From assembly GCA_026014875.1 (NCBI GenBank), contig JAOZHO010000037.1:1-64000 (forward strand): a stretch of DNA of 64,000 nucleotides, written 5' to 3'. Of this stretch, positions 1-64,000 are shown one piece after another. The DNA is from Candidatus Bathyarchaeota archaeon (GTDB lineage Archaea; Thermoproteota; Bathyarchaeia; TCS64). The position numbers and the translations under genes are program-made. Every line of letters begins with the position of its first letter. The stretch's first letter is position 1. The notes under the pieces are model-generated. The model was not told the DNA's origin and did no database searches. It saw nothing but the letters and a program-made list of their open reading frames with translations.

Positions 1-469
1 GGAACACATCCACCACCGCTAGGACGCCCCCATCGAACCCCGCCTCCGCGGAACGCAACCCCAGATCCCGCAGGAACCCCAGCCAGCCATCGATCTCAAC
101 CACATCCCGCATCGAGAACACCCTCCCTGCCACCACCTCCACCACCGCCCCGAACATCGCCACATCGAAATCCCGCACAGACCGGAAACCATAACCCCGC
201 ACACGCCCCACCAGCCCCCCGGAATCCACACCCTCAGGCCCAGCCTCCACCACATCGAACAGAGCCCTCAGGAAATACTCGAAAACATCCGAATCCCCCG
301 ACCTGTAAGCCACATTCCCCAGGCTCAGGAAGAACCCCAAGCACACCCCGGGCCCGCCGTCAACCACGCCCTTCACACGCCTAGGCGAAACACCCACGAG
401 CACATCCCTGAGCTCGCCTATTAGCGCCGTCCTCTCAGACCTCTCCCTCATGAACCTCTTCAACGCCAT
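1..469 (-). CDS. Hypothetical protein, C-terminal part outside window
   Basis: The minus strand is open without a stop from an ATG at 467-469 to the left edge of the window, giving about 156 residues beginning MALKRFMRERSERTALIGEL. The start lies one base after the TGA of the large TPR gene, so the two are almost certainly cotranscribed and translationally coupled. Codon use is the same GC-rich, G-rich style as the TPR gene. The visible part alternates short hydrophobic helices (for example GGPGVCLGFFLSLGNVAYRS) and may be helical repeat-like, but I recognise no family. It is probably a partner of the TPR protein; that rests on linkage only. The other frames here are poor in start codons and rich in Trp/Arg, as expected of shadows. 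Confidence 0.7.
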   Translation of the reverse strand, partial: MALKRFMRERSERTALIGELRDVLVGVSPRRVKGVVDGGPGVCLGFFLSLGNVAYRSGDSDVFEYFLRALFDVVEAGPEGVDSGGLVGRVRGYGFRSVRDFDVAMFGAVVEVVAGRVFSMRDVVEIDGWLGFLRDLGLRSAEAGFDGGVLAVVDVF

Positions 470-470
470 C

Positions 471-3400
471 TCAAACCACCCCAACGCTCAACCACACGAA
501 CCTCGAGGGCCCAGAATCCCCCAGAGCCCTCCGCCCCCTCACCACCAGCTCGTGGGCCTCATCCCAGAGCCCCCTCACAGCCAGCTCGTGGCCCTCCCTC
601 AGGAAACCCCAGCCCTCCAGAGCCCCCACCCCCAGCGAGAACTCGGACGCCAACTCCAGCAGATCGTCCACACCACGATTAGAACCCCACCTCAACCTCG
701 CCAAATTATCCAACACAGAACCCATCAAATCCATCATCAAACCCCCGGAAAGACCCAGCCCCCGGGCGAGCCCCAGAGACTCCTCGAACCTCTCCCCGGC
801 GCCATCCCCATCCCCCGACTCCCACGATACGACGCCGAGATTGTTCAGACACGCAGCTAGACCATAAGAGTCTCCGGACTCCTTCAGAACCCCCAGCGAT
901 CCATCCATCAACTCCCCCGCCTCCACAAACTCACCCCGCTCCCCAGAGACCACCCCCAGGTTAAGGCGGGCGGAAGCGACGCCCTCCAGACAGTCGAGTC
1001 CCTCATAGGCCTCTAGGGCCCCTCGGAGAGCCCCCTCCGCACCATCGAGATCCCCAGACCTACCAAGCCCAGCCCCGAGGTTATTCAGAGCCTCAGCCCG
1101 CAGCTCCTCCCACCCCAGAGCCAATAAAAGCGCCGAGGAGTCCCGATAGAAACCACACGCCTCCTCCCACTCCCCGTCCCCATCGAGGAGCCTGCCAAGC
1201 CCCAGCATCACCTCCGCCGAGGCCTCCACGTCATCGAGGCCCCCCAGGTGCCCCAAGGCCTCACGGAGACAGGAGACAGCCCTCACCCGATCCCCCCGCC
1301 TCATACTCACGTCCGCAAGCATCCTGAGAGCCCCCACCACGCCGGCGGAGTCCCCGAGACCCGTGAACAGCCCCATGGCCTCCAACATATGGGCCTCCGC
1401 ATCCCCGACCGAGCCGCCCCCCAGCTTCACCGCCGCCAGATCCCTGAGGACCTCGGCCACATCGACCCGGTCGCCCTCGTCCCTCAGGTACATCAGAGCG
1501 AAATCCAGGAACCGCTCCGCTCCTCGGAGATCACCGAGATCCCTGAGGAGACCTCCCAGCGTACGGGAGACCTCCACGGTCACCCCCACATCGCCCAGCT
1601 CATGGAAGACCCTGTGAGCCTCGACGAGGGGCCCCCTCGCCTCCCCGGGTTCCCCCAGCCCCAAGAGGACCCCGCCGAGGGAATGGAGGGCCCAGCCCAG
1701 ATCTCCCATATCTCCCAGCCTCCTCCTGAGGTCGAGTTCCTCCTCGAAAAGCGCCCTAGCGGCATCAAGCTCTCCCGCATCGACAAGCAGATCACCAAGG
1801 GAGTGGAGCGCCCCGGCGAGCCCCACATCATCGCCAGCCGCCCTCCAAGCCTCCACGGCCTCCTCCAGGACCGCCCTCGTCCCCCCACCATCAAGCCGCC
1901 TGAGAACCCCCCCAAGGTCGGACAGCAAACCCCCCACCCCGTCGCCGCCCAACTCCCTGTGGATCCCCAGAGACTCCAAATAACAATCCCGGGCATCCTC
2001 CAGATCTCCCAGACCCTCGCAAACAACCCCCAGATGCTCCAGAGTATCCGCCAGAGCCTCCTTCCCCTCCAGACCCCTCTGGAGCTTCAACGCCCTACGG
2101 AGATGCTTCCTCGCCCCCTTCAGCTCGCCACGATTATGGAGAACAGAACCAAGTTTAAACAGGGAACCAGCGACACCCTCCATGTCGCCGAGCCGCTTAA
2201 ACACGCCATGGGCTTCCTCTAAGCACTCGATGGCTGCATCGAACTGGGAGAGCTCCCCGTGGAACACTCCGAGACGATCGAGGATATCAGCCACATCGGG
2301 GCCGCTACCGACCACCCTGCAGATCTCCAAAGCGTCCTCGAACAGACCACGAGCCTCATCGGGGCTCCCCAGAACCCCTGCGACGTCTCCGAGGGCCCGC
2401 AGGCAGTCAGCCTCCCCCTCACGGGACCCGAGATCCCGATAGAGACCCAGCCCTCGACCGAGCCTCTCCCTCGCCCCCTCATACCTCCCCAGGTCGAACA
2501 GCACCCCACCGAGGACATAGGAGGTCTCCGCCGCCCCCTCCCAGTCCTCAAGCTCTTCCCTCAACACCAAGGCAGCCCGGAGATGCGTCCTCGCCCCCTC
2601 CAACGTGCCCAGATTCCTCTGGGCCACACCCAGACGATGCAGCGCCAAGGAATACAACTCCCTCCGCCCCGACTCCCTCAGGAGCCTGGACGCCTCGAAA
2701 AGGCGCCCCCTGGCTGACCTGAAACGCCCCAATTCGAGGAGCACCCCCCCGAGGTCGACTAAAACCTCTGCCATCTCCTCCTCAGAGCCATACTCCCTCA
2801 AGATGGCCAGGGCCTCCGCCAGACGCCTCAACGCCCCATCGTGATCGCCCAGACGAGACAAGACGGAGCCGAGGCGACCTAATAACCCCGGGTGATCCTC
2901 CAAGACATCTTCCTGCCTCACCAACGCAAGGGCATCCTCCAGCAGACCCCGGGCAAGCTCGTACCTCCCGAGCTCGAAATGGACCATCCCCAGCTCGCAC
3001 ATCGAGCGAAGACGCCCCCTACTGTCCCCCAGGGCTCGCATCAAATCGAGCGCTTCCTCGAGGCGTAACACGGCCCCATCCAGATCCCCCACCCCCTTCA
3101 AAGCCATCCCGAGACCCAGAACGGTCTCCGCATCAGCCATCCCTCCGGGGCTTCCCCCAAGCTCAAGGGCCCTCTCGAAAATCACCCTCGCGCCCCCGGG
3201 ATCGCCACTCCCGAGGAGGGCCCCTCCTAGACCATTCAGAGACCTCGCAACCCCATCGGCGTCCCCGAGCCCCTCATAAAGACCCAAGGCCTCTTCAAGA
3301 AGAAGCCTCGCCTCACCATTATTCGACTGGCTAACCTCTATGAGCCCCGATCTGAGCAGGGTCTCCGCCAACTCCGCAGAGTTCCCCGAATCCCGGAAAA

Positions 3401-4058
3401 AATCCCCCGCCTTCTCCAGGAACACGGAAGCCTCACCAAACCTCTCCAGTCCCTCATAGACCCTCCCGAGCCTCAGATGAACCTCCGCTAGCCTCCGCCC
3501 CTCCCCACGTCTCCTGAAGATGTCCTCAGCCCTGTGGAAATAGATCCTCGCCTCGAACAGCTCCCTCGCACCCTCGAAAACCTCCCCGAGATGAAAGAAA
3601 GCCCCAGCGGTCCCACTCTCATCCCCCAGCCTCCTCAGGATCATGAGAGCCTCCTTTAGACGGGCCTCAGCGTCACGGAACAACCCCTCCCCGATAAGAA
3701 GACTCCCCAACTCGAGCAGCACGTAGCCCACACGCTCTTTCGCCTGCAACCTACGGAAGATACTCAGCGCCTCATCCAAAACCTCGATGACTCGTGAAGA
3801 CTCACCCAGCTCTCCACAGACCTCTCCGAGCTTTGACAGGGTCTCAGCCACCCGCTCATCCCGCCCGAGCTCCCTGTAGATCCTCAGAGCATCACCATAT
3901 TTCTCCCTCGCAATCCCGGGATTCGAATCCACCAGAAAAGCTATCCTAGCCTCCGCCGAGGCAAGCTCCGCCCTAGCCTCCTCGATCTCCCGATCAACCG
4001 AAGAAACCGCGTGAGCCTGCTCTACCTCAACATGGCTAGAACCGAGAGCCCTCGTCAC
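471..4058 (-). CDS. Very long tetratricopeptide-repeat (TPR) protein
   Basis: The 1195-residue product is built almost wholly of about 40-residue units of the kinesin-light-chain/TPR_12 type, from about residue 40 to about residue 1130. Typical units read LGMALKGVGDLDGAVLRLEE and carry the spaced Leu/Gly/Ala-rich helix pairs of TPRs; I estimate some 27 to 29 repeats. No signal peptide, membrane segment, protease, NB-ARC or kinase domain is visible, so it looks like a pure scaffold forming a long superhelix. The short Glu-rich N-terminus (residues 20-45) could be a capping helix. The gene is followed after 1 nt by another coding frame on the same strand. A TATA-like stretch (about 4125-4137, minus strand) precedes it. 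Such solenoids usually bind peptides; no partner can be named. High GC pressure creates long false frames on the opposite strand. Confidence 0.9.
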   Translation of the reverse strand: MTRALGSSHVEVEQAHAVSSVDREIEEARAELASAEARIAFLVDSNPGIAREKYGDALRIYRELGRDERVAETLSKLGEVCGELGESSRVIEVLDEALSIFRRLQAKERVGYVLLELGSLLIGEGLFRDAEARLKEALMILRRLGDESGTAGAFFHLGEVFEGARELFEARIYFHRAEDIFRRRGEGRRLAEVHLRLGRVYEGLERFGEASVFLEKAGDFFRDSGNSAELAETLLRSGLIEVSQSNNGEARLLLEEALGLYEGLGDADGVARSLNGLGGALLGSGDPGGARVIFERALELGGSPGGMADAETVLGLGMALKGVGDLDGAVLRLEEALDLMRALGDSRGRLRSMCELGMVHFELGRYELARGLLEDALALVRQEDVLEDHPGLLGRLGSVLSRLGDHDGALRRLAEALAILREYGSEEEMAEVLVDLGGVLLELGRFRSARGRLFEASRLLRESGRRELYSLALHRLGVAQRNLGTLEGARTHLRAALVLREELEDWEGAAETSYVLGGVLFDLGRYEGARERLGRGLGLYRDLGSREGEADCLRALGDVAGVLGSPDEARGLFEDALEICRVVGSGPDVADILDRLGVFHGELSQFDAAIECLEEAHGVFKRLGDMEGVAGSLFKLGSVLHNRGELKGARKHLRRALKLQRGLEGKEALADTLEHLGVVCEGLGDLEDARDCYLESLGIHRELGGDGVGGLLSDLGGVLRRLDGGGTRAVLEEAVEAWRAAGDDVGLAGALHSLGDLLVDAGELDAARALFEEELDLRRRLGDMGDLGWALHSLGGVLLGLGEPGEARGPLVEAHRVFHELGDVGVTVEVSRTLGGLLRDLGDLRGAERFLDFALMYLRDEGDRVDVAEVLRDLAAVKLGGGSVGDAEAHMLEAMGLFTGLGDSAGVVGALRMLADVSMRRGDRVRAVSCLREALGHLGGLDDVEASAEVMLGLGRLLDGDGEWEEACGFYRDSSALLLALGWEELRAEALNNLGAGLGRSGDLDGAEGALRGALEAYEGLDCLEGVASARLNLGVVSGERGEFVEAGELMDGSLGVLKESGDSYGLAACLNNLGVVSWESGDGDGAGERFEESLGLARGLGLSGGLMMDLMGSVLDNLARLRWGSNRGVDDLLELASEFSLGVGALEGWGFLREGHELAVRGLWDEAHELVVRGRRALGDSGPSRFVWLSVGVV

Positions 4059-4195
4059 GAATATCCCCCCGACATCGAACCCACTGAGATCCCCGAAATT
4101 CCGTCAACCATAAACCCGGAATAAAACTTAAAACGAAAATGGACTTGGAAGATTGGAAAACGACAGGTGCCTATCTAACGCAGCACGGACCCTCA

Positions 4196-4651
4196 TCAGG
4201 CCACGCAGATCTCGTCCTCCACGAACGTCGCAGGCTCCATCATGATGATCCGCTCCCAGAGAGCCGAGAAAAGCTCAGAATGGAACTCGATGATATCCGA
4301 GAGCGAGACGAGCCCCACGAGACGCCCCCTACCGTCGATGAGCGGGATCTTTTTGATCCTCCTCTGCAACATGACTTTTATTGCCTCGCCGAGAAATGTC
4401 TCAGGCTTGAGCACGATGACGGGGTGTGTCGCAATCTCTCCGACGGTGACCTCACTCGGATGTGTGCCCCTCGCGACGACCCGCTGGATAACATCCCTGC
4501 TCGTGAGAATCCCCTCAATCATGCCATCAACCAACACGACCAGACAGCTGGTCGACTTTTTCTCCATCAGATCGGTGGCATCCCTCACGTTGACATCAGG
4601 GCTGATAGTGACCACTTTCCTCACTACAACGTCCTCGAGGCGGAGCCCCAT
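4196..4651 (-). CDS. Tandem CBS-domain protein
   Basis: This small protein consists of two CBS domains (roughly residues 5-60 and 68-125 from the start used here), with the usual pattern of a VRDATDLM-type helix, a variable loop, a GILTSRDV strand-helix and, in the second copy, RIKKIPLIDGRGRLVGLVSL. CBS pairs (Bateman modules) bind adenine nucleotides and act as energy sensors. The frame extends 10 codons further upstream to 4681, but a TATA-like box at about 4684-4694 on the minus strand would place transcription near 4660, so the internal ATG at 4649-4651 (MGLRLEDVVV) is the likelier leaderless start. The C-terminal tail ELFSALWERIIMMEPATFVE extends beyond the second domain. No fused enzyme is present; the target is unknown. 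Confidence 0.9.
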   Translation of the reverse strand: MGLRLEDVVVRKVVTISPDVNVRDATDLMEKKSTSCLVVLVDGMIEGILTSRDVIQRVVARGTHPSEVTVGEIATHPVIVLKPETFLGEAIKVMLQRRIKKIPLIDGRGRLVGLVSLSDIIEFHSELFSALWERIIMMEPATFVEDEICVA

Positions 4652-4681
4652 CGCCAATTTAATCGGGAGAGAGACATACAC

Positions 4682-5450
4682 CTGATAAAATAGCGATTAT
4701 GGAGACCCGAGAAGGCCCAGACAGACCTCCCCTTAACACTAATCGATCTCCCATACCCGGAATCTAGCATCCACGGACATCATTACCGCGCAGGCGGATT
4801 AAATAATTGAGGTAGTTTGTGCAGAGGACAGGGATTCACTGTTCTTTTCATCACCCCTCTCAATGACACCAACACCCAGATCCCTCAACCAACCCCACGA
4901 AAAAGGAGAAATGACTCGAGAACACCCTCCAAACACAGTCAGACGTATGACATCCACTACCACACCGCCCCCGACCCACCTTCCATCCTCACGCGAAGAA
5001 AGCCACACTCTGCCAGAGCTCAGGCCTCCCCGGGCCTTGTGTGTGGAGGTCTGTCCAGAGGGTGGAATGGATCGGAGTTAAACCCACGTTCTCGATGAGT
5101 GGTTTTAGCATAAAATACTGCCTTTTGTTAGGTTTGGACCTAACATTCCTGTATTTCCTAAAAATGTGATCCAAACCTAACGATATATGGAATTTTCCAC
5201 GCATCGGCATAAATCAGGGGTATGGAAAACGTTAGGTAGGAGGCTGAAAATGTATGCCAAATAACAAAAAAGGTATGCCAAAATGAGGGCTGACCTAACA
5301 ATTCGCAGTAAAACCGATCATCGTTTGTGATCCAAAATAGTAAACTAACACTCTCTACCTAACGCGCGCGCGCGTACTTTTACTTGTGTGTCGTTAATCT
5401 GTATAACGATGGATAAAGAAATATAGGACAGTTACACAGAAATGATTGGA
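4682..5450. repeat. Gene-free region with GTTAGGT repeat cluster
   Basis: No convincing gene is present in these 770 bases; the open frames seen are short and composition-driven. From about 5127 the DNA becomes AT-rich and repetitive. An 18-base palindrome at 5127-5144 reads gttaggt-ttgg-acctaac. Its arm recurs inverted at 5171-5181 (ccaaacctaac), and related copies lie at 5231-5240, 5292-5299 and 5354-5361. The words tgtgatccaaa (5165-5175 and 5326-5336) and gtatgccaaa (5252-5261 and 5273-5282, spaced 21 bp) are direct repeats. A run of alternating CG begins near 5363. The array resembles iterons or operator clusters and marks the left edge of the AT-rich island. Confidence 0.55.
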
Positions 5451-5523
5451 GCCCCGGGCGGGATTTGAACCCGCGTCTCTGTGCTTACCAGGCCAGCGCG
5501 ATACCATTTTTCGCTACCGGGGC
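5451..5523 (-). tRNA. tRNA-Thr (GGT)-like gene with a defective anticodon stem
   Basis: Read on the minus strand, the 73 bases fold as a tRNA. The acceptor stem is perfect (GCCCCGG with CCGGGGC). The D arm GCGA/TCGC has A14, G18, G19 and A21. The anticodon loop CTGGTAA gives anticodon GGT, and the T arm GCGGG-TTCAAAT-CCCGC is canonical. CCA is not encoded. The anticodon stem is abnormal: CTGGC faces GCACA, so only the two loop-proximal pairs form in the standard register. Five pairs are possible only if A41 is bulged and the variable loop shortened to four bases. It could be a functional oddity, a decaying copy, or a tRNA carried by a mobile element. The 5' end abuts the stop codon of the next gene. 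Confidence 0.7.
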
Positions 5524-5988
5524 TTACTTATTTTTAACTCTTCCCGCAAGAGCATTATCCAATTCGAGCAATCTTTCTCTAATACCTTTGATATATTCAG
5601 AAGATTCTTCAGAAATTAACCCTTTATCTTTGAGTAGTCTTTCCATAACTTCATCAGATGAATATACTTTCTCGTATGGCTCAAACGGCCCTTCCATTGA
5701 TTTTATATGCTCATCGAGCATCCCATCTCGATATTTTTTTAACAAGATATTAAATTCTACATATCCCATTTTTCCCAATAAAGTTTCGCCGAAACGTCGC
5801 CCATCTTTATATTGTACGCCTTTTTCGTTTTCTATGTTTTCAAGTAATTCACTGACATCTGGATTCAATCTCTGAGCTACATACTTGTAGATGCATGTCC
5901 GGGCGACTTGGGACCAATTCACTTCGGGGAATGATTCCATCCACTTTTCCAATTCGTCGGGAATGGCTATAGTTACATTTTTTCCCAT
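5524..5988 (-). CDS. Ribbon-helix-helix DNA-binding protein
   Basis: The 154-residue product starts MGKNVTIAIPDELEKWMESF, a typical ribbon-helix-helix pattern: a short beta strand, then a helix DELEKWM, then a second helix around WSQVARTCIYKYV (residues 25-40). The remaining 110 residues are acidic and helical and carry no motif I know. RHH proteins are often autorepressors, antitoxins or plasmid partition/copy regulators. The TAA stop is adjacent to the 5' end of the tRNA-like gene, with no spacer. Codon use is AT-rich, like the TIR genes and unlike the flanking chromosome. The nearby GTTAGGT palindromes are candidate binding sites, which is inference. No obvious toxin partner lies next to it. 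Confidence 0.8.
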   Translation of the reverse strand: MGKNVTIAIPDELEKWMESFPEVNWSQVARTCIYKYVAQRLNPDVSELLENIENEKGVQYKDGRRFGETLLGKMGYVEFNILLKKYRDGMLDEHIKSMEGPFEPYEKVYSSDEVMERLLKDKGLISEESSEYIKGIRERLLELDNALAGRVKNK

Positions 5989-6290
5989 TTCTTAAACACC
6001 CCAAGACTTCTGTGTAAATCTGACATCTAGGATTGATGACACAGAGTACTTAATAAACTGTGTGGTTTTGGAAGTATGTGCTATTAATCGATGAAATATT
6101 GCGCGCGTGCGCGACGCGTGAAAGAACAGGAAGTTGGAGAGAAATCTCCCGAACCATTATAAAACGCGTGCGCGAGAGGCTCAGCAAGACCATAAAACCC
6201 CACCAATAGTGTGAAACCACCTGAAATAGCGCGCGAAAACACCTAAGCATTTAATTCATATACTCTTTTTACATATAATTAGCGAGTGAA
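5989..6290. promoter_or_regulatory. Divergent promoter region with alternating-CG tracts
   Basis: This spacer separates the leftward RHH gene from the rightward TIR operon. It is AT-rich but interrupted by short runs of alternating C and G (around 6102-6117, 6163-6174 and 6228-6235). A TATA-like stretch near 6249-6262 (ttaattcatatac) and another near 6268-6279 precede the TIR gene, close enough for leaderless or short-leader initiation at 6291. No gene is supported here; a 66-codon frame on the minus strand (6050-6250) has no recognisable features. Confidence 0.4.
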
Positions 6291-6770
6291 ATGGTATTTA
6301 CAGTTTATCTAGGTTATTCCCAAAAAGACGAACGTATAGCCAATTCACTATATAGCATATTAAAACAGAACGGTATTGATGTTTATGCTATGGGAATGGA
6401 ATATTTTGCTGATAAGAAAGACATTTCTTCATTGATAAGAAATTATATGCAAAAATCAGATCTTATCATATTTATTTTAAACAAGAATAATATAAAATCA
6501 CCAAATTTCCTATATGAAATTGGTATGGCTAATGGTATGAACAAAGAGATTATTTCAATCTTAGATCCATTCATACATATACCTGTGCAATTACGAAATA
6601 CTAATTATATTGTTCTGGATAAAAACGCCCCAGAAGAATCACTAAATAACATTATCAATTATTCAATGAATTTAAAAAATCGAAAGTATTCAAATCAGGC
6701 ATTTGGAATATTATTACTTTTAGGCGCTCTAGCCTTAATTGTTTCAAAAGATGACCAATCGAGTGAATAA
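6291..6770 (+). CDS. TIR-domain protein with C-terminal membrane anchor
   Basis: The 159-residue protein is a compact TIR-like domain (residues 3-115): opening strand VYLGYSQKDERIANSL, then a YSILKQNGIDVYAM helix-strand, the SDLIIFILNKNNIKSPNF strand-loop and LYEIGMANG. E76 in LYEIGMA sits where the catalytic glutamate of NAD-cleaving TIR domains lies. A hydrophobic stretch at residues 138-151 (FGILLLLGALALIV) is a likely single membrane helix, so the domain may be tethered to the membrane. The next gene begins 2 nt after the stop codon, indicating an operon. In bacteria and archaea such TIR proteins act in antiviral defence by degrading or converting NAD; that role is inferred here. Codon use is strongly AT-rich. 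Confidence 0.8.
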   Translation: MVFTVYLGYSQKDERIANSLYSILKQNGIDVYAMGMEYFADKKDISSLIRNYMQKSDLIIFILNKNNIKSPNFLYEIGMANGMNKEIISILDPFIHIPVQLRNTNYIVLDKNAPEESLNNIINYSMNLKNRKYSNQAFGILLLLGALALIVSKDDQSSE

Positions 6771-6772
6771 AT

Positions 6773-7333
6773 ATGTCCTTAATACCCGCCAATATTTTTA
6801 CAGGTTTCAGAAATTGGCTATCTATACAATCAGGGCTTGCCTGGAATCAATCCAGAGTTGATTGGACGGGCGGAATAAAACAATTCTTTCAAAGGTTGGG
6901 AGAAGAAGCAGGTTACCGTGTTATTTACACAAGAGAAGATCAAACTGAATATTTAGTGGACTTGGTGTGGAAATCTGAAACTCCTAGTCGTCATTTAGCA
7001 CTAGCACTAGAATCTGAACTCTCTGAGGTTAGATTAAATATATTGGAAGATTTTGAAAAATTAGTAGATATCAAGTCTAGAGTCAAAATAGGCATATTTA
7101 GACTTAGAACAGATAATAGAGAAGAATTATTAGAAGAAATGAGAATTTTATTAAATTCTCAAATGTTGACCTATCCAGATGAAATATACATTGTCATATT
7201 TTTAAGATATAATGCTGAAAGAGCCAGATTGACTTTCACGTGCTATAACATAGATTATAAAGGAATATCATATGAAGAAATTTCCAATAACTATTCTTGT
7301 CCATTTCCTGAAAATACCCGCGAGGGATTATAG
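6773..7333 (+). CDS. PD-(D/E)XK-like putative nuclease
   Basis: This 186-residue protein lies 2 nt behind the membrane-anchored TIR gene. It shows a pattern found in restriction-endonuclease-like folds: WTGGIKQFFQRLGEEAGY (residues 31-48), then YLVDLVW with D63, then LALALESEL with E80 and E82, then ILEDFEKLVDIKSRVKIGIF (residues 90-109), followed by an alpha/beta C-terminus. The spacing of D63, the E-x-E pair and the following Asp/Lys-rich helix fits a metal-dependent PD-(D/E)XK active site, but the assignment rests on pattern recognition only. As a coupled partner of a TIR protein it is a candidate effector or regulator of a defence cassette. Function is not proved; a non-catalytic restriction-fold protein is the main alternative. 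Confidence 0.65.
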   Translation: MSLIPANIFTGFRNWLSIQSGLAWNQSRVDWTGGIKQFFQRLGEEAGYRVIYTREDQTEYLVDLVWKSETPSRHLALALESELSEVRLNILEDFEKLVDIKSRVKIGIFRLRTDNREELLEEMRILLNSQMLTYPDEIYIVIFLRYNAERARLTFTCYNIDYKGISYEEISNNYSCPFPENTREGL

Positions 7334-7562
7334 GCGCGCGCGGTAGAACTGCATCAGAGGACAATCAGAGAAAGAAATATGAAAAACAAGAGAATCCGTG
7401 CCGCCAGAGGCCAGAAGAAGCCACGAAACACCATCAGAACCGTGAAAGAGTCAGAAATAGCCAGAATTATTATGCGCGAGCGGGGAAATATGTAAAAAGA
7501 TAAAATGTAACCCCATACACACATAACACATTTTATTTGGATATATTATTAATGATAATTAT
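7334..7562. promoter_or_regulatory. Spacer between the TIR-nuclease pair and the second TIR gene
   Basis: No gene is seen. The stop codon of the upstream gene is followed at once by an alternating CG run (7333-7342). The middle is unusually rich in CAGA and CCAGA words. A TATA-like stretch at about 7540-7552 (ggatatattatta) lies some 15-20 bases before the next ATG, so the second TIR gene probably has its own promoter. Confidence 0.4.
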
Positions 7563-8399
7563 ATGCCAACAGGTCATCGACTTACTCAGCCAAATCCATT
7601 TTCATACATCATCACTTATCCAAAGTTTACTTCAGAAGATATTGTTTTAATACATGATTCGATTGATTATATAAAAACAATAAGTAGGCCATCTATGAAA
7701 AAAATTGATAATGAATTAGGTTTAAATGGAAATTATTTAGAAGAATTAGATAAAGTTATGGTTGATATTTTAAGTAAAAAAAGAAAAGATATTAGTATGT
7801 CTGATTATTTTTATATGTGTGACTTAATTAGTAGTTCTTTAAAATTATATCTTATTAAACTTAATGAAGAACGCAACATACATCATTCAGATAAAATTGA
7901 GGAGCAAATAGAGCTAATATATGATTTATTTAACGAGTGGGGTTTTAGAAGTTCTCTAAAAGACTTATTTAATGGTAAATTTATTCCACCCATAATAAAA
8001 ACTAATAAAAAAGTGATATTTCTTAGTTACTCTATAAAAGATAAAAAAATAGCCGATACTATTTATCATATTTTAATGGATAACTATTATTATGATATTT
8101 TTTTGGCACATGAAACAATAGGACTTTATTCTAATTGGAGAGAAGAAATATTAAATAATCTAGATAATTGTCAGGGTCTAATAGCAATAGTTACTAACAA
8201 TTATTTATTGTCTCCTTGGTCAAATCAAGAAGTAGGATATATTTTAGGACAAAGCAAACCAATTGTTTCTTTATTTTACACATCTGTAGAAAAAAGTGGA
8301 GTACTAGAAATGCTTCAAGGGATTCCGATATCTAAATCAACCGATTTAAATAAAGTATGTAAAGAAATTCATGATTTCTTTGAAAATTATCGTCTGTAA
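7563..8399 (+). CDS. Protein with helical N-terminal domain and C-terminal TIR domain
   Basis: The 278-residue product has two parts. Residues 1-145 are alpha-helical, charged and of unknown type. Residues 149-265 form a TIR domain: VIFLSYSIKDKKIADTIYHI, then DIFLAHETIGLYSNWREEIL, GLIAIVTNNYLLSPWSNQEV and KPIVSLFYT. E223 in WSNQEVGY matches the catalytic glutamate of NADase TIRs, and the WREEI segment matches the usual loop. In defence proteins such N-terminal domains sense infection or bind a partner; the sequence does not say which. It stands downstream of the TIR-nuclease pair in the same orientation with its own promoter. AT content and codon use match the other island genes. Confidence 0.85.
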   Translation: MPTGHRLTQPNPFSYIITYPKFTSEDIVLIHDSIDYIKTISRPSMKKIDNELGLNGNYLEELDKVMVDILSKKRKDISMSDYFYMCDLISSSLKLYLIKLNEERNIHHSDKIEEQIELIYDLFNEWGFRSSLKDLFNGKFIPPIIKTNKKVIFLSYSIKDKKIADTIYHILMDNYYYDIFLAHETIGLYSNWREEILNNLDNCQGLIAIVTNNYLLSPWSNQEVGYILGQSKPIVSLFYTSVEKSGVLEMLQGIPISKSTDLNKVCKEIHDFFENYRL

Positions 8400-9156
8400 T
8401 TAGAAACACACGCACGCGCGCATTGAATTCGCGCGCGCACGGTATTGCAGGGATTAAAATTTATCCGGAAATTACCCAGTATTAAACAAGAGATCTTTTG
8501 GGAACATAACCAAAAAAATACTAAATATGTTTTTCTTGAAGTAATCTCATCTCAGATATAGTACCCGCTCCGTTGAGATAGCGGGCTCGGTGGCGCGCGC
8601 ACGAGGGGAAATATCTGGATACATACCACTAGGATAGTGTGAAAAATAGCTTATCTAGAAGATCAACACCTAACCCTTCCTAACCTTTTCCAATAATTCA
8701 CATATGCTCGAAGGTCTACAAAACTAACTGGTAGGGTTGAAAAATAGACCCTTTTCTCCATAAGCTACCTTTTCATCCTAACTAACTCTCTATACACCTA
8801 CACACACGCTGAAAAACTCCGATATATAAGATTAATTGTTTAAAATAAGGGTTTTTTGGGACTCTTATAAGAAATCAGAAAAGTTAGAGAGTTAGTTTCC
8901 CCTGTTCTCGAATAGCAACCTAGAAGAACCGGTCTCTTTAGCCATACCTAAGCTCATTGAGGTGGTTCTCCCAAATAAACAATGAATTCTTGTTAAATGT
9001 TCTGACGATGTCTGGATATCAAGGATTTCCGTGAAAACGAGTTAAAACCATTTTAAACACAATGATTGAATCCGCCTGCTCCCGTTCCTGAGGGGCAATC
9101 CGTTCCAGATCCTTAACAGTAAATTATTATATAGTAAGATTTAAGTAGCGTTACTT
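8400..9156. repeat. Gene-free right flank of the AT-rich island, CTAAC repeats
   Basis: No coding region is supported in these 757 bases. Just after the TIR stop come alternating CG tracts (8411-8420, 8431-8439, 8593-8601). A hairpin with six-base arms lies near 8564-8585 (cccgct facing agcggg). Words of the form CCTAAC or CTAAC cluster at 8668-8685, 8722-8728 and 8777-8790. The segments 8780-8791 (aactaactctct) and 8886-8897 (agagagttagtt) are perfect inverted repeats, and the former nearly repeats aactaacactctct at 5343-5356 on the island's left side. At 9123-9134 a TATA-like box, about 25 bases before 9157, is the probable promoter of the kinase gene. Confidence 0.55.
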
Positions 9157-11484
9157 ATGCCTCAGATTCAGCCATCTTCTGACGACACCATTATAAAGGT
9201 TCTCCACGTCGACGACGAGCCCAACCATCTGAAGCTATCAAAGATATTTCTGGAGCTATCCGATCCGAATATACATGTTGTTTCAACCTCCTCCCCTGAA
9301 GAAGCCTTGAGCATAATCGAGTCCTTCGACTGCCTCGTTTCCGACTATAAAATGCCAGAACTAAACGGAATAAACCTCACAAGGAGGATCAGGGAGACGA
9401 GCGATATCCCCCTTATCCTCTACACTGGACGGGGCAGCGAGGAGGTGGCCGAAGCAGCGTTCACCGTTGGCGTGGATGATTACGTCAGGAAGGAAATGAA
9501 CCACAGCCATTACAAGGTGCTCGCTCATAGAATCAGAGCAGTAGTGGAGAAACATAAGGCCGAGGAAGGTCTGAGGGAGTCTGAGGCGAGGTACCGTGGG
9601 TTCATCTCAGCGAGCAGGGATGGCGTCGAGGTATTCTCGGGGACTGACCTCGTGTTCGCCAACCTCCAAGCCGCGAGGCTTCACGGCATAGACACAGCGA
9701 AGGAATTCATAGAGGTTGGCCCTCTCGAGTGTGTGGTTCCCGAGGACAGGGAGGATATTAGAAGAAGAGTCCTCACCAGGCAGAAAGGTAAAGATGTCTC
9801 ACATATTCACGAGTTCAGGGTACGCCACACCAACGGAACAATTAGATGGCTTGAGAGTTCAAGCTCGCTGATCGATTACGAGGGACGTAAATCAACACTG
9901 ACGTTCATACGAGACATCACCGAACGGAAACGGATGGAAGAAGCGCTGCATGAGTCGATGAAGAAATATGCGGACATCGTCCGCGAGATCCCCTCAGGAA
10001 TGTTCATCTACCAGTTCCAGCCTCCGGACCAATTGATATTCCTCGATGGAAACGTTGAAGCGGAGAGGCTTACCGGTCTGAAGAGGGAGGAGTTGATTGG
10101 CAAGGAGTTCGACGATGTCTGGCACCCGAAGCAACCGGTTCCTCTGAAGGAGATCTACCTGAACCTTTTAGAAACAGGCGAGACCTTCAAGTCGGAAGAT
10201 GTTTTCTGGAGAGACGAGCGGATCGAGGGGTTCTTCAGAATCCACGCGTTCCGCATTCCCGGGGAGAGGCTCTGCGTCAACTTCGAGAACATCACCGAAC
10301 GCAAGCGGATGGAGGAGAGGCTTTCCGCTCTCCACCTGAGCGCCATCAAGCTAGCTAAAACTGAGACGCTTGAGGATATAGCACGATTGACGTTTGACAC
10401 AGTCGAACAGGTCTTCGGCTTCCGCTGGGGAGACTTCAGCGTCGTCGAGGGAAGCCATCTCGCCCCAATATACGTCAAAGACATTGATGCAGGGGAAAAG
10501 TGGGCTATCCCACTGGACGGGCCTGGAGTCATAGCCAGAGCGACCCGGACAGGAGAATCCCAGCTCGTACCAGATACCCGACTGGACGGGGACTACATAC
10601 CGGCGCTCATCGAAGGCGAGACCTCCCTCTCCGAGCTCGCAGTCCCGGTCAAAGTCAATGACGGGGTATTCGGAATTATCAATATTGAGAGCCCACAGCT
10701 ACAATTCTTTAACGATGGGGATCAAAAACTCGTTGAGACCATAGCCGAACAGGTTGCATCGGCTATTATCCGGATAAAAAAGGTAGAAGAGTTGGAGGCG
10801 TTGGTAAGTGAAAAGACGAGTGAGCTTTTGAATGCTGAACGTATGGCTGCAGCGGGAAAGGTTGCATCAATGGTGGGCCACGACCTTAGAGGCCCACTTC
10901 AGACGATTAAGAACTCTCTCTTCCTCCTGAGAGAGACCCCCGAGAAAGTTGATGAGTGGATGGAGGCCATCGACGGGGCTGTGGACTACGCGGTGAACAT
11001 GCTCGACGATCTTCGCGTCAACATCGGCGGCACGCCGCTTCAACTACAGGAGTCAAACCTTGGCGCCATCGTCCAGAAGGCCGTTGTAGAAGCGTCTGTA
11101 CCTGACGCGGTGGAGATAGAACTGAACATAGATGATAACATGGACGCGGTGGTCCTCGATCCGGTGAAGGTTCGAAGGGTTCTAGATAATCTCATCAGGA
11201 ACGCCGTGGAAGCGATGCCTGAAGGCGGAATCCTCGAGGTCTCTGCTCAGCTGGATGACTCGGAGAATATTGTGATTCAGGTGAGGGAGACCGGAACGGG
11301 GATACCTGAGGACTTGATGCAGGATATCTTCAATGCATTCGTTACTACGAAGTCGAAGGGAATGGGCCTAGGATTGTCATACTGCAAGCGGGCTGTGGAG
11401 GCTCAGGGAGGCTCCATAGCTGTGAAATTCAAAGTAGGAGAAGGGACGACATTCACGATCAAGCTCCCATTGAAATACGCGTGA
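9157..11484 (+). CDS. Hybrid sensor histidine kinase (REC-PAS-PAS-GAF-HisKA-HATPase)
   Basis: The 775-residue cytoplasmic kinase starts with a receiver domain (residues 13-135; DD acidic pair near 19-20, phosphoacceptor D63 in LVSDYKMPE, conserved K in YVRKE). Two PAS/PAC modules follow (about 140-260 and 270-385, each ending ITERKRMEE), then a GAF domain (about 390-540) and a HisKA domain with H575 in VGHDLRGPL. The HATPase domain has the N box NLIRNAVEAMPEGG, G1 box ETGTGIP and G2 box GMGLGLS. The G1 box has Glu where Asp is usual, a conservative but uncommon change. There is no membrane helix, so the input is intracellular. A TATA-like box about 25 bp upstream suggests a leaderless mRNA. 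GC content returns to the chromosomal level here. No response-regulator gene is adjacent. Confidence 0.92.
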   Translation: MPQIQPSSDDTIIKVLHVDDEPNHLKLSKIFLELSDPNIHVVSTSSPEEALSIIESFDCLVSDYKMPELNGINLTRRIRETSDIPLILYTGRGSEEVAEAAFTVGVDDYVRKEMNHSHYKVLAHRIRAVVEKHKAEEGLRESEARYRGFISASRDGVEVFSGTDLVFANLQAARLHGIDTAKEFIEVGPLECVVPEDREDIRRRVLTRQKGKDVSHIHEFRVRHTNGTIRWLESSSSLIDYEGRKSTLTFIRDITERKRMEEALHESMKKYADIVREIPSGMFIYQFQPPDQLIFLDGNVEAERLTGLKREELIGKEFDDVWHPKQPVPLKEIYLNLLETGETFKSEDVFWRDERIEGFFRIHAFRIPGERLCVNFENITERKRMEERLSALHLSAIKLAKTETLEDIARLTFDTVEQVFGFRWGDFSVVEGSHLAPIYVKDIDAGEKWAIPLDGPGVIARATRTGESQLVPDTRLDGDYIPALIEGETSLSELAVPVKVNDGVFGIINIESPQLQFFNDGDQKLVETIAEQVASAIIRIKKVEELEALVSEKTSELLNAERMAAAGKVASMVGHDLRGPLQTIKNSLFLLRETPEKVDEWMEAIDGAVDYAVNMLDDLRVNIGGTPLQLQESNLGAIVQKAVVEASVPDAVEIELNIDDNMDAVVLDPVKVRRVLDNLIRNAVEAMPEGGILEVSAQLDDSENIVIQVRETGTGIPEDLMQDIFNAFVTTKSKGMGLGLSYCKRAVEAQGGSIAVKFKVGEGTTFTIKLPLKYA

Positions 11485-11849
11485 GAACTCAACCGAAGAC
11501 CTAATCTTTCAAAGCTATGAAGACGGCTACCACAAGATTCACAAATAGAGGCAGCTGTACCGTTTTCGACTGAGCGAAGAAAACTAGAGCTACCAATTTA
11601 ATGATTTTTACACAAGTGGAAACGATAATCAGGACTAGACAAAGAAGGATGATCGACACCCAAAGACGCGCGAAGACAGAATAAATAATACAGGTTTAAT
11701 GGGAGACCCCGCGCGCAAGAACAAAAACCAAGAAAACGCGAATCAAAGAAACCCCCCCAAGCTGTAAGATATAAAAACAACACCAAAACAAGACAGAAAA
11801 ACCCACCAAACACCGGAAGGAACCCGAAAAACACCCGGAACCCACCCCC
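11485..11849. other. Intergenic region without a supported gene
   Basis: The stretch after the kinase stop starts as ordinary mixed sequence and passes into a segment made almost only of A and C from about 11690 onward. Frames on the minus strand encode Phe/Gly/Leu/Val-rich nonsense that comes from this composition. Alternating CG words occur at about 11667-11674 and 11710-11715. I see no tRNA, terminator hairpin or conserved protein. Confidence 0.4.
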
Positions 11850-12020
11850 ACCAACCCCCCCAAGCAAAACAGTAGCTATTCAGTAGCAAAACAGTACCAA
11901 AACAACACCAAAACAAAACAAAAAACCCCGCCAAACAACAAAAGAACCCGTAAAACAACCCCAAACACACACCCCCAAAAAAAATAAAAAAAGTGCAGCC
12001 ACAACCCCCCACCCCAGAGA
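11850..12020 (-). repeat. A/C-rich long repeat, copy 1 (inverted relative to copy 2)
   Basis: Read on the minus strand this segment is G/T-rich and aligns along about 170 bases with 23945-24117 read on the plus strand. Shared landmarks in the same order are a GGTTGTG block, a long T run followed by GGGGG, the word TGTTTGGCGG, and a signature with repeated gctactg (ctactgaatagctactg) followed by TTTGCTTG. The repeat lies about 70 bases before the start of the MFS gene, the same relative position it has before the rlmB-like gene. It is therefore an interspersed upstream element, not simple low complexity. Confidence 0.65.
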
Positions 12021-12090
12021 CCCAAGACCCCTACTCCACCCACGAACAACATCACCTTTTTAACCACAAGGCAACCGGAGAACCCTATCG

Positions 12091-13413
12091 ATGACCGATG
12101 AAACCCGGGGGCGCAAAACCCTCCCATTCAGACCGCCCTTCTTCTACGGATGGATCATAGTGGGAGTCTCCGCCCTCACCATATTCTTCTCGGGGCCAGG
12201 CCAGACATACAGCGTCTCCACATTCATCGACTCCTACATCAACGAGTTCGGCTGGAGCCGATCCACCGTCTCCGGCATGTACTCCATGGGAACCCTCGCA
12301 GCAGGCCTCCTAATGGGGCTCGTGGGAAACTTCATCGACCGCCGGGGACACAGAGCCGTGACCACCTCCATCGCACTCATATTCGGATTGGCCTGCCTAG
12401 GCATGAGCCTCGTGAACAGCCCCCTCACCCTTTTAGCCGGGTTTTTCTCGATACGACTCCTAGGCCAAGGATCCATGAGCCTGAGCAGCAGCACCCTCGT
12501 CCCCCAGTGGTTCATCAGAAAAAAGGGGCGAGCACTCAGCCTCGTCGCCATAGGAGGAGCCGCGGGCTCCGCGCTCCTCCCACCCCTAAACACCTGGATC
12601 ATCGAACACTACGGATGGAAGACAGGATGGAGAACCTGGACCGCCCTACTGTGGCTCGTGATGGCCCCCGCCGCCTATCTCCTGACCAGGGATAGACCAG
12701 AGGACGTAGGACTCGCCCCCGACGACGAGACTCGGTCCCAGTTCGAGACGGAGGCCAACACACTACCCTCCGGGGAGAGCTGGACGGTCAGAGAAGCGAT
12801 GAGCACCAGGAGCTTCTGGCTCCTCCTGTTCTGCGTAATGATCCCATCCGCAATTAACACGGGCCTCATTTTCCACCAGATCTCAATCATGGACCAACTC
12901 GGCGTCTCCGCTCAATCAGCCGCCGTCGTCCTGAGCATCATGGCCCTCATCCGACTCCCCGTGGTGCTGATCGCAGGCCAGATCGCCGACAGGGTGCCCG
13001 CAAGATTCGTCCAAGTAGGCTCCATGGCAGGGCTCCTGGTCGCAATGATCGCCCTATACATAACAGACTCAGTCCAGATGGCAGTGGCCTATGGCGCATT
13101 GACCGGAATAACGATGGCCTTCCAGATTATAGTGAGCGGAGTGATCTGGCCAGACTACTACGGACGCCACCACCTGGGGAGCATCAGAGGAGTGACGATG
13201 ATGGCAGGGGTGATAGGATCAGCACTGGGCCCCCTCCCCTATGGATATGCATACGACATCTTCGGGGGTTACACCGAGGCTCTGACGGTCTCCATGATAT
13301 TCCCAATCCTCGGAATGATTGCAGCCTATCTGGCTAAACCACCCACGAAAAAACCACCGGTCACGCCCTCCAATTATACTCAAGAGGATTCCGATAAACT
13401 CGGATTTCCTTGA
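12091..13413 (+). CDS. Major facilitator superfamily transporter, monocarboxylate/OFA-like
   Basis: This 440-residue polytopic membrane protein has about 12 hydrophobic helices, beginning PPFFYGWIIVGVSALTIFFS. It carries the MFS signature after helix 2 (GNFIDRRGHRAV, residues 79-90), a second cytoplasmic loop GQIADRVPARFVQVG at about 297-311, and a central charged loop around residues 205-240. The FFYGWIIV opening and the helix 4-5 pattern GSMSLSSSTLVPQWFIRKKGRA resemble oxalate:formate antiporter and monocarboxylate transporter groups, so an organic acid anion is the likely substrate. The substrate cannot be fixed from sequence. The gene stands alone; the A/C-rich repeat forms most of its upstream region, and a possible TATA element (cctttttaacc) lies near 12055-12064. 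Confidence 0.88.
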   Translation: MTDETRGRKTLPFRPPFFYGWIIVGVSALTIFFSGPGQTYSVSTFIDSYINEFGWSRSTVSGMYSMGTLAAGLLMGLVGNFIDRRGHRAVTTSIALIFGLACLGMSLVNSPLTLLAGFFSIRLLGQGSMSLSSSTLVPQWFIRKKGRALSLVAIGGAAGSALLPPLNTWIIEHYGWKTGWRTWTALLWLVMAPAAYLLTRDRPEDVGLAPDDETRSQFETEANTLPSGESWTVREAMSTRSFWLLLFCVMIPSAINTGLIFHQISIMDQLGVSAQSAAVVLSIMALIRLPVVLIAGQIADRVPARFVQVGSMAGLLVAMIALYITDSVQMAVAYGALTGITMAFQIIVSGVIWPDYYGRHHLGSIRGVTMMAGVIGSALGPLPYGYAYDIFGGYTEALTVSMIFPILGMIAAYLAKPPTKKPPVTPSNYTQEDSDKLGFP

Positions 13414-13593
13414 ACGATTGTGATTCACAACTAGATTGAAGATAGAACGGTCCCAAATCCACTCGATATCCCCCCCAAACCTGCCATATCACCTACGAAC
13501 CCGCTCCCAAGGCCCTCAAAACCTCATCCTCAAACCCAAACCACCAACCCCCACCCGCCTCCACCCCTCCTCCATCTTGACCTCGATAGCTCA
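13414..13593. other. Intergenic sequence, no gene seen
   Basis: This part of the spacer between the MFS gene and the transposase remnant is C-rich and contains only a short frame with no recognisable protein. It may include decayed sequence from the same mobile element as the neighbouring remnant. Confidence 0.3.
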
Positions 13594-13746
13594 CGCTACG
13601 ACCTCGCCGCCAAGTCGCCCCGCTGAACCAAATTGAAGCACAAACACCATCTTCACCCGAACCCGCTGCACCGGCGTCACCAACACATGCCCCGAGCCGA
13701 ATACACGCTTGATCACAGCGAACGGAAGCTCCCCCAGCGCGCTAAA
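13594..13746 (-). pseudogene. Remnant of a DDE transposase C-terminus
   Basis: The minus strand encodes GELPFAVIKRVFGSGHVLVT followed by PVQRVRVKMVF, and after a one-base shift CFNLVQRGDLAA. The block with a Glu just before PFxVIKRVF, then VKMVF and CFNL, resembles the end of IS4/IS5-type DDE transposases, where that Glu is catalytic. Only about 45 residues survive and the frame breaks near 13640, so it is a dead fragment. Terminal repeats and a target-site duplication are not visible. The family name is inferred from motif shape and is not certain. Confidence 0.5.
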
Positions 13747-13834
13747 AGTCTAACCGAGGGGGACTAAAAAAACATCAATACCCGAGTTTATTCAAAGTTC
13801 TCAATAGTTAAAAAAGGAAAAAGAGGGCTCAGCT

Positions 13835-14581
13835 CTAAGAGATGAGCTTGTAAGCTTCGTCTACCGAAGCTCCCTCGTGGACGATCTTGACCAGGGCAGC
13901 GACCACGGCGGTCGGGTCCTTATGCTGGAACATGTTCCGGCCCATGCATGTGCCTGCGCCCCCGGCGTCAATAGAGTCCTTCACCACTTGGAGGAGGTCC
14001 CGGTCGCTTTCCATCTTGGCCCCTCCCAGGATGACTATGGGGATGGGGCAGGTCGCGACCACCTCTTTGAAGGATTCGATGCTCCCAGAATAGGCGGTCT
14101 TGATGAAGTCTCCTCCCCTTTCCTGTCCTAGACGAGCAGCTGAAACCACCTGGTCGGGGAGGAGGTTGCGGTTCTCATCCTGGGGAACCACCTCGGGCAT
14201 GAACACGATTCCGTGCTCCTCACAGGCAGCGGCGATTGGCTGGAGGGAGTGAAGATTTGGGTCCCTCAATCCTCCGAAGTGAGTGAATTTCAGGGCATCG
14301 GCACCCGCTTTGGCGGCCTCCTGAACGAACTCGGGGCGGGGCGGATACGGAATATTAACAATCCAGCCCAGGTTCCTCGGTAGATCATCTGCTAGGGTCA
14401 AAAGGTTACCGTAACCTATTAGAATGGCATCGGCGCCACCCGCGGCCACCTTCTTGACGGTGGCAAGATAATCCTCCAGACCGGGGACTTTTCCCCCCAT
14501 GCTATGGTCCATGGCGACGATGACAGCCTTCCCATCGTCCCTGAAGATGTGTTTCCATCTGATCGCTTTACCGGCATTCAT
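13835..14581 (-). CDS. DhnA/DeoC-type class I aldolase (FBP aldolase or ADTH synthase family)
   Basis: The 248-residue TIM-barrel enzyme carries the archaeal class I aldolase hallmarks: VAMDHSMGGKVPG near the N-terminus (D25, H26), LKFTHFGG at strand 4, and GGDFIKTAYSG with K161 as the expected Schiff-base lysine. ILGGAKMESD and AGGAGTCMGRNMFQ form the phosphate-binding end. Family members are fructose-1,6-bisphosphate aldolase and 2-amino-3,7-dideoxy-heptulosonate synthase of the archaeal shikimate route; sequence reading alone does not separate them. At 248 residues it is slightly shorter than most. It is transcribed divergently from the dehydrogenase genes to its right, so a shared sugar or carbonyl pathway is possible but unproved. 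Confidence 0.85.
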   Translation of the reverse strand: MNAGKAIRWKHIFRDDGKAVIVAMDHSMGGKVPGLEDYLATVKKVAAGGADAILIGYGNLLTLADDLPRNLGWIVNIPYPPRPEFVQEAAKAGADALKFTHFGGLRDPNLHSLQPIAAACEEHGIVFMPEVVPQDENRNLLPDQVVSAARLGQERGGDFIKTAYSGSIESFKEVVATCPIPIVILGGAKMESDRDLLQVVKDSIDAGGAGTCMGRNMFQHKDPTAVVAALVKIVHEGASVDEAYKLIS

Positions 14582-14735
14582 TTATGATTACATCCGGCTA
14601 TCTTATCAAAGTAGTAATCAGATAAGCTTTATGATGGGAATAATGTTTTGAGTGTTATCGAATAAGGGAAAAACTATGGGCAAGTATTAATAAATCATCG
14701 AGGAGTACAATTGTGATTTAAGGAAGTGTGATGGA

Positions 14736-15722
14736 TTGAAAGAAGCGTTACTATATGAGAAGGAGGATGTGCGCATTATTGATAGTCCTATGCCCAAGGT
14801 AGGGCCCACGGACATTCTGCTCAAAGTTAAGGCGGCCAAGATATGCCCCACAGACATCCGGAAGTATAACTTGGGCTCTAACGACACCCGGATCAGGTCG
14901 CTGCCTATGAACCTGTGCCATGAGTACACGGGAGAGATCGTCGACGTAGGAGAGAAGGTCAAGGATTACGAGAAGGGTATGAGGGTGACAGGATACGGCA
15001 TGAAGGGCAACGCCGAGTACGTGAAGCTCGAAACGGTCTCCTCGAACCCCTACTTCGTGAACGCTATCCTGGAGCTTCCAGACAACGTCTCCTACGAGGA
15101 AGGTGCCTTCACAACGCCCTTCGCCGAGAACCTCCATTGCATCATCGATTCTGCGGACCTCAGATTCGGGGACACCATAGCGATCATCGGCGCGGGCCAC
15201 ATGGGCCTCCAGCAGGTGAACATCTCCCACTGGAGCGGTGCCCGTGTGATAGCCGTCGACTTGATCCAGGAGAGACTCGACATGGCCAAGAAGATGGGTG
15301 CAGATCTGGTGATTAATGCGGGCGAGGAAGACGTGGTCGAGGCAGTCAAGGAGTTCACCGACGGCGAGATGGCCACCTCCTCCATCGCCACCCTCGGGGT
15401 ACCAGCGGTGATACAGTCAGCTATCGATGTCACCGGGGAAAGTGCTCGGATCGTCCTCTTCGGGGGCGCTCCAACCGGCACGATCATGCAGTTCGACCCC
15501 AACGACATCCACTACAAGGAGAGGCTACTGGTGGGCATCGAGGGAATCGGAGTGGGTTCTAACCGGCATCCCGAGAGGAGGGTTCAGGCGCTGAGACACA
15601 TCGCAAGCGGTAAGATCGACTTGAACAAGCTCATCACCCACATCATGCCCATGGACGACATTGTCGAAGCGTATGAGATCATGAGGCGAATGGAAGCTCT
15701 CTCCATCGTCCTCAACCCCTAA
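14736..15722 (+). CDS. Medium-chain alcohol dehydrogenase lacking the structural-zinc lobe
   Basis: This 328-residue MDR-family dehydrogenase has catalytic-zinc ligands C37 (KICPTD) and H62-E63 (LCHEYTG), and the Rossmann motif IAIIGAGHMGLQQ. NAD(P) specificity is suggested by VIAVDLIQERLD, whose Asp after the second strand favours NAD. The four-cysteine structural-zinc loop found in most zinc alcohol dehydrogenases is absent: after GMRVTGYG the chain goes straight to NAEYVKLE. Translation appears to start at a TTG (14736-14738). The substrate is probably a sugar alcohol or hydroxy acid, unknown. It is followed by a hairpin-plus-T-run terminator, so it is a separate unit from the next dehydrogenase. 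Confidence 0.85.
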   Translation: MKEALLYEKEDVRIIDSPMPKVGPTDILLKVKAAKICPTDIRKYNLGSNDTRIRSLPMNLCHEYTGEIVDVGEKVKDYEKGMRVTGYGMKGNAEYVKLETVSSNPYFVNAILELPDNVSYEEGAFTTPFAENLHCIIDSADLRFGDTIAIIGAGHMGLQQVNISHWSGARVIAVDLIQERLDMAKKMGADLVINAGEEDVVEAVKEFTDGEMATSSIATLGVPAVIQSAIDVTGESARIVLFGGAPTGTIMQFDPNDIHYKERLLVGIEGIGVGSNRHPERRVQALRHIASGKIDLNKLITHIMPMDDIVEAYEIMRRMEALSIVLNP

Positions 15723-15738
15723 ACTCTTAGCAAAACAG

Positions 15739-15778
15739 CGGTTCACGTATCCGAACCGTTTTTTATTAATTTTTTTTA
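15739..15778 (+). terminator. Hairpin and T-tract terminator
   Basis: A six-base stem (cggttc at 15739-15744 with gaaccg at 15753-15758) is followed directly by TTTTTT and a second T8 run. It starts 17 bases after the dehydrogenase stop and resembles an intrinsic terminator; T runs alone can end transcription in archaea. Confidence 0.7.
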
Positions 15779-15957
15779 GTGATGAATAATCCAGCTAATA
15801 TAATGATTATGAATGCCTAGGTCTATTCTCATCAGATAGGAAGAGTTTTCCTTTGATAAGGCCAGCCTCCTAGGCACGATATATAAATACATCTGAGCCC
15901 CATATGCTAAACTGTACGGTAAAAATCAAAAAAGGAATACGTTGAGGAGAAAAGAAA

Positions 15958-17022
15958 TTGTCTAAAACAATGAAAGCGGCGGTTAAAACCGCGGAAGGAG
16001 ACTTCGAGATCAAGGAAGTCCCAATACCCGAGATAACTCAGCCTGACCATATCCTACTGAAAGTACGAAGCGCAGGCGTCTGTGGAAGCGACCTTCACTC
16101 CTGGAAAGTACCCAGACCCGAGGCGGTGGGAAGCATCTCAGGTCACGAACTCGCTGGAGATGTCATAGCTGTCGGAGACGAAGTAACCAACGTAAAGGTA
16201 GGCGACAGGGTCGGCGTAGACTCCGTCGTCTCTTGCGGGAAATGTTACTGGTGCAGGGTCGGGCAAGACCACATATGCCCAGAATGTTTCTCCATCAGGG
16301 GAGAGACATTCGCTCGAGGCTTCAGCGAGTACGTCGTCGGACCGGCTGCAAAGTGCTACAAATTGCCTGATCACGTCGGGTATGCCGAGGCGGCTATAAT
16401 GGACGTCTACGGCACAGGCATCCACGCCATAGCGAGAACAAATGCCCACGTGGGTCAGACGGTGGTCATTTTCGGCGCAGGACCAGTAGGGGTGAGCCTC
16501 CTAGACCTGTTGAACGTGGTCGGCGTAAAGTCTATCATCACGGACATCATCGACGGGCCTCTCGAGTTCGCAAAGAATACAGTGGGTGCCTACGCGACGA
16601 TCAACTCCAAAAAGGAGGACCCGGTCAAGAAGGTGCTGGAACTCACCGACGGAATGGGCGTAGACATCGTGTTCGAGTGCGTCGGAGGCGGAGCCGGGCC
16701 GTTCCTGATACCGCAGGCTGTTGAAATGGTGCGCAGGAAGGGGCAGATTGCCCTCATCGGAGCGCTGAGGCCAGGTGCGGCACTGACAGTCAACTGGCAA
16801 AAGGTTCAATGGGGCGAGATCGACATAGTGCCAGTGTCGGGATTCTACCACTGGGGCAACGACCCTGAGTTCAAGATAGTGACTGACCTGCTGATCGAAG
16901 GCAAACTCCATGCAACGGAGCAGATTACCCACAGGTTCCCGTTGGAAAAGATCAACGAGGCTTTCGAGGCCGCAGCGGACAAGACCAAGTCCAAAGCCAT
17001 CAAGGTCGTAATAGACTACTAG
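15958..17022 (+). CDS. Zinc-dependent medium-chain dehydrogenase (threonine/sorbitol dehydrogenase-like)
   Basis: The 354-residue enzyme has the full MDR zinc set: catalytic C42, H63 and E64 (GVCGSDLH, SGHELAGD) and structural cysteines C93, C96, C99 and C107 (SCGKCYWCRVGQDHIC). The Rossmann motif VVIFGAGPVGVSLLDL is followed by a DIID acidic end that favours NAD. The closest broad group is L-threonine 3-dehydrogenase/sorbitol dehydrogenase; the exact substrate is not decidable here. Start is a TTG at 15958 behind a good ribosome site (gaggag), with an ATG four codons later as the alternative. A TATA-like box (gatatataaat) lies near 15877-15887. It is the second of two different dehydrogenases in a row, but with its own promoter and terminator. 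Confidence 0.88.
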   Translation: MSKTMKAAVKTAEGDFEIKEVPIPEITQPDHILLKVRSAGVCGSDLHSWKVPRPEAVGSISGHELAGDVIAVGDEVTNVKVGDRVGVDSVVSCGKCYWCRVGQDHICPECFSIRGETFARGFSEYVVGPAAKCYKLPDHVGYAEAAIMDVYGTGIHAIARTNAHVGQTVVIFGAGPVGVSLLDLLNVVGVKSIITDIIDGPLEFAKNTVGAYATINSKKEDPVKKVLELTDGMGVDIVFECVGGGAGPFLIPQAVEMVRRKGQIALIGALRPGAALTVNWQKVQWGEIDIVPVSGFYHWGNDPEFKIVTDLLIEGKLHATEQITHRFPLEKINEAFEAAADKTKSKAIKVVIDY

Positions 17023-17029
17023 CCCGCAA

Positions 17030-17051
17030 TCATCTCTTTTTTTATTTTTTT
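17030..17051 (+). terminator. T-rich terminator after the second dehydrogenase
   Basis: Within 30 bases of the stop codon lies a T7-A-T7 tract (about 17037-17051). No strong hairpin precedes it, which is normal for archaeal termination. Confidence 0.55.
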
Positions 17052-17288
17052 AGCATATTACTATTGGTGACCATAATTCCCCAACCCAACTCCCACTGGC
17101 ACATGATTATGCTTCAAGTCACATCTTTTCGAGTCTGAATTTTTAATGAACGCTCTCTCATTACACAATCAAAGTTTCAAAATCTTCCAGCATATACTTG
17201 AGAACATTGAGGTGGATAAAGTAACTCTACAGGCGTATCGTTACTAAGGAGAATAAATATAAATCAAAGGAAGAGTAGACCGTGTGCC
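17052..17288. promoter_or_regulatory. Upstream region of the GlmL-like operon
   Basis: The 237-base spacer holds no gene. A TATA-like box, aaatataaatc (about 17254-17264), sits about 25-35 bases before the ATG at 17289, which fits leaderless or short-leader transcription of the two-gene operon. No palindrome stands out. Confidence 0.4.
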
Positions 17289-19127
17289 ATGAATATCGAC
17301 CCCAGCAAAATCAACGTCATTCTCGCAACGGATTGCGGGAGCACCACAAGCAAAGCCCGATTCTTCAAGAAGATTGATGGAGAATTTCGCTATGTGACGA
17401 GCGGTGAGGCCCCGACCACAGTCGAAGCCCCCTATGAGGATGTCACTCTCGGCGTCCGTAACGCGGTGAGGGAGATAGAGGAACTCACAGGACACAAGCT
17501 GCTATCCCCGGAGGGAATAATTACTCCCTCCCGAGGGGAGAAAGAGGGAGTCGACCTCTACGTCACCACCAGCAGCGCCGGGGGAGGGCTGCAGATGCAG
17601 GTGGCGGGGATCATCAGAACCATGACGGCCGAGAGCGCCGAGCGCGCCGCTTTGGGCGCCGGCGCCATCGTGATGGACGTCCTCGCCATCGACGACGGTC
17701 GCGAGCCGTGGGAGAAGATCGAGAGGATGCGTTTCCTGAGGCCGGACATGATTCTCTTGGCGGGCGGTATCGATGGAGGCTCTGTTTCTCACATCGTCGA
17801 GTTGGCCGAGTTTATCAGAGCGGCAAGCCCCCAGCACCGGTTGGGAGCCGGATTCGAGGTTCCCCTGGTCTTCGCAGGGAATAAATACGCGAGGTCCCAC
17901 GTCGAGAAGCTCCTTGACGAGGATTACGCCCTCCAAGTGGTCGATAATATCCGACCGACTCTGGAGTTGGAGAACCCCGAACCTGCGCGAAACGCGGTGC
18001 ATGAATTATTCATGGAGCACGTGATGTCCCACGCGCCCGGATATACAAACCTGATGAAATGGACACCCGTGCCCATCATGCCGACCCCCGCAGGGGAGGG
18101 GGCAATGTTCCGAACCTTCGCCCAGGCCCAGAACGCAAACCTGCTGGGGGTGGGGCTCGGGGGCGCCACCACCAACGTGTATTCTTACTACGACAGCAAA
18201 TTTGTCCGAAGCGTTAGCGCCAACCTGGGGATGAGTTACAGCATCTGCAACGTGATGAAGGAGGCCAGCCTGGAGAACATCCTGAGGTGGATACCCTTCA
18301 AGATTGACGATGCCGACGTCTGTGACAGGCTAAGGAACAAGATGATCAGGCCCACAACGATCCCTCACACATTGGAGCAGCTACTAATCGAGCATGCGGT
18401 CGCCAGGGAAGCCCTGAGACTGGGCCTCGAGCACCATAAGCTGATAGCCAGACCCCTCCTGGGGGCTAGGAGGGACCAGTCCATAGAGGAGAGGCTGGGC
18501 GGCCAGATCAGGACTGCGAGCTACATAGACATAAAGAGGATAGAGTGGATCGGCGGAACAGGGGGCCTCCTCTCCCACGCACCGAGGCGGGTTCAGTCAA
18601 TGCTGAGCCTCATAGACGGCTTCGGGGTGGAGGGAATCACCAAGCTGTTCCAGGACAGCGTCTTCATGATCCCGCATCTCGGCGTCCTCTCCACCGTCCA
18701 CCTCGAAGCGGCAATCCAGATCTTCGAGAAAGACTGCCTAGTCCGGCTTGGAACATGCGTGGCTTTCAGCGGCAAACTGACTGAGAAAGACTACGGCAAA
18801 GAGATCGCCAGAATTACGATCAAGATGCCCGACGGGGAGGTCTTGGAGAAGCAGATCGAGTACGGCACGATTCAGAGGATAGAGTTGGAGGAAGGGAAGA
18901 CCGCGGAGATAGAGGGCAATGTCGCCTCTCCCTTCAGGCTTGCCACGGCGGAAGGTAGCGGCCGAAGATTCACGGCGAAGGTTGAGGGAGGAGTCGTGGG
19001 TATCCTGATCGATGCCCGGGGCAGACCCATAGACCTACCCAAAGATGACGAGGCTCGACGCAATAAGCTGCGGGAATGGTTCGGCGGCCTCGATGCCTAT
19101 CCAGCGGAGGCCCTGGAGGACAAGTAA
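17289..19127 (+). CDS. GlmL/MutL-family ASKHA ATPase
   Basis: The 612-residue protein begins with an actin/Hsp70-type phosphate-1 motif, ILATDCGSTTSKARFF (residues 11-26). It continues with the GlmL/MutL family layout: TTSSAGGGLQMQVAGI, LLAGGIDGG, VPLVFAGN and LGVGLGGATTNVYS. GlmL is encoded beside coenzyme B12-dependent glutamate mutase in clostridia and is thought to reactivate or chaperone it. No mutase E or S subunit is present in this window, so here the protein works with something else or in trans. The last 130 residues (after KDCLVRLGTCVAFSGKL) add a beta-rich segment. It is tightly linked to the next gene, with 15 bases and a GGAGG ribosome site between them. A TATA-like box is suitably placed for leaderless transcription. 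Confidence 0.82.
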   Translation: MNIDPSKINVILATDCGSTTSKARFFKKIDGEFRYVTSGEAPTTVEAPYEDVTLGVRNAVREIEELTGHKLLSPEGIITPSRGEKEGVDLYVTTSSAGGGLQMQVAGIIRTMTAESAERAALGAGAIVMDVLAIDDGREPWEKIERMRFLRPDMILLAGGIDGGSVSHIVELAEFIRAASPQHRLGAGFEVPLVFAGNKYARSHVEKLLDEDYALQVVDNIRPTLELENPEPARNAVHELFMEHVMSHAPGYTNLMKWTPVPIMPTPAGEGAMFRTFAQAQNANLLGVGLGGATTNVYSYYDSKFVRSVSANLGMSYSICNVMKEASLENILRWIPFKIDDADVCDRLRNKMIRPTTIPHTLEQLLIEHAVAREALRLGLEHHKLIARPLLGARRDQSIEERLGGQIRTASYIDIKRIEWIGGTGGLLSHAPRRVQSMLSLIDGFGVEGITKLFQDSVFMIPHLGVLSTVHLEAAIQIFEKDCLVRLGTCVAFSGKLTEKDYGKEIARITIKMPDGEVLEKQIEYGTIQRIELEEGKTAEIEGNVASPFRLATAEGSGRRFTAKVEGGVVGILIDARGRPIDLPKDDEARRNKLREWFGGLDAYPAEALEDK

Positions 19128-19142
19128 TAGGAGGAATGATGA

Positions 19143-20303
19143 ATGGCAATGGCATACACACCCGGACTGAAGAGGAAAGCGTCCACGGTCGTCGCGAAGA
19201 TCAGAAAACTCCCCATCAAGGGGAAGGTCCTCGTTAAAGAGGGGGAACGGATCTCCTACGACACAGAGGTTGCTTCGACCAATCTCCCCGGAAAGGTCAA
19301 CGTTCTGAACCTCGCCCTCATATTGGAACTCGAGTCGACTTCAGGGGAATTTGAGGAGGAGAGGAAATCCCTTGGGCTGTCAAAATATCTGTTGAAGAAT
19401 GTGGGGGACACCTGCGAGGCAGGCGAGGTGATCGCTTTGAGGAAGACCTTCTTCGGCCTCTATCAGAGGGAGTGCAAAGTATCTGTGACCGGCTCAATTG
19501 AGTACGTCTCAGATGTCACCGGCCAGTGCATGATCAGGGAGCCGGCAATCCCCCTGGCGCTCGATGCATACATCCCTGGAACGGTGACAAAGGTAATCCC
19601 CGACGAGGGAGTCGAGATAGAGACCCAAGCCGCATTGATCCAGGGCATATTCGGTATCGGCGAGGAGACCCACGGTGAACTGATGATGGTGAATGATTCT
19701 GAGAAAGATGCCCTGACAGAGGACCTGTTAACGGAGGAGTGTGCCGGAAAGATCGTCGTGGGGGGATCCATCGTGGATGGTCCGACCCTAAAGAAGGCAG
19801 TCGAACTCGGAGTCAAGGGAATCATAGTGGGAGGCATAAAGGACGCAGACCTCACCAGCTTCCTGGGCTACAGCATCGGCGTCGCGATCACCGGGGAGGA
19901 GCGCATGGGACTCACTTTGATCCTCACTGAGGGATTCGGGAAGATGAGCATGGCCGTGAAGACCTTCAACTTCCTGAAAGAGTTCGAGGGCAAACTGGCC
20001 TGCATAAACGGCGCCACCCAGATCAGGGCGGGGGTCATCCGGCCCGAGATCATCATCCCGATAGATGAGAGTTCAAGGGATGGGAGAGAAGACGAGGAAC
20101 TGCACCTAGAAGGGCTCACTTCGGGTCTACCTGTGAGAATCATCGGGCCCCCCTACTTCGGGGCCATCGGGCACGTCATCGACCTCCCTGTGGACCTCCA
20201 GACCGTGGAGACCGAGTCGAAAGTCCGTGTCCTCGAGGTCGAGCTCGAGGACGGCTGCAGGGTAACGGTTCCCAGGGCCAACGTGGAGCTCATCGAGGAA
20301 TAA
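19143..20303 (+). CDS. Conserved partner of the GlmL-like ATPase, multi-domain beta protein
   Basis: I do not recognise a named family for this 386-residue protein, but its architecture is clear. Residues 20-60 (KGKVLVKEGERISYDTEVAS, then TNLPGKV) look like a small beta-barrel or biotinyl/RnfC-like hairpin. A second similar hairpin (KNVGDTCEAGEVIAL) follows at about 90. A central alpha/beta part has GKIVVGGSIVDGPTLKKAVE and GVKGIIVGGI. The end (SGLPVRIIGPPYFGAIGHVI, then CRVTVPRANVELIEE) resembles a KOW/SH3 barrel. It has no membrane segment. It is translationally linked to the GlmL-like gene, so the two proteins probably form one complex. A hairpin terminator follows. Confidence 0.75.
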   Translation: MAMAYTPGLKRKASTVVAKIRKLPIKGKVLVKEGERISYDTEVASTNLPGKVNVLNLALILELESTSGEFEEERKSLGLSKYLLKNVGDTCEAGEVIALRKTFFGLYQRECKVSVTGSIEYVSDVTGQCMIREPAIPLALDAYIPGTVTKVIPDEGVEIETQAALIQGIFGIGEETHGELMMVNDSEKDALTEDLLTEECAGKIVVGGSIVDGPTLKKAVELGVKGIIVGGIKDADLTSFLGYSIGVAITGEERMGLTLILTEGFGKMSMAVKTFNFLKEFEGKLACINGATQIRAGVIRPEIIIPIDESSRDGREDEELHLEGLTSGLPVRIIGPPYFGAIGHVIDLPVDLQTVETESKVRVLEVELEDGCRVTVPRANVELIEE

Positions 20304-20315
20304 GAAGGCGTTCGA

Positions 20316-20335
20316 GGGGAGCTGCCCAGCTCCTC
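20316..20335. terminator. GC-rich hairpin between convergent genes
   Basis: A near-perfect inverted repeat (ggagctg at 20318-20324 with cagctcc at 20327-20333, extendable by two pairs) lies 13 bases beyond the stop of the GlmL partner and upstream of the convergent AOR stop. It may end transcription of the rightward operon. No long T run follows, so the call is tentative. Confidence 0.45.
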
Positions 20336-20398
20336 AGGCATCCCCACCTCATCGTGGCGGTGCACTCCCCACCCGGGGGGCATCACCTAGTTTGGATC

Positions 20399-22159
20399 CT
20401 ACTCTGATGCGAGGAGCCTGTAGAACTCCTCCACGGCTTCCTTCAGATAGCTCTCCTGGACCTTCCCGTGCGGGGAGTCTATCTCCAGTATCCGTTTCGG
20501 GATCCTCAACGCATTGGGGTTGAAGCCGTGCTCCAGCTTGAACTGGTTCTTCTCTCGGAGGATCTCCAAGCCCAGGCGGTCAAACCTCTCGGGCGCAACC
20601 TTGTGCCCCGCGGTCTCCAAGGTTTTCAAAATGGTGTCCCTGTCGTAGATGTTCCTGGCGAAGAAGCAGACCACAAGGCTGCTCAGGATCTGGCGCCACA
20701 CCTCCTCCTTGAGGAGCCTTGCAGCGGCCTCCTTTGGATCGGGGAGCTTGTCCTTGAGGGCGGCCTGATCGATGCTGTACCCCGCTGCATCTAGGTGACT
20801 GTGCCTCGCCCCGGTCAGGAATCCTACGTGAGTCACGGGGCCCGTGTGGTAGCCGGGCATCTCGTTGCCACCGAATGCAAGGGCGAAATCCTCTCCCCCA
20901 TAAATCTTCGAGGCGTACTCTACGCCGCGAGCGATGTTAGCGTAGAACTCGTTTCTCTGCTTAACGATTTGTTCGACGGCCTTCGAGTAAGTATCGGAGT
21001 CGCCCCACTTCAGATTCAAGCCGAGGGTTTCCGCCTCGGTGATGAGGCCTTTCTCCATCGCCTCCGTCGCCCAGGCGAGTACTACGCCGGTGCTCATCGC
21101 GTCGAGGCCCCAGAGCTCGACAGAGTCTATGAGTCTGAGTAAACCCTTCTCGTCGAAGACCCCGAGCATGGACCCCAGGCTGTAGAGGAGTTCATAGTCG
21201 TAGGCGATCATCGTGGTCTTGTAGAAATAGGGCTCGTTCTCGTAGGGCTCGCGGAGCCCGGCGATGTGGATGCAGGCGACCGGGCAGTGAGCGCAGGAGA
21301 CCCGACGGCCCAGATATTCTTCCGCTAGGTGTTCACCGGATATGTTTATCGCATCGGGGGAGGACACGGAGGTGAGGTTCCTCGTCGGGAGCCCCTTCAG
21401 GAGGTTGAGGGGCATTATGTTGGCGGAGGTCCCGATATCATGGTACTTCCTCATCAGAGGCGACTCCACAGCCCTATGGTAGATGTCATCATAGGCCTTC
21501 CGATACTCCTTTCTGCTCTCGACCTCAAGGCCCATCTCCCCGCATATGGCGATGGCTTTGAGTTTCTTGCTACCGAATACGGCTCCGAGGCCTAGTCGCC
21601 CGAAATGGCGGTAGGTCTCGGTGGTGACCATGGCGTATCTCACGAGATTCTCGCCCGCGCCGCCGATCCTCATGATGGTACGGGTTCCGGCGCCCGTCTC
21701 GAGCTCTCTCACCACCCTGCCGGTGGTGACGCTGCTGACTATGCCCCAGATGCCTGATGCGTCCTTGAATTCGACTCCCGTGTCTTTGATGGAGAGATAG
21801 AGGGGGGACTCGCTGGCACCCCTAATCATGATCGCCCCATACCCCGCCAGACGAATAGAGACGGCGCTCCTGCCGCCGGCGTGGCTCTCCCCGAGGTTTC
21901 CCGTGAGGGGAGACTTGAACATGGCGACCGTCTTGGAGGCCAGTGGATAGAGCCCCACGAGGGGCCCAACAGCGAAGATTATGGGATTATCCGGGCCCAG
22001 CGGGTCGGCGCCCTTGGGACAGTTCTCCCTGAGGAGGTTGATGGCGACCCCCGTGCCGCCTATATAGTACTGGAACAGGTCTGCTCTGTCCTCGACACGG
22101 TACTGTCGCCTTGCGAGGTCTATGTTAAGAACATTAGTTGGCAACTTCAAAGGGCTCAA
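20399..22159 (-). CDS. aor: Tungsten-type aldehyde:ferredoxin oxidoreductase
   Basis: The 586-residue enzyme fits the AOR family. The N-terminal domain has YYIGGTGVAINLL, then the pterin-binding segment MFKSPLTGNLGESHAGGRSA. The [4Fe-4S] ligands are CAHCPVAC (C-x2-C-x3-C, near residue 290) with a fourth Cys near the C-terminal third (SSLVVCFFARN). The enzyme would oxidise aldehydes to acids and reduce ferredoxin, using a tungsto-bispterin cofactor, in the cytoplasm. Its start overlaps the 3' end of the ferredoxin-like gene by 26 bases; a TTG (LPTNVLNID) five codons in is an alternative start. Length is near the family norm of about 600. The substrate among AOR, FOR and GAPOR subfamilies cannot be fixed. 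The two genes form one operon. Confidence 0.92.
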   Translation of the reverse strand: MSPLKLPTNVLNIDLARRQYRVEDRADLFQYYIGGTGVAINLLRENCPKGADPLGPDNPIIFAVGPLVGLYPLASKTVAMFKSPLTGNLGESHAGGRSAVSIRLAGYGAIMIRGASESPLYLSIKDTGVEFKDASGIWGIVSSVTTGRVVRELETGAGTRTIMRIGGAGENLVRYAMVTTETYRHFGRLGLGAVFGSKKLKAIAICGEMGLEVESRKEYRKAYDDIYHRAVESPLMRKYHDIGTSANIMPLNLLKGLPTRNLTSVSSPDAINISGEHLAEEYLGRRVSCAHCPVACIHIAGLREPYENEPYFYKTTMIAYDYELLYSLGSMLGVFDEKGLLRLIDSVELWGLDAMSTGVVLAWATEAMEKGLITEAETLGLNLKWGDSDTYSKAVEQIVKQRNEFYANIARGVEYASKIYGGEDFALAFGGNEMPGYHTGPVTHVGFLTGARHSHLDAAGYSIDQAALKDKLPDPKEAAARLLKEEVWRQILSSLVVCFFARNIYDRDTILKTLETAGHKVAPERFDRLGLEILREKNQFKLEHGFNPNALRIPKRILEIDSPHGKVQESYLKEAVEEFYRLLASE

Positions 22160-22553
22160 CCTCCTTCATGGCGAGGACATCGTAGGGGCAGTAGCTGACG
22201 CAGTAGCCACAGTGCACGCAGATGTCCGGCTTATTCGCATTCTTGTCCCAGAAAACAGCATTGACGGGGCAAGCGTCGACGCAGCGGCCGCAGCCGATGC
22301 ATTTATTCACATTGAGAATCACGCCGCCGCCTTTACGGTAGTCGAGGGCGTCCACGGGGCATACCTTGAGGCATGGGGGATCGGGACAAGCCCTACAGAC
22401 TACGACCACGAAGCCCCGTTCGAAGCCCCCTGTCGATTTAACTTTTAACGCCGCCTTTTCTAGACCGCCTTCTCCGAAACGTCTGTTGCAGGCGAACATG
22501 CAGAGCTGGCATCCGACGCATCGGTCGGCGTCCATTACCACGAGCCTTGCCAT
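22134..22553 (-). CDS. Polyferredoxin-type electron-transfer subunit for AOR
   Basis: The 139-residue protein is of the HycB/DmsB-like ferredoxin group. Cluster motifs are CVGCQLCMFAC (residues 12-22), CRACPDPPCLKVCP (about 53-66), CIGCGRCVDACP (about 84-95) and CVHCGYCVSYCP (about 111-122). This is enough cysteine for four [4Fe-4S] clusters if the second motif is used fully. It has no signal or membrane segment. It is the first gene of an operon with the tungsten oxidoreductase and overlaps it by 26 bases, so it is very likely its dedicated electron carrier. Such AOR-coupled subunits pass electrons to soluble ferredoxin or to a membrane complex. Confidence 0.9.
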   Translation of the reverse strand: MARLVVMDADRCVGCQLCMFACNRRFGEGGLEKAALKVKSTGGFERGFVVVVCRACPDPPCLKVCPVDALDYRKGGGVILNVNKCIGCGRCVDACPVNAVFWDKNANKPDICVHCGYCVSYCPYDVLAMKEVEPFEVAN

Positions 22554-22604
22554 CGGTCTGATATAGAAGGCGTGGATTTATCTTTATCTGTGTGTTAGCT
22601 GGCT

Positions 22605-22928
22605 TCCGCACGCGGAGATTGTATCCGCGTGACAGAAGAGGGATGATGTTGTTTCCCCATCTTCTCGAGGTGGGGGATGCCCTTCTCGATGCGGTCCGGG
22701 GCTTCGTTCATGATCCCCTTGCTGGTGGTGAGGATGTCCTCTCAGAGCTCGTCCACGAAGACGTTGAATCCCTCGTCTTCGGCGATGCCCCGGAGCTCCT
22801 CCTCGGGCTGACACGCCCGGCGGGGTTGGGGGGGTTGCAGACGTAGCTGAGTTTGGTCTTGGGGCTGATGGGTGTTTTGAGGCGTTCGGTGTCGGATCGG
22901 TATCCCTCCTCGAGCGCGCGTCGGTGTA
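22605..22928 (-). pseudogene. Decayed class I aminotransferase fragment
   Basis: Three minus-strand pieces join into an aminotransferase. The first frame gives LEEGYRSDTERLKTPISPKT and KLSYVCNPPNPAGRVSP (the NPNNPTG motif region). After a one-base deletion near 22810 a second frame gives EEELRGIAEDEGFNVFVDEL (the VDE-A/L-Y region), ending in a TGA at about 22742-22744. The same frame resumes with EDILTTSKGIMNEAPDRIEK and GIPHLEKMGKQ, which looks like an extreme C-terminus. The PLP-lysine region is missing, so there is also an internal deletion. It is therefore a dead PLP-dependent fold type I aminotransferase. It lies downstream of the zinc-finger gene on the same strand. The frame joins are my reconstruction. 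Confidence 0.65.
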
Positions 22929-22945
22929 GGTGACTGAAAGAGATG

Positions 22946-23158
22946 TTAGTAGAATTTTCTTCCCCGTGGAATCTTTTTCTTCCTCGGAGCGAAGAAGTTG
23001 CACGCCGCTCTCTTCTTTTCCAGCACTTTCCCGTGTTTGGCGCAGTAGAATGTCTTTCTGGAGTACTTTCTGCATTCCTCGCAGGTTCTCTTCCTCGAAT
23101 AGCTGCGGTAACCCCCGCTCCGGTTGCTGCGGCCGCGTGTTCCACCTGTTCCTCTCAT
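22946..23158 (-). CDS. Small basic zinc-finger-like protein
   Basis: The 70-residue, strongly basic product has an Arg/Gly/Ser-rich N-terminus (residues 1-24) followed by CEECRKYSRKTFYCAKHGK (about 26-44) and AACNFFAPRKKKIPRG. The Cys-x2-Cys, then Cys-x2-His, then Cys spacing suggests a bound metal. The basic tail suggests RNA or DNA binding. The ATG is 17 bases after the rlmB-like stop on the same strand, so the two are probably cotranscribed, which hints at a role in RNA or ribosome biology. I know no named family for it. Codon behaviour supports this frame over the alternatives. Confidence 0.65.
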   Translation of the reverse strand: MRGTGGTRGRSNRSGGYRSYSRKRTCEECRKYSRKTFYCAKHGKVLEKKRAACNFFAPRKKKIPRGRKFY

Positions 23159-23175
23159 CTCGTTCTCCTCCTATA

Positions 23176-23898
23176 TCATGCGGTTGCCAGTTGTCGTATT
23201 CTTTCGTAGAGGATGACGGCTGCGGCGGCACCCACGTTGAGGGATGTGATGTGTCCGTGCATGGGTATTCTGACGGTGTGGTCGCATCGGTCTAGGAGGC
23301 TGGGGTTTATGCCTCGGTCTTCGCCGCCTAGGAGGAGGGCGATGGGTCCTGTGAGGCGTTGGTTGTAGTAGTCTGTGGGGCCTGTGGGGGTTACTCCTAT
23401 GAGTGTGACTCCTTCCTGTTTGAGGAGTTTGATTGCTTGGAAGAGGCTGGTTCTGATGAGGGGTACGTGGAGTCCGCCTCCCATGGAGGCTCGGAGGACG
23501 GCGGGGGTGAGTCCTACGCTTCCTTTCTTGGGGATGATGACGGCGTCTACTCCTGTGGCTTCTGCGGTTCTGAGTATGGAGCCGAGGTTCATGGGGTCGT
23601 AGAGTCTGTCGAGGAGGATGATGGTGATGTCTCCTTGGTTCTGGGTGAGGATTGTCTTGAGTGTGGGTGTTTTGGGGGGTTGGATGAGGGCGATGACTCC
23701 CTGGTGGTGTCTGGACTGGGAGAGGGCGTCGAGGCGCTTCTTGGGGACGATCTCTATGGGTGTGTCCTGTTCGTGGGCGAGGCGTAGGATCTCTTCTGTC
23801 TTGGGGTGTTCCTGGGTTCCCTCTGCGATGAGGAGCTTCTCTGGTTTGGTGGTCTTCAGGGCTTCGTGGACGGGGTTGCGTCCCTCTACTTGGATCAT
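23176..23898 (-). CDS. rlmB: SpoU/TrmH-family RNA 2'-O-ribose methyltransferase, RlmB-like
   Basis: The 240-residue SPOUT enzyme has an N-terminal L30e-like substrate domain (residues 1-75) and a knotted catalytic domain with the three family motifs. These are LYDPMNLGSILRTAEATGVD (motif 1, N-x-G-x-x-x-R), LLGGEDRGI (motif 2) and VRIPMHGHITSLNVGAAAAV (motif 3). RlmB methylates G2251 of bacterial 23S rRNA; archaea usually use guide RNPs, so the exact target here is unsure and lateral origin is possible. The gene overlaps nothing and is followed closely by the small zinc-finger gene. A TATA-like element (cccataataa) sits about 37 bases before the ATG, and the long repeat starts just upstream of it. 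A broken copy of its first codons lies at 24.7 kb. Confidence 0.88.
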   Translation of the reverse strand: MIQVEGRNPVHEALKTTKPEKLLIAEGTQEHPKTEEILRLAHEQDTPIEIVPKKRLDALSQSRHHQGVIALIQPPKTPTLKTILTQNQGDITIILLDRLYDPMNLGSILRTAEATGVDAVIIPKKGSVGLTPAVLRASMGGGLHVPLIRTSLFQAIKLLKQEGVTLIGVTPTGPTDYYNQRLTGPIALLLGGEDRGINPSLLDRCDHTVRIPMHGHITSLNVGAAAAVILYERIRQLATA

Positions 23899-23944
23899 GG
23901 GTGGCTCTCGGGGAGGGGATGGGTTCAGGGGTTATTATGGGTGT

Positions 23945-24142
23945 CTGATCCGGGGGGTGGGTTGTGTGCGCCTTTTTTTTTATTTTTGGGGGAGGGGGGG
24001 TTTTTGCTTGGTTTTAGGGGTTATTTGGGTGTTTGGCGGTGTTTTCTGTTTGCTTTGGGGTCTGGTTTGCTACTGTTTAGCTACTGAATAGCTACTGGTT
24101 TGCTTGAATGAGGGGGGTTTTTCGGTCTATTGGCGGGTTGGA
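23945..24142 (+). repeat. G/T-rich long repeat, copy 2
   Basis: This segment upstream of the rlmB-like gene aligns with the reverse complement of 11850-12020. Order of landmarks: GGTTGTG, a T9-A-T5-GGGGG block, TGTTTGGCGG, then a set of repeated gctactg words (24068-24096) ending TTTGCTTG. Its last 52 bases (24091-24142) recur at 24650-24702 in the same orientation. The element starts just beyond the TATA region of the gene it precedes, so it may influence expression or mark an insertion hot spot. Confidence 0.65.
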
Positions 24143-24231
24143 GGGGGTTAAATTTTAGCCCCACACACACGAAGAGGATGCCTACCGTGTATATTTGAAT
24201 AGGATTTATCTTTAAGAAATATGTATACTAT

Positions 24232-24630
24232 ATGCTCTTGACTTTACTGGATTATTTAGGGACATTTTCGAAGGAACCACTTCTTTTGTTAATGTTGGCC
24301 TTCACACTGGTGAACCTACTATTGTTGGCTAGGCTATTCTTCAGGAAAAGACCAGTATTAGAAAAGACTGTGGAGGGGGCTCTTGAGATGGTTGATGAGG
24401 GGGAACCATTATTGATTGAGGTGGCGACCTTGGAGGAAATTCAACCGGTTCAAACGGATGGAAATGTAGATGTTCAGGTTGATGCGGAAGTTATGACGTT
24501 GCTCTCTGCTGAAGAGCCTGACGCATGTAAGTATTGTCTCATATTCGAAGGTCTCAGTTCAGTGGTGTGCCCCAATTGCGGAAGGCCGTTAAAGAATACC
24601 ACTCGGCTTGGGATCGCACACGCGTTGTGA
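24232..24630 (+). CDS. Membrane-anchored zinc-ribbon protein
   Basis: The 132-residue product has a hydrophobic N-terminal segment (residues 14-37, KEPLLLLMLAFTLVNLLLLARL) that should be a single membrane helix. An acidic linker rich in Glu and Val (about 45-95) follows, then a C-terminal zinc ribbon CKYCLIFEGLSSVVCPNCG (about 101-119). It resembles the many archaeal tail-sensor zinc-ribbon proteins of unknown role. A TATA-like element (atttatctttaa) lies near 24203-24214, so the ATG at 24232 may be close to the transcript start. It stands between two copies of the repeat element. No family name applies. Confidence 0.7.
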   Translation: MLLTLLDYLGTFSKEPLLLLMLAFTLVNLLLLARLFFRKRPVLEKTVEGALEMVDEGEPLLIEVATLEEIQPVQTDGNVDVQVDAEVMTLLSAEEPDACKYCLIFEGLSSVVCPNCGRPLKNTTRLGIAHAL

Positions 24631-24649
24631 ATCCTACCGTGCTGCGCGC

Positions 24650-24702
24650 GCTACTGGTTTGCTTGAGGGAGTGGAGGGTTGCTCTGTCTGTTGGCGAGTT
24701 GA
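24650..24702 (+). repeat. Repeat element, copy 3 (partial)
   Basis: These 53 bases match 24091-24142 at most positions: gctactggtttgcttga, then a G/T-rich middle, then tctgttggcgagttgaa. It adjoins a broken copy of the rlmB 5' end on its right side. In copy 2 the same element lies on the far side of the rlmB promoter, so the order has been changed by rearrangement. An alternating CG run (gcgcgcg, about 24644-24650) touches its left end. Confidence 0.6.
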
Positions 24703-24790
24703 ACGGGATTCCATCCCTCCACTTGGATCATGGACGCCTCTTGGGAAGGCATGAGCTTCCTGATTTTTCTGGGTGTCTGATCTGACCCGA
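24699..24790 (-). pseudogene. Duplicated 5' end and promoter of the rlmB-like gene
   Basis: On the minus strand an ATG at 24729-24731 opens MIQVEGWNPVQ, which matches MIQVEGRNPVH of the intact gene at 23898. The DNA before it keeps promoter features (gatcagacaccca at about 24770-24782). After codon 11 the sequence runs directly into the 24650-24702 repeat and stops at 24651. This is a truncated duplication of about 90 bases, not a gene. Confidence 0.7.
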
Positions 24791-24852
24791 CAATTATCAG
24801 GAACTTATTAATGCGCGCGCGAAGGTTTTGATTCAGAGAGGTAAGATCGAGA

Positions 24853-25365
24853 ATGGAAGGATTGCAGCCGGGGGAGGCCCTGATCAAGGACTCGGGGATG
24901 TTCCCCGTGGCATGGAACAAGAGCACGTTCAGCACCGTGAACGGCAAGCTGATACTCACCAACCAGAGGCTCGTCTTCGCAGCGGGCAGATTCCAGAACC
25001 CCATCGAAGGACTGAGGGGAGCCCACAAGGAGAGAGTCGAGCTCTCCCTGGGGGACATCACCTCCGTCGACAAGGGAATGATGGCCACCGTCAAAGTCAC
25101 CGCGGGACAGGAGTACACATTCAAGGGCATGCGCAACGCGAAGCAATGGGTCGACCTGATCACCAAAGCGGTGAGGGACGCCCAGACGACGCCCCCCTCT
25201 GCGCCGCAGCCCGCCTATCAGCCCCCTCAGCCCACCTACACGCCCCCACCTCAACCAGCCCCCCAACCCACACCAGCAGCCCAGAGAGGCCAGTTCTGCA
25301 CAGAATGCGGCGCCCCGACGGATGCCAACGACAAGTTCTGCGGAAGCTGCGGAAAGAAGCAATAG
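24853..25365 (+). CDS. GRAM/PH-like domain protein with C-terminal zinc ribbon
   Basis: The 170-residue protein has three parts. Residues 1-112 form a GRAM/PH-like beta domain (LQPGEALIKDSGMFPVAW, GKLILTNQRLVFAAGRF, DITSVDKGMM, then the helix NAKQWVDLITKAV). Residues 113-148 are a Pro/Gln/Tyr-rich flexible linker (PPQPTYTPPPQPAPQP). Residues 150-169 are a double-CxxC ribbon, FCTECGAPTDANDKFCGSCG. GRAM/PH folds bind lipids or proteins, and zinc ribbons bind protein or nucleic acid; the combination is a known accessory type without assigned function. A purine-rich ribosome site (gagaggtaag) precedes the ATG. Its GC content is that of the chromosome. Confidence 0.8.
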   Translation: MEGLQPGEALIKDSGMFPVAWNKSTFSTVNGKLILTNQRLVFAAGRFQNPIEGLRGAHKERVELSLGDITSVDKGMMATVKVTAGQEYTFKGMRNAKQWVDLITKAVRDAQTTPPSAPQPAYQPPQPTYTPPPQPAPQPTPAAQRGQFCTECGAPTDANDKFCGSCGKKQ

Positions 25366-25527
25366 CCCCCCAAGGGCCTTCCCTTTTTCCTCTTAGTGGA
25401 CTCGTTACAAGCGGGACCAAGGAGTCAGGGGCTTAGGCCCCTTGGACGACGCCTCCTCAGGTCAGCGCTCTATTGAACAAGATATGGGCAGATTTTAAGT
25501 GGAATCTGACGCGATATCGTACAGTGG

Positions 25528-26622
25528 GTGGTTAGAATCACTGATTTCAAGTTGACGAGGGACGAGGAAGCGCACGCCTTACGGCTGCACGAGGAGGCCA
25601 TCGTGATCGACGCGTTGCAAGGGGTTCTGGCGGCTGACCCGGACAGGTATTTCCCCGAGTTCGTGGAGGGCGGGGTGACCGCGTGTTTCCAGGATGTGGG
25701 CGGGGGCGGCGACTCTTCACCGTATCCAGAGGTGTCGCCTCTCAACTTCAGGGAGGCGGTGCTCGCCTTGGATGGGCTGAAGCGGATCGTAGAGGCACAC
25801 GGAGACAAGTTCGTCTTCGCCGAGTCCGCGGGGGACGTGAGGGAGGCCAAGGAGAGGGATAGGATTGCGCTCATTCCTCAGATGCAGGCCTGTGCGGCCC
25901 CCATCGAGAGCAACTTCGCGCTTCTGAGGGCGCTCCACGGGCTGGGGTTGAAGGTCATCCAGCTCACATATAACTCTCAGACCTCGGTGGGGTCGGGGTG
26001 CTGTGAACCCATCGACTCGGGGCTGACCCTGTTCGGGAGGGGGGTGGTAGAGGAGATGAACCGGATAGGCGTGGTGGTGGACGTCTCCCATGGGAGCGAC
26101 GCGACGATGAACGACGCCATCGAGCACTCCCGGGGCCCGGTGATAATATCGCATTCGAGCTGCAGGGCGCTCAGCCCCTCCCCGAGAAACTGCACCGACG
26201 AGACCATAAAGGCGCTGGCGGAGAAAGGAGGAGTCATAGGGATCTGCGCCTGGTCGCCCCTGCTGTCGCTGGATCAGTCAAAGGTGCGGTCGACGCTGGG
26301 CATGTTCCTGGACCACGTCGACCACGCGGTGGGGCTGGTGGGGGTGGATCACGTGGGCGTCAGCACCGACACCAACTGGAAGGGGCTGGACGAGGGGTGG
26401 TGCAGCAAGACGATGATGTACTGGCGCCGGGACAGGCCCGACGTCTACGGGTACGATAAGCCGTTGGACCTCTATCCGCCGCCTCTCGTGGGGCTGGAGA
26501 GGGTGAGTGCGTTCCCGAACATTACGAGGGGGTTGGTGGCCCGGGGTTACTCTGATGGGGAGATATTGAAGATATGGGGGGGTAACTGGCTCAGGGTGCT
26601 GGAGCGGGTGTGGGGAGAATAG
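25528..26622 (+). CDS. Membrane-dipeptidase (M19) family amidohydrolase, altered metal site
   Basis: The 364-residue protein has the M19 renal-dipeptidase fold signatures: SNFALLRALHGLGLKVIQLT, DVSHGSDATMNDAI, then the second histidine motif IISHSSCRALSPSPRN, and DHVGVSTDTNWKG near the end. M19 enzymes hydrolyse dipeptides with two zinc ions. The usual first metal motif near the N-terminus (H-x-D in a GHND-type loop) reads VIDALQGVLA here, so two expected ligands are missing while the DVSH and SHSS histidines remain. It may be a mono-metal enzyme or act on another substrate. The start is a GTG at 25528. It stands alone, with no partner in the same operon. Confidence 0.82.
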   Translation: MVRITDFKLTRDEEAHALRLHEEAIVIDALQGVLAADPDRYFPEFVEGGVTACFQDVGGGGDSSPYPEVSPLNFREAVLALDGLKRIVEAHGDKFVFAESAGDVREAKERDRIALIPQMQACAAPIESNFALLRALHGLGLKVIQLTYNSQTSVGSGCCEPIDSGLTLFGRGVVEEMNRIGVVVDVSHGSDATMNDAIEHSRGPVIISHSSCRALSPSPRNCTDETIKALAEKGGVIGICAWSPLLSLDQSKVRSTLGMFLDHVDHAVGLVGVDHVGVSTDTNWKGLDEGWCSKTMMYWRRDRPDVYGYDKPLDLYPPPLVGLERVSAFPNITRGLVARGYSDGEILKIWGGNWLRVLERVWGE

Positions 26623-26783
26623 GCGGTGTGCGGGCAGGCCTCAGCGGAGCGGGGGACGGGGGGGTTCGAGCCCTACCCTTTGTGGAGGTATCTCTCGTCT
26701 CTTTCCCATTTTTCTTGTACTATTAACCCGGGCCACGTAATGAGCCAAATAAATGCAGACGTTATTTATTTTGTTTAACGTAT

Positions 26784-26869
26784 TATCCCCATTTTTGGGG
26801 TATTTCATTAATCTTTATATAAGACGGTGTTTTTAAAAGATTAAAGTAATATCCCCAGATTGGGGATAT
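26784..26869 (+). promoter_or_regulatory. Promoter with two matching palindromic operators
   Basis: Two near-identical palindromes bracket a TATA-like box upstream of the toxin-antitoxin genes: tatccccatttttggggta at 26784-26802 and atatccccagattggggat (with two further bases) at 26849-26869. Both are followed by TCATTAA. The centres are about 66 bp apart, roughly six helical turns, and a TATA-like ctttatata lies between them near 26812-26820. The second palindrome would overlap the transcript start. They are very likely sites for autorepression by the first gene of the operon. Confidence 0.7.
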
Positions 26870-26891
26870 CTCATTAAACAAGGTAGAAAAA

Positions 26892-27695
26892 ATGGTGAGT
26901 GGAGAGCTCATAGAGTTTATCGCGGAAAAGAACGTGGTGACATCGGGGGAGATTGTGAATGAGGTTAGCCGCATCCTCGGAATGAAGCAGAAGAACAAAT
27001 ATGTCTATAAAAAATTCATCTACCCCCTATTACGAAAGGGCTACGTTGAGAGGGTCAGACAGAAGCTCTACCATGTAACAGTTCCGGGACAGCAGAACAG
27101 CGTCGCCGACAGGTTCCTTATAGCCTCGAAGATAAGAGAGGCTTACTTCATCGGATTCCACGCTGCGCTGGAGTTCTATGGGACGGCATATTCGTTTCGG
27201 AACCAAGTCCATGTCTGTGTGAGGCCCAGTAATAGGTTCGACGAGTTCCAGTACCAGAATACACGGTATACCCCCTATCATACCAAAGAAGTTGAAACGG
27301 GAATTGTCTTACATAGCCATCGAGGCGATGAGATCAGTGTTTGCTCGAAGGAGCGTCTGTTCCTTGAGTGCGTCAAGCATCCTCGGCTAGTTGGAGGTTG
27401 GGAAGAGGTCCTGAAAAGCCTCCAAGGCCTAGGAGGAATCGATTTCGAGGCGCTGGTTAATTATTCAATAATGGGGGGTAACCAGTCCGTGATCAGAAAG
27501 GTGGGGTTTGTGTTGGAGTTACTCAGGGACGAATCTATCTACTATCAACACTTGGAGGGAGCAACACTGGATGCTCTCCATAAACGCGTGAATGATAATA
27601 CACGATACCTTGAGAAGGGGAAGAACGGGCCATTGAATAGGAAATGGCGCCTCTATGTACCAATGAACTTCAGCGAATACCTGAGGGGCATCTAG
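26892..27695 (+). CDS. AbiEi-type antitoxin / transcriptional regulator
   Basis: The 267-residue protein has a winged-helix N-terminus (residues 1-65: VVTSGEIVNEVSRILGM, FIYPLLRKGYVERVRQKLYH) and a larger alpha/beta C-terminal part. The latter matches the AbiEi antitoxin plan: ASKIREAYFIGFHAALEFYG, VCSKERLFLECVKHPRL and VGFVLELLRDE. AbiEi represses its own operon and neutralises the AbiEii nucleotidyltransferase in type IV toxin-antitoxin systems, which also abort phage infection in bacteria. Here the stop codon directly abuts the ATG of the AbiEii-like gene. The promoter carries paired palindromes. The DNA is less GC-rich than its neighbours, in line with lateral gain. Confidence 0.82.
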   Translation: MVSGELIEFIAEKNVVTSGEIVNEVSRILGMKQKNKYVYKKFIYPLLRKGYVERVRQKLYHVTVPGQQNSVADRFLIASKIREAYFIGFHAALEFYGTAYSFRNQVHVCVRPSNRFDEFQYQNTRYTPYHTKEVETGIVLHSHRGDEISVCSKERLFLECVKHPRLVGGWEEVLKSLQGLGGIDFEALVNYSIMGGNQSVIRKVGFVLELLRDESIYYQHLEGATLDALHKRVNDNTRYLEKGKNGPLNRKWRLYVPMNFSEYLRGI

Positions 27696-28637
27696 ATGAA
27701 GAGAACATATAATTTACTACGATTAGCCGCCGAGACAGGGTTTGATCCAGTGCAGGTCGAAAAGGTCTGCAGAATTTCAGACATCCTTGAAGACATCTCA
27801 GCAATCACTTTCATGAGGAAAAGACTCTCGTTGTACGGAGGAACCGCTCTAGCTTTTATACACTTCAACGATATCGAGAGACTCAGCGTAGATATTGACT
27901 TTAATTATCGCCACATCGACCGGGACAAGGACTGGGGCGATGTCAGAGACGAAATAGATAGAAACCTGAAAATAATTCTGCATAACCAGCGATACACGGA
28001 TGACGCAATCAAGATAACCCCTAGATACCCATTAAGCAGGTTCACAATCAAGTACACCAATCACGTGGGTCTACCGGATGAGATCATGATCGAAACGGGG
28101 TACATGCGGAGAATCCCCATGCTACAAAGTGACTTAGAGCATGATTTCTATCACTTAGGAACCGCAAAAAAATTTAAAATGATGACTCCTCAGAAAGAGG
28201 AGCTGTTCGGAAACAAGTGGTGCACCATGCTTTACAGGAGCAGCCCAAGGGACCTATTCGACGTTTATAGAATATCCCAAGACAAGTTTGACCTAGATCG
28301 GTTCAGGTTGACTGCCATAATTGATAGCTTAATGAGGGGTAAATCAAGAATCGTTGATATTGATATCGAGAGAACGGTTCGTGCGATCAGGTTCGACTCG
28401 CCTCTGATGAATGTACTTTCTTCAGGTAGCGCTTACGACCAGAGTGAAGTGCATGAACGTGTGATTGGGTTCTCTAATAGAGTCATCGAGAGTATAACCC
28501 CAGAGGAGAGACGACTGCTTGAGGAGTTTTACGGGAAAAAGAGATTCGACATAGACCTCCTTCCAACCAAGAATATGCTTCATGACGATATTGAGAATCA
28601 TCCAATGATCGAAAGAATTCTTGAAAAACTAATCTAA
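27696..28637 (+). CDS. AbiEii-type nucleotidyltransferase toxin
   Basis: The 313-residue protein carries the minimal nucleotidyltransferase motif of the AbiEii/DUF1814 family: LYGGTALAF (G48, G49) followed by RLSVDIDFN with D66 and D68 as metal ligands. Later family blocks include DEIMIETGYMRRIPM and the SSPRDLFDVYRI motif (about residues 187-198), typical of AbiEii. Such toxins transfer nucleotides to RNA (for example tRNA acceptor ends) and stop growth. It begins without a gap after the antitoxin gene. All key residues are present, so it looks functional. No third gene belongs to the operon, since about 340 noncoding bases follow. Confidence 0.85.
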   Translation: MKRTYNLLRLAAETGFDPVQVEKVCRISDILEDISAITFMRKRLSLYGGTALAFIHFNDIERLSVDIDFNYRHIDRDKDWGDVRDEIDRNLKIILHNQRYTDDAIKITPRYPLSRFTIKYTNHVGLPDEIMIETGYMRRIPMLQSDLEHDFYHLGTAKKFKMMTPQKEELFGNKWCTMLYRSSPRDLFDVYRISQDKFDLDRFRLTAIIDSLMRGKSRIVDIDIERTVRAIRFDSPLMNVLSSGSAYDQSEVHERVIGFSNRVIESITPEERRLLEEFYGKKRFDIDLLPTKNMLHDDIENHPMIERILEKLI

Positions 28638-28978
28638 ATCCAAGCGATCTCTCGCGCCCACAACAAGCTGAGAGGTGTTCTGCACGCGGGTAAGAAACAG
28701 GCGTACACACCGCAAAATCCAAGACTGTTGAAAATTATTCTGAAATCGTTTCGTACAATGGACGTATAATGTTCTACCACGAGACAAGGATCCATGGTAT
28801 GTGATGTAGTTCATTGGTCACAAGAATCCCCAGCATACTAGAAATGCGTGATTCTCGAAGCTGAGACTTTATGCGTGCGCACAGGGATCCTAAAGGCGTT
28901 GATGGCGATTCTGAGGGAGGGGGTGCACAGAGCATTAAAATGATATTCTTTTTAGATTTCCACTCCAATCTTTAGGGG
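28638..28978. other. Intergenic region before hypC, no gene seen
   Basis: The spacer is of mixed composition and holds no convincing frame. It contains a short palindrome, gtgcgcac (about 28874-28881), and a purine-rich stretch (agggggatg type) just before the hypC ATG at 28979 that can serve as ribosome site. A TATA-like tttttaga stretch lies near 28951-28958, close to the expected distance for the hypC promoter. Confidence 0.35.
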
Positions 28979-29209
28979 ATGTGCCTCGCCATTCCCGGAA
29001 AAGTCATGGAGATCGTTGAAAACATCGCTAGGGTTGACTTCGGTCACGGAGTGACTCGGGAGATAGACATCACCCTTGTGGACGTCGATGTGGGGGGGTA
29101 CGTACTGGTCCACACTGGGTTCGCCATCCAGACGCTTGAGGCGTCGGAGGCCGAGGAGACTCTAAAGTTGTGGAAAGAAATATTCCAATCCATGGAGTCG
29201 GATCCTTAG
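28979..29209 (+). CDS. hypC: [NiFe]-hydrogenase maturation chaperone HypC
   Basis: The 76-residue protein starts MCLAIPGKVMEI, the defining HypC/HupF N-terminus in which Cys2 becomes terminal and binds the Fe(CN)2CO unit. VDFGHGVTREIDITLVDVDV and the GGYVLVHTGFAIQTL block complete the family pattern, and the length is normal. HypC works with HypD to assemble the iron ligands and then docks onto the hydrogenase large-subunit precursor. hypD starts 13 bases downstream, so the two form an operon. It is intact, although the hydrogenase gene remnant nearby is broken. Confidence 0.95.
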   Translation: MCLAIPGKVMEIVENIARVDFGHGVTREIDITLVDVDVGGYVLVHTGFAIQTLEASEAEETLKLWKEIFQSMESDP

Positions 29210-29222
29210 GGGGCCACGGCTG

Positions 29223-30305
29223 GTGAACGGGGCTTGGGATGCGTCACACTTTAAGGACCGAGACTTGGCGAGGTCCATCACAGAGAAGATCGCCGAGATT
29301 ACGCCACCCGATCCGATCAAAATCTGCCACGTATGTGGCACCCACGAGTGGACGATAACCCGCTCGGGCCTAAGGGCCCTCCTCCCGGAGAGCGTCTCCC
29401 TCATCGCCGGACCGGGCTGCCCCGTCTGCATCGTCCCAGCCCGGGAGATCGATGAGGCGGTCTGGCTCGCCCTGAACGGGGTGACGGTGACGACCTTGGG
29501 CGACATGTACAGGGTCCCCGGGTCGGAGGCGTCTCTGGACGACGCGAAGAGCCGGGGCGGGGACGTGCGGGTCGTCTACAGCGTCAGGGACGCAGTTGCC
29601 ATGGCGAGGAGGGAGCCGGAGCAAGAGTTCGTCTTCTTCGCCATAGGATTCGAGACCACCACCCCCATGAACGCCCTTGAGATACTCGACTGCCCCGAGA
29701 ACATGAGTTTCCTTGTGAGCCACAGGCTCATCCCTCCGGCGATGGAGTTCCTTGCGGAGTTTGAGGACCTTGACATCGACGGCTTCATCGCCCCGGGCCA
29801 CGTCTCGACGATCATAGGGGCGAAGCCCTACGAGAGGTTCCCGGAGGAGTACGGGGTGCCGACCGTCGTCGCGGGGTTCGAATCCCTGGACGTCCTCATG
29901 ACCGTTTACATGATCCTCAAGCAGATCGACAGCGACAGCCCCAAACTGGAGAACGAGTACTCCAGGGCGGTGACCTACGAGGGAAACGTCAGGGCTCAAG
30001 AGGCGATCTACAGAGTATTCGATGTGATTGACGGCTCGTGGAGGGGGATCGGGGAGATACCTTCCTCGACCCTGAGCCTCAAAGAGGAGTTCTCCCACGC
30101 GGATGCGAGGCAGAGATACTCAATAGACGCGGGCCCCAGCCGGGACATCTACCCGGGATGCAGCTGCCACCTCGTCATATTAGGTAAGATCACGCCAGAC
30201 GAGTGCCCCCTGTTCATGGAGGAGTGCACGCCGGAGACGCCCAAGGGCGCCTGCATGGTCAGCAGCGAGGGAACCTGCAAGATCTGGACCCAAGAACGGC
30301 TATGA
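29223..30305 (+). CDS. hypD: [NiFe]-hydrogenase maturation protein HypD
   Basis: The 360-residue Fe-S protein matches HypD throughout: KICHVCGTHEWTITRSGLRA, LIAGPGCPVCIVPAREID, and FFAIGFETTTPMNAL. APGHVSTIIGAKPYE and the C-terminal cluster cysteines (YPGCSCHLVILGKITPDECP, FMEECTPETPKGACMVSSEG) follow. HypD holds a [4Fe-4S] cluster and is where Fe(CN)2CO is built with HypC and HypE. Start is a GTG at 29223, 13 bases after hypC. Its end overlaps the convergent hypF by six bases (30300-30305). The catalytic CGTHE and CPVC motifs are intact. Confidence 0.95.
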   Translation: MNGAWDASHFKDRDLARSITEKIAEITPPDPIKICHVCGTHEWTITRSGLRALLPESVSLIAGPGCPVCIVPAREIDEAVWLALNGVTVTTLGDMYRVPGSEASLDDAKSRGGDVRVVYSVRDAVAMARREPEQEFVFFAIGFETTTPMNALEILDCPENMSFLVSHRLIPPAMEFLAEFEDLDIDGFIAPGHVSTIIGAKPYERFPEEYGVPTVVAGFESLDVLMTVYMILKQIDSDSPKLENEYSRAVTYEGNVRAQEAIYRVFDVIDGSWRGIGEIPSSTLSLKEEFSHADARQRYSIDAGPSRDIYPGCSCHLVILGKITPDECPLFMEECTPETPKGACMVSSEGTCKIWTQERL

Positions 30306-32621
30306 GGCCCTGAACGACGCCACGGCCGCCTGCCCCAATGAGAGCCCCCCGTCTCCCGGTGGAACGACCTTGTGACGCAGGAAGCTCAGGCCCCTCTCCT
30401 CGACCTTTTTCCTCATAACGGCGGTCATCATCTCGTTGAATGCGACTCCCCCGGTGAAGCCGACCGTCTCCAGACCGCTTTCCTCGGCAGCCACAAGCGC
30501 CATCTCAGCCAGACCCTCCGCCAGGGCCCCCTGGAAGGAGTAGGCCAGCCGCCGCGGGTGGTGACTACCCCTCAACTCGAGCAGCGTCCCCACCATCCTG
30601 GAGGTCTTGAGAACGAGCGCGCCTCCACGCTCCTCCACCGGTATGGGGAGATTGACCGTATCGTTGGCCCCTGCGACTGCGGCGGCCTCCAGCTTCATCG
30701 CGCCCTCACCCTCGTATGTCCTCGCGCAGGAGAAGCCGAGGAGGCAGGAGACGGCGTCGAGGAGCCTCCCGGCACTCGTGGTCATGGGGGTGTTGACGCC
30801 CTTCTCGATCTGTTCGAACACGACGTCTATCTCCCTCCGCCCCAAGGCGTATCCCTCCAAGCAGTTCTCGGCGAGGAACTTTCCGAGCTCCTCCCTCGGA
30901 ACCTCGTCATAAAGGACGCCCTGAAGCATCCTGCCGTACCTGATGGCCGAGAGGTCTCCTCCAGGCATGGGCTGCTGCTCCAGGTGGCCCGCTCGCTTGA
31001 AATCCTCGTACCCCCCGACAAGGATCTCGCCCCCCCAGGGTGCGCCGTCCGCTCCGTATCCGTACCCGTCGCAGGCGACTGCGACTATCTCCTCCCCGGG
31101 GGGAATCCCGGACTCTGCCATGAGCGATGCGAGGTGGGCGTGATGGTGTTGGACTTCGACGAGCCGAGCCCCCGACTCGGCCACCAACTCGCTGGCTATC
31201 TCCCTCGACAGGAAGGAGGGGTGCAGGTCACACGCCACGACGTCGGGCTCGTCCGCCCCGATGAGCGTCATCATGTGGTCTATGGACTCCCTCAGGAATC
31301 GCAGGGATTCCGGGCTCTCGATGTCCCCCAGGTGCTGGGTGAGGTAGCACTTGTCCTCCTTCAGGATTGAGGCCGTCGAGGCGAGCTCCGGGCCCACTGC
31401 AACGACCCTCAGATCCGATGAGAAGGGGAGGTTGACCGGGGTGGGGACGTACCCCCTCGACCTCCTGAGGAAGGTGGGGTGGCCGTCGTTCACGCTGATG
31501 ACCGAGTCGTCGCACCTGGCGTAGATCTCCCGGTCGTGGAGGAGGAGGTAGTCGACCACGCCTCTCAGCTTCCTGAAGGCGTCCTCGTTGGTGACGAACA
31601 TCGGCTCCCCCGGGAAGTTGGCCGAGGTCATCACCAGGGCCGGTTCCGTGGAATAGTGGAAGAGGAGGTGGTGTATCCCCGAATAGGGCAGCATGACCCC
31701 GACGGTGTGCAGCCCGGGCGATATGAGGGCGGAGAGGGGGAAGGGATCCCGCTTCCTCAGCGCCACGATGGGCCTCGCGTACGAGGTCAAGAGCACCCTC
31801 TCCGTTTCTGAGACGCGAGCGTACTTCTCCACCTGCTCGAGACCGGGGCTCATGATGGCGAAGGGCTTGCCCGGCTTCCTCCGCCGTTCCCTGAAGGCGA
31901 GGAGGGGGTCGTCGTCCGTCGCCTTGACCGCCAGATGTATCCCGCCGATGCCCTTGACCGCCACAGTGTAGCCTTCCTCGAGGAGCCTGGCGGCCTCCTT
32001 GAGGGGGTTCTCCTCGTCCAACACGGAGCCCGCCGGATGGTAGAGGGTCATCTTCGGCCCTCCCTGGGGGCAGCAGATGGTCTGGGCGTTGAAGCGCCGG
32101 TCCATGGGGTCGTAGAACTCCCTGCCGCAGTCGACGCACAGGGGGAAGTCTATCATGGTCGTCCTCTCCCTGTCGTAAGGGAGGTCCATTATCGTCGTGA
32201 AGCGGGGGCCGCAGAGGGCGCAACACGTGAAAGGGTAGAGGTGGTGCCTGTCGCCGGGATCGAAAAGCTCTCTGAGGCAGTCCGGACATATGGCTGCGTC
32301 AGGAGGGATGAGGGATTGCTTCACCTCCCTCTTACCAACGTCGCTGTCGTCGATCGCAAAGCCGGAGTGCTCTTCGCCGCGTGGAAGCCATTGGACGTCG
32401 ATCTTGGTGTACACGGCGATGGGGATCCTCTCCTCTTCAAGGGCGGTCAGTAGCGACATGATCGATGCCTCCTCGCCGCTCACGTCTATCCTGACCCCCG
32501 CGTCCCCCATGTTCTTCACGCGGCCGCTGAGACCATTCCTGACGGCCAGCCTGTAAATGAAGGGCCTGAAGCCTATGCCCTGGACGAGGCCCTGGACGGT
32601 GACTATAGCCCTTTTCTTCAT
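30300..32621 (-). CDS. hypF: Carbamoyltransferase HypF
   Basis: The 773-residue protein has all four HypF modules: an acylphosphatase domain (residues 5-90, VQGIGFRPFIYRLA), a zinc-finger pair (about 107-180), a YrdC-like adenylation domain (about 200-380, VAVKGIGGIHLAVKA) and a C-terminal Kae1-like carbamoyltransferase (about 395-773, VQHHHAHLASLMAE and GFTGGVAFN). It turns carbamoyl phosphate and ATP into the thiocarbamate later made into cyanide on HypE. The second finger reads CVDCGREF ... CCPQGGP, so the last of eight zinc ligands is Gly rather than Cys. It faces hypD tail to tail and is followed by hypE upstream on the same strand (85 bases apart). Confidence 0.95.
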   Translation of the reverse strand: MKKRAIVTVQGLVQGIGFRPFIYRLAVRNGLSGRVKNMGDAGVRIDVSGEEASIMSLLTALEEERIPIAVYTKIDVQWLPRGEEHSGFAIDDSDVGKREVKQSLIPPDAAICPDCLRELFDPGDRHHLYPFTCCALCGPRFTTIMDLPYDRERTTMIDFPLCVDCGREFYDPMDRRFNAQTICCPQGGPKMTLYHPAGSVLDEENPLKEAARLLEEGYTVAVKGIGGIHLAVKATDDDPLLAFRERRRKPGKPFAIMSPGLEQVEKYARVSETERVLLTSYARPIVALRKRDPFPLSALISPGLHTVGVMLPYSGIHHLLFHYSTEPALVMTSANFPGEPMFVTNEDAFRKLRGVVDYLLLHDREIYARCDDSVISVNDGHPTFLRRSRGYVPTPVNLPFSSDLRVVAVGPELASTASILKEDKCYLTQHLGDIESPESLRFLRESIDHMMTLIGADEPDVVACDLHPSFLSREIASELVAESGARLVEVQHHHAHLASLMAESGIPPGEEIVAVACDGYGYGADGAPWGGEILVGGYEDFKRAGHLEQQPMPGGDLSAIRYGRMLQGVLYDEVPREELGKFLAENCLEGYALGRREIDVVFEQIEKGVNTPMTTSAGRLLDAVSCLLGFSCARTYEGEGAMKLEAAAVAGANDTVNLPIPVEERGGALVLKTSRMVGTLLELRGSHHPRRLAYSFQGALAEGLAEMALVAAEESGLETVGFTGGVAFNEMMTAVMRKKVEERGLSFLRHKVVPPGDGGLSLGQAAVASFRAS

Positions 32622-32706
32622 GGTTATCAGCCTGCTCCGCAGACGGGGAGCTTCCGGACTCCTCTTACGTTTGAAGGGCGTCTTTAAAATAATTCTCTTG
32701 GGGGCA

Positions 32707-33720
32707 TCAGCAGATACGGGGTATGGGCGAGCCCACGGGCTCCCTGACGATCCTCCTTCCCCCGACGAAGGTCTCCAGGATCACCCGCCCCTTCCCCCCC
32801 ATGACCTCGCCCGCCATGGCGGCGTCTCTCCCGTACTTGTCACGCTTCAGGGCCTCCAGCACGGCCTCGGCCCTCGCCGCCTCGACCCCGATGACGGCCA
32901 CCCCCTCGTTGGCCAGCTCCAGGGGGTCGAGGCCGAGCAGATCGGAGGCGCTTCTCACCGCCCCCTTCACGGGGATCTCCTCCTCCCGCATGAGGATGTC
33001 TACGCCCGACTTCCTCGCCATGTCGTTCAGGGCCCCGGATACGCCGCCCCTCGTGGGGTCTTTCATCGCCGTTATCCCGCCGACCTCGAGGCCCCCGCTG
33101 ATCATCCCCCACAGGGGTGCCATGTCAGACTCGAGGGGCGTATCGAGGTGTAGGCCCTCCCTCAACGCGAGGAGGGTGAGCTCGTGGTTGCCTATGGTGC
33201 CCGAGAGGATGATCCTGTCACCCGGGTTGAGGCCCGCGTCCGTCACCACCGTCTCGGCGATCCCGATCCCGGAGGTGTTGATCAGGATCTCGTCCAGCCC
33301 CCCTCGCTCGACGACCTTCGTGTCGCCGGCTATCAGGGGGATCCCGATCTCTTCCAATGTGCCGCTCATCGACCCCACAATCCTCTTCAGCGTGTCGATC
33401 GGGAAACCCTCCTCGACCGTGATGGCGGAGGAGAGGGCCAGCGGGGTCGCCCCCATCACCGCGACATCGTTCACGGTCCCGCAGACGGCGAGCCTCCCCA
33501 TGTCGCCGCCGGGGAAGAAGAGGGGCTTAACGGTGTAGGTGTCGGTCGTGAAGACGATGTGGCGACCATTAAGGGGGATCGTAGCCCCGTCGTCCATCTC
33601 GGAGAGGCCGACGCCCCCCCCGACGCGGTTAAGCCTGTACGCGGGTATGATGACCTCATCGAGAAGTTTCCTCATCAGGCTCCCGCCGCCGCCGTGTTCA
33701 AGTTTTATCACGTCACTCAT
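32707..33720 (-). CDS. hypE: Hydrogenase maturation protein HypE
   Basis: HypE dehydrates the C-terminal thiocarbamate to thiocyanate as cyanide donor. Visible features are IKLEHGGGGSLMRKLL, FTTDTYTVKPLFFPGGDMGR, CGTVNDVAVMGATPLALS, the PurM-like phosphate loops (IPLIAGDTKVVERG) and MKDPTRGGVSGAL. It ends in the functional PRIC, whose last residue is the carbamoylated Cys. The frame can be extended nine codons to 33747, but the ATG at 33718-33720 (MSDVIKLEHGG) has a good ribosome site (ggagg) and matches the usual N-terminus. It is upstream of hypF on the same strand and probably cotranscribed. Length, about 337 residues, is normal. Confidence 0.95.
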   Translation of the reverse strand: MSDVIKLEHGGGGSLMRKLLDEVIIPAYRLNRVGGGVGLSEMDDGATIPLNGRHIVFTTDTYTVKPLFFPGGDMGRLAVCGTVNDVAVMGATPLALSSAITVEEGFPIDTLKRIVGSMSGTLEEIGIPLIAGDTKVVERGGLDEILINTSGIGIAETVVTDAGLNPGDRIILSGTIGNHELTLLALREGLHLDTPLESDMAPLWGMISGGLEVGGITAMKDPTRGGVSGALNDMARKSGVDILMREEEIPVKGAVRSASDLLGLDPLELANEGVAVIGVEAARAEAVLEALKRDKYGRDAAMAGEVMGGKGRVILETFVGGRRIVREPVGSPIPRIC

Positions 33721-33823
33721 GCCATCCGCCCTCCTCCAAAGTCCCAACCCACGGAATCTTCCTGATCATACAGGGCCATCATAATAAACGTGTCATCCGA
33801 CAACGCGGTATGGTCGCCTCGAC

Positions 33824-34130
33824 TCACTGGCGTGGACGTAAATTCAGGAGAGGGTTGAGCTTCTGCCTCGTCCAATTCCTTAGAGATCCCCTCCATGAGC
33901 CTCGGATCGCCGACCGGACCTCGGCGGTCAATTCGGTGCTGCAGAAGGTAATGTCTTCGGCCTCGACGGCGAGGAGGACGAGCCTCTCCACGGCATGCAT
34001 TCCTACGCCGTCGACATTGTAGTGGTGAAACAGGGTGCCCCGGGCCGCCTCCACGACGCCGACGCCCTCCCCGGGTTCACCGACGGGGTTCCGGAGGTCT
34101 CCGCCGGTTATCCCCGGGTCCGGCGCGCTT
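33824..34130 (-). pseudogene. Fused remnant of hydrogenase large subunit and maturation protease
   Basis: One minus-strand frame reads GEPGEGVGVVEAARGTLFHH, then YNVDGVGMHAVERL. The first part matches the [NiFe]-hydrogenase large-subunit motif GxGVGVxEAPRGTLxHHYxxD. The second part matches DDGVGxHxVxxL of HycI-type hydrogenase maturation proteases. This suggests a deletion that joined the large-subunit gene to the protease gene within a GVG-coding stretch. The rest (AEDITFCSTELTAEVRSAIR and on to a TGA at 33824) is degraded. Catalytic cysteines and the C-terminal processing site are absent, so no working hydrogenase can be made. It sits directly upstream of hypE. Assignment is by motif only. 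Confidence 0.65.
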
Positions 34131-34270
34131 GAAGGTTAGCCGGGGGGGATTAGAAAACGCTGAAACCAGAGGTTATTCGAAATCCTCGCGAGTATTTTAA
34201 TTTTCAATTCGCACGCGCGAAAAAATTCAAGTGCACATATCGCGATGGTTGGAAATAAGATCGGGTTTCT

Positions 34271-34630
34271 CTATTCCGTTTTCTCGCTTGTCTCGAATTT
34301 GGGCTCCGAACTGAAGTGCATGGGGAGGGAGGTCGGCCTTTCCTTGGGGTATAATTCGATCACCCTCTTCCTCAGCTCCAGGTCCTTGGGCGTGAATGGC
34401 GCGGGCTTCTTTTGGAACAGGACGGCCCTGAAGGGCGAGAGATAGACTCTCAGAGTATCAGACCTGATCAGGAGTTCGGCTCTCTCATCCTTCCGATAAG
34501 TCAGTTCAAGCTCGTAACTGGGTCTCTCAAAGAATTCCACCTCGTATTTTTTTGAGAGTTCCTCCGAGACCTCCTCGAGATCAAGCTTTATCCACCACCT
34601 CCACCTGACGTAGTGGTAAGCTTCAGCCAA
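34271..34630 (-). CDS. Hypothetical protein, small alpha/beta
   Basis: The 119-residue product (MAEAYHYVRWRWWIKLDLEE and onwards) is charged, with alternating strands and helices: KYEVEFFERPSYELELTYRK, LLIRSDTLRVYLSPFRAVLF, then KDLELRKRVIELYPKE. I do not recognise it. Codon use is ordinary for the window and the frame has a plausible start. It lies between the wrecked hydrogenase locus and the SDR gene with no obvious operon partner. Length and composition make a real gene likely; function unknown. Confidence 0.6.
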   Translation of the reverse strand: MAEAYHYVRWRWWIKLDLEEVSEELSKKYEVEFFERPSYELELTYRKDERAELLIRSDTLRVYLSPFRAVLFQKKPAPFTPKDLELRKRVIELYPKERPTSLPMHFSSEPKFETSEKTE

Positions 34631-34965
34631 TATCCTTCACAACGAAGGTGTGTTCAGAGGCAGATATACCTTACTTTATTACTTGAAACTAAAATCAGTA
34701 CACGCATCCATATCAGGTTATCATCTGGGGGGTTTCAAGAAAAAAAGGGATAGCTCTAGTGTTTGATTATCTTTAGGTATGGTGACTAGGTTTGTTCTAC
34801 TCCCCGTAAATGGATTATTCAGGCATATGCCGAAGTATGCGTCCAGCCCTTTCTCCGATGTGTACACGATGACGATGTTCACCGACGCCCCCACCATCAT
34901 TCCAAGTCCCAAATCTTTTCCGAACCTCCCCAATGCTAAATGTGAGCACCTGCGAGGTTAGGTGT
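34631..34965. other. Intergenic region before the SDR gene
   Basis: I see no supported gene in this 335-base stretch. A minus-strand frame of 70 codons (34721-34933) contains a glycine-rich hydrophobic segment (LGLGMMVGASVNIVIVY) that could be a membrane-protein relic, but nothing else backs it. A purine-rich ribosome site (gaggttagg) at 34955-34963 serves the SDR start. Confidence 0.35.
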
Positions 34966-35811
34966 ATGCGAAATTTCAAGGGTAAAGTGGCGGTGGTCAC
35001 GGGCGCCGCCAACGGGATCGGGCGCGCCATCGTCGATGTCTGTGCCCGGGAGGGGATGAGGGTGGTCCTCGCCGATGTCAACAAGGAAGCCCTGGCCAGA
35101 GCTGAAGCGGAGCTGAGAGCAGGGGGAGCCACGGTCCTAGCTGTCCAGACGGATGTCTCGAAGGCCGAGGACGTCGAGGAGCTGGCCCGGAGGGCATATG
35201 ATGCATTCGGTGGGGTGCACTTGCTCTTCAACAACGCGGGCGTCATGACCACGGGCACGGTCTGGGAGAACACCCTCTCGGACTGGCGATGGGTGCTAGG
35301 GGTAAACCTCTGGGGGGTGATACACGGCGTGAGGACCTTCGTGCCCCTGATGCTCCAACAGGGCACCGAGGGGCACATAGTCAACACCGCATCCATGAGG
35401 GGGCTATCCCGGGCCTCCTCGAACGGGGTCTACTGCGTCTCCAAGCACGGCGTCGTCGCCCTCACCGAGACACTGCACTACGAGCTGGCCCAGAGAGCTG
35501 CAAAGATCAAAGTCTCCGTCCTCTGCCCGGGGGCCATCGACACCCGATTCGCTGATGTGGCTGAGAACCGGCTCATCGAAAACGAGAATGTTCCAGGTGA
35601 ACGGAGTATGACCCCAGAGGACGAGGAGATGCTCCGGGAGCTGCGCCATGGCACACGGACCGGGATGAGTCCCGAGGAGGTGGCGGAGAAGGTCTTCGAC
35701 ACCATCCGGGAAGAGAAATTCTACATCATAACGCAGCCTGAAACAATGGTTCGAGTGGAGAGGCGGATGAGGGACATTCTCGACGAGAGGAACCCGACGC
35801 TACCCGTGTGA
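34966..35811 (+). CDS. Short-chain dehydrogenase/reductase (classical SDR)
   Basis: The enzyme has the classical SDR pattern. The Rossmann motif VVTGAANGIGRAIVD is near the N-terminus, VVLADVNKEALARAEAEL gives the Asp that favours NAD, and LLFNNAGVM is the NNAG motif. The catalytic NTASMRG serine and GVYCVSKHG (Y-x3-K) follow, then LCPGAIDTRFAD. The substrate is unknown; length (281 residues) suits a sugar, steroid or short-chain alcohol enzyme. An upstream ATG at 34933 is in frame, but the ATG at 34966 follows a good ribosome site and puts the Rossmann strand at the usual place. No partner gene is adjacent; a broken MFS gene follows. Confidence 0.85.
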   Translation: MRNFKGKVAVVTGAANGIGRAIVDVCAREGMRVVLADVNKEALARAEAELRAGGATVLAVQTDVSKAEDVEELARRAYDAFGGVHLLFNNAGVMTTGTVWENTLSDWRWVLGVNLWGVIHGVRTFVPLMLQQGTEGHIVNTASMRGLSRASSNGVYCVSKHGVVALTETLHYELAQRAAKIKVSVLCPGAIDTRFADVAENRLIENENVPGERSMTPEDEEMLRELRHGTRTGMSPEEVAEKVFDTIREEKFYIITQPETMVRVERRMRDILDERNPTLPV

Positions 35812-35891
35812 GAACCCTCCCCATGACCCTAGGACACGCTTAAATACCGAATGCGGGAGTATCAGCCCTATTTCCAGAGGCTGAAAACTGC

Positions 35892-36146
35892 ATGGGCGAG
35901 GTTCGGGAATCGAAGGGAAACGGCTATCTGGCGTTCCTCGCCTCCACCCACTTCGCCATCCACGTCTACACCATGCTCCTACCCGTCCTCCTCCTCCCCC
36001 TCCAGGACGAGCTCGGGGTGAGCCTCGTCCAGATCAGCCTCCTCGCCTCTGTCCCGAGGCTCCTCAACGTCTTCGTCTACATCCCCGTTGGCCTCGCCGT
36101 CTTGGTCCCATGCATCGCCATCCTGGTCCTCATGATAAGACATTAA
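35892..36146 (+). pseudogene. Truncated MFS transporter
   Basis: The 84-codon frame encodes the first two helices of a major-facilitator carrier (HFAIHVYTMLLPVLLLPLQD, ELGVSLVQISLLASVPRLLN, then VFVYIPVG). It then jumps to a short hydrophobic end (LAVLVPCIAILVLMIRH) that would belong near the last helix. A normal MFS protein has about 400 residues and 12 helices, so most of the gene has been lost, apparently by internal deletion with the frame kept. The start (ATG at 35892) and composition are normal for the neighbourhood. It could be a small expressed membrane protein, but decay is the simpler explanation. Confidence 0.6.
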
Positions 36147-36195
36147 AAAAAGTGAGAACAAACGGAGTCGAGCAGGGGGCAAAGTTGATACTGCG

Positions 36196-37017
36196 CTAAT
36201 AGGAAAGTTCGCCCTCGACGACCGTCACGCAACTCCCGGTGATCAAGACCCTGCCCTCGGAGAGCTCCACGAAGAGCGCTCCACCCCTCTCGGAAGCCTG
36301 ATACGCCCACATCCTCGTCTTCCCGAGGACCTCCCCCCAGTAGGGGGCGAGAACCGTGTGAGCCGAGCCCGTCACGGGGTCCTCGTCAACCCCCATCAAA
36401 GGGGCGAAGTACCTGGAGACGAAGTCGTACCCCCCCGAGCCCGGGGCGGTCACCACAATACCCCTCCAACCTAGAGGATTATCTGCTTCCAAGAGAGCCT
36501 TGAAGTCGGGGCTCACCCCCCTGACCCCCTCCGCGTCCCCCAGGAGCACCACGAGCTTCTGGTTGGTGTCAGAGTAGGAAACCTCCCCCCATTCCGTCAC
36601 CCCGAGGGCCTCCAGGGCCTCCGAGGGGGGCTCAACAGGGAAGGGCTTGTTCTCGGGGAAGTCCAGGCGGATCCCCTCGGGGACCCTCTCCGCGTAGAGG
36701 GAGCCCGCCATGGTGAGGAACTCCACCCGCTCGCCCTCATACCCCTTGTGCTCAAAGATGGCATGCCCCGTCGCGAGGGTCGCGTGGCCGCAGAGGGGGA
36801 CCTCCCGCACGGGGGTGAACCACCTCAGATTGTACCGCCCGGCGCCGACCTCCTCGACGAAGGCGGTCTCCGAGAGGTTCATCTCCCGGGCTATGGAGAG
36901 GTAGATGTCGTCGCTCAGGCCGGTGGGCATGAAACAGATCGCGGCAGGGTTCCCCCCGAAGGGCTCATCGGTGAACGCATCCACCTGATAGAAGGGCACT
37001 CGTCTTCCTGAATCCAT
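36196..37017 (-). CDS. PhzF-family isomerase
   Basis: The 273-residue protein matches the PhzF/DAP-epimerase-like fold. Features are YQVDAFTDEPFGGNPAAIC at the N-terminus, MNLSETAFVEE with the catalytic Glu, and RWFTPVREVPLCGHATLATG. DEDPVTGSAHTVLAPYWGE forms the second active-site half. In phenazine producers PhzF isomerises DHHA, but most archaeal members have unknown substrates. No phenazine genes lie nearby. All key residues are present. It is transcribed away from argS, and its promoter would lie between 37018 and 37123. Confidence 0.88.
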   Translation of the reverse strand: MDSGRRVPFYQVDAFTDEPFGGNPAAICFMPTGLSDDIYLSIAREMNLSETAFVEEVGAGRYNLRWFTPVREVPLCGHATLATGHAIFEHKGYEGERVEFLTMAGSLYAERVPEGIRLDFPENKPFPVEPPSEALEALGVTEWGEVSYSDTNQKLVVLLGDAEGVRGVSPDFKALLEADNPLGWRGIVVTAPGSGGYDFVSRYFAPLMGVDEDPVTGSAHTVLAPYWGEVLGKTRMWAYQASERGGALFVELSEGRVLITGSCVTVVEGELSY

Positions 37018-37123
37018 GATTATATGGCGGAGAGTCCAGGCTATTAAACCGACTCGCCCGGATTAGCACAACTCTCTTTAATCTCATCCCCGCTCGCCAT
37101 ACTGGATTACCGAAGGGAAAACC

Positions 37124-39061
37124 ATGTCAAACCCCCTCGCCATGCTGAGAGAGGAGTGCCAAGGCCTCCTCGAAAAGGCCGCAGAAGAGGCCCACCCGGG
37201 GACCCCACTCCCCAAGACCAAGTACTCCCCCCCGCCCGACCCCGAGATGGGGGAACTCTCGTCACCGGTATGCTTCCAGCTTGCGAGGACCCTCAGGCAA
37301 AGCCCCCAAGAGATAGCCCAGAGCATCGCGGAGAAGATCAAACCCTCGGCCTCCGAGCTGATCGAATCCGCGGGAGCCGTCGGGGGTTACATCAACTTCA
37401 AGGTGGACATCGGACGATTCGCAACCCTCGTCCTGGGAACCGTAATAGAAAAAGACGGAGAGTACGGCTTCGTCAAGACCAAGGACCCCCAGAGGGTGAT
37501 GGTGGAGCACACCAGCGCCAACCCCAACGCGCCCCTCCACATCGGGAACGCACGGAACAGCATCCTCGGGGACTGCCTCGCAGAGCTCCTCAGGCGCCAG
37601 GGCCACGAGGTCCTGGTCCACTTCCTTGTCAACGACATGGGGCGCCAGGTCGCCATGGCCACATACGGGTGGAAGCTCATGGGGAAGCCGGAGCCCGAGG
37701 GAAGAGCCGAGCTCTGGGTGGGCACCATCTACGCCAGCGTCAACGTGGTCAACGAGACGACGAGGCTCAACGGAGAGATCAGGGAAGCAGAGGAGAGAGG
37801 TAAGGTCTACGAGATCGCCGAGCTCCAGGAGGAGCTGGAGGAGTACCAGAAAGCAGCTGTGGAGCTCCGAAAGAGATACCCCGAGGTCTACGACACCCTC
37901 GCCGAGAAGCTCCCCCAGATAGAGGACGCCAACGCCGAGATCGTGATCCTCAACACCGCCTACGAGAACAACGAGCCCGAAGCCACAGGGGACGTCAGGA
38001 AGGTGGTGGGCTACTGCCTCGAGGGCTTCGAGACGAGCCTCGGCGAGATAGGCATCGGTTTCGACTCTTTCGACTTCGAGAGCGACCTCGTCTGGAAGAA
38101 AGCGGCGGACGACGTCCTGGAGGAGCTCAAGGCCACCCCCTACGCCTTCATGGACGAGGGGGCCCTCATCTTCGACAGCGACAAGATCGCCCAAGACCTG
38201 GGCCTCAAGGAGCGGTGGGGGCTCAACCCGGATCACGAGATCCCCCGCCTCGTCCTGGTCCGCAGCGACGGCACCACCCTCTACACCCTCAGGGACATGG
38301 CCTACCACATCTGGAAGTTCGGCCTCGTGAACCGGGACATCAACGTCATCGGCTCCGAGCAGAGGCTCGCCCAGCTCCAGCTCAGGCTCGCCCTGGCCGC
38401 GATGGGCAGGCTCTGGATGGGGGACAACCTCCTCCACTACGCCTACGAGCTCGTCTACCTCCCCGGGGTGAAGATGAGCGGCCGCCTCGGCAGATACGTC
38501 ACCCTCAGCGAGATCGTGGAGAAGGCGGAGAAGCTCGCCTACGAGGCCGTGGACGTCCGATCCCCCCACCTCTCCAAGGAAGAGAAAGAGGGGATCGCCA
38601 GGATGGTGGGCCACGGGGCCATCAAGTACACCCTCCTCAGCGTCGACTCCATGAAGACGGTCACATTCGACTGGGAGAAGGCCCTCAACTTCGAGACCAA
38701 CAGCGCCCCCTACATCCAGTACAGCCACGCCCGGGCCTGCAACATACTGAAGAAGGCTGAGGAGCGGCCCGAGCCCGACTACGGGAGGCTCACCGCGAGG
38801 AGAGAGAAGGAGCTCATCATGGCCCTCGCCCGGTTCCCCGAGACATTCACCGACGCTGTCAACGAGCTCAAGCCGGGGGAGATCACCGCTTACGCCAACA
38901 ACCTCTCCGACAAGTTCAACAGCTTCTACGCCGCCCATCCCGTCCTCAAGGCTGAGACCCCGGGGCTCGCGGGGGCGAGGCTCAGGCTGGTGGAGGCGAC
39001 CCGGATCACCATCCGGAACGCGCTCCAGACCCTGGGGATAGCCCCCCCGGAACGGATGTAG
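37124..39061 (+). CDS. argS: Arginyl-tRNA synthetase
   Basis: The 645-residue class I synthetase has an N-terminal Add1-like tRNA-binding domain (residues 1-110), the HIGH motif as APLHIGNARNSILGD (about 137-151) and the KMSKS-equivalent KMSGRLGRYVTLSEI (about 449). A DALR-type helical domain at the end contains YIQYSHARACNIL. An internal Glu-rich helical insert (about 220-260) is seen in many archaeal enzymes. It charges tRNA-Arg in the cytosol. The length is within the family range. The gene is monocistronic; the HtpX-like protease starts 57 bases downstream under its own TATA box. An opposite-strand frame of about 600 codons is a codon-bias artefact. Confidence 0.95.
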   Translation: MSNPLAMLREECQGLLEKAAEEAHPGTPLPKTKYSPPPDPEMGELSSPVCFQLARTLRQSPQEIAQSIAEKIKPSASELIESAGAVGGYINFKVDIGRFATLVLGTVIEKDGEYGFVKTKDPQRVMVEHTSANPNAPLHIGNARNSILGDCLAELLRRQGHEVLVHFLVNDMGRQVAMATYGWKLMGKPEPEGRAELWVGTIYASVNVVNETTRLNGEIREAEERGKVYEIAELQEELEEYQKAAVELRKRYPEVYDTLAEKLPQIEDANAEIVILNTAYENNEPEATGDVRKVVGYCLEGFETSLGEIGIGFDSFDFESDLVWKKAADDVLEELKATPYAFMDEGALIFDSDKIAQDLGLKERWGLNPDHEIPRLVLVRSDGTTLYTLRDMAYHIWKFGLVNRDINVIGSEQRLAQLQLRLALAAMGRLWMGDNLLHYAYELVYLPGVKMSGRLGRYVTLSEIVEKAEKLAYEAVDVRSPHLSKEEKEGIARMVGHGAIKYTLLSVDSMKTVTFDWEKALNFETNSAPYIQYSHARACNILKKAEERPEPDYGRLTARREKELIMALARFPETFTDAVNELKPGEITAYANNLSDKFNSFYAAHPVLKAETPGLAGARLRLVEATRITIRNALQTLGIAPPERM

Positions 39062-39118
39062 CCCGGTCACATCCCTCTCTTACCCCTCGGTTTATATTCG
39101 GGGACTCAGCGGGAGATA

Positions 39119-40090
39119 GTGGAGGATCAAGGATTGAACCTCGTGAAGCTCAGATTGTCGATGCTGGGAACCCTCGCCCTCATAATAGGAGTCTCCACCC
39201 TCGGATTGGCGACCCTCCTCGCGTACACGGGGGGACTGAACATCTACTCCCTCGTCACCATGGTGATCATATTCAACGCGGCCCAGTGGCTACTGGCCCC
39301 CTACCTCGTCAACGCCATCTACAAGGTGCGTAGGCTCGACCCCCAGGAGAACCCCGGGCTCCACATGACCTTCGACGACCTCTCGGCGCGTTCCGGGGTC
39401 AAGACCCCTAAACTCATGATCTCCGACATGCTCATCCCCAACGCCTTCGCGTATGGGTCCCCCCTCACCGGGAACCACGTCGCCATCACCAAGGGGCTCC
39501 TCACGAGCCTCGAAGGAGAGGAGGTGGAGGCCGTCCTGGCCCACGAGCTGGGCCACATCAAGCACAGGGACGTCCAGGTCACCATGCTCATCAGCGTCCT
39601 CCCCAGCCTATTCTACATCATCGCTCGGTCCACCATGTTCGCCCGGTTCGGGAGCAGGGACCGGAGGAACGGCGGGGGGCTCGCCCTGGTGGGGAGCCTC
39701 AGCATGCTCCTCTATTTCGGCCTCATGCTCTTCAACCTCGGCTTCAGCCGGCTCCGTGAGTACTACGCCGACCAGCACGCCGCAGGCATCGTGAGCGACG
39801 GCGCCCGGAAATTATCCGAGGGCCTCGCCAAGATCACCACGTCCACCGCCCGCCACCGGATGTTCACCCCCGGCACCAGGGGGCTCAGCAGCTTCAAGAC
39901 CCTCTTCATATCAGACCCCGACAGGGCCGCCAAGGACGCCGCAGAGCTCAACGGCGCCAGCCTATGGGGCAGCGACGAGGAGCTCGTCGCCAGCATCGCC
40001 TCACGGAGGATAACAGGCTTCAACCAATTCGCCGAGCTCTTCTCCACCCACCCCAACATAGTGAAGAGGATCCGGGCCCTCAGGGGCTGA
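39119..40090 (+). CDS. htpX: HtpX-like M48 membrane metalloprotease
   Basis: The 323-residue protein has the HtpX order. Two N-terminal membrane helices (about 12-35 and 40-62) are followed by the zinc motif LAHELGHIKHRD with H142 and H146, two more helices (about 157-205), and the third ligand Glu in RLREYYADQHAAG (about 214). It degrades misfolded membrane proteins with the active site toward the cytosol. Start is a GTG at 39119; a TATA-like ggtttatatt about 25 bases upstream makes this a leaderless start. The 3' end overlaps the convergent uracil-DNA glycosylase gene by 11 bases. All catalytic residues are present. Confidence 0.92.
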   Translation: MEDQGLNLVKLRLSMLGTLALIIGVSTLGLATLLAYTGGLNIYSLVTMVIIFNAAQWLLAPYLVNAIYKVRRLDPQENPGLHMTFDDLSARSGVKTPKLMISDMLIPNAFAYGSPLTGNHVAITKGLLTSLEGEEVEAVLAHELGHIKHRDVQVTMLISVLPSLFYIIARSTMFARFGSRDRRNGGGLALVGSLSMLLYFGLMLFNLGFSRLREYYADQHAAGIVSDGARKLSEGLAKITTSTARHRMFTPGTRGLSSFKTLFISDPDRAAKDAAELNGASLWGSDEELVASIASRRITGFNQFAELFSTHPNIVKRIRALRG

Positions 40091-40652
40091 CCGAGCCCAG
40101 GAGAGCCACCATCGCCTCGAGGTCGGCGTGGAGCTCGGTCTCAAGGTCTCGATTGTACAGTATCGCCGCCGGATGATAGAGGGGAAAGACCACCCCCTCC
40201 CCCCAGCCGAAGGCCACAGGATGCGGCCTCCCGTGGACCTCACCGATGACTGCCCTCCCCAGCCCAAACCGCCCGAAGACGTGGCGCAGCGCCGAGTTCC
40301 CCATGGGGGCCACGACCCGTGGAGCCAGGATGGCCAGCTGCTCGTCGAGGAAAAGGGTGCAGCTCGCCACCTCGTCCGACCGGGGCCTACGATTTCCCGG
40401 CGGCCTGCACTTGACAACATTCGTTATGTAGACCCGTGACCGGGTGAGACCTACCTGCTCGAGGGCGGCGTCGAGGAGCTTCCCCGCGGAGCCCACGAAG
40501 GGCCTCCCCGATTCGTCCTCCCTCCGCCCCGGTGCCTCCCCCACCAGGACCACCGGCGAGTCGAGGTCTCCCTCCCCCGGGACGGCGTTGATGCGCCCCT
40601 CGTGGAGGCGGCAGCGCTCGCAGACCCCGACGGCGTTCGCGATGTCACTCAT
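40080..40652 (-). CDS. Family 4 uracil-DNA glycosylase with Fe-S cluster
   Basis: Features of type 4 UDG are clear: the cluster cysteines CERCRLHEG (N-terminus) and VVKCRPPGNR, then EVASC, the active-site motif GEAPGRREDE, FVGSAGKLLD, and LYHPAAILYN near the end. It removes uracil from DNA, important where cytosine deamination is fast. The frame runs back to 40718, but that segment contains a TATA-like box (tttaaaatat), so transcription would start near 40685 and the ATG at 40650-40652 (MSDIANAVGVCERC) is the sensible start. Its end overlaps htpX tail to tail. Length from this start is about 190 residues, which is typical. Confidence 0.9.
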   Translation of the reverse strand: MSDIANAVGVCERCRLHEGRINAVPGEGDLDSPVVLVGEAPGRREDESGRPFVGSAGKLLDAALEQVGLTRSRVYITNVVKCRPPGNRRPRSDEVASCTLFLDEQLAILAPRVVAPMGNSALRHVFGRFGLGRAVIGEVHGRPHPVAFGWGEGVVFPLYHPAAILYNRDLETELHADLEAMVALLGSVSP

Positions 40653-40864
40653 CAGGGTTTCCCTTGGGAGGGGGATCAAAGGAATCGGAGGAAAGATGGG
40701 GCGCCATATTTTAAACACTTACGGGGGCCATGGGAGAGTCATAATATCGTCGGTGGAAATCCGTAATATTCGATATTAAGGGTGCGACTCGAACAATTGG
40801 TCCATATTGCTTAGAATAATTAGGCGAACATGTAAAGATAAGCGAGTTCGGAGCTGGATATTTA

Positions 40865-41218
40865 ATGAGAGACGAAATTGGGGTGAAGTCCAAGACCGAC
40901 GTCCTCGACTTTGTAATAAGCTTCATCGTGGAGCACGAGAAGCGCATGGACCACGTGACCGATAGGCTGGAGAGGATCACCGAGAACCTCGGGAAGAGGA
41001 GGTACGCAGTCAGGAAGGCCGAGTCCCCCGTGAAGGTCGATAACCCCGAGCAGGGCACCTTCACCATCACCATCCACAACCCCGAGGAGTTCGATCCCAT
41101 AAAGTCCATCACGATCGATTGGAAGGACACCGGGAAGATCTTCCACCCGGACGAACTAGAGTTCGACTCGATCCTCAAAGACATCGAGTACACCCTCAGG
41201 GACGACGGCAGGGACTGA
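40865..41218 (+). CDS. Hypothetical protein with N-terminal coiled coil
   Basis: The 117-residue product starts with a long charged helix (KTDVLDFVISFIVEHEKRMD and VTDRLERITENLGKRR, residues 10-45), probably a short coiled coil, and ends in a beta-rich part (GTFTITIHNPEEFDPIKSIT, then DWKDTGKIFHPDELEFDSIL). I do not recognise the family. A TATA-like gatatttaa lies near 40856-40864, too close to the ATG, and gatattaag at 40772-40780 is another candidate promoter element. It is divergent from the uracil-DNA glycosylase gene and convergent with the CoA-transferase gene. Normal codon use supports it. Confidence 0.65.
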   Translation: MRDEIGVKSKTDVLDFVISFIVEHEKRMDHVTDRLERITENLGKRRYAVRKAESPVKVDNPEQGTFTITIHNPEEFDPIKSITIDWKDTGKIFHPDELEFDSILKDIEYTLRDDGRD

Positions 41219-41269
41219 CCCCGCCCGGAGCCCAATTCCTTCATTTGTTTGAACTTAGGCAAATGGTGC

Positions 41270-42466
41270 TCAGAGTGCACCGTCTTCCCTGAGCTCATCT
41301 ATCTCCTTTCGAGATAGGCCCAGCAGACTCTCCAAGACCGAGTCGGTGTCACCGCCCAGCTCGGGGGCGGGCCCCCTCGGCGCGGGATCCGTAGCCGACA
41401 TCTTGATGGGGTTCCCGAGAAGCGTCACGGGCCCCAGGCCGGGTTGCTCCCTTTCCACGGTCATTCCCCTCGCCCCTGCGATGTGGGGGTCCTCGGAGGC
41501 CTGCTTGAGGTCGTAGATGGGGCAGGAGGGGACCCCGTTCCCGTTCAGAATGGAGACCACCTCATCGACGCTCCTCTCGGAGACCCAGCCCTGGACGACA
41601 TCCTTGATCTCCTCGTGGCTCTCGACCCTGCTGATGATGGTCGCCAGCCCCGGGCGGTCCAGCTCCTCCAGACCCGTGGTCTCCAGGAACCTTCTCCAGA
41701 TCACGTCGTTCGCGATGCCGATGATGACCCAGCCGTCCCGGGCCTCGAAGCTGTCGTAGGGGTAGATGAACTCGTACCTGTTCCCGATGCGCCCGGGGAC
41801 CTCCCCCTCGACGAAGACCTTCTGGGGGATGTTCTCCAGGGAGGCGTAGACGGAGTCCACGAGGGCGACGTCCACCGACTGGCCTTCCCCGGTCTTCTCC
41901 CGGACCTGGAGGGCGGCGAGTATCCCGATGCATGTGAAGAGGGCGCTGAGTATGTCGCCTATGGCGGTCCCGGCCCGGGTGGGGGGCGAGTCGGGCCAGC
42001 CGGTGATGCTCATGAGCCCCCCCATGGCCTGGCCGATGATGTCGTAGCCCGGGCGGCTGCTGTAGGGGCCCGTCTGTCCGAAGCCGGAGATGGAGGCGTA
42101 GACGAGGCGGGGGTTCAACTTCTTCAGGGCTTCGTAGCCCAGGCCGAGGCGCTCCATGGTGCCGGGCCTGAAGTTCTCCAGGAGCACGTCGCACCGCTTC
42201 ACCAGCTCCATGAAGACCCGTTTCCCCTCGGGGTGCTTCAGGTTCAGTGTGATGCTCTTCTTCCCCCGGTTCAGGTTGACGTAGTACATGCTCTGGCCGT
42301 CCAGGAACGGGGGGAACTCCCGGGCGTCGTCCCCCCTCCCGGGGATCTCGAGCTTGATGATCTCGGCCCCCATGTCGGCGAGGAGCATTGTGAGGAAGGG
42401 GCCGGCGAGGACCCTGCTCAGGTCCAGGACCCTGATCCCGAGGAGCGCGTCAGGCTTCTCCATGCC
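41270..42466 (-). CDS. CaiB/BaiF family (class III) CoA transferase
   Basis: This enzyme moves CoA between carboxylic acids through an Asp-linked anhydride. Hallmarks: LGIRVLDLSRVLAGPFLTML and ADMGAEIIKLEIPGRGDD at the N-terminus, VYASISGFGQTGPYSSRPGY, then DIIGQAMGGLMSITG and AGTAIGDILSALF around the catalytic Asp region, and a C-terminal EDPHIAGARGM. The frame opens at 42508, but the ATG at 42464-42466 (MEKPDALLGIRVLD) starts at the usual point and a TATA-like stretch about 25 bases upstream gives a leaderless start. The substrate is unknown. It is divergently arranged with an ArsR-like regulator whose palindrome lies between them. Confidence 0.88.
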   Translation of the reverse strand, partial: GMEKPDALLGIRVLDLSRVLAGPFLTMLLADMGAEIIKLEIPGRGDDAREFPPFLDGQSMYYVNLNRGKKSITLNLKHPEGKRVFMELVKRCDVLLENFRPGTMERLGLGYEALKKLNPRLVYASISGFGQTGPYSSRPGYDIIGQAMGGLMSITGWPDSPPTRAGTAIGDILSALFTCIGILAALQVREKTGEGQSVDVALVDSVYASLENIPQKVFVEGEVPGRIGNRYEFIYPYDSFEARDGWVIIGIANDVIWRRFLETTGLEELDRPGLATIISRVESHEEIKDVVQGWVSERSVDEVVSILNGNGVPSCPIYDLKQASEDPHIAGARGMTVEREQPGLGPVTLLGNPIKMSATDPAPRGPAPELGGDTDSVLESLLGLSRKEIDELREDGAL

Positions 42467-42533
42467 TTCGACTACCCCGCCTTGTCCTAAAAAAGGTGGG
42501 TGGTGCACAGTTTTTCATTACACTTATATATAA

Positions 42534-42553
42534 CGCTACAGAGTTGTGTAGCG
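42534..42553. promoter_or_regulatory. Palindromic operator next to a TATA box
   Basis: A perfect seven-base inverted repeat, cgctaca-gagttg-tgtagcg, follows directly after the TATA-like ttatatataa (about 42524-42533). It lies at the expected transcription start of the ArsR-like gene and is well placed for autorepression. It may also act on the divergent CoA-transferase gene. Confidence 0.6.
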
Positions 42554-42559
42554 ATAAAT

Positions 42560-43156
42560 TTGGGAACCGGTATCCGCGTCATAAAGGACCCCGAGGTCGC
42601 CAAACTCTTCGCCGACGAGACCCGCCGCCACATACTCCACATACTGAGGCACCACGAGAGGTCCGCGACGGACCTAGCGAAGGCCCTCAAGAAGAACCAC
42701 TCCAGCATCGTCCACCACCTCCATCACCTCAAGGACGCCGGGCTCATCGAGGAGACCCGGACCGAGCATGTGCGAAACATGGTGCAGTCCTACTACAGGA
42801 GCGTCGCCGGGAGGTTCATGGTCTCCTACAGCCTCAGCGAGGCCCTCGCCGAGAACGACAGCTACACGGCGTGGCAGGAGGAGGTCCAGCAGAGGCTCCT
42901 CGACGGCCTGGGTTCCTTCGGATTGGAGTTCCCTGAAGAAAAAAAGGAGAAAGTCGAGGAACTCATGACGGTGATCAGCGGGCTCAGGAGGAGGGCCTTC
43001 GAGGAGACCGTGGAGAACCAGGACAACCCCAAGGAGTTAGGAAGGCACGTCTACCGCAGCCTCGTGAGGCTGGTGACCAACCTGAAGCTGGCCCAGGACC
43101 CGGATTACGCGAGTGCGCTGGATGAGCTGAACGCCATCCTGACGCCCCGGGAGTGA
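42560..43156 (+). CDS. ArsR-like winged-helix transcriptional regulator
   Basis: The protein has an ArsR-type N-terminus (KDPEVAKLFADETRRHILHI, RHHERSATDLAKALKKNHSS, IVHHLHHLKDAGLIEETRTE), followed by a helical C-terminal part with conserved hydrophobics. It binds DNA as a dimer; the ligand is unknown. The open frame begins at 42500, but a TATA-like box and an operator lie inside that extension, so the TTG at 42560 is the most likely start and would be leaderless. Its stop overlaps the GTG of the first ABC exporter gene (GTGA), so it is translationally coupled to the exporter operon and probably regulates it. No metal-binding cysteines are seen. Confidence 0.82.
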   Translation: MGTGIRVIKDPEVAKLFADETRRHILHILRHHERSATDLAKALKKNHSSIVHHLHHLKDAGLIEETRTEHVRNMVQSYYRSVAGRFMVSYSLSEALAENDSYTAWQEEVQQRLLDGLGSFGLEFPEEKKEKVEELMTVISGLRRRAFEETVENQDNPKELGRHVYRSLVRLVTNLKLAQDPDYASALDELNAILTPRE

Positions 43157-45063
43157 AGCGGAGAATGATGCGACATCGAGGGGCGTCCCTGGCCGAGGCC
43201 AGCTCCAGCAACCGGAGCCGCAGCGAGACGCTGAAGCGCCTCTTAGGCTACATCGCGGGGTTCTGGCAGCTCAAGGCGGTCCTGTTGCTCATAGTCCTCA
43301 CCACGGTCCTGGACATCATGTCACCCGCAATAATCGGCTCCATCATCGACATGGTGAAGGGGATCGCCACCGGGGAGACCCTGGAGCCCGGGAGCGGCAT
43401 CGAGGGCTTCGTCTACAGGATACTGACCCCCGTAGCGTCCGGGTACATCGCAGCCACTGGGTCGGACCCCGTGAAGGGGCCCCTCCTGATCTTCAGCGTC
43501 TCATTGGTCTTCATCGCCCTGGTCACGGGCATCTTCAACTTCGTCCAGAGGTATACCACCACCATCGTGGGCCAGAGAGCCACATTCAACATGCGGGACG
43601 ACATGTACAACAGCCTCCTGGAGCAGAGCTTCAGCTTCTACGATCAGCAGAGGACGGGCCAGCTCATGGCTAGGGCCACGGGGGACATCAACATGCTGGG
43701 GCGGTTTTTCCAGATGGGGGTCCGCATGTTTCTCTCCTCGGTTCTCCTCATGGTCCTCGTTTTCTACTCCTTGGCCTCCATCAACCCGATGCTGACCCTC
43801 ATCTCTGTGATCGTGATCCCCTTCGTCTTCCTCGCCACGAGGGAGTACTCGAAGAGGATAGGCCCTCTCTGGGCTGCGGTGAGGGAGCAGAACGGGGTCA
43901 TCACCTCGGTCCTCCAGGAGAACCTGGCGGGGGTGAGGGTCGTGCGGGGCTTCAGCAGGGAGGAGCACGAGGAGGAAAAGTTCTCCGCCGAGCTCCAAGA
44001 GTTCTTCGACATGAACATCACCATGGCCCGGATCAGGGCCTTCTTCATGCCCCTCGCCACATTCATCTCCAGCATCGGCTTCGTCCTCATCATCTGGTAC
44101 GGGGGCGGCCAGGTCATCGCGGGAGCCCTCACCGTGGGGAGCCTCGTCGCGTTCTACTTCTACCTCGCGAGGCTCATGCGGCCCGTCCGGATGATCGGCT
44201 TCATGACCTCCATGATCGTGCGGGCCCTCGCCGCAGGGAACAGGGTCTTCGACATCATCGACGCCGAGGTGGAAGTCCACGACAAGGAGGACGCCGTCGA
44301 GGTCTCGGAGATAGAGGGTCGCCTCACCTTCCAGGACGTCTGGTTCAGCTACGACGGCACGAACATGGTCCTCAAGGACATCGACCTCGACGTCCGGCCG
44401 GGGCAGACCATCGCTATCCTGGGGGCCACGGGCTCCGGGAAGAGCAGCATAATCAACCTGATTCCCAGGTTCTACGACGTCTCCGAGGGGTCCATCAAGC
44501 TGGACGGCACAGACCTCAGGGACCTCAAGATCAAGTCCCTACGGGGCATCATCGGCATCGTGCGCCAGGAGCCCTTCATCTTCTCCACCACTCTCCGGGA
44601 GAACATCGCCTACGGCGTCCAGAACGCCAGCCTGAAAGACATCAGGGAGGCGGCGGGGAGGGCGAAGATCGACGATTTCATCCATGGGCTCCCCGACGGC
44701 TACGATACCAAGGTGGGGGAGCGGGGGGTCACCCTCTCCGGGGGGCAGAAGCAGAGGGTCGCCATCGCCAGGGCCCTCCTGAAGAACCCTAAGATACTCA
44801 TCATGGACGACTCCACCAGCAGCGTCGACACCCAGACAGAGTATGAGATTCAGCAGGCCCTCGACGAGCTTCTGGAGGACAGGACCACGTTCATCATCAC
44901 CCAGCGCCTCAGCAGCATCAAGAAGGCCGACTACATCATCGTCCTAGATGACGGGGAGATCTCCGAGGAGGGAACCCACGACCAGCTCATCGCCAACGAC
45001 GGCATCTACAGGAAGCTCTACGACACCCAGATCTCCGAGACGATAGAGGGGAGGGGGGCCTAG
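43153..45063 (+). CDS. ABC exporter half-transporter, subunit with degenerate ATP site
   Basis: The 636-residue protein has six membrane helices in its N-terminal half (about residues 35-335) and a nucleotide-binding domain. This has Walker A GATGSGKSS (424-432), signature LSGGQKQR (about 528) and Walker B ILIMDDSTSSVD (about 550). In Walker B the catalytic Glu after the Asp is replaced by Asp, so the site is non-canonical. Together with the next gene (2 nt away), whose Walker B is intact, it forms a heterodimeric exporter like TM287/288. The GTG start overlaps the stop of the ArsR-like regulator gene. Substrate unknown; drugs, lipids or peptides are typical. Confidence 0.9.
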   Translation: MKRRMMRHRGASLAEASSSNRSRSETLKRLLGYIAGFWQLKAVLLLIVLTTVLDIMSPAIIGSIIDMVKGIATGETLEPGSGIEGFVYRILTPVASGYIAATGSDPVKGPLLIFSVSLVFIALVTGIFNFVQRYTTTIVGQRATFNMRDDMYNSLLEQSFSFYDQQRTGQLMARATGDINMLGRFFQMGVRMFLSSVLLMVLVFYSLASINPMLTLISVIVIPFVFLATREYSKRIGPLWAAVREQNGVITSVLQENLAGVRVVRGFSREEHEEEKFSAELQEFFDMNITMARIRAFFMPLATFISSIGFVLIIWYGGGQVIAGALTVGSLVAFYFYLARLMRPVRMIGFMTSMIVRALAAGNRVFDIIDAEVEVHDKEDAVEVSEIEGRLTFQDVWFSYDGTNMVLKDIDLDVRPGQTIAILGATGSGKSSIINLIPRFYDVSEGSIKLDGTDLRDLKIKSLRGIIGIVRQEPFIFSTTLRENIAYGVQNASLKDIREAAGRAKIDDFIHGLPDGYDTKVGERGVTLSGGQKQRVAIARALLKNPKILIMDDSTSSVDTQTEYEIQQALDELLEDRTTFIITQRLSSIKKADYIIVLDDGEISEEGTHDQLIANDGIYRKLYDTQISETIEGRGA

Positions 45064-45065
45064 AC

Positions 45066-46928
45066 ATGGGCCACCACATGCGCAGGTTCGGCGGAGACGA
45101 GGAGGACCACGAGAGGACCGTGGCCGACAGGGTACTGTTCAACCGGATGATGGGCTACATAACCCGGCATCGGGAGAAGTCGATGCTCCTCATCGTCGCG
45201 GTCATAGCGTCCACCGGGATAAACCTGCTCCCCCCGTACATGTTCACCCTCGCCATCGACAGATACATCGAGAACCTCGACACCTACGGCCTCGCCCTCA
45301 TAGGGATCGCCTTCGTCGTGGTCTACGCCCTCACCTTCGTCACCCAGTACACCCAGAGATACATCATCAACTGGCTGGGAGCCAAGCTGGCATACGACGT
45401 TAGGCTCGACCTGTTCAGGCACCTCCAGGAGCTCAGCCTCGACTTCTACGCGAAGCGGGAGGTGGGGAGCATCATCTCCAGGGCCACCAACGACGTGGAG
45501 AAGATCACGGAGCTCGTGACCAGCGGCGTCGCCCACGTCATAGCCGACTTTGTCACCCTCGGGGGAATATTCATCATCATGATCATAATGGACGTCCGGC
45601 TGACCCTCATCACATTCAGCATCATCCCCCTGATGGCCGGATTCCTCTACATCTGGGGACGCCGGGTCCGGGTCGTCTACAGGGCCACCCGGAGGACCAT
45701 CGCGAGCGTCTCAGCCAAGATGGAGGAGAGCGTCAGCGGGATGAAGGAAATCCAGAGCTTCAGCAGGGAGGGGAAGACCCGCAAAGAGTTCCAGCGGGTG
45801 AACACCGACAACATGCAGGCCAACGTCCAGGCCGGACAGGTAATGTCCGCGTTCTGGCCCGTCGTCGCCGTCTTCACGGCCCTCGGTAACTGCCTGGTCC
45901 TCTGGTTCGGGGGCAGCGCCGTCATCGACGGGACCCTCAGCGTGGGGGTCCTCTTCGGGTTCATGTCCTACCTCGGCAGGTTCTTCCATCCCATCGAGGA
46001 CCTGAGCACATTCTGGAACAGCGTCCAGTCCGCCCTCGCCGCCGCGGAGAGGGTCTTCGGGATCATGGACTCCGAGGTCGTGGTACGCGACTACCTGGAC
46101 GCCACAGACCTCCCCACCATCGAGGGGAAGATCGGATACGAGGGATTGACATTCAGCTACGAGCACGACCAGCCAGTCCTCAAGGACATCGACCTGGAGA
46201 TCGCTCCGAACACCACCGTCGCCCTCGTGGGACCCACGGGAGTGGGGAAGACCACGATGATCAACCTCCTCTACAGGTTCTACGACCCCCAGGAGGGAAG
46301 GGTCACCGTGGACGGACGGGACCTCCGGGGGGCCACCATCGAGTCCCTCAGGAGCCAGATGGCCATCGTCCTCCAGGACACCTACCTCTTCTCGGGCACC
46401 ATCATGGATAACATCAAGTACGGGCGCCTGGATGCCACCGACGAGGAGGTCATCGAGGTCACCAAGGCCGTCGGGGCCCACGAGTTCATCGAGAGGCTGC
46501 CCGAGGGCTACCAGACCGACGTCAGGGAGCGGGGCGGGCGCCTCAGCCAGGGTCAGAGGCAGCTCGTGAGCCTCGCCAGGGCGCTCCTTGCGAATCCCCG
46601 CATCCTCATCATGGACGAGGCCACCAGCAGCGTAGACGCCTACACGGAGCTCATCATCCAGAAGGCGATGGACAGGGTCCTCAAGGGCAGGACATCCATC
46701 ATCATCGCCCACAGGCTCAGCACAGTGAGGAACGCCGACAAGATCGTGGTCCTCGAGGAGGGGAGGATAGCCGAGATGGGCACCCACAGCGCGCTCATCG
46801 AGAGGGGCGGGCTCTACAAGCAGCTATACGAGATGCAGTTCAGATACGAGCCCCCTGAGGAAGCCGAGGAGACAGCGAAGCCTCAGATACCGCACCCCGA
46901 CTCCTCCGACAACGACTCCGACAGCTAG
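45066..46928 (+). CDS. ABC exporter half-transporter, catalytically competent subunit
   Basis: The 620-residue partner has six helices (about residues 35-325) and a nucleotide-binding domain with Walker A GPTGVGKTT (about 388-396), signature LSQGQRQL (about 495), and Walker B ILIMDEATSSVD with the catalytic Glu (about 518). The signature has Gln where Gly is common. Its hydrolysis-competent Walker B complements the degenerate one in the preceding gene, 2 nt upstream. The C-terminal tail is acidic and Pro-rich (PPEEAEETAKPQIPH). The two proteins very likely form one heterodimer in the cytoplasmic membrane. Confidence 0.9.
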   Translation: MGHHMRRFGGDEEDHERTVADRVLFNRMMGYITRHREKSMLLIVAVIASTGINLLPPYMFTLAIDRYIENLDTYGLALIGIAFVVVYALTFVTQYTQRYIINWLGAKLAYDVRLDLFRHLQELSLDFYAKREVGSIISRATNDVEKITELVTSGVAHVIADFVTLGGIFIIMIIMDVRLTLITFSIIPLMAGFLYIWGRRVRVVYRATRRTIASVSAKMEESVSGMKEIQSFSREGKTRKEFQRVNTDNMQANVQAGQVMSAFWPVVAVFTALGNCLVLWFGGSAVIDGTLSVGVLFGFMSYLGRFFHPIEDLSTFWNSVQSALAAAERVFGIMDSEVVVRDYLDATDLPTIEGKIGYEGLTFSYEHDQPVLKDIDLEIAPNTTVALVGPTGVGKTTMINLLYRFYDPQEGRVTVDGRDLRGATIESLRSQMAIVLQDTYLFSGTIMDNIKYGRLDATDEEVIEVTKAVGAHEFIERLPEGYQTDVRERGGRLSQGQRQLVSLARALLANPRILIMDEATSSVDAYTELIIQKAMDRVLKGRTSIIIAHRLSTVRNADKIVVLEEGRIAEMGTHSALIERGGLYKQLYEMQFRYEPPEEAEETAKPQIPHPDSSDNDSDS

Positions 46929-46982
46929 CCTCTCCATGGGAAAACGCTATCCGCTCTAAGCACCACATATCCCTGAGGATCC

Positions 46983-47528
46983 ATGACACCCTCCCCGAGG
47001 CACAGGCCCTCATTCAAGCTCTGGCTGGAGACAGACGAAGGCATGGTCTTCGGGCCGGGGCTCTACAGGCTGCTCAGAAAGATCTCCGAAGTCGGGACCC
47101 TAAAGGCCTCAGCCGAGGGGCTGGGGATGTCCTACAGGTTCGCCTGGGGGCTCATCCGCAAGGCTGAGGATAAGATGGGGCAGCCCCTGGTCACTTCCCA
47201 CAAGGGAGGGAGGTCCGGGGGCGGCGGCGCCGAGCTCACGGAGATCGGGCGTCAATTCCTCGAGGAGTTCTCCCACGTCGAGCTCATCCTCAACGAGCTC
47301 CTCGTCAACTGGGAGCTCATAGAGAGGGAACGCCCCCTGTCCAAGTTCAGTGCAGTTGTCAAGGGGATGGAGGAACGGGACGGAGACACGGGGCTCACCG
47401 TCGCCGTCGAGCCGAGGGATATAGAGCTGAGCATCCCGAGAGATAAAATGGGGGGCCTAAAGGTCGGGGATACCGTTAAATTCGATATGCTATCCCTCTC
47501 GGGCTCACTCGAGAAGGCCGAGGATTAA
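46983..47528 (+). CDS. ModE-like molybdate/tungstate-type regulator
   Basis: The 181-residue protein has the ModE/LysR-like winged helix (residues 8-75): FGPGLYRLLRKISEVGTLKA, SAEGLGMSYRFAWGLIRKAE and KGGRSGGGGAELTEIGRQFL. The last block is the diagnostic wing (GGRxGGG-x-LTxxG). The C-terminal 55 residues (EERDGDTGLTVAVEPRDIEL, LKVGDTVKFDM) resemble a single oxyanion-binding TOBE-like module. ModE controls molybdate or tungstate uptake; a tungsten enzyme (AOR) is encoded at 20.4 kb, but no transporter genes are present here. Its 3' end overlaps the convergent PadR-like gene by 4 bases. It follows the ABC exporter by 54 bases and may be transcribed separately. Confidence 0.82.
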   Translation: MTPSPRHRPSFKLWLETDEGMVFGPGLYRLLRKISEVGTLKASAEGLGMSYRFAWGLIRKAEDKMGQPLVTSHKGGRSGGGGAELTEIGRQFLEEFSHVELILNELLVNWELIERERPLSKFSAVVKGMEERDGDTGLTVAVEPRDIELSIPRDKMGGLKVGDTVKFDMLSLSGSLEKAED

Positions 47529-47866
47529 TATTTCCTGGCCGGCCCGGCGCTCCTGCGGACAATATTGAGGTAGGGAGAGTACCGATTTTCGAGGCTCCTG
47601 CCGTTCTCTGTGATGGTGTAGAGGCACCTCTTGGTGGGGTCCTCCAGAAGATTCTCCGCTCTGATGAGATATCCGAGCTCGGTGAGCTCCTTGAGGTGGT
47701 GATAGACGTTCCTGACGTCGCCGTCCGTGAGGTAGATATAGAAATGCGCTTTGAGAGACTGCCAGATGGTGTAACCATACGAGTCAGCACCGTTACCGCA
47801 GTTATGGTCAATGATTGCCATAATTTTCATCTTGGTGGCTCCTGTGGTGCCTTTTGGCTTGACCAT
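47525..47866 (-). CDS. PadR-like winged-helix regulator
   Basis: From the ATG at 47864-47866 the product is about 113 residues: MVKPKGTTGATKMKIMAIID, then HNCGNGADSYGYTIWQSLKA, YLTDGDVRNVYHHLKELTEL, and LLEDPTKRCLYTITENG. The SYGYTIW helix, the VYHHLKELTELGYL recognition segment and the wing RCLYTITENG fit the PadR family, which often senses small molecules. The frame continues upstream to 47968, but a ribosome site (gggggag) precedes this ATG, and a palindrome with TATA-like sequences lies just before it, so the shorter start is preferred. It is divergent from the TFB gene. Confidence 0.8.
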   Translation of the reverse strand: MVKPKGTTGATKMKIMAIIDHNCGNGADSYGYTIWQSLKAHFYIYLTDGDVRNVYHHLKELTELGYLIRAENLLEDPTKRCLYTITENGRSLENRYSPYLNIVRRSAGPARKY

Positions 47867-47885
47867 GTTCTCCCCCGAAAGCTTT

Positions 47886-47902
47886 ATATCACAGGGTGAT
47901 AT
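47886..47902. promoter_or_regulatory. Palindromic operator of the PadR-like gene
   Basis: A perfect inverted repeat, atatcac-agg-gtgatat, lies 20 bases before the PadR-like ATG and next to TATA-like stretches (atatataatt, 47901-47910). It overlaps the likely promoter, so repression by PadR is the natural reading. It also lies upstream of the divergent TFB gene. Confidence 0.6.
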
Positions 47903-47989
47903 ATATAATTTACGTATGGGTAAAATATCCATAGCACCCACCTTTTGGATAAGAAAAATCCGTTTCAAACGATGGGGAAGGTGAAAAAA

Positions 47990-48934
47990 ATGGAAGCAAA
48001 CACAAGAAGCTGCACCAAGTGCGGAAGCACAAACATAATCGTAGATCCAGACGCCGGAGAAGAGGTCTGCGGCCGATGCGGTCTAGTGCTGAACGACGAG
48101 GTCATCGACACCGGGCCCGAGTGGAGGGCCTTCACCAGCGCCGAGAGGGAGAGCCGGACGAGGGTCGGCATGCCAAGGTCCTACGCCCTCTATGACATGG
48201 GGCTCTCCACCAGCTTCAGGGGAGGCAGGGACGCCAGGGGAAACAAGCTCACCGTCGACACCAGGAACATGATGAACAAGCTGAAGCGGTACGACACACG
48301 GTCAAAGCTCGACGACACCTGGAGCAGGAACCTGAGCATCGCCATGGCCGAGCTCGACAGGCTCTCTACGGTCCTCTCGATACCCAAGATGGTGAAGGAG
48401 AGCGCCGCGTTCATCTACCGCCAGGCTCTGAAGGCCGACCTGATCCGGGGTCGCTCCATCGATGCCTTCGTCGCCGCCAGCTTGTATGCCGCCTGCAGGA
48501 AGAACAAGGTGCCCAGGCCCCTCAAGGAGGTCTCCAAGGCCAGCACCCGGGAGCACTCCGAGGTCTCCCGGTCCTACAGGCTGCTCCACAGGGAGCTCAA
48601 GCTCAGGATGCCCATCGACGACCCCATGAAGTTCGTCTCGGGCATCGCCTCAAAGCTCCATGTGATGCCGGCCACCGAGAGGTACGCAGTCGATATATTG
48701 ATGCGGGCCAGGGAGAGGAAGGGCCTGTCGGGGAAGGACCCGAGGGGGATCGCCGCCGCGGCCCTCTACATGGCCTGCATCGAGATGGATGACAAGAAGA
48801 TCCAGAAGGACGTCGCCTCCGCCGCGGGGACCACAGAGGTCACCCTCAGGAACAGGCTCAAGGGCCTGGAGGAGACGCTGAGACCTGTGATGGAGATGGG
48901 CGATGAGGCAATCATCAACGCGACTACACAGTGA
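47990..48934 (+). CDS. tfb: Transcription initiation factor B (TFB)
   Basis: The protein has the archaeal TFB architecture. An N-terminal zinc ribbon (CTKCGSTNIIVDPDAGEEVC, CGRCG) is followed by the B-finger segment (DTGPEWRAFTSAERESRTRV). Two cyclin folds follow (about residues 110-200 and 205-300), with AFVAASLYAACRKNKVPRPL and RGIAAAALYMACIEMDD marking the repeats. TFB recruits RNA polymerase to TBP-bound promoters. The frame can start at a TTG (47945) or ATG (47972), but the ATG at 47990 has the best ribosome site (gaaggtga). A TATA-like taaaatatcc at 47921-47930 precedes all of them. The second cyclin fold appears intact. Confidence 0.94.
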   Translation: MEANTRSCTKCGSTNIIVDPDAGEEVCGRCGLVLNDEVIDTGPEWRAFTSAERESRTRVGMPRSYALYDMGLSTSFRGGRDARGNKLTVDTRNMMNKLKRYDTRSKLDDTWSRNLSIAMAELDRLSTVLSIPKMVKESAAFIYRQALKADLIRGRSIDAFVAASLYAACRKNKVPRPLKEVSKASTREHSEVSRSYRLLHRELKLRMPIDDPMKFVSGIASKLHVMPATERYAVDILMRARERKGLSGKDPRGIAAAALYMACIEMDDKKIQKDVASAAGTTEVTLRNRLKGLEETLRPVMEMGDEAIINATTQ

Positions 48935-48962
48935 GAGCCCACAACCCTAGATGTTATGGGCC

Positions 48963-49142
48963 TTACAACTTTTTATCAATCAGTCTCTGAATCGATTCCG
49001 CGTAGTTGTTGTATTCCTTCTTACGGCACTCTCTGCAGAGATACCTGGGATTCCTCCTCCTGAAGCCGACTTTTCGTTGGTTGATCCTGATCTCGGTAGC
49101 GTCCAGAATTTTTCCGCAGACGGCGCAGCGAGGCTCAGACAT
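48963..49142 (-). CDS. Small zinc-ribbon protein
   Basis: The product is about 59 residues: MSEPRCAVCGKILDATEIRI, then NQRKVGFRRRNPRYLCRECR and a Lys/Glu-rich helical tail. CAVC and CREC (Cys-x2-Cys pairs) form a zinc ribbon. The open frame begins at 49193, but a TATA-like box (atttatac) lies inside that extension, so the ATG at 49140-49142 is the leaderless start. The gene is convergent with TFB, separated by 28 bases. The function is unknown; transcription or RNA binding would be typical. A near copy of its promoter lies before the methyltransferase gene. Confidence 0.7.
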   Translation of the reverse strand: MSEPRCAVCGKILDATEIRINQRKVGFRRRNPRYLCRECRKKEYNNYAESIQRLIDKKL

Positions 49143-49155
49143 CCCTTGATACTCC

Positions 49156-49180
49156 GAGTCTCCGTATAAATGCGGTTTGC
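49156..49180 (-). promoter_or_regulatory. Promoter element, copy A
   Basis: This stretch contains a minus-strand TATA-like atttatacgg and flanking bases that recur at 49975-49999 (22 of 25 positions alike), again ahead of a minus-strand gene. It lies about 25 bases before the zinc-ribbon ATG. A shared GCTGCGGA word lies just beyond both copies. Confidence 0.65.
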
Positions 49181-49220
49181 CTCCGCAGCCCATGCGATGT
49201 CCAAGTAGAGACTGGAGGCC

Positions 49221-49940
49221 TCAGACACGCTTGATGTACCACCTGTAGCTCCATGTGATGGTGGTCTTTTTGTGTTCACGCAAGTACTCGATGGCGTTCA
49301 TGCCGAAGATGAACCCATAGACGCTTATGATCTTGTCCAGGGTTCCATAGTCTTGGAGGATCTGATAGTCCTCGACTCTGAAACCCGCCATCCTCCACGC
49401 CGCATCGGAGATGGGATCGTTCTCTATCGCCCATTGATCCTGAATTACGTGATCTAACTCGCCACCGTACCAGCCGGGGGTGACCCCTTTGTAGATGATG
49501 GTTCCTCCCGGTCTGGCGACGCGCTCTGCTTCAGCCGCGAACCTCGGGATCGCCTCCTCCGGAGGCATCATGACAGTGGTTATCGCGGTGACATAATCCG
49601 AAGAGTCGTCGGGTAGCGGAATGTCTTGTGCGGTCCCCTCTATGAATCGTACGTTGACAATCCCCATTTCCTCGGCTTTTTTGATGGCTAAGTCTCGCAT
49701 GCTTTTCTCGGGTTCAACCCCGATGATATACTCTGCGTGCGGAGCCAGATTGAAGGTCGACTTACCTGAGCCCGACCCTACGTCGACTACCTGTTTGCCC
49801 CTGAAGTCGAACATGTTGTAGAGCTGGTTCTCCTCTCTGTGGCGCCAGCCTAGCGACGCGAATTCATCGTATTTCTCTGGATAATCCCGGTACATGATGT
49901 CCCACCCGTTCTCGATTGTCAACGGGTATTCTTTATCCAT
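49221..49940 (-). CDS. SAM-dependent class I methyltransferase
   Basis: The 239-residue protein has the Rossmann-like methyltransferase motifs: VVDVGSGSGKSTFNLAPHAE (motif I), YIIGVEPEKSMRDLAIKKAE with the acidic end that binds SAM ribose, and RFIEGTAQDIPLPDDSSDYV (post-I/II). ERVARPGGTIIYKGVT is motif III. The C-terminal half is longer than in the smallest enzymes and may form a lid. The substrate is unknown. It is preceded by a duplicated promoter shared with the neighbouring zinc-ribbon gene. No operon partner lies within 75 bases on the same strand. Confidence 0.85.
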   Translation of the reverse strand: MDKEYPLTIENGWDIMYRDYPEKYDEFASLGWRHREENQLYNMFDFRGKQVVDVGSGSGKSTFNLAPHAEYIIGVEPEKSMRDLAIKKAEEMGIVNVRFIEGTAQDIPLPDDSSDYVTAITTVMMPPEEAIPRFAAEAERVARPGGTIIYKGVTPGWYGGELDHVIQDQWAIENDPISDAAWRMAGFRVEDYQILQDYGTLDKIISVYGFIFGMNAIEYLREHKKTTITWSYRWYIKRV

Positions 49941-49974
49941 TGTTAGGCAATTCTCCTACATCCATTGAAACCTA

Positions 49975-49999
49975 GAGTCACCGTATAAATGCAGTTTGT
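49975..49999 (-). promoter_or_regulatory. Promoter element, copy B
   Basis: This is the second copy of the element at 49156-49180, with the TATA-like atttatacgg on the minus strand at about 49981-49990. It is upstream of the methyltransferase ATG (49938-49940) by about 40 bases. The identity points to duplication of a regulatory segment rather than chance. Confidence 0.65.
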
Positions 50000-50065
50000 C
50001 GGGCAATCCGCAGCAATGAACAGGAAGTAATTTACGGCCCTACATACTCTTATTGGGGATGCCAC

Positions 50066-50602
50066 GTGAAGACCATCACTCTTGAGATAGACGACGACAC
50101 TTACAACTACCTCGAGTTTCTCGAGAGAACCAGGTTCATTAAGAGCAAGGACGAAGCCGTCAGGAAGGCCCTCATACTGTTCAAGAAGCTCTCCATGCAC
50201 GACTGGCTGCCGGACATCTACAGGATAGGTGAGAGCCGCATCATCCTCATGGACAGGGGGATGCTCCTAGACCTCTTCGAGCTGCTGACTGAGGAGGAGA
50301 CACACAGAGGTGGACACCTGACAGCGATGAAGAGGAAGGTCCTGAAGCCCGAGTACAGGGACATCGACCTAACGAAGCCGGATAACTGGATGATCGTGCT
50401 GAAGGAGCTGGAGAACCTTGGTTGGGGGGTCTTCACCAAGGTGGGGAACGAGATCAAGGTGGAGTACTCCGCCGTCCCCACCAACTACCTGAGGGGCTAC
50501 CTGGAGACGATGTTCAACGTGGAACTTAAGGAGCACCACACAAAAGTGGAGGGACTGATAGTCTTCATCGCAGGCGAGTCGAAGCTCCGCGCCTGGCGCT
50601 AG
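50066..50602 (+). CDS. Hypothetical protein with RHH-like N-terminus
   Basis: The 178-residue product begins KTITLEIDDDTYNYLEFLER then TRFIKSKDEAVRKALILFKK, which fits a ribbon-helix-helix DNA-binding module (residues 1-45). The remaining 130 residues are alpha/beta with LFELLTEEETHRGGHLTAMK, KELENLGWGVFTKVGNEIKV and a C-terminal strand-helix HTKVEGLIVFIAGESKLRAW. I do not know the C-terminal domain; it could sense a small molecule. Start is a GTG at 50066. The gene overlaps the convergent Lrp-like gene by 4 bases. It is probably a regulator. Confidence 0.7.
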   Translation: MKTITLEIDDDTYNYLEFLERTRFIKSKDEAVRKALILFKKLSMHDWLPDIYRIGESRIILMDRGMLLDLFELLTEEETHRGGHLTAMKRKVLKPEYRDIDLTKPDNWMIVLKELENLGWGVFTKVGNEIKVEYSAVPTNYLRGYLETMFNVELKEHHTKVEGLIVFIAGESKLRAWR

Positions 50603-51045
50603 AGCCCCGTCCAGGGGCACCGCTTGTAGGGCCCTATCACGATGGTGACGACGGTCCCCACTATCCCGTCAAGTGCGAGCTCCGTCTCCAGGAACTCGTT
50701 CAGATCCTCCATCTTCTCGAAGATCACCTCGAACAGCAGGTCCACGTCGCCACTTGTCCTGTAGAGGACAAAAACGTCGGGGTGGGCCTTCATGTGTTTT
50801 ACGATTTCCTGGATCTTAGCCGGCTGCACCTTCAGGCCTATGAAAGCCTTTATCGCCCGACCCAGATGGTGATAGTCAAGCATCACAGTGAACTTCTTTA
50901 TTACACCGGTCTCGATGAGTTTGTCAATCCGGTTCTTGACGGTGGCCTCGCTGACCCCGGTCTCCTCGGCCATATTTCGGTAGGTGCTCCTCCCGTCCTC
51001 CGTGAGGCACTTTATGATCTGCATATCTAGAAGATCCAGAGACAT
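50599..51045 (-). CDS. Lrp/AsnC-family transcriptional regulator
   Basis: The 148-residue protein has an N-terminal HTH (DLLDMQIIKCLTEDGRSTYR, NMAEETGVSEATVKNRIDKL) and a RAM effector domain (IKAFIGLKVQPAKIQEIVKH, DVFVLYRTSGDVDLLFEVIF, LALDGIVGTVVTIVIG). Such proteins form octamers and respond to amino acids or related metabolites. An inverted repeat over its TATA box suggests autoregulation. It lies convergent with the RHH-like gene, and a stand-alone RAM protein is encoded 0.7 kb away. Confidence 0.88.
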   Translation of the reverse strand: MSLDLLDMQIIKCLTEDGRSTYRNMAEETGVSEATVKNRIDKLIETGVIKKFTVMLDYHHLGRAIKAFIGLKVQPAKIQEIVKHMKAHPDVFVLYRTSGDVDLLFEVIFEKMEDLNEFLETELALDGIVGTVVTIVIGPYKRCPWTGL

Positions 51046-51067
51046 ATCACTCAGATTGAAGATCTTA

Positions 51068-51087
51068 GAAAACTATAAAAAGTTTTC
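51068..51087 (-). promoter_or_regulatory. Inverted repeat over the Lrp-like gene promoter
   Basis: The repeat gaaaact-ataaaa-agttttc encloses the minus-strand TATA-like tttttatag, about 25-35 bases before the Lrp-like ATG (51043-51045). It fits an Lrp-type palindrome for autorepression. Confidence 0.55.
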
Positions 51088-51374
51088 CAGTTTCAACAGT
51101 TAAATTAAAGAAAACACAAAGAACAATAAAGAAAAATACATAGCAATTTAACAAAAATCAAGGGCCTATATCAATTAACATAGTAAAATCAAATTGGATT
51201 ACACAATAACAATTTATTAACACGAACATACAAGGAGAGGGAAAATCCATAATTCTTTTTTAAATTACCATCTACATTGATATTGATTTCTTTAGTTCTT
51301 TTGAGTTTTTCTATGATTTTCTTATGGATTCCCATATATATACAGTAAGTACTGCATAATTGAGGTTGGGAGAT
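51088..51374. other. AT-rich intergenic region with one palindrome
   Basis: This stretch is strongly AT-rich with no gene. A TATA-like catatatataca (51332-51343) is followed directly by the palindrome cagta-ag-tactg (51343-51354), at the expected initiation site of the next gene, whose ATG is at 51375. No RNA gene is recognisable. Confidence 0.45.
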
Positions 51375-51644
51375 ATGGAAAAAGCTGTTGAGAAAATACC
51401 CAGTTCGTTGTTCGGGGATCTGTCGAAGAATCTAGTGAACATAGTGCTTGGTGCCAAGGACAAGAACGCCGTCCCTGCCGAGTTGGCGAAGAAGGTAATC
51501 TACCTGTGGCGTCAGGACCAACTTGCGACGGTGACCGGGCTAACGACGCTTATGGAGGTCTCTCTAATGGTGGACGCGGAGGAGACCTACTCGACGCTGG
51601 ACAAGCTGGGCCTTCAAGAGATCACTGCGACCATAAGGGCCTAG
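51375..51644 (+). CDS. Small helical hypothetical protein
   Basis: From the ATG at 51375 the product is 89 residues: MEKAVEKIPSSLFGDLSKNL and on to VNIVLGAKDKNAVPAELAKK, then IYLWRQDQLATVTGLTTLME. It is predicted helical without membrane segments; the last part (VDAEETYSTLDKLGLQEIT) is acidic. The frame can be extended to a TTG at 51360, but that start would lie at the promoter palindrome's edge. I do not recognise the family. It lies 90 bases upstream of the stand-alone RAM protein on the same strand and could share its transcript. Confidence 0.6.
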   Translation: MEKAVEKIPSSLFGDLSKNLVNIVLGAKDKNAVPAELAKKVIYLWRQDQLATVTGLTTLMEVSLMVDAEETYSTLDKLGLQEITATIRA

Positions 51645-51734
51645 CAGTAATGAGCCAGGTATAGGAGGTTGCCTCCTACCCCATTTATTCATCAACTATC
51701 AACAAAGATTTAAGAAAACAACGGATCAGAGGAT

Positions 51735-51992
51735 ATGAAGATGTTGATCAGTTATTCACTGATCCGGGTGCACCCGGCACAGGACAAGGAGGTCTATGAG
51801 GCCGTCCAGGCCTTCCGTGAGGTCAAAGAGACCATCATCACTTACGGCGAGTACGACCTGATCATCAAGGTCGGGTCTGATTCGCTGAAGGACCTGGACA
51901 ACTTCATTTTCAACAAGCTCAGAACGATATCCGGTGTCGCCTCCACGACCACCCTTCTGGAGGCCCGGCCTAAGGAAATGGTAAAGGGGTGA
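51735..51992 (+). CDS. Stand-alone RAM (Lrp/AsnC effector) domain protein
   Basis: The 85-residue protein is only the RAM domain: ISYSLIRVHPAQDKEVYEAV, then VKETIITYGEYDLIIKVGSD and LDNFIFNKLRTISGVASTTT. There is no DNA-binding domain. Such proteins (SARMs) bind amino acids and may modulate full-length Lrp regulators by mixed assembly, or act as metabolic sensors. An Lrp-like gene is present 0.7 kb to the left. The CBS gene starts 10 bases downstream, so the two are likely cotranscribed. Confidence 0.82.
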   Translation: MKMLISYSLIRVHPAQDKEVYEAVQAFREVKETIITYGEYDLIIKVGSDSLKDLDNFIFNKLRTISGVASTTTLLEARPKEMVKG

Positions 51993-52002
51993 GGAGAGAG
52001 AG

Positions 52003-52431
52003 TTGGAGAAGTTCCCCTCCGTCGTCTCGGACATCATGACCTCCCCCGCGATCACCGTGGACGCGGAGGCCAATGTAAGGGACGCGGCCCTCCTGATGGC
52101 AGAGAAGAAGATCGGGAGCGTCATCATCATCGAGGGGGGGACGCCGGTCGGAATCGTAACCAAACGCGACATCATCCGCAAGCTCGTAGCCCTGTGCCTG
52201 GACCCCTGCGAGACAAAGGTCAAGGACATCATGTCGAAGCCGCTGATAACCATCGGTAAGGACGTCGGCATCCTCGAGGCGATGAGGAAGATGCAGGAGC
52301 ACTCGATCACGCAACTGGTGGTCAGGGATGGAGGCGCCCCAGAGGGAGTCGTGTCCGAGCGGGACGTCACTAGAGCAGTCTCCATAGCCTCTCTTGGATC
52401 TTTCAGCTCACTCCTACGCAGGCGCGAGTAA
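52003..52431 (+). CDS. Tandem CBS-domain protein
   Basis: The 142-residue protein is a CBS pair: the first domain reads DIMTSPAITVDAEANVRDAA, then GSVIIIEGGTPVGIVTKRDI; the second KDIMSKPLITIGKDVGILEA, then GVVSERDVTRAVS. Each holds the expected ligand-binding pattern for adenine nucleotides. The start is a TTG at 52003 behind gaggagagag, 10 bases after the RAM-protein stop, consistent with an operon of two small sensors. A second CBS pair gene is at 4.2 kb. The target enzyme or channel is unknown. Confidence 0.9.
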   Translation: MEKFPSVVSDIMTSPAITVDAEANVRDAALLMAEKKIGSVIIIEGGTPVGIVTKRDIIRKLVALCLDPCETKVKDIMSKPLITIGKDVGILEAMRKMQEHSITQLVVRDGGAPEGVVSERDVTRAVSIASLGSFSSLLRRRE

Positions 52432-52484
52432 CCGAGGAGCAGAGCGCATCATTTATCTACACGTTTATGGGAGCTTTTGTGGAA

Positions 52485-52703
52485 ATGAGTGGCGACTCCA
52501 ACCACGTAGTGGCGATAAAGCAGAAGAGAAACCTGTTGTTAGCCGTCCTCATGCTGCCCGTTGTTGGTATGGGAATCTCGATTCTCCTCATATATTGGAG
52601 GTTCCCACATAGGACATGGACCGCGATACCGATAATCTCCATATTAATGCTCCAGTACCTGCTCCTAGTTCGATGGATCAAGAGAAAAATCGACGTTTTA
52701 TAA
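52485..52703 (+). CDS. Small two-helix membrane protein
   Basis: From the ATG at 52485 the 72-residue product has two hydrophobic helices (LLLAVLMLPVVGMGISILLI and TAIPIISILMLQYLLLV) linked by a short loop, with a basic end RWIKRKIDVL. The upstream ATG at 52467 is possible, but a TATA-like catttatct near 52448-52456 places initiation close to 52480. No family is recognised. It stands alone between the CBS gene and the ATP synthase I subunit gene. Confidence 0.55.
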   Translation: MSGDSNHVVAIKQKRNLLLAVLMLPVVGMGISILLIYWRFPHRTWTAIPIISILMLQYLLLVRWIKRKIDVL

Positions 52704-52842
52704 ACCGAGTGAGGCGTTTTACAGTTCGCCTTCGATCATTATTCATGCAGCGACGCCGCCGCTTTTAACCAGAGCGTAAATTGGAGAGATCGGCTAAAAA
52801 ACACTTTAATATCAAACGAAGGGTTTGATATTGTTCACATTG

Positions 52843-54789
52843 ATGAAGAAGTTCACGATCATTACTCCCCCGGAGTACGAGCACCAGATTATTAGAGAAC
52901 TCGGTGCGGCGAGGATCGCCCAGCTGAAGGCCGTGAGCGGTGTGGATGTTGAACGGCTGAGAAAGACCGGGGAGAGGATCGTAGATTTCAAGGGCCTCTA
53001 CGAGAAATTCCAAGACGGATACAAGGCCCTTGAAGAATCGATTATGCTCGATCGGGAAGGCATGGATCTTGAAACTGATAATATGAGGGAGTTCACCGAA
53101 GACCCCGAGGCATCAGTGGATGATTTTCTCGCCAAATTCCGGGAGATTCAGGAGAAAATAAAGGAAGTCGACGCAAGCCGGGAAGAGGGAGAAAAGAAGC
53201 TTGTGGATGCAAAGCTGCGGTTGGAGAGCCTGAAGGCGCTCGAACCGGAGGAGCTGAAGAAGTGCCTCACAGTGGGGTTGGCCGATCTCAGCATCCAACA
53301 GCGCCTCCATGAGTACCTCGATAGGTTCGAGGATTTAAGCTCAAAAGTAGTGGAGTTTTCATCTGATGAGGGGTACGTCTTTGTATTCGGCCCCGAGGAG
53401 AGGAGGGAGTGGGTCGAGACCATCTTCCTCATATTCGAAGTGAAGGACATCTTCGAGGTGCTCAACACGCAAGACATCCTCCTGTCGATCGATGCCGGGA
53501 GGCGTGAGGAAGTCATAAAAGAGTACGAGCAGGAGACCCAGGAGCTCCAAGCCCTGACAGAGGCCGAGGCAGATTACGAGCAGATCAAGGCGGAGTACTC
53601 CAACGTGCTGGGAAACGCCAAGTTCCTGGACCAGATGCTCAGGATACTATCCGATGAGTCAATCCCCGTCCTCAGGACGAAACTTATCAGCGTGATACAG
53701 GGATGGATTTTGAGTGACGATGGGCAGGTTCTCAATCAGATAATTAATGATCTACAAGATGAAACAGGAGAACTGTTCTATCTAGAGTACGAGGATCCTG
53801 GACACGATGACCATGGGATTCCTTCCCTGGAACCGGTGATGAAGCCGTCATTCCTTCAGCCCGCATGGAAACTTACGTCCCTACGCGGGTGGCCCTCAAT
53901 CACCGAGGTGAACCCGATGTATATCTCCCTCATCGTCTTCAGTTTCCAGTTCGGACTGATGTACGGTGACATCGGACAGGGAGCTGTTTTCCTCATCATC
54001 GGGATCATCATGTCGAGGAAATTCAAGAGGGGGATGATGTCGAAGCTGGGGACTCTTTTCATACCAATGGGTATATTCGCCATCATCTTCGGCTTTGGAT
54101 ACGACTCGATCTTCCTGGTCGAGGGGCTCCTTTTCAACCATAACCAGTTCATGCCGAATCCCGTTCACGAGACGACGACATTGATGAAATGGGTTTTCAA
54201 GATAGCGACGGTCGAGATCTTGTTCGGTCTTGTCCTCGGCGCCATCAATCAGTGGAAGGCGGGGCACAAGTGGGGCATCCTCGGAATGCATGGCCTCGGC
54301 ATGATGCTCTATATCGCAGGACTGTCATTATCCGTGTTCGAATTCATCAGGACTGGCGACTTCATGGCCGTCATGGGCTACTGGGGCTTCTACGTAATGC
54401 TGAGCGGGACGTTCCTCGCACTGGTGGAGCCCATCATCGCCGCCATAGCCGGTAAGCGCTTCACTATAGAGGTGATCGGAGAGGGAGTGGGAGCGCTCCT
54501 CATGACCTTCGTAGAGGGACTCGCAAACCTCTTCTCCTTCCTCCGTATCGTCGCTTTTGCCCTCGCCCACGCCAGCCTAGCAGGGGCGGCTCACCAGCTG
54601 GCCGGTTTCATGGGAACCATCCCAAGCCTCATACTGATGAACCTCATCGCTATGACCTTTGAGTTCATGTCAAGCGGTGTACAATCTCTTAGGCTGCTCT
54701 ACTACGAGTTCATGGGGAAGTTCTATCATGGCGGAGGCTCCCCCTTCAAGCCTTATAGATTCAGGGTGCAAAAAGCCAAATCCGCCTAA
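52843..54789 (+). CDS. atpI: A/V-type ATP synthase subunit I (a-type stator subunit)
   Basis: The protein has a long soluble N-terminal half with coiled-coil segments (about residues 85-130 and 215-260). The C-terminal half is membrane-embedded (about 335-640), with PMYISLIVFSFQFGLMYGDI, then GKRFTIEVIGEGVGALLMTF and VEGLANLFSFLRIVAFALAH, which carry the key Arg of the ion half-channels. It forms the ion path against the c ring. The frame runs back to a TTG at 52825, but the ATG at 52843 (MKKFTIITPPEYEHQII) is the natural start. It is followed by atpK in the same direction. The other subunits are encoded by a convergent operon. Confidence 0.93.
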   Translation: MKKFTIITPPEYEHQIIRELGAARIAQLKAVSGVDVERLRKTGERIVDFKGLYEKFQDGYKALEESIMLDREGMDLETDNMREFTEDPEASVDDFLAKFREIQEKIKEVDASREEGEKKLVDAKLRLESLKALEPEELKKCLTVGLADLSIQQRLHEYLDRFEDLSSKVVEFSSDEGYVFVFGPEERREWVETIFLIFEVKDIFEVLNTQDILLSIDAGRREEVIKEYEQETQELQALTEAEADYEQIKAEYSNVLGNAKFLDQMLRILSDESIPVLRTKLISVIQGWILSDDGQVLNQIINDLQDETGELFYLEYEDPGHDDHGIPSLEPVMKPSFLQPAWKLTSLRGWPSITEVNPMYISLIVFSFQFGLMYGDIGQGAVFLIIGIIMSRKFKRGMMSKLGTLFIPMGIFAIIFGFGYDSIFLVEGLLFNHNQFMPNPVHETTTLMKWVFKIATVEILFGLVLGAINQWKAGHKWGILGMHGLGMMLYIAGLSLSVFEFIRTGDFMAVMGYWGFYVMLSGTFLALVEPIIAAIAGKRFTIEVIGEGVGALLMTFVEGLANLFSFLRIVAFALAHASLAGAAHQLAGFMGTIPSLILMNLIAMTFEFMSSGVQSLRLLYYEFMGKFYHGGGSPFKPYRFRVQKAKSA

Positions 54790-54924
54790 AACCCATTTTT
54801 CTATTCTTTTCTATGTGAAAAATTTATATGTGGTATAATGCATCTAAGGGAGAATAAGGTGAGACATAGCAAATGGAATCTGTAATCGCCCCCATGTCCG
54901 GTTGTCTCGAAGGAGGTACCGAAG

Positions 54925-55542
54925 ATGGTTAATTTAATTCCTGCTGCGGTAACAATAATTGCCAGCATAATAGCGGCCACATGGTGCATGATCCAGGGTT
55001 CAACTATTAACGCTTCGATAACTGCTGAAAAAGGTAGGTCTTCAGTTTGGGGCACAGCCCTAAACTACTTCGGCGCCCTACTGATCTTCTACGGCTTTCT
55101 ATCAGGTTTAATGTTACTGACTGATTCTGTTTCCGTCAACGTAAAGTGGATTATTGGTATAGTATCAATGCTAGGACTGATGCTTGTGGTAACAGCGGGC
55201 AAGAGTCGTGGAGATGAAGATGGTATCAAATTTACTTTAGGCAGAATGAACTTATGGGGCGTTTTAACAGCGTTCATTATAGTCTCTAGTCTAATATTCA
55301 TATTGCCGGAAGGAGGTGAAGGTATGATAATACCTGAAAGTGCGTGGCCCCTTCTCATGGGAGCTTTGACAATGATCGGTTCGGGATTAGCAGCTGCTAT
55401 GTGCATCATGACAGCTGTGAAAGCAGGTTCAGAAATGCTGATAAAAAATCCGGAACTGTCCATTTGGTCACTGCTATTCGTCGCTCTGGGAGAAGGTTTG
55501 GCCATCTACGGATTGATCGTGGCGATACTGTTAATAGGTTAA
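54925..55542 (+). CDS. atpK: A/V-type ATP synthase proteolipid subunit K, unusually long
   Basis: The 205-residue membrane protein has the c-subunit hairpin at its end: SGLAAAMCIMTAVKAGSEML, NPELSIWSLLFVALGEGLAI and YGLIVAILLIG, with the ion-binding Glu in LGEGLAIYG (about residue 192). Residues 1-66 look like a first hairpin (IPAAVTIIASIIAATWCMIQ, NYFGALLIFYGFLSGLML) that lacks this Glu. Two extra hydrophobic segments (about 73-92 and 108-128) lie between, so about six helices are predicted instead of two or four. A TATA-like atttatatg (about 54821-54829) and a strong ribosome site (aaggaggt) precede it. A role as c-ring subunit is likely, but the topology is odd. Confidence 0.8.
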   Translation: MVNLIPAAVTIIASIIAATWCMIQGSTINASITAEKGRSSVWGTALNYFGALLIFYGFLSGLMLLTDSVSVNVKWIIGIVSMLGLMLVVTAGKSRGDEDGIKFTLGRMNLWGVLTAFIIVSSLIFILPEGGEGMIIPESAWPLLMGALTMIGSGLAAAMCIMTAVKAGSEMLIKNPELSIWSLLFVALGEGLAIYGLIVAILLIG

Positions 55543-55682
55543 TGGCCATTTCGGCTATCCAGGATTTCTTTTACAGTTATTTTTATTTATATAGATCAGT
55601 TTTTTTAGTCAGATTTATAAATCAATAAAAATTCGGTTTTTACTCCCAGAGGAGAAAAAACTACAAAACATCGAGATTCTGA
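55543..55682. other. Convergent spacer between atpK and atpC
   Basis: The 140-base spacer between converging operons is AT-rich with several T runs (for example 55596-55603), which can serve as terminators for atpK; on the other strand a T-rich stretch follows atpC. No gene is present. Confidence 0.45.
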
Positions 55683-56696
55683 TTATATGAAGAAGGGAAT
55701 AGCCAAATATTTCAAGATGTCCTCGGCGGCGATTCCCTGGGTCTTCCCCCATGCGATGCCGACTAGGTCGTTCTTCTCAATCTCGCTGAAGACGAGATAC
55801 GCCATGACGACGTTGAATCCGAAATCGTCCTCTGCGCGCCCTCTCTTGGCGATGTTGTAGATATGCTGGCGGAGACGGCTCCTAATCAGGGCTACATCCC
55901 CCTCGTAGAGAGGGGCGAGGATTTCATTGTACGGCGGGTTGAGCCCCTGGATGACAGCCCTCAGGTCGTCCGCAGCCACAACCTCACCGAGTACGTCGAG
56001 TCCTATTCCGAATGTCGCCGGGAACATCTCCTCGGGGCTGTGAGCACTTTCACGGGAGCTCCTCTGCTTCGCTGCGACGAGAAAGTTCTCGACGTCAGCC
56101 TCAGCCTGGACGATCCTTCGAACTAGGCCCCGGTCTCTCTTGGGGAGACTCTCCAGAGACTTGAAGATCTCTCTGGCGCTCAGGTAGTTCAGGGCTATCT
56201 CGACGGGCCAGAGGGCGTCATATTTCTCTGAGAGCTCTAGGCTTGAAATGAGAGACTCGTATGGCGTGCCCTTAAGTCGCCTTATGGCATCTTGGAAAGT
56301 CTCCTCCGCGATAATCTCCTCGTAGCTCTCGACTTTGTAGGGTAAAATGGGTATGAGGGATTCGACGATCTGGGAAGTCGGGATGCCGCTGTACTTGCCT
56401 CTGATTATGCGCTTGAGGTTGATGACCTCGAACCTCAGATAATAATAGGACAGCAGGAAGTCTCCGACCTTGGTCGGCGCAAGATCCACGATCCCCGTCA
56501 TGCGCTCGATGAACTTCTGGTAGAAGACCTTCTCCAAGGCAACGGAGGTGTCGCCATCTGTCGCTAGGGGTACCTCACCGTAGGGTGTATCGGCCAGTTG
56601 TTCCACGAAGGCCTCTAGGCTCTCCCCCTCGGCTAGGGCGCGCATCTGTTCCGGGGTCAGGAGGTCCGCCATCATGGCGTGGCTCCTAATCACCAC
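55683..56696 (-). CDS. atpC: A/V-type ATP synthase subunit C
   Basis: The 337-residue protein matches the funnel-shaped subunit C (d in V-type) that links the central stalk to the membrane ring: MMADLLTPEQMRALAEGES, VGDFLLSYYYLRFEVINLKR, IIRGKYSG, and a C-terminal NVVMAYLVFSEIEKNDLVGI. It is mainly helical and soluble. The start is a GTG at 56696; upstream frames give only GTATRVTPG without a start. It is the last gene of the minus-strand ATP synthase operon, and its start lies 17 bases after atpD. Length is normal. Confidence 0.9.
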   Translation of the reverse strand: MVIRSHAMMADLLTPEQMRALAEGESLEAFVEQLADTPYGEVPLATDGDTSVALEKVFYQKFIERMTGIVDLAPTKVGDFLLSYYYLRFEVINLKRIIRGKYSGIPTSQIVESLIPILPYKVESYEEIIAEETFQDAIRRLKGTPYESLISSLELSEKYDALWPVEIALNYLSAREIFKSLESLPKRDRGLVRRIVQAEADVENFLVAAKQRSSRESAHSPEEMFPATFGIGLDVLGEVVAADDLRAVIQGLNPPYNEILAPLYEGDVALIRSRLRQHIYNIAKRGRAEDDFGFNVVMAYLVFSEIEKNDLVGIAWGKTQGIAAEDILKYLAIPFFI

Positions 56697-56713
56697 GTAG
56701 GAGAGGCCGGGGG

Positions 56714-57334
56714 TTACTCTCGTCGCCGTGCCAGGGCACCTCCGATGAGTTTCATCCTAACCAGCTCCTCCAGGCTCTCCTCGTCCAGCTTGTCCTGGAT
56801 GAACTTGATGACCTTCATGTAGCTGGGGATTATCGTGTTCTCCAGGGCGTTCACCTTCCTGTTCGTCTTCCCCAGCTCGTCCGCTATCCTCTCCGCCCGG
56901 GCCTCGTACTCCGCCAGCTGGAGGATGTCGTCGAGGACGCTCAGGACCTTCTCCGCGGCCTCGCTCAGGGTGATGTCGAGCTCTCCCGTGATTTGAGGTT
57001 CCTTCTCGACCTTAATGTACGGGTAGCGAACCCCCATGACGCTCCGCGGGAGGACCTCCAGCTCGAGGCGGCTTTTTATAGACTTTGCCTGGCTCTGCAC
57101 TTCGATGGGACCGAGGGAGATATAGGCGGCGGTCACGGCCCGATAAGCGACCCGGAGCTCCTCCAATAATCTGCTGCGTCGACCTTTGAGGATGTCAATG
57201 GAGGTCGTGAGCTCCTTGGCGAGATGGTCCCGCTTCAGCTTAAGGAACTCGGTCCCCCGCTCGATGAAGCCTATCCGCCGCTTCATCTCCATGAGGTAGC
57301 CCTTTGTGGGCCGAACACCCGTCGTGGCAGACAA
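56714..57334 (-). CDS. atpD: A/V-type ATP synthase subunit D (central rotor shaft)
   Basis: The 206-residue protein has two long coiled-coil segments at its ends (about residues 12-70 and 145-190: MKRRIGFIERGTEFLKLKRD, ELGKTNRKVNALENTIIPSY). A short middle beta part (PRSVMGVRYPYIKV) lies between. This is the antiparallel coiled-coil shaft that turns inside the A3B3 head. It starts 2 nt after the atpB stop. It belongs to the operon order F-H-E-A-B-D-C. Confidence 0.92.
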   Translation of the reverse strand: MSATTGVRPTKGYLMEMKRRIGFIERGTEFLKLKRDHLAKELTTSIDILKGRRSRLLEELRVAYRAVTAAYISLGPIEVQSQAKSIKSRLELEVLPRSVMGVRYPYIKVEKEPQITGELDITLSEAAEKVLSVLDDILQLAEYEARAERIADELGKTNRKVNALENTIIPSYMKVIKFIQDKLDEESLEELVRMKLIGGALARRRE

Positions 57335-57336
57335 GT

Positions 57337-58734
57337 CTAACTTTCACTCTTGTGGGCCGGATGATACTTGTTGATATAAGCCTCTCTAACCCGAATCAGA
57401 TCCTCTTCAGGAAGAATGGAGAGCAGATCCCAAGCGATCTCCAGGGTCTGCTCGACGCTCCTGTTCTCGTAGGGACCCTGCTTGACGAACTCGTTCTCGA
57501 ACCTGTCGGCGAACTCAAGCCAGGTCCTCTCCCTCTCGCTGAGGCCGACCACTCCAACGATCCTGACGAGCCCCCTGGCCCTCGCGCCTTCAGCATAAGC
57601 CATGTAGAGCTGATTGGCGACATCGCTGTGGTCCTCACGTGTGGTCTCGGCGCCGATGCCGTCCTTCATCAGCCGAGAAAGGCTGGGGAGGGGATTCATC
57701 GGAGGATAGATACCCCTGAGGCTGAGCTCCCTCTGCAGGATAAGCTGGCCCTCAGTGATGTAACCCGTCAGATCTGGGACCGGGTGGGTGATGTCGCCGG
57801 CGGGCATCGAGAGGATCGGCATCAGTGTCACTGACCCTGATTTGCCGGTGATCCTACCCGCCCTCTCGTAGATCGTCGCCAGGTCGCTGTAGAGGTAACC
57901 GGGATATCCCTTCCTCGTGGGGATCTCCTCCCGGGCGATGCTGATGGCTCTAAGTGCCTCGGCGTAGTTGGTCATGTCGGTGAGGATGACGAGGACGTGC
58001 ATCCCCAGGTCGAACGCGAGGTACTCGGCGATGGTCTGGGCGATCTTGGGGGTGACGATACGCTCGATGGGCGGGTCGTCGGCTAGGTTCAGGATCATCA
58101 CCGACTTGCTGAGGGCGCCTGTCTTCTCGAACTCCTCCCTGAAGTAGGCCGCCTCCTCGTGCTTGATACCCATCGCTCCGAAGACGATTGCAAAGTCCTC
58201 CTCGCTACCGGGAATAGTGGCCTGCCTTGCGATCTGGGCGGCCAACATGTTGTGGGGGAGGCCTGACTCGCTGAATATGGGGAGTTTCTGTCCCCTGACG
58301 AGGCTGTTCATGCCGTCGATGGCGGAGATCCCCGTCTGGATGAACTCGCTGGGCACGTCCCGGGCAGCTGGATTAATTGTCCCCCCGTTGACGTCCCTCA
58401 GGTCTGTGCTCAGCGGACGGGGCATGCCGTCCAAGGGCTCGAAGCTCCCGCTGAAGACCCTGCCGATTAGTTCCGGCGACATGGGTATCTTGAGGGTCTC
58501 CCCAGTAAACTTGATGGTGACGTTGAGGTCCATACCACTCGTGTCACCGAAGCACTGAACCATAGCCCAGTCCCTGCTGACATCCAGCACCGACCCCGTC
58601 ACCTCCTCTCCCGAGGGCCTCCTGATCCTGACGAGCTCGTCGTAGGAGACGCCCCTGATGCCCTCCACCATCAGGATAGGACCCCGAATCTCGCTTGTCG
58701 TCTTGTAGACCAAACCGGCTTGCTCAACTGTCAT
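57337..58734 (-). CDS. atpB: A/V-type ATP synthase regulatory subunit B
   Basis: The 465-residue protein is the non-catalytic B subunit. Typical blocks are PILMVEGIRGVSYDELVRIR near the N-terminus, the degenerate P-loop region LPHNMLAAQIARQATIPGSE without GKT, and FAIVFGAMGIKHEEAAYFRE. PAGDITHPVPDLTGYITEGQ and PSLSRLMKDGIGAETTREDH complete the pattern. It binds nucleotide at the interface with the A subunit but does not hydrolyse it. The ATG overlaps the last four bases of atpA (ATGA), giving tight stoichiometric coupling. Confidence 0.95.
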   Translation of the reverse strand: MTVEQAGLVYKTTSEIRGPILMVEGIRGVSYDELVRIRRPSGEEVTGSVLDVSRDWAMVQCFGDTSGMDLNVTIKFTGETLKIPMSPELIGRVFSGSFEPLDGMPRPLSTDLRDVNGGTINPAARDVPSEFIQTGISAIDGMNSLVRGQKLPIFSESGLPHNMLAAQIARQATIPGSEEDFAIVFGAMGIKHEEAAYFREEFEKTGALSKSVMILNLADDPPIERIVTPKIAQTIAEYLAFDLGMHVLVILTDMTNYAEALRAISIAREEIPTRKGYPGYLYSDLATIYERAGRITGKSGSVTLMPILSMPAGDITHPVPDLTGYITEGQLILQRELSLRGIYPPMNPLPSLSRLMKDGIGAETTREDHSDVANQLYMAYAEGARARGLVRIVGVVGLSERERTWLEFADRFENEFVKQGPYENRSVEQTLEIAWDLLSILPEEDLIRVREAYINKYHPAHKSES

Positions 58735-60497
58735 CTCTCAGTCACCTCGTACTCCTCGGCCACCTCATCCGCCTGCACCTTCAACAAATCTCGTGCCTCA
58801 TCTATGGGCTCCGTCCCGGGTTTCTCCTTCAGGCGCAGCAGCTCGGTGACGACACCCATCTCCCTTATCCTCTCGATGGGCACCCCCTGCCGAATGAGGG
58901 GCTCCACCTCGTCGTAGAAGTCGATGAACACCTTCAAGAGGGCTACCTGCTTCTCCGCCTCGCAGTAGGTGTCGACCTCGTGGAATGCGTTCTGTACGAG
59001 GAAACCCTCCCTCAGCATCTCCGCCATCTGTAGAACGAGCCTCTGCTCGTCCGGCAGAGCCTTCTCCCCGATGATCCGAGCGGTCTCCTCGATCTCGGAC
59101 GCCTCCTCCAAGAGCCTTAGCGCCCGGGCGCGGATGTCCTCCCAACCCGAGTCGAGTTGGGACCACCAGCGGGAAGCGACGTCCATGTACCGGGTGAAGC
59201 TCCTCAGCCAGTTGATGGCCGGGAAGTGGCGCCTGTAAGCAAGTTCGGTGTCCAGTGCCCAGAAGGTCCCGATGTAACGAAGAGTGTGCGTGGTGACCGG
59301 TTCGCTGAAGTCTCCGCCTGGCGGCGAGACAGCGCCCATCAGGGTCACGCTCCCAATTCTCCTGCCTTCCCCCAGGGTAACGACGCGTCCCGCTCTCTCG
59401 TAGATCTGTGCGATGCGGTCGGAGAGGTAGGCTGGGAAGCCTGCCTCAGCAGGGATCTCCTCCAGGCGACCCGAGATGTCCCTGAGGGCCTCTGCCCATC
59501 TGGACGTGGAGTCGGCTATGATTGCGACGTCGTAGCCCATGTCCCTATAGTACTCTCCGAGGGTGACCCCCATGTAGATGCTGGCCTCCCTTGCGGAGAC
59601 GGGCATGTTGCTCACGTTGGCGATTATGACGGTCCGCTGGATGAGGCGGCGGCCGCTCCTCGGGTCCTCAAGCTCGGGGAAGTGGGCGACGACGTCGGCC
59701 ATCTCGTTCCCCCGCTCGCCGCATCCGATTAGTATGATGACATCCGCGTCGGACCACTTGGCGATCTGCTGGAGTGTCACGGTCTTGCCCGTGCCGAAGC
59801 CCCCGGGGATGGCTGCGGCGCCTCCCTTGGCACACGGGAAGAATGTGTCGATGACCCTCTGGCCTGTCATAAGGGGCTGTACCAGGGGCAGCCTCTCCTT
59901 CGTGGGGCGCCCCATCCTGACGGGCCAAGTCTGCATCATCCTCAGGGGCACTATACCGTCAGCGGTCTCGAGTTCTCCCACGACTTCCTCGACGGTGAAG
60001 TCCCCGGACTTTATCGATTTTATCGTCCCTGACTGGTCGGGAGGAATCATCACCCTGTGCTCAAAGGACAGTGTCTCCTGCACTGTTCCGATGATGTCGC
60101 CTCCGACGACCTTGTCCCCGGCCTTAACCTTTGCCTCGAATGACCAAACCTTCTCCCTGTTGAGGGGGACGATGTTGGTGCCTCTGGACACGAAGGGTCC
60201 CGTTAGGTTCCAGAGCTCCGTCTGGGACCGCTGTACGCCGTCCACGATGGCGCCCATGATGCCTGGGCCCAGCTCGGCGACGAGAGGGTGCCCCGTGTCG
60301 ACGACGGGTTCTCCAGGCCGGAGGCCGCTGGTGACCTCGTAGCACTGGACGTAGGCGGTCTCTCCGCTGAGGCGGACGATCTCCCCCATGAGCTTGAGGT
60401 TCCCGACCTCGATGAGATCGCCGATCTTGGGCTTCTCATCGAACTTGGCCAAGATCAGGGATCCGTTGATCCTCTCGATGGTTCCTACTATGGACAT
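58731..60497 (-). CDS. atpA: A/V-type ATP synthase catalytic subunit A
   Basis: The 588-residue catalytic subunit has the N-terminal beta-barrel (SIVGTIERINGSLILAKFDE), the A-type non-homologous insert (about residues 110-200), and the P-loop PGGFGTGKTVTLQQIAKWSD. ILIGCGERGNEMADVVAHFP carries the catalytic Glu, and STSRWAEALRDISGRLEEIP follows. Rotary synthesis or hydrolysis of ATP takes place at its interface with B. It is flanked by atpE upstream and overlaps atpB by four bases. Length is typical (570-600) and no intein is present. Confidence 0.96.
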   Translation of the reverse strand: MSIVGTIERINGSLILAKFDEKPKIGDLIEVGNLKLMGEIVRLSGETAYVQCYEVTSGLRPGEPVVDTGHPLVAELGPGIMGAIVDGVQRSQTELWNLTGPFVSRGTNIVPLNREKVWSFEAKVKAGDKVVGGDIIGTVQETLSFEHRVMIPPDQSGTIKSIKSGDFTVEEVVGELETADGIVPLRMMQTWPVRMGRPTKERLPLVQPLMTGQRVIDTFFPCAKGGAAAIPGGFGTGKTVTLQQIAKWSDADVIILIGCGERGNEMADVVAHFPELEDPRSGRRLIQRTVIIANVSNMPVSAREASIYMGVTLGEYYRDMGYDVAIIADSTSRWAEALRDISGRLEEIPAEAGFPAYLSDRIAQIYERAGRVVTLGEGRRIGSVTLMGAVSPPGGDFSEPVTTHTLRYIGTFWALDTELAYRRHFPAINWLRSFTRYMDVASRWWSQLDSGWEDIRARALRLLEEASEIEETARIIGEKALPDEQRLVLQMAEMLREGFLVQNAFHEVDTYCEAEKQVALLKVFIDFYDEVEPLIRQGVPIERIREMGVVTELLRLKEKPGTEPIDEARDLLKVQADEVAEEYEVTER

Positions 60498-61136
60498 CTA
60501 TATCACTCCCAGGATCTGGGCCACCTCGGCCTCGATCCTCGACCTGACGTTGTCGAGCCTCCCCTTCAATGTGTTGTAGTAGGTCTTGGTTGCGTCCTCA
60601 TTTCTGACGACAACTCCCCCGGTTATGTCGATGGGGTCGTCTTCCAGCTTGATCGTTATGTCCCCGAGGTCTTTCTTCAGATTCCTGTTGATCGTCTTGA
60701 GGTTCTTCTTAAGGTAAGTTAGGTCTCTCTCGTTCGCAGTCACGAAGAAAACTTCGCCGCCAATAGCTGATGCGGACTCGGATATGAGCTTCATGAGGAT
60801 TGTAGTATAATCCGAGTTCATACCCTCTGCCATTTCTTCGAGCCTCCTCTCAGCGGCCTCAAAGACCTTGGAGAGGAGCTCTTGTCTGGTCTGCATCAGC
60901 ATCCGCCTGCCATCCAGCTCTGCGCGGCCTACGATCCTGTCACTGACAGCCCTCAACTCGGAACCGACGAGAGATATGATCTGCTTCTCGGATTCGGCTC
61001 TGATCTTCTCGACCTCCTCCTCGGCAGACGCCATGATCTTGTTTGTCTTCTCTTCCGCACGGGCCATGATGATTTTTCGCTTTTCAACGATCTTCTCGAT
61101 GAGCTGGGCTTCCAGCTCCAATGAATTGGTGCTCAC
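60498..61136 (-). CDS. atpE: A/V-type ATP synthase subunit E (peripheral stalk)
   Basis: The 212-residue protein has a long N-terminal helix rich in Glu, Lys and Ala (EKIVEKRKIIMARAEEKTNK, IMASAEEEVEKIRAESEKQI) and a globular C-terminal part (GGEVFFVTANERDLTYLKKN, DDPIDITGGVVVRNEDATKT). The GGVV block is the E-subunit signature. It pairs with subunit H to form the stator stalk. The start overlaps the atpH end by four bases and the stop abuts the atpA start. Confidence 0.92.
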   Translation of the reverse strand: MSTNSLELEAQLIEKIVEKRKIIMARAEEKTNKIMASAEEEVEKIRAESEKQIISLVGSELRAVSDRIVGRAELDGRRMLMQTRQELLSKVFEAAERRLEEMAEGMNSDYTTILMKLISESASAIGGEVFFVTANERDLTYLKKNLKTINRNLKKDLGDITIKLEDDPIDITGGVVVRNEDATKTYYNTLKGRLDNVRSRIEAEVAQILGVI

Positions 61137-61465
61137 TCGGGCAGTACCTCCTTCAGCACGAGCTCCAAAGCCTCCTGCATCTTGTCCTCAGGGAACTTTT
61201 CGAGCACATTTGCTTTCTTTTTATAATCCTCTATGCTTTTCTCGGCCTCGATCTTGGCCTTCTCTTCCGCTTCGCGTTTTAGTTCGTCGATGCCGCTTCC
61301 TCGTTGTGCCATGTTCCGCCTGCGTTCAGCCTCGGCCTTGGCGTTTGATACCATCTCGTCTGCCTTCCTCTGGGCTTCAGCGACGATTTCATCTGCCTTA
61401 ATCTCCGTGTCATCCAGGAGTCTCTGAAGGCGCTCCCCCATCGATAATACTCTTTCCATACTCAT
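61133..61465 (-). CDS. atpH: A/V-type ATP synthase subunit H (peripheral stalk)
   Basis: The 110-residue product is almost entirely a charged coiled coil (LQRLLDDTEIKADEIVAEAQ, RKADEMVSNAKAEAERRRNM) with a C-terminal DKMQEALELVLKEVLPE. It pairs with subunit E as the right-handed coiled-coil stator. It sits between atpF and atpE, overlaps atpE by four bases, and starts four bases after the atpF stop. Size matches archaeal AhaH. An alternative ATG lies two codons in (MERVLSMGE). Confidence 0.85.
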   Translation of the reverse strand: MSMERVLSMGERLQRLLDDTEIKADEIVAEAQRKADEMVSNAKAEAERRRNMAQRGSGIDELKREAEEKAKIEAEKSIEDYKKKANVLEKFPEDKMQEALELVLKEVLPE

Positions 61466-61469
61466 TTCA

Positions 61470-61787
61470 TCACAACTCTAGTCTGGTCCCTATCGCCAGT
61501 GAAACGACAGTCTGCAACTCCTCCATTCTCATCCCAGTCTCCATTGTGAAGTCCGGGATCAGTGCGAAAACGGGGGTGATATCTCCCCTGTTCATAACGC
61601 TCTCCCGAACGGAGCGAGTCTCCTCAGCGAAGCGTTCGGGTATAATAATGAGCTGGAACATCCCCTCCTCCGAGAGGCCTCTCACGGTCTTCGCCACGGC
61701 TTCCCCGGTCCCCGCGTCAAAGCCTTCGGCTCCGATGAGCTCGAAGCACGTGATGAAGGAGGGGGGACCAATGACGGCGACGCTCAT
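61470..61787 (-). CDS. atpF: A/V-type ATP synthase subunit F (rotor)
   Basis: The 105-residue alpha/beta protein fits subunit F: MSVAVIGPPSFITCFELIGA, EGFDAGTGEAVAKTVRG, and FQLIIIPERFAEETRSVRES, with a C-terminal helix. It binds subunit D at the top of the rotor and can regulate ATP hydrolysis. It is the first gene of the minus-strand operon, and a TATA-like ttttataatttta (about 61828-61840, minus strand) lies 40-50 bases upstream. Confidence 0.88.
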   Translation of the reverse strand: MSVAVIGPPSFITCFELIGAEGFDAGTGEAVAKTVRGLSEEGMFQLIIIPERFAEETRSVRESVMNRGDITPVFALIPDFTMETGMRMEELQTVVSLAIGTRLEL

Positions 61788-61942
61788 TTCCTAAGAGGTC
61801 GCGCCATATGCATTAAAAAAACTTGTGTAAAATTATAAAATGAAACCGACCCCGAAGAATCGCTGAGTGCCCCCTCGCTCTCAGCGAGTGGTGAATAGGG
61901 GTTTAATTTAAAAAATTGGCGTCCGAGGGCTGAGATTGTCCC
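61788..61942 (-). terminator. Hairpin region between nuoM-like and atpF
   Basis: Between these same-strand genes lies an inverted repeat ctcgct-ctc-agcgag at 61874-61888, with an alternative seven-base pairing (cgctgag at 61861-61867 with ctcagcg at 61880-61886). A T-rich stretch (minus strand, about 61895-61918) precedes it on the transcript of the nuo-like operon. The region therefore can end that operon, and the atpF promoter follows at 61828-61840. Confidence 0.5.
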
Positions 61943-63463
61943 TTAGAAGACGTTGGCAAAGAAGGGTAGGAGGTAGTCAGTGACAAACCTCGGGTAGATG
62001 CCAATGAATACTGAGAACAGGGCGAAGACGAGGAGGGGCAAAATCATTGTCAGCGGGGCTTCCTTCACGTCCTTCAGGTTCTCCGGGAGGGGCCCGAAGA
62101 AGATGCGCCTTACTGTCCAGAGGGAGTATCCGACGGTGAGGACGGTCATGACTATGGACACGAAGGCGATTACGAGCTGTATGGGCGAGCCCGAGAGCGC
62201 GCTGTTGAAGACGCCGCTGAAGATGAAGAACTTGGACATGAAGCCCATCGTCGGCGGCACTCCTGCGATGGTGAAGAAACCGAGCAGGCACAGGACCGTG
62301 GTCCAAGGCATCCTGTCGGCCAGGCCCCCCATCTCCTTGATGCTCCGAGTCCCCACCTGGGCCATGAGTATGCCCGCGACACCGAACAAGATGCACTTAC
62401 CGAAGCCGTGGGTTATGTAGTGGAAGATCGCGCCTGACACGCCGTACTCGGCTGCGCTGGCGAGCCCCAAGAAGATGTAGCCCATCTGGCTGACGCTGCT
62501 GTAGGCGAGGAAGCGCTTAATGTCGTCCTGCGCCAGAGCCATGAGCCCACCGTAGACCAGCGTGAGCAGCGCCCAGAAGGAGAAGACGACGCTGAAGGTC
62601 TGGAAAACCGGAAACATGGGAATTATGACGAGCCTCGTAGCCGCGTACGCCCCAATGCCGATCATCGCCGGGCTCAGCAGCGCCGAGATGGGCGTCGGTG
62701 CCTCGCCGTGGGCGTAGGGTAGCCAGATGTGGATACCGAATACCGCCATCTTGGTGAAGAAACCGATGAGTATGGCGAAGGCGACCCAGCCGGCTATCGG
62801 GCTTCCGACGACGCCGCTGAGGGCGGCGATCTCGAAGCTCCCTGTGATCCAGTAGCTGCTGAGGATGCCCGCCAGGAGTATCACTGCCCCGACGTGGGTC
62901 CACATGAAGTACATCATGCCTATGCGCTCCCTCTCCCCGTAGCCGTAGTTGTTGATCAGAGCCCAGCTGGGCACGAGCATCAGCTCGTAGAACAGGTAGA
63001 ACTGGATGAGGTTTGTAGTTAAGACTGTGCCGAGCATTCCGACCGCGTACAAAAGGTAGAGAGCGTAGTAAGAGGCGTAGGCCGAGTTCGGTGTCGGGAC
63101 GCCTGTTTGGTGCTCCTCCTCTTCGAATCTGTGCTCCATATATGTGGTCGAGTAGACGCAGATCCCGAGGCAGAGGACGTTTATGGTGATCAGCATCCAG
63201 ATGCTCAGCCCGTCCGCAAGCAGGCCAAATGTCAGGCCAGCCTCGGGGGCCCAACCATAGCTCTCGCTATAGGACCCACCGCCGTTTACATCGGCGGCGA
63301 GGCTGAAAATCAATAATAGGGTTACGATTAACGGTAGGGTCGCAACCCATCCAACTTTCTTTCCCATCTGCTTACCAAGGTAGTAAACAACAGGTGCGGA
63401 TACTAGGGGTACTAGAAGTACCAGAGCCAGGGAGTAGGGTATTGCCATTTCATATGCCTCCAT
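61943..63463 (-). CDS. nuoM: Complex I-like subunit M (antiporter-like, NuoM/FpoM)
   Basis: The 506-residue membrane protein has about 14 helices of the Mrp-antiporter-like family: LIQFYLFYELMLVPSWALIN with the conserved Glu in YELM, FFTKMAVFGIHIWLPYAHGE with the key Lys and PxAH motif, and ISALLSPAMIGIGAYAATRL. DIKRFLAYSSVSQMGYIFLG follows. The protein translocates protons or Na+ in complex I-like oxidoreductases that take electrons from F420H2, ferredoxin or NADH. It overlaps the L-subunit gene by 14 bases. No N-subunit gene follows before the ATP synthase operon, so N lies elsewhere or is absent. Confidence 0.92.
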   Translation of the reverse strand: MEAYEMAIPYSLALVLLVPLVSAPVVYYLGKQMGKKVGWVATLPLIVTLLLIFSLAADVNGGGSYSESYGWAPEAGLTFGLLADGLSIWMLITINVLCLGICVYSTTYMEHRFEEEEHQTGVPTPNSAYASYYALYLLYAVGMLGTVLTTNLIQFYLFYELMLVPSWALINNYGYGERERIGMMYFMWTHVGAVILLAGILSSYWITGSFEIAALSGVVGSPIAGWVAFAILIGFFTKMAVFGIHIWLPYAHGEAPTPISALLSPAMIGIGAYAATRLVIIPMFPVFQTFSVVFSFWALLTLVYGGLMALAQDDIKRFLAYSSVSQMGYIFLGLASAAEYGVSGAIFHYITHGFGKCILFGVAGILMAQVGTRSIKEMGGLADRMPWTTVLCLLGFFTIAGVPPTMGFMSKFFIFSGVFNSALSGSPIQLVIAFVSIVMTVLTVGYSLWTVRRIFFGPLPENLKDVKEAPLTMILPLLVFALFSVFIGIYPRFVTDYLLPFFANVF

Positions 63464-64000
63464 ACATCTGCGTTAAACCGAATCCTAGGATCAGAACTAG
63501 GAATACTATGACCACGTATATAATGTTGTAAGATAAAACGCCGGACTGGAGCTTCTTAACCTGGTTGTGGAGCCCCGTCATGGTCGCCGGGACGCCTCTG
63601 TTCAAGCTCAAGTCCAAAAGAAACTCAAAGTCATTGTAGAGCATCTTGCCGCCCTCCACGAAGAAGTTGACCAAACCCACGTTAATTGCGGGGTCGTAGA
63701 CCTTGGTCTCGAAGACGTGGATCACCTTCCCGAAAGCGATTGTCGAATCGCTGACGAAGGCGGTGATCTTGTCGAAGACCTTGCTCTCCAGGGTGGCGAA
63801 GACGGCCTTCGCGAAGTCGATGAGCCCGTAGACGAATACTTTGTAGTAGGTGGAGTTCATGTACCACCGGTTGAAGAGGAACGTGTGGACGGGCTTGAGT
63901 GTGGAATTGCCGGAGACGAACTCCCAGGAGTCCACCCTCCTAGAGAGATAGAAGAGCCAGCCCAGGATTCCGCCGATCAGGAGCATCGCCGCGGACGTCC
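63450..64000 (-). CDS. nuoL: Complex I-like subunit L (NuoL/FpoL), 5' part outside window
   Basis: The frame is open to the right edge, and the visible 180 residues form the C-terminal end of an L-type subunit. A helix LLIGGILGWLFYLSRRVDSW precedes the long amphipathic lateral helix region (TFLFNRWYMNSTYYKVFVYG, then LIDFAKAVFATLESKVFDKI). A last membrane helix (YNIIYVVIVFLVLILGFGLT) follows. The lateral helix couples the antiporter-like subunits in complex I. The internal ATG at 63984-63986 is not a real start. The stop lies 14 bases inside nuoM, so the two are translationally coupled. Confidence 0.82.
   Translation of the reverse strand, partial: TSAAMLLIGGILGWLFYLSRRVDSWEFVSGNSTLKPVHTFLFNRWYMNSTYYKVFVYGLIDFAKAVFATLESKVFDKITAFVSDSTIAFGKVIHVFETKVYDPAINVGLVNFFVEGGKMLYNDFEFLLDLSLNRGVPATMTGLHNQVKKLQSGVLSYNIIYVVIVFLVLILGFGLTQMYGGI

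Follow-up and report, generated by a model that had tools for sequence, protein, structure and literature searches.

Three-hairpin K subunits are known from Methanocaldococcus jannaschii and other methanogens (PMC2359735), and the hybrid F/V rotor of Acetobacterium woodii and Clostridium aceticum combines a two-helix c subunit with a longer proteolipid that has one carboxylate-free hairpin (PMC7911925). Internal in-frame initiation of translation has been proven in archaea for Cas11b of Haloferax, which was described as the first such case (PMC11899642).

Here we analysed a K gene of Candidatus Bathyarchaeota, located in a window of 64,000 nucleotides (the whole stretch of DNA under analysis). 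Our main reading, to which we assign a probability of about two in three (0.66), is that this Bathyarchaeia lineage carries K as a fused gene of the A-type ATP synthase with two products. The original prediction had contrasted the six helices of K with the two or four that are usual in archaeal c subunits. The three-hairpin K subunits of methanogens were already on record.

The six-helix K gene and its locus

The ATP synthase genes of the window (52843-61787) are arranged in two convergent groups, I-K on the plus strand and F-H-E-A-B-D-C on the minus strand. The features of the locus are, in window positions:

52843-54789, plus strand: subunit I (a), upstream neighbour of K (PF01496, E 2e-17; start uncertain, 52825 or 52843)
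54910-54917, plus strand: Shine-Dalgarno sequence AAGGAGGT of the long form, found in the sequence (predicted duplex energy -11.4 kcal/mol)
54925-55542, plus strand: ORF of the long proteolipid (subunit K), 205 aa, ATG start, six predicted helices
54937-55119, plus strand: hairpin 1 (H1-H2), c-like, without the ion-binding Glu (hhalign against the Glu hairpin; AlphaFold2 helices)
55135-55311, plus strand: middle helices H3-H4, missing from four-helix relatives in the alignment (AlphaFold2 helices)
55310-55319, plus strand: internal Shine-Dalgarno sequence AAGGAGGTGA, within the codons for the long-form linker
55324-55542, plus strand: nested in-frame ORF, opened by the in-frame ATG behind the internal Shine-Dalgarno sequence, predicted ordinary two-helix c subunit of 72 aa
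55492-55494, plus strand: E190, ion-binding glutamate of the last hairpin (sequence; invariant alignment column)
55683-61787, minus strand: remaining A-type ATP synthase genes C, D, B, A, E, H and F (Pfam matches; convergent)

With subunit I upstream of K and the genes C, D, B, A, E, H and F convergent to it, the A-type ATP synthase encoded at the locus is apparently complete; the match of subunit H lies just under its Pfam cut-off. Beyond these genes, a complex I-like antiporter subunit is encoded at 61943-63463. At an E-value of 1e-6, PF00137 matches were absent from 74 of the 151 sampled genomes of the class Bathyarchaeia (at least 80% complete), in agreement with the reported lack of ATP synthase in many Bathyarchaeia. 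In the assembly from which the window derives (2.5 Mb, 96% completeness), the K gene represents the single PF00137 match and no second c-subunit gene was found. Thus, the original prediction's concern that another, normal proteolipid gene takes the role was not borne out elsewhere in the genome, but such a proteolipid may sit inside the same gene.

Kyte-Doolittle hydropathy analysis (19-residue window) revealed six peaks above 1.7 in the 205-aa K protein. AlphaFold2, employed with a 21-sequence alignment, placed helices at residues 5-36, 41-65, 71-93, 98-129, 141-174 and 176-204, at low confidence (pLDDT 60.5, pTM 0.40), and a Foldseek search with this model gave weak c-subunit matches. The confidence of the model is too low for conclusions on helix packing. 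The loops H1-H2, H3-H4 and H5-H6 contain Lys or Arg, which agrees with a topology of three hairpins and an outside N-terminus. The predicted six helices were thus confirmed by hydropathy, by the low-confidence AlphaFold2 model and by 12 six-helix relatives.

The PF00137 match comprises K residues 146-203 only (E 2.1e-10, 41 bits versus a cut-off of 24). Within the motif LGEGLAIYG, E190 is invariant across all aligned relatives and has no counterpart in hairpin 1. Profile comparison nevertheless revealed that hairpin 1 is homologous to the Glu hairpin (hhalign, 61 columns, E 1.2e-5, 81%), with Ala in place of Glu (FGALLIFYG versus LGEGLAIYG). For the middle helices H3-H4, homology to the other hairpins was not detected (hhalign: E 0.16 versus H5-H6, E 0.23 versus H1-H2). 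WG...I motifs had hinted that H3-H4 were born by hairpin duplication, an origin that we rejected since the profiles gave no support. ResB and DUF679 Pfam matches were under the cut-off and were disregarded. That is, the canonical Glu of the last hairpin, its loss from the first and the two extra hydrophobic segments in the middle were found as originally described.

Na+-binding c subunits carry a characteristic ligand set, a Gln in the inner helix together with a Ser or Thr after the Glu (PMC2359735). Compared with this set, the Glu hairpin of K has no Gln and a Gly follows E190, which makes coupling to H+ more likely than coupling to Na+.

The predicted internal start and its conservation

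Ahead of the Glu hairpin, the linker sequence is CCG GAA GGA GGT GAA GGT ATG ATA ATA CCT. At 55310-55326, AAGGAGGTGA-AGGT-ATG comprises a full Shine-Dalgarno sequence, a 4-nt gap and an in-frame ATG at 55324. The nested 72-residue product would read MIIPESAWPLLMGALTMIGSG...LGEGLAIYGLIVAILLIG, and its size and shape are normal for a two-helix c subunit. Predicted pairing of the internal site with the anti-Shine-Dalgarno sequence amounts to -15.9 kcal/mol, versus -11.6 kcal/mol (likewise predicted) at the next-best ATP synthase gene start tested. No 16S gene whose tail would confirm this anti-Shine-Dalgarno sequence was found in the assembly, and matches to CACCTCC turned out not to be 16S.

Within the ORFs of the window, a 7-base Shine-Dalgarno-like site lies upstream of 11 of 819 internal start-type codons, and AAGGAGGTGA is expected by chance 0.24 times per window; inside a single genome the motif does not stand out. 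When the duplex was tested against synonymous recoding gene by gene, P was mostly 0.02-0.12 and exceeded 0.5 for the three GGAGGAG variants. These single-gene tests are weak because a GGxE linker is Shine-Dalgarno-like by nature. As the statistics from a single genome are weak, the case for the internal start rests on conservation.

We therefore turn to the relatives, Candidatus Bathyarchaeota MAGs of one order with mutually related sequences. PF00137 matches above the family cut-off were detected in 27 of 32 genomes of the order, nearly all of them single; mixed bins are the likely source of the two matches each in G014 and G017 and of the extra matches in G019. The six-helix form is represented by 13 copies, the window's included, and the 12 further copies are 50-70% identical, so this form is not a chance product. 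In the four-helix form, about 60 middle residues are missing and hairpin 1 likewise lacks the Glu in the alignment. The tree included 11 complete four-helix copies, while one broken copy (G019) and one in G017 were left out. One well-supported branch (99/98) parts the six-helix from the four-helix form, and a split gene in G027 falls on the six-helix side.

Some genomes depart from this pattern. The broken four-helix copy of G019 (C44, L026/L089) is interrupted by a TAG stop, and C14 of the same genome (L113) encodes a four-helix K of the ordinary kind, each hairpin with its Glu; either replacement or a mixed bin may account for the pair. G029 encodes a six-helix gene, whereas its genus mates G028 and G030 encode an ordinary two-helix c subunit, which may reflect either horizontal exchange or a mixed bin. 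The K genes of family f12, considered as another nested case, were by eye ordinary four-helix K genes and were rejected.

The first comparison set comprised 26 K genes, and one further copy (G017) was examined beside them. GGAGG(T/A)G was present in all 26 genes, followed 7, 10 or 13 nt on (counted from GGAGG) by an in-frame start, which was ATG in 17, GTG in five and TTG in four of them. The 27th, a four-helix copy in G017 (L099), keeps the Shine-Dalgarno sequence with CTG at the start position and is a real exception. The first Gly codon of the Shine-Dalgarno sequence was GGA in 26 of 26 genes and the second GGT in 23 of 26, while the other Gly codons of the same genes were GGA (148, 32%), GGT (130, 28%), GGC (111) and GGG (81). 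Codon heterozygosity at the two Shine-Dalgarno Gly codons was 0 and 0.21; across 24 other conserved fourfold columns it averaged 0.67 and never fell under 0.48. By parsimony on a tree of the same genes, the third positions of the two Gly codons changed 0 and 2 times, versus 3-10 times at the 24 other fourfold sites.

At the protein level the linker varies (EGGEG, GGGENG, GGESG, GGETG, GGEAE, GGGG). In G029 the linker Glu is gone (GGGG), yet GGAGGTGG-TGGA-GTG is kept; thus, conservation is seen here in the DNA and not in the protein. Ten K genes of the ordinary four-helix type, in which each hairpin carries a Glu, were also inspected (nine belong to other Bathyarchaeia families, the tenth to G019); none of them has a Shine-Dalgarno sequence with start at its linker. 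Across the 27 copies compared above, and apart from the single CTG exception, Shine-Dalgarno sequence and start codon are conserved at the DNA level, as would be expected of a nested gene.

In G027, a TAA in the linker before the Shine-Dalgarno sequence makes the two-helix c subunit a gene of its own, with its ATG behind AAAGGAGGTGA. The upstream ORF (G027:C17, locus L100, 2446-3246, minus strand) ends at the TAA, and AAAAAGGAGGTGAGGGGAAAGAA, the ATG and the two-helix c subunit follow. Since the c subunit stands separately behind the same signal, what is an internal site in the fused genes serves G027 as an ordinary gene start. The upstream partner comprises a signal-peptide-like segment, an exported domain of about 130 residues with no Pfam match, and the Glu-less hairpin region H1-H3. 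From topology, two or four upstream helices, as in the fused forms, would keep the N-terminus of the Glu hairpin outside, whereas three, as in G027, would not.

The long form and competing readings

Two observations bear on the long form. First, its start in the window is predicted to pair more weakly than the internal site (-11.4 versus -15.9 kcal/mol). The best long-form pairing predicted for the six-helix relatives ranges from -0.8 to -13.3 kcal/mol, versus -15.2 to -16.0 at the internal site, and the internal site is also predicted to exceed the long-form starts in relatives with the GGAGGTG form. Second, the upstream part is under purifying selection in the relatives, codon position 3 varying far more than positions 1 and 2: among six-helix copies, differences at positions 1/2/3 were 0.26/0.12/0.57 in hairpin 1 and 0.39/0.17/0.56 in the middle helices. 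Such protein-level selection argues that the long product is probably made.

Before H1, G029 has no ATG, GTG or TTG and G003 a distant TTG only; an ATC behind a G-rich stretch occupies the place of the window's ATG, and initiation of the long form at a near-cognate codon may be suspected in relatives. The weaker and partly non-ATG long-form starts suggest, but do not prove, that the long product is minor. In several relatives (loci L003, L005, L006, L010, L075 and L091), we also observed ATC or ATA at the position of the window's ATG, behind a GGAGG-like stretch.

In the proposed mechanism, one mRNA would carry two initiation sites within the K gene. Initiation at 54925 would yield the long six-helix proteolipid, in which a c-like hairpin devoid of the Glu and two additional helices precede the Glu hairpin. 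The stronger Shine-Dalgarno sequence at 55310 would direct initiation at the ATG at 55324 and yield the two-helix c subunit of 72 aa, which contains the ion-binding Glu. This short c subunit would be the abundant product, and since a c subunit is needed in many copies, the stronger internal site fits. The long form would be a minor partner, present in one or a few copies per ring as a structural or assembly unit, perhaps in a mixed ring of long fusion and ordinary c, and would slightly lower the number of ion sites. We infer the use of the internal start by ribosomes, the two products, their ratio and their co-assembly from sequence. More tentatively, and at somewhat less than even odds, the gene may supply a heteromeric rotor ring, in which the two-helix c from the internal start would be joined by a Glu-poor four- or six-helix fusion from the outer start, at a ratio set by the ribosome-binding sites that would tune the ion-to-ATP ratio.

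Alternatively, the full-length six-helix subunit alone might be made and form the complete ring, which would then contain a single ion site for every six helices. In favour of this, the 13 six-helix copies keep the long ORF open under purifying selection, no other c gene was found in the genome and archaeal three-hairpin c subunits exist (PMC2359735). However, this reading leaves unexplained the invariant synonymous codons together with the conserved in-frame start of the linker, the split gene of G027, and the six-helix copies without a good long-form start (none in G029, the distant TTG in G003); we consider it unlikely. By our own estimate, a ring of the usual size (about 40 helices) would then have 6-7 sites and pass about 2-2.3 ions per ATP. 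The altered ring stoichiometry and ion-to-ATP ratio of the original prediction would stand if the long form alone were made. With two products a changed ratio does not follow, since the internal ribosome-binding site and start would give a normal 72-aa c subunit, and this part of the prediction is not secured.

It is improbable that the long ORF gives little or no functional rotor protein, leaving a plain ring of nested c subunits and an upstream hairpin region that acts as leader or assembly factor. In favour of this, G027 encodes the upstream part separately, together with an exported domain, and several relatives have weaker or non-ATG long-form starts. Against it, two clades retain the in-frame fusion and an even helix number, the protein sequence of the upstream hairpin is conserved, and a mere leader need not hold the reading frame open into c. 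Finally, GGxE linkers readily give Shine-Dalgarno-like stretches, but the conserved GGAGGTGA is very improbable as a mere pause signal or protein-level Gly-Gly-Glu linker, because its Gly codons are far more constrained than others, the Glu is lost while the DNA motif stays (G029), and all 26 genes first compared have an in-frame ATG, GTG or TTG at initiation spacing, which pausing does not need.

Comparison with known systems

The preferred reading, a fused two-product gene, can be set beside several described systems. With the three-hairpin c subunit of M. jannaschii (PMC2359735) the locus shares an archaeal K with six helices. In contrast to its three homologous c hairpins, the middle helices of the Bathyarchaeia protein form no recognisable c hairpin and a single Glu is present. 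The internal Shine-Dalgarno sequence and start before the Glu hairpin are features of the Bathyarchaeia gene; M. jannaschii is likened here by protein only. In four-helix K/NtpK and the c subunit of eukaryotic V-ATPases, the Glu is located in the last hairpin only, as in the four-helix Bathyarchaeia relatives, whereas the six-helix clade has a third helix pair inserted. Internal initiation giving a single hairpin from four-helix K/NtpK or V-ATPase c was not reported in the literature searched.

Cas11b, translated from within cas8b of Haloferax volcanii (PMC11899642), is likewise a nested C-terminal product that joins the complex of the long product, as is predicted here; it belongs to another system and is proven experimentally, whereas the Bathyarchaeia c subunit is predicted. 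If the internal start is used, this would be the second case of in-frame internal translation in archaea, judged by the only earlier report found (PMC11899642), and, within the literature searched, the first for a rotary ATPase. The annotated length of a K gene would then be no guide to ring stoichiometry, and the long ORF would mislead both annotation and estimates of ions per ATP.

In functional terms, the acetogen hybrid rotor (PMC7911925) comes closest; it pairs a two-helix c subunit with a longer, partly carboxylate-free proteolipid as proposed here. That rotor is F-type and encoded by separate genes, whereas the present one is A-type and, if the model is right, encoded by one gene. One gene would thus provide two rotor subunits at a ratio set by translation, a simple route to a hybrid ring for organisms near the energy limit.
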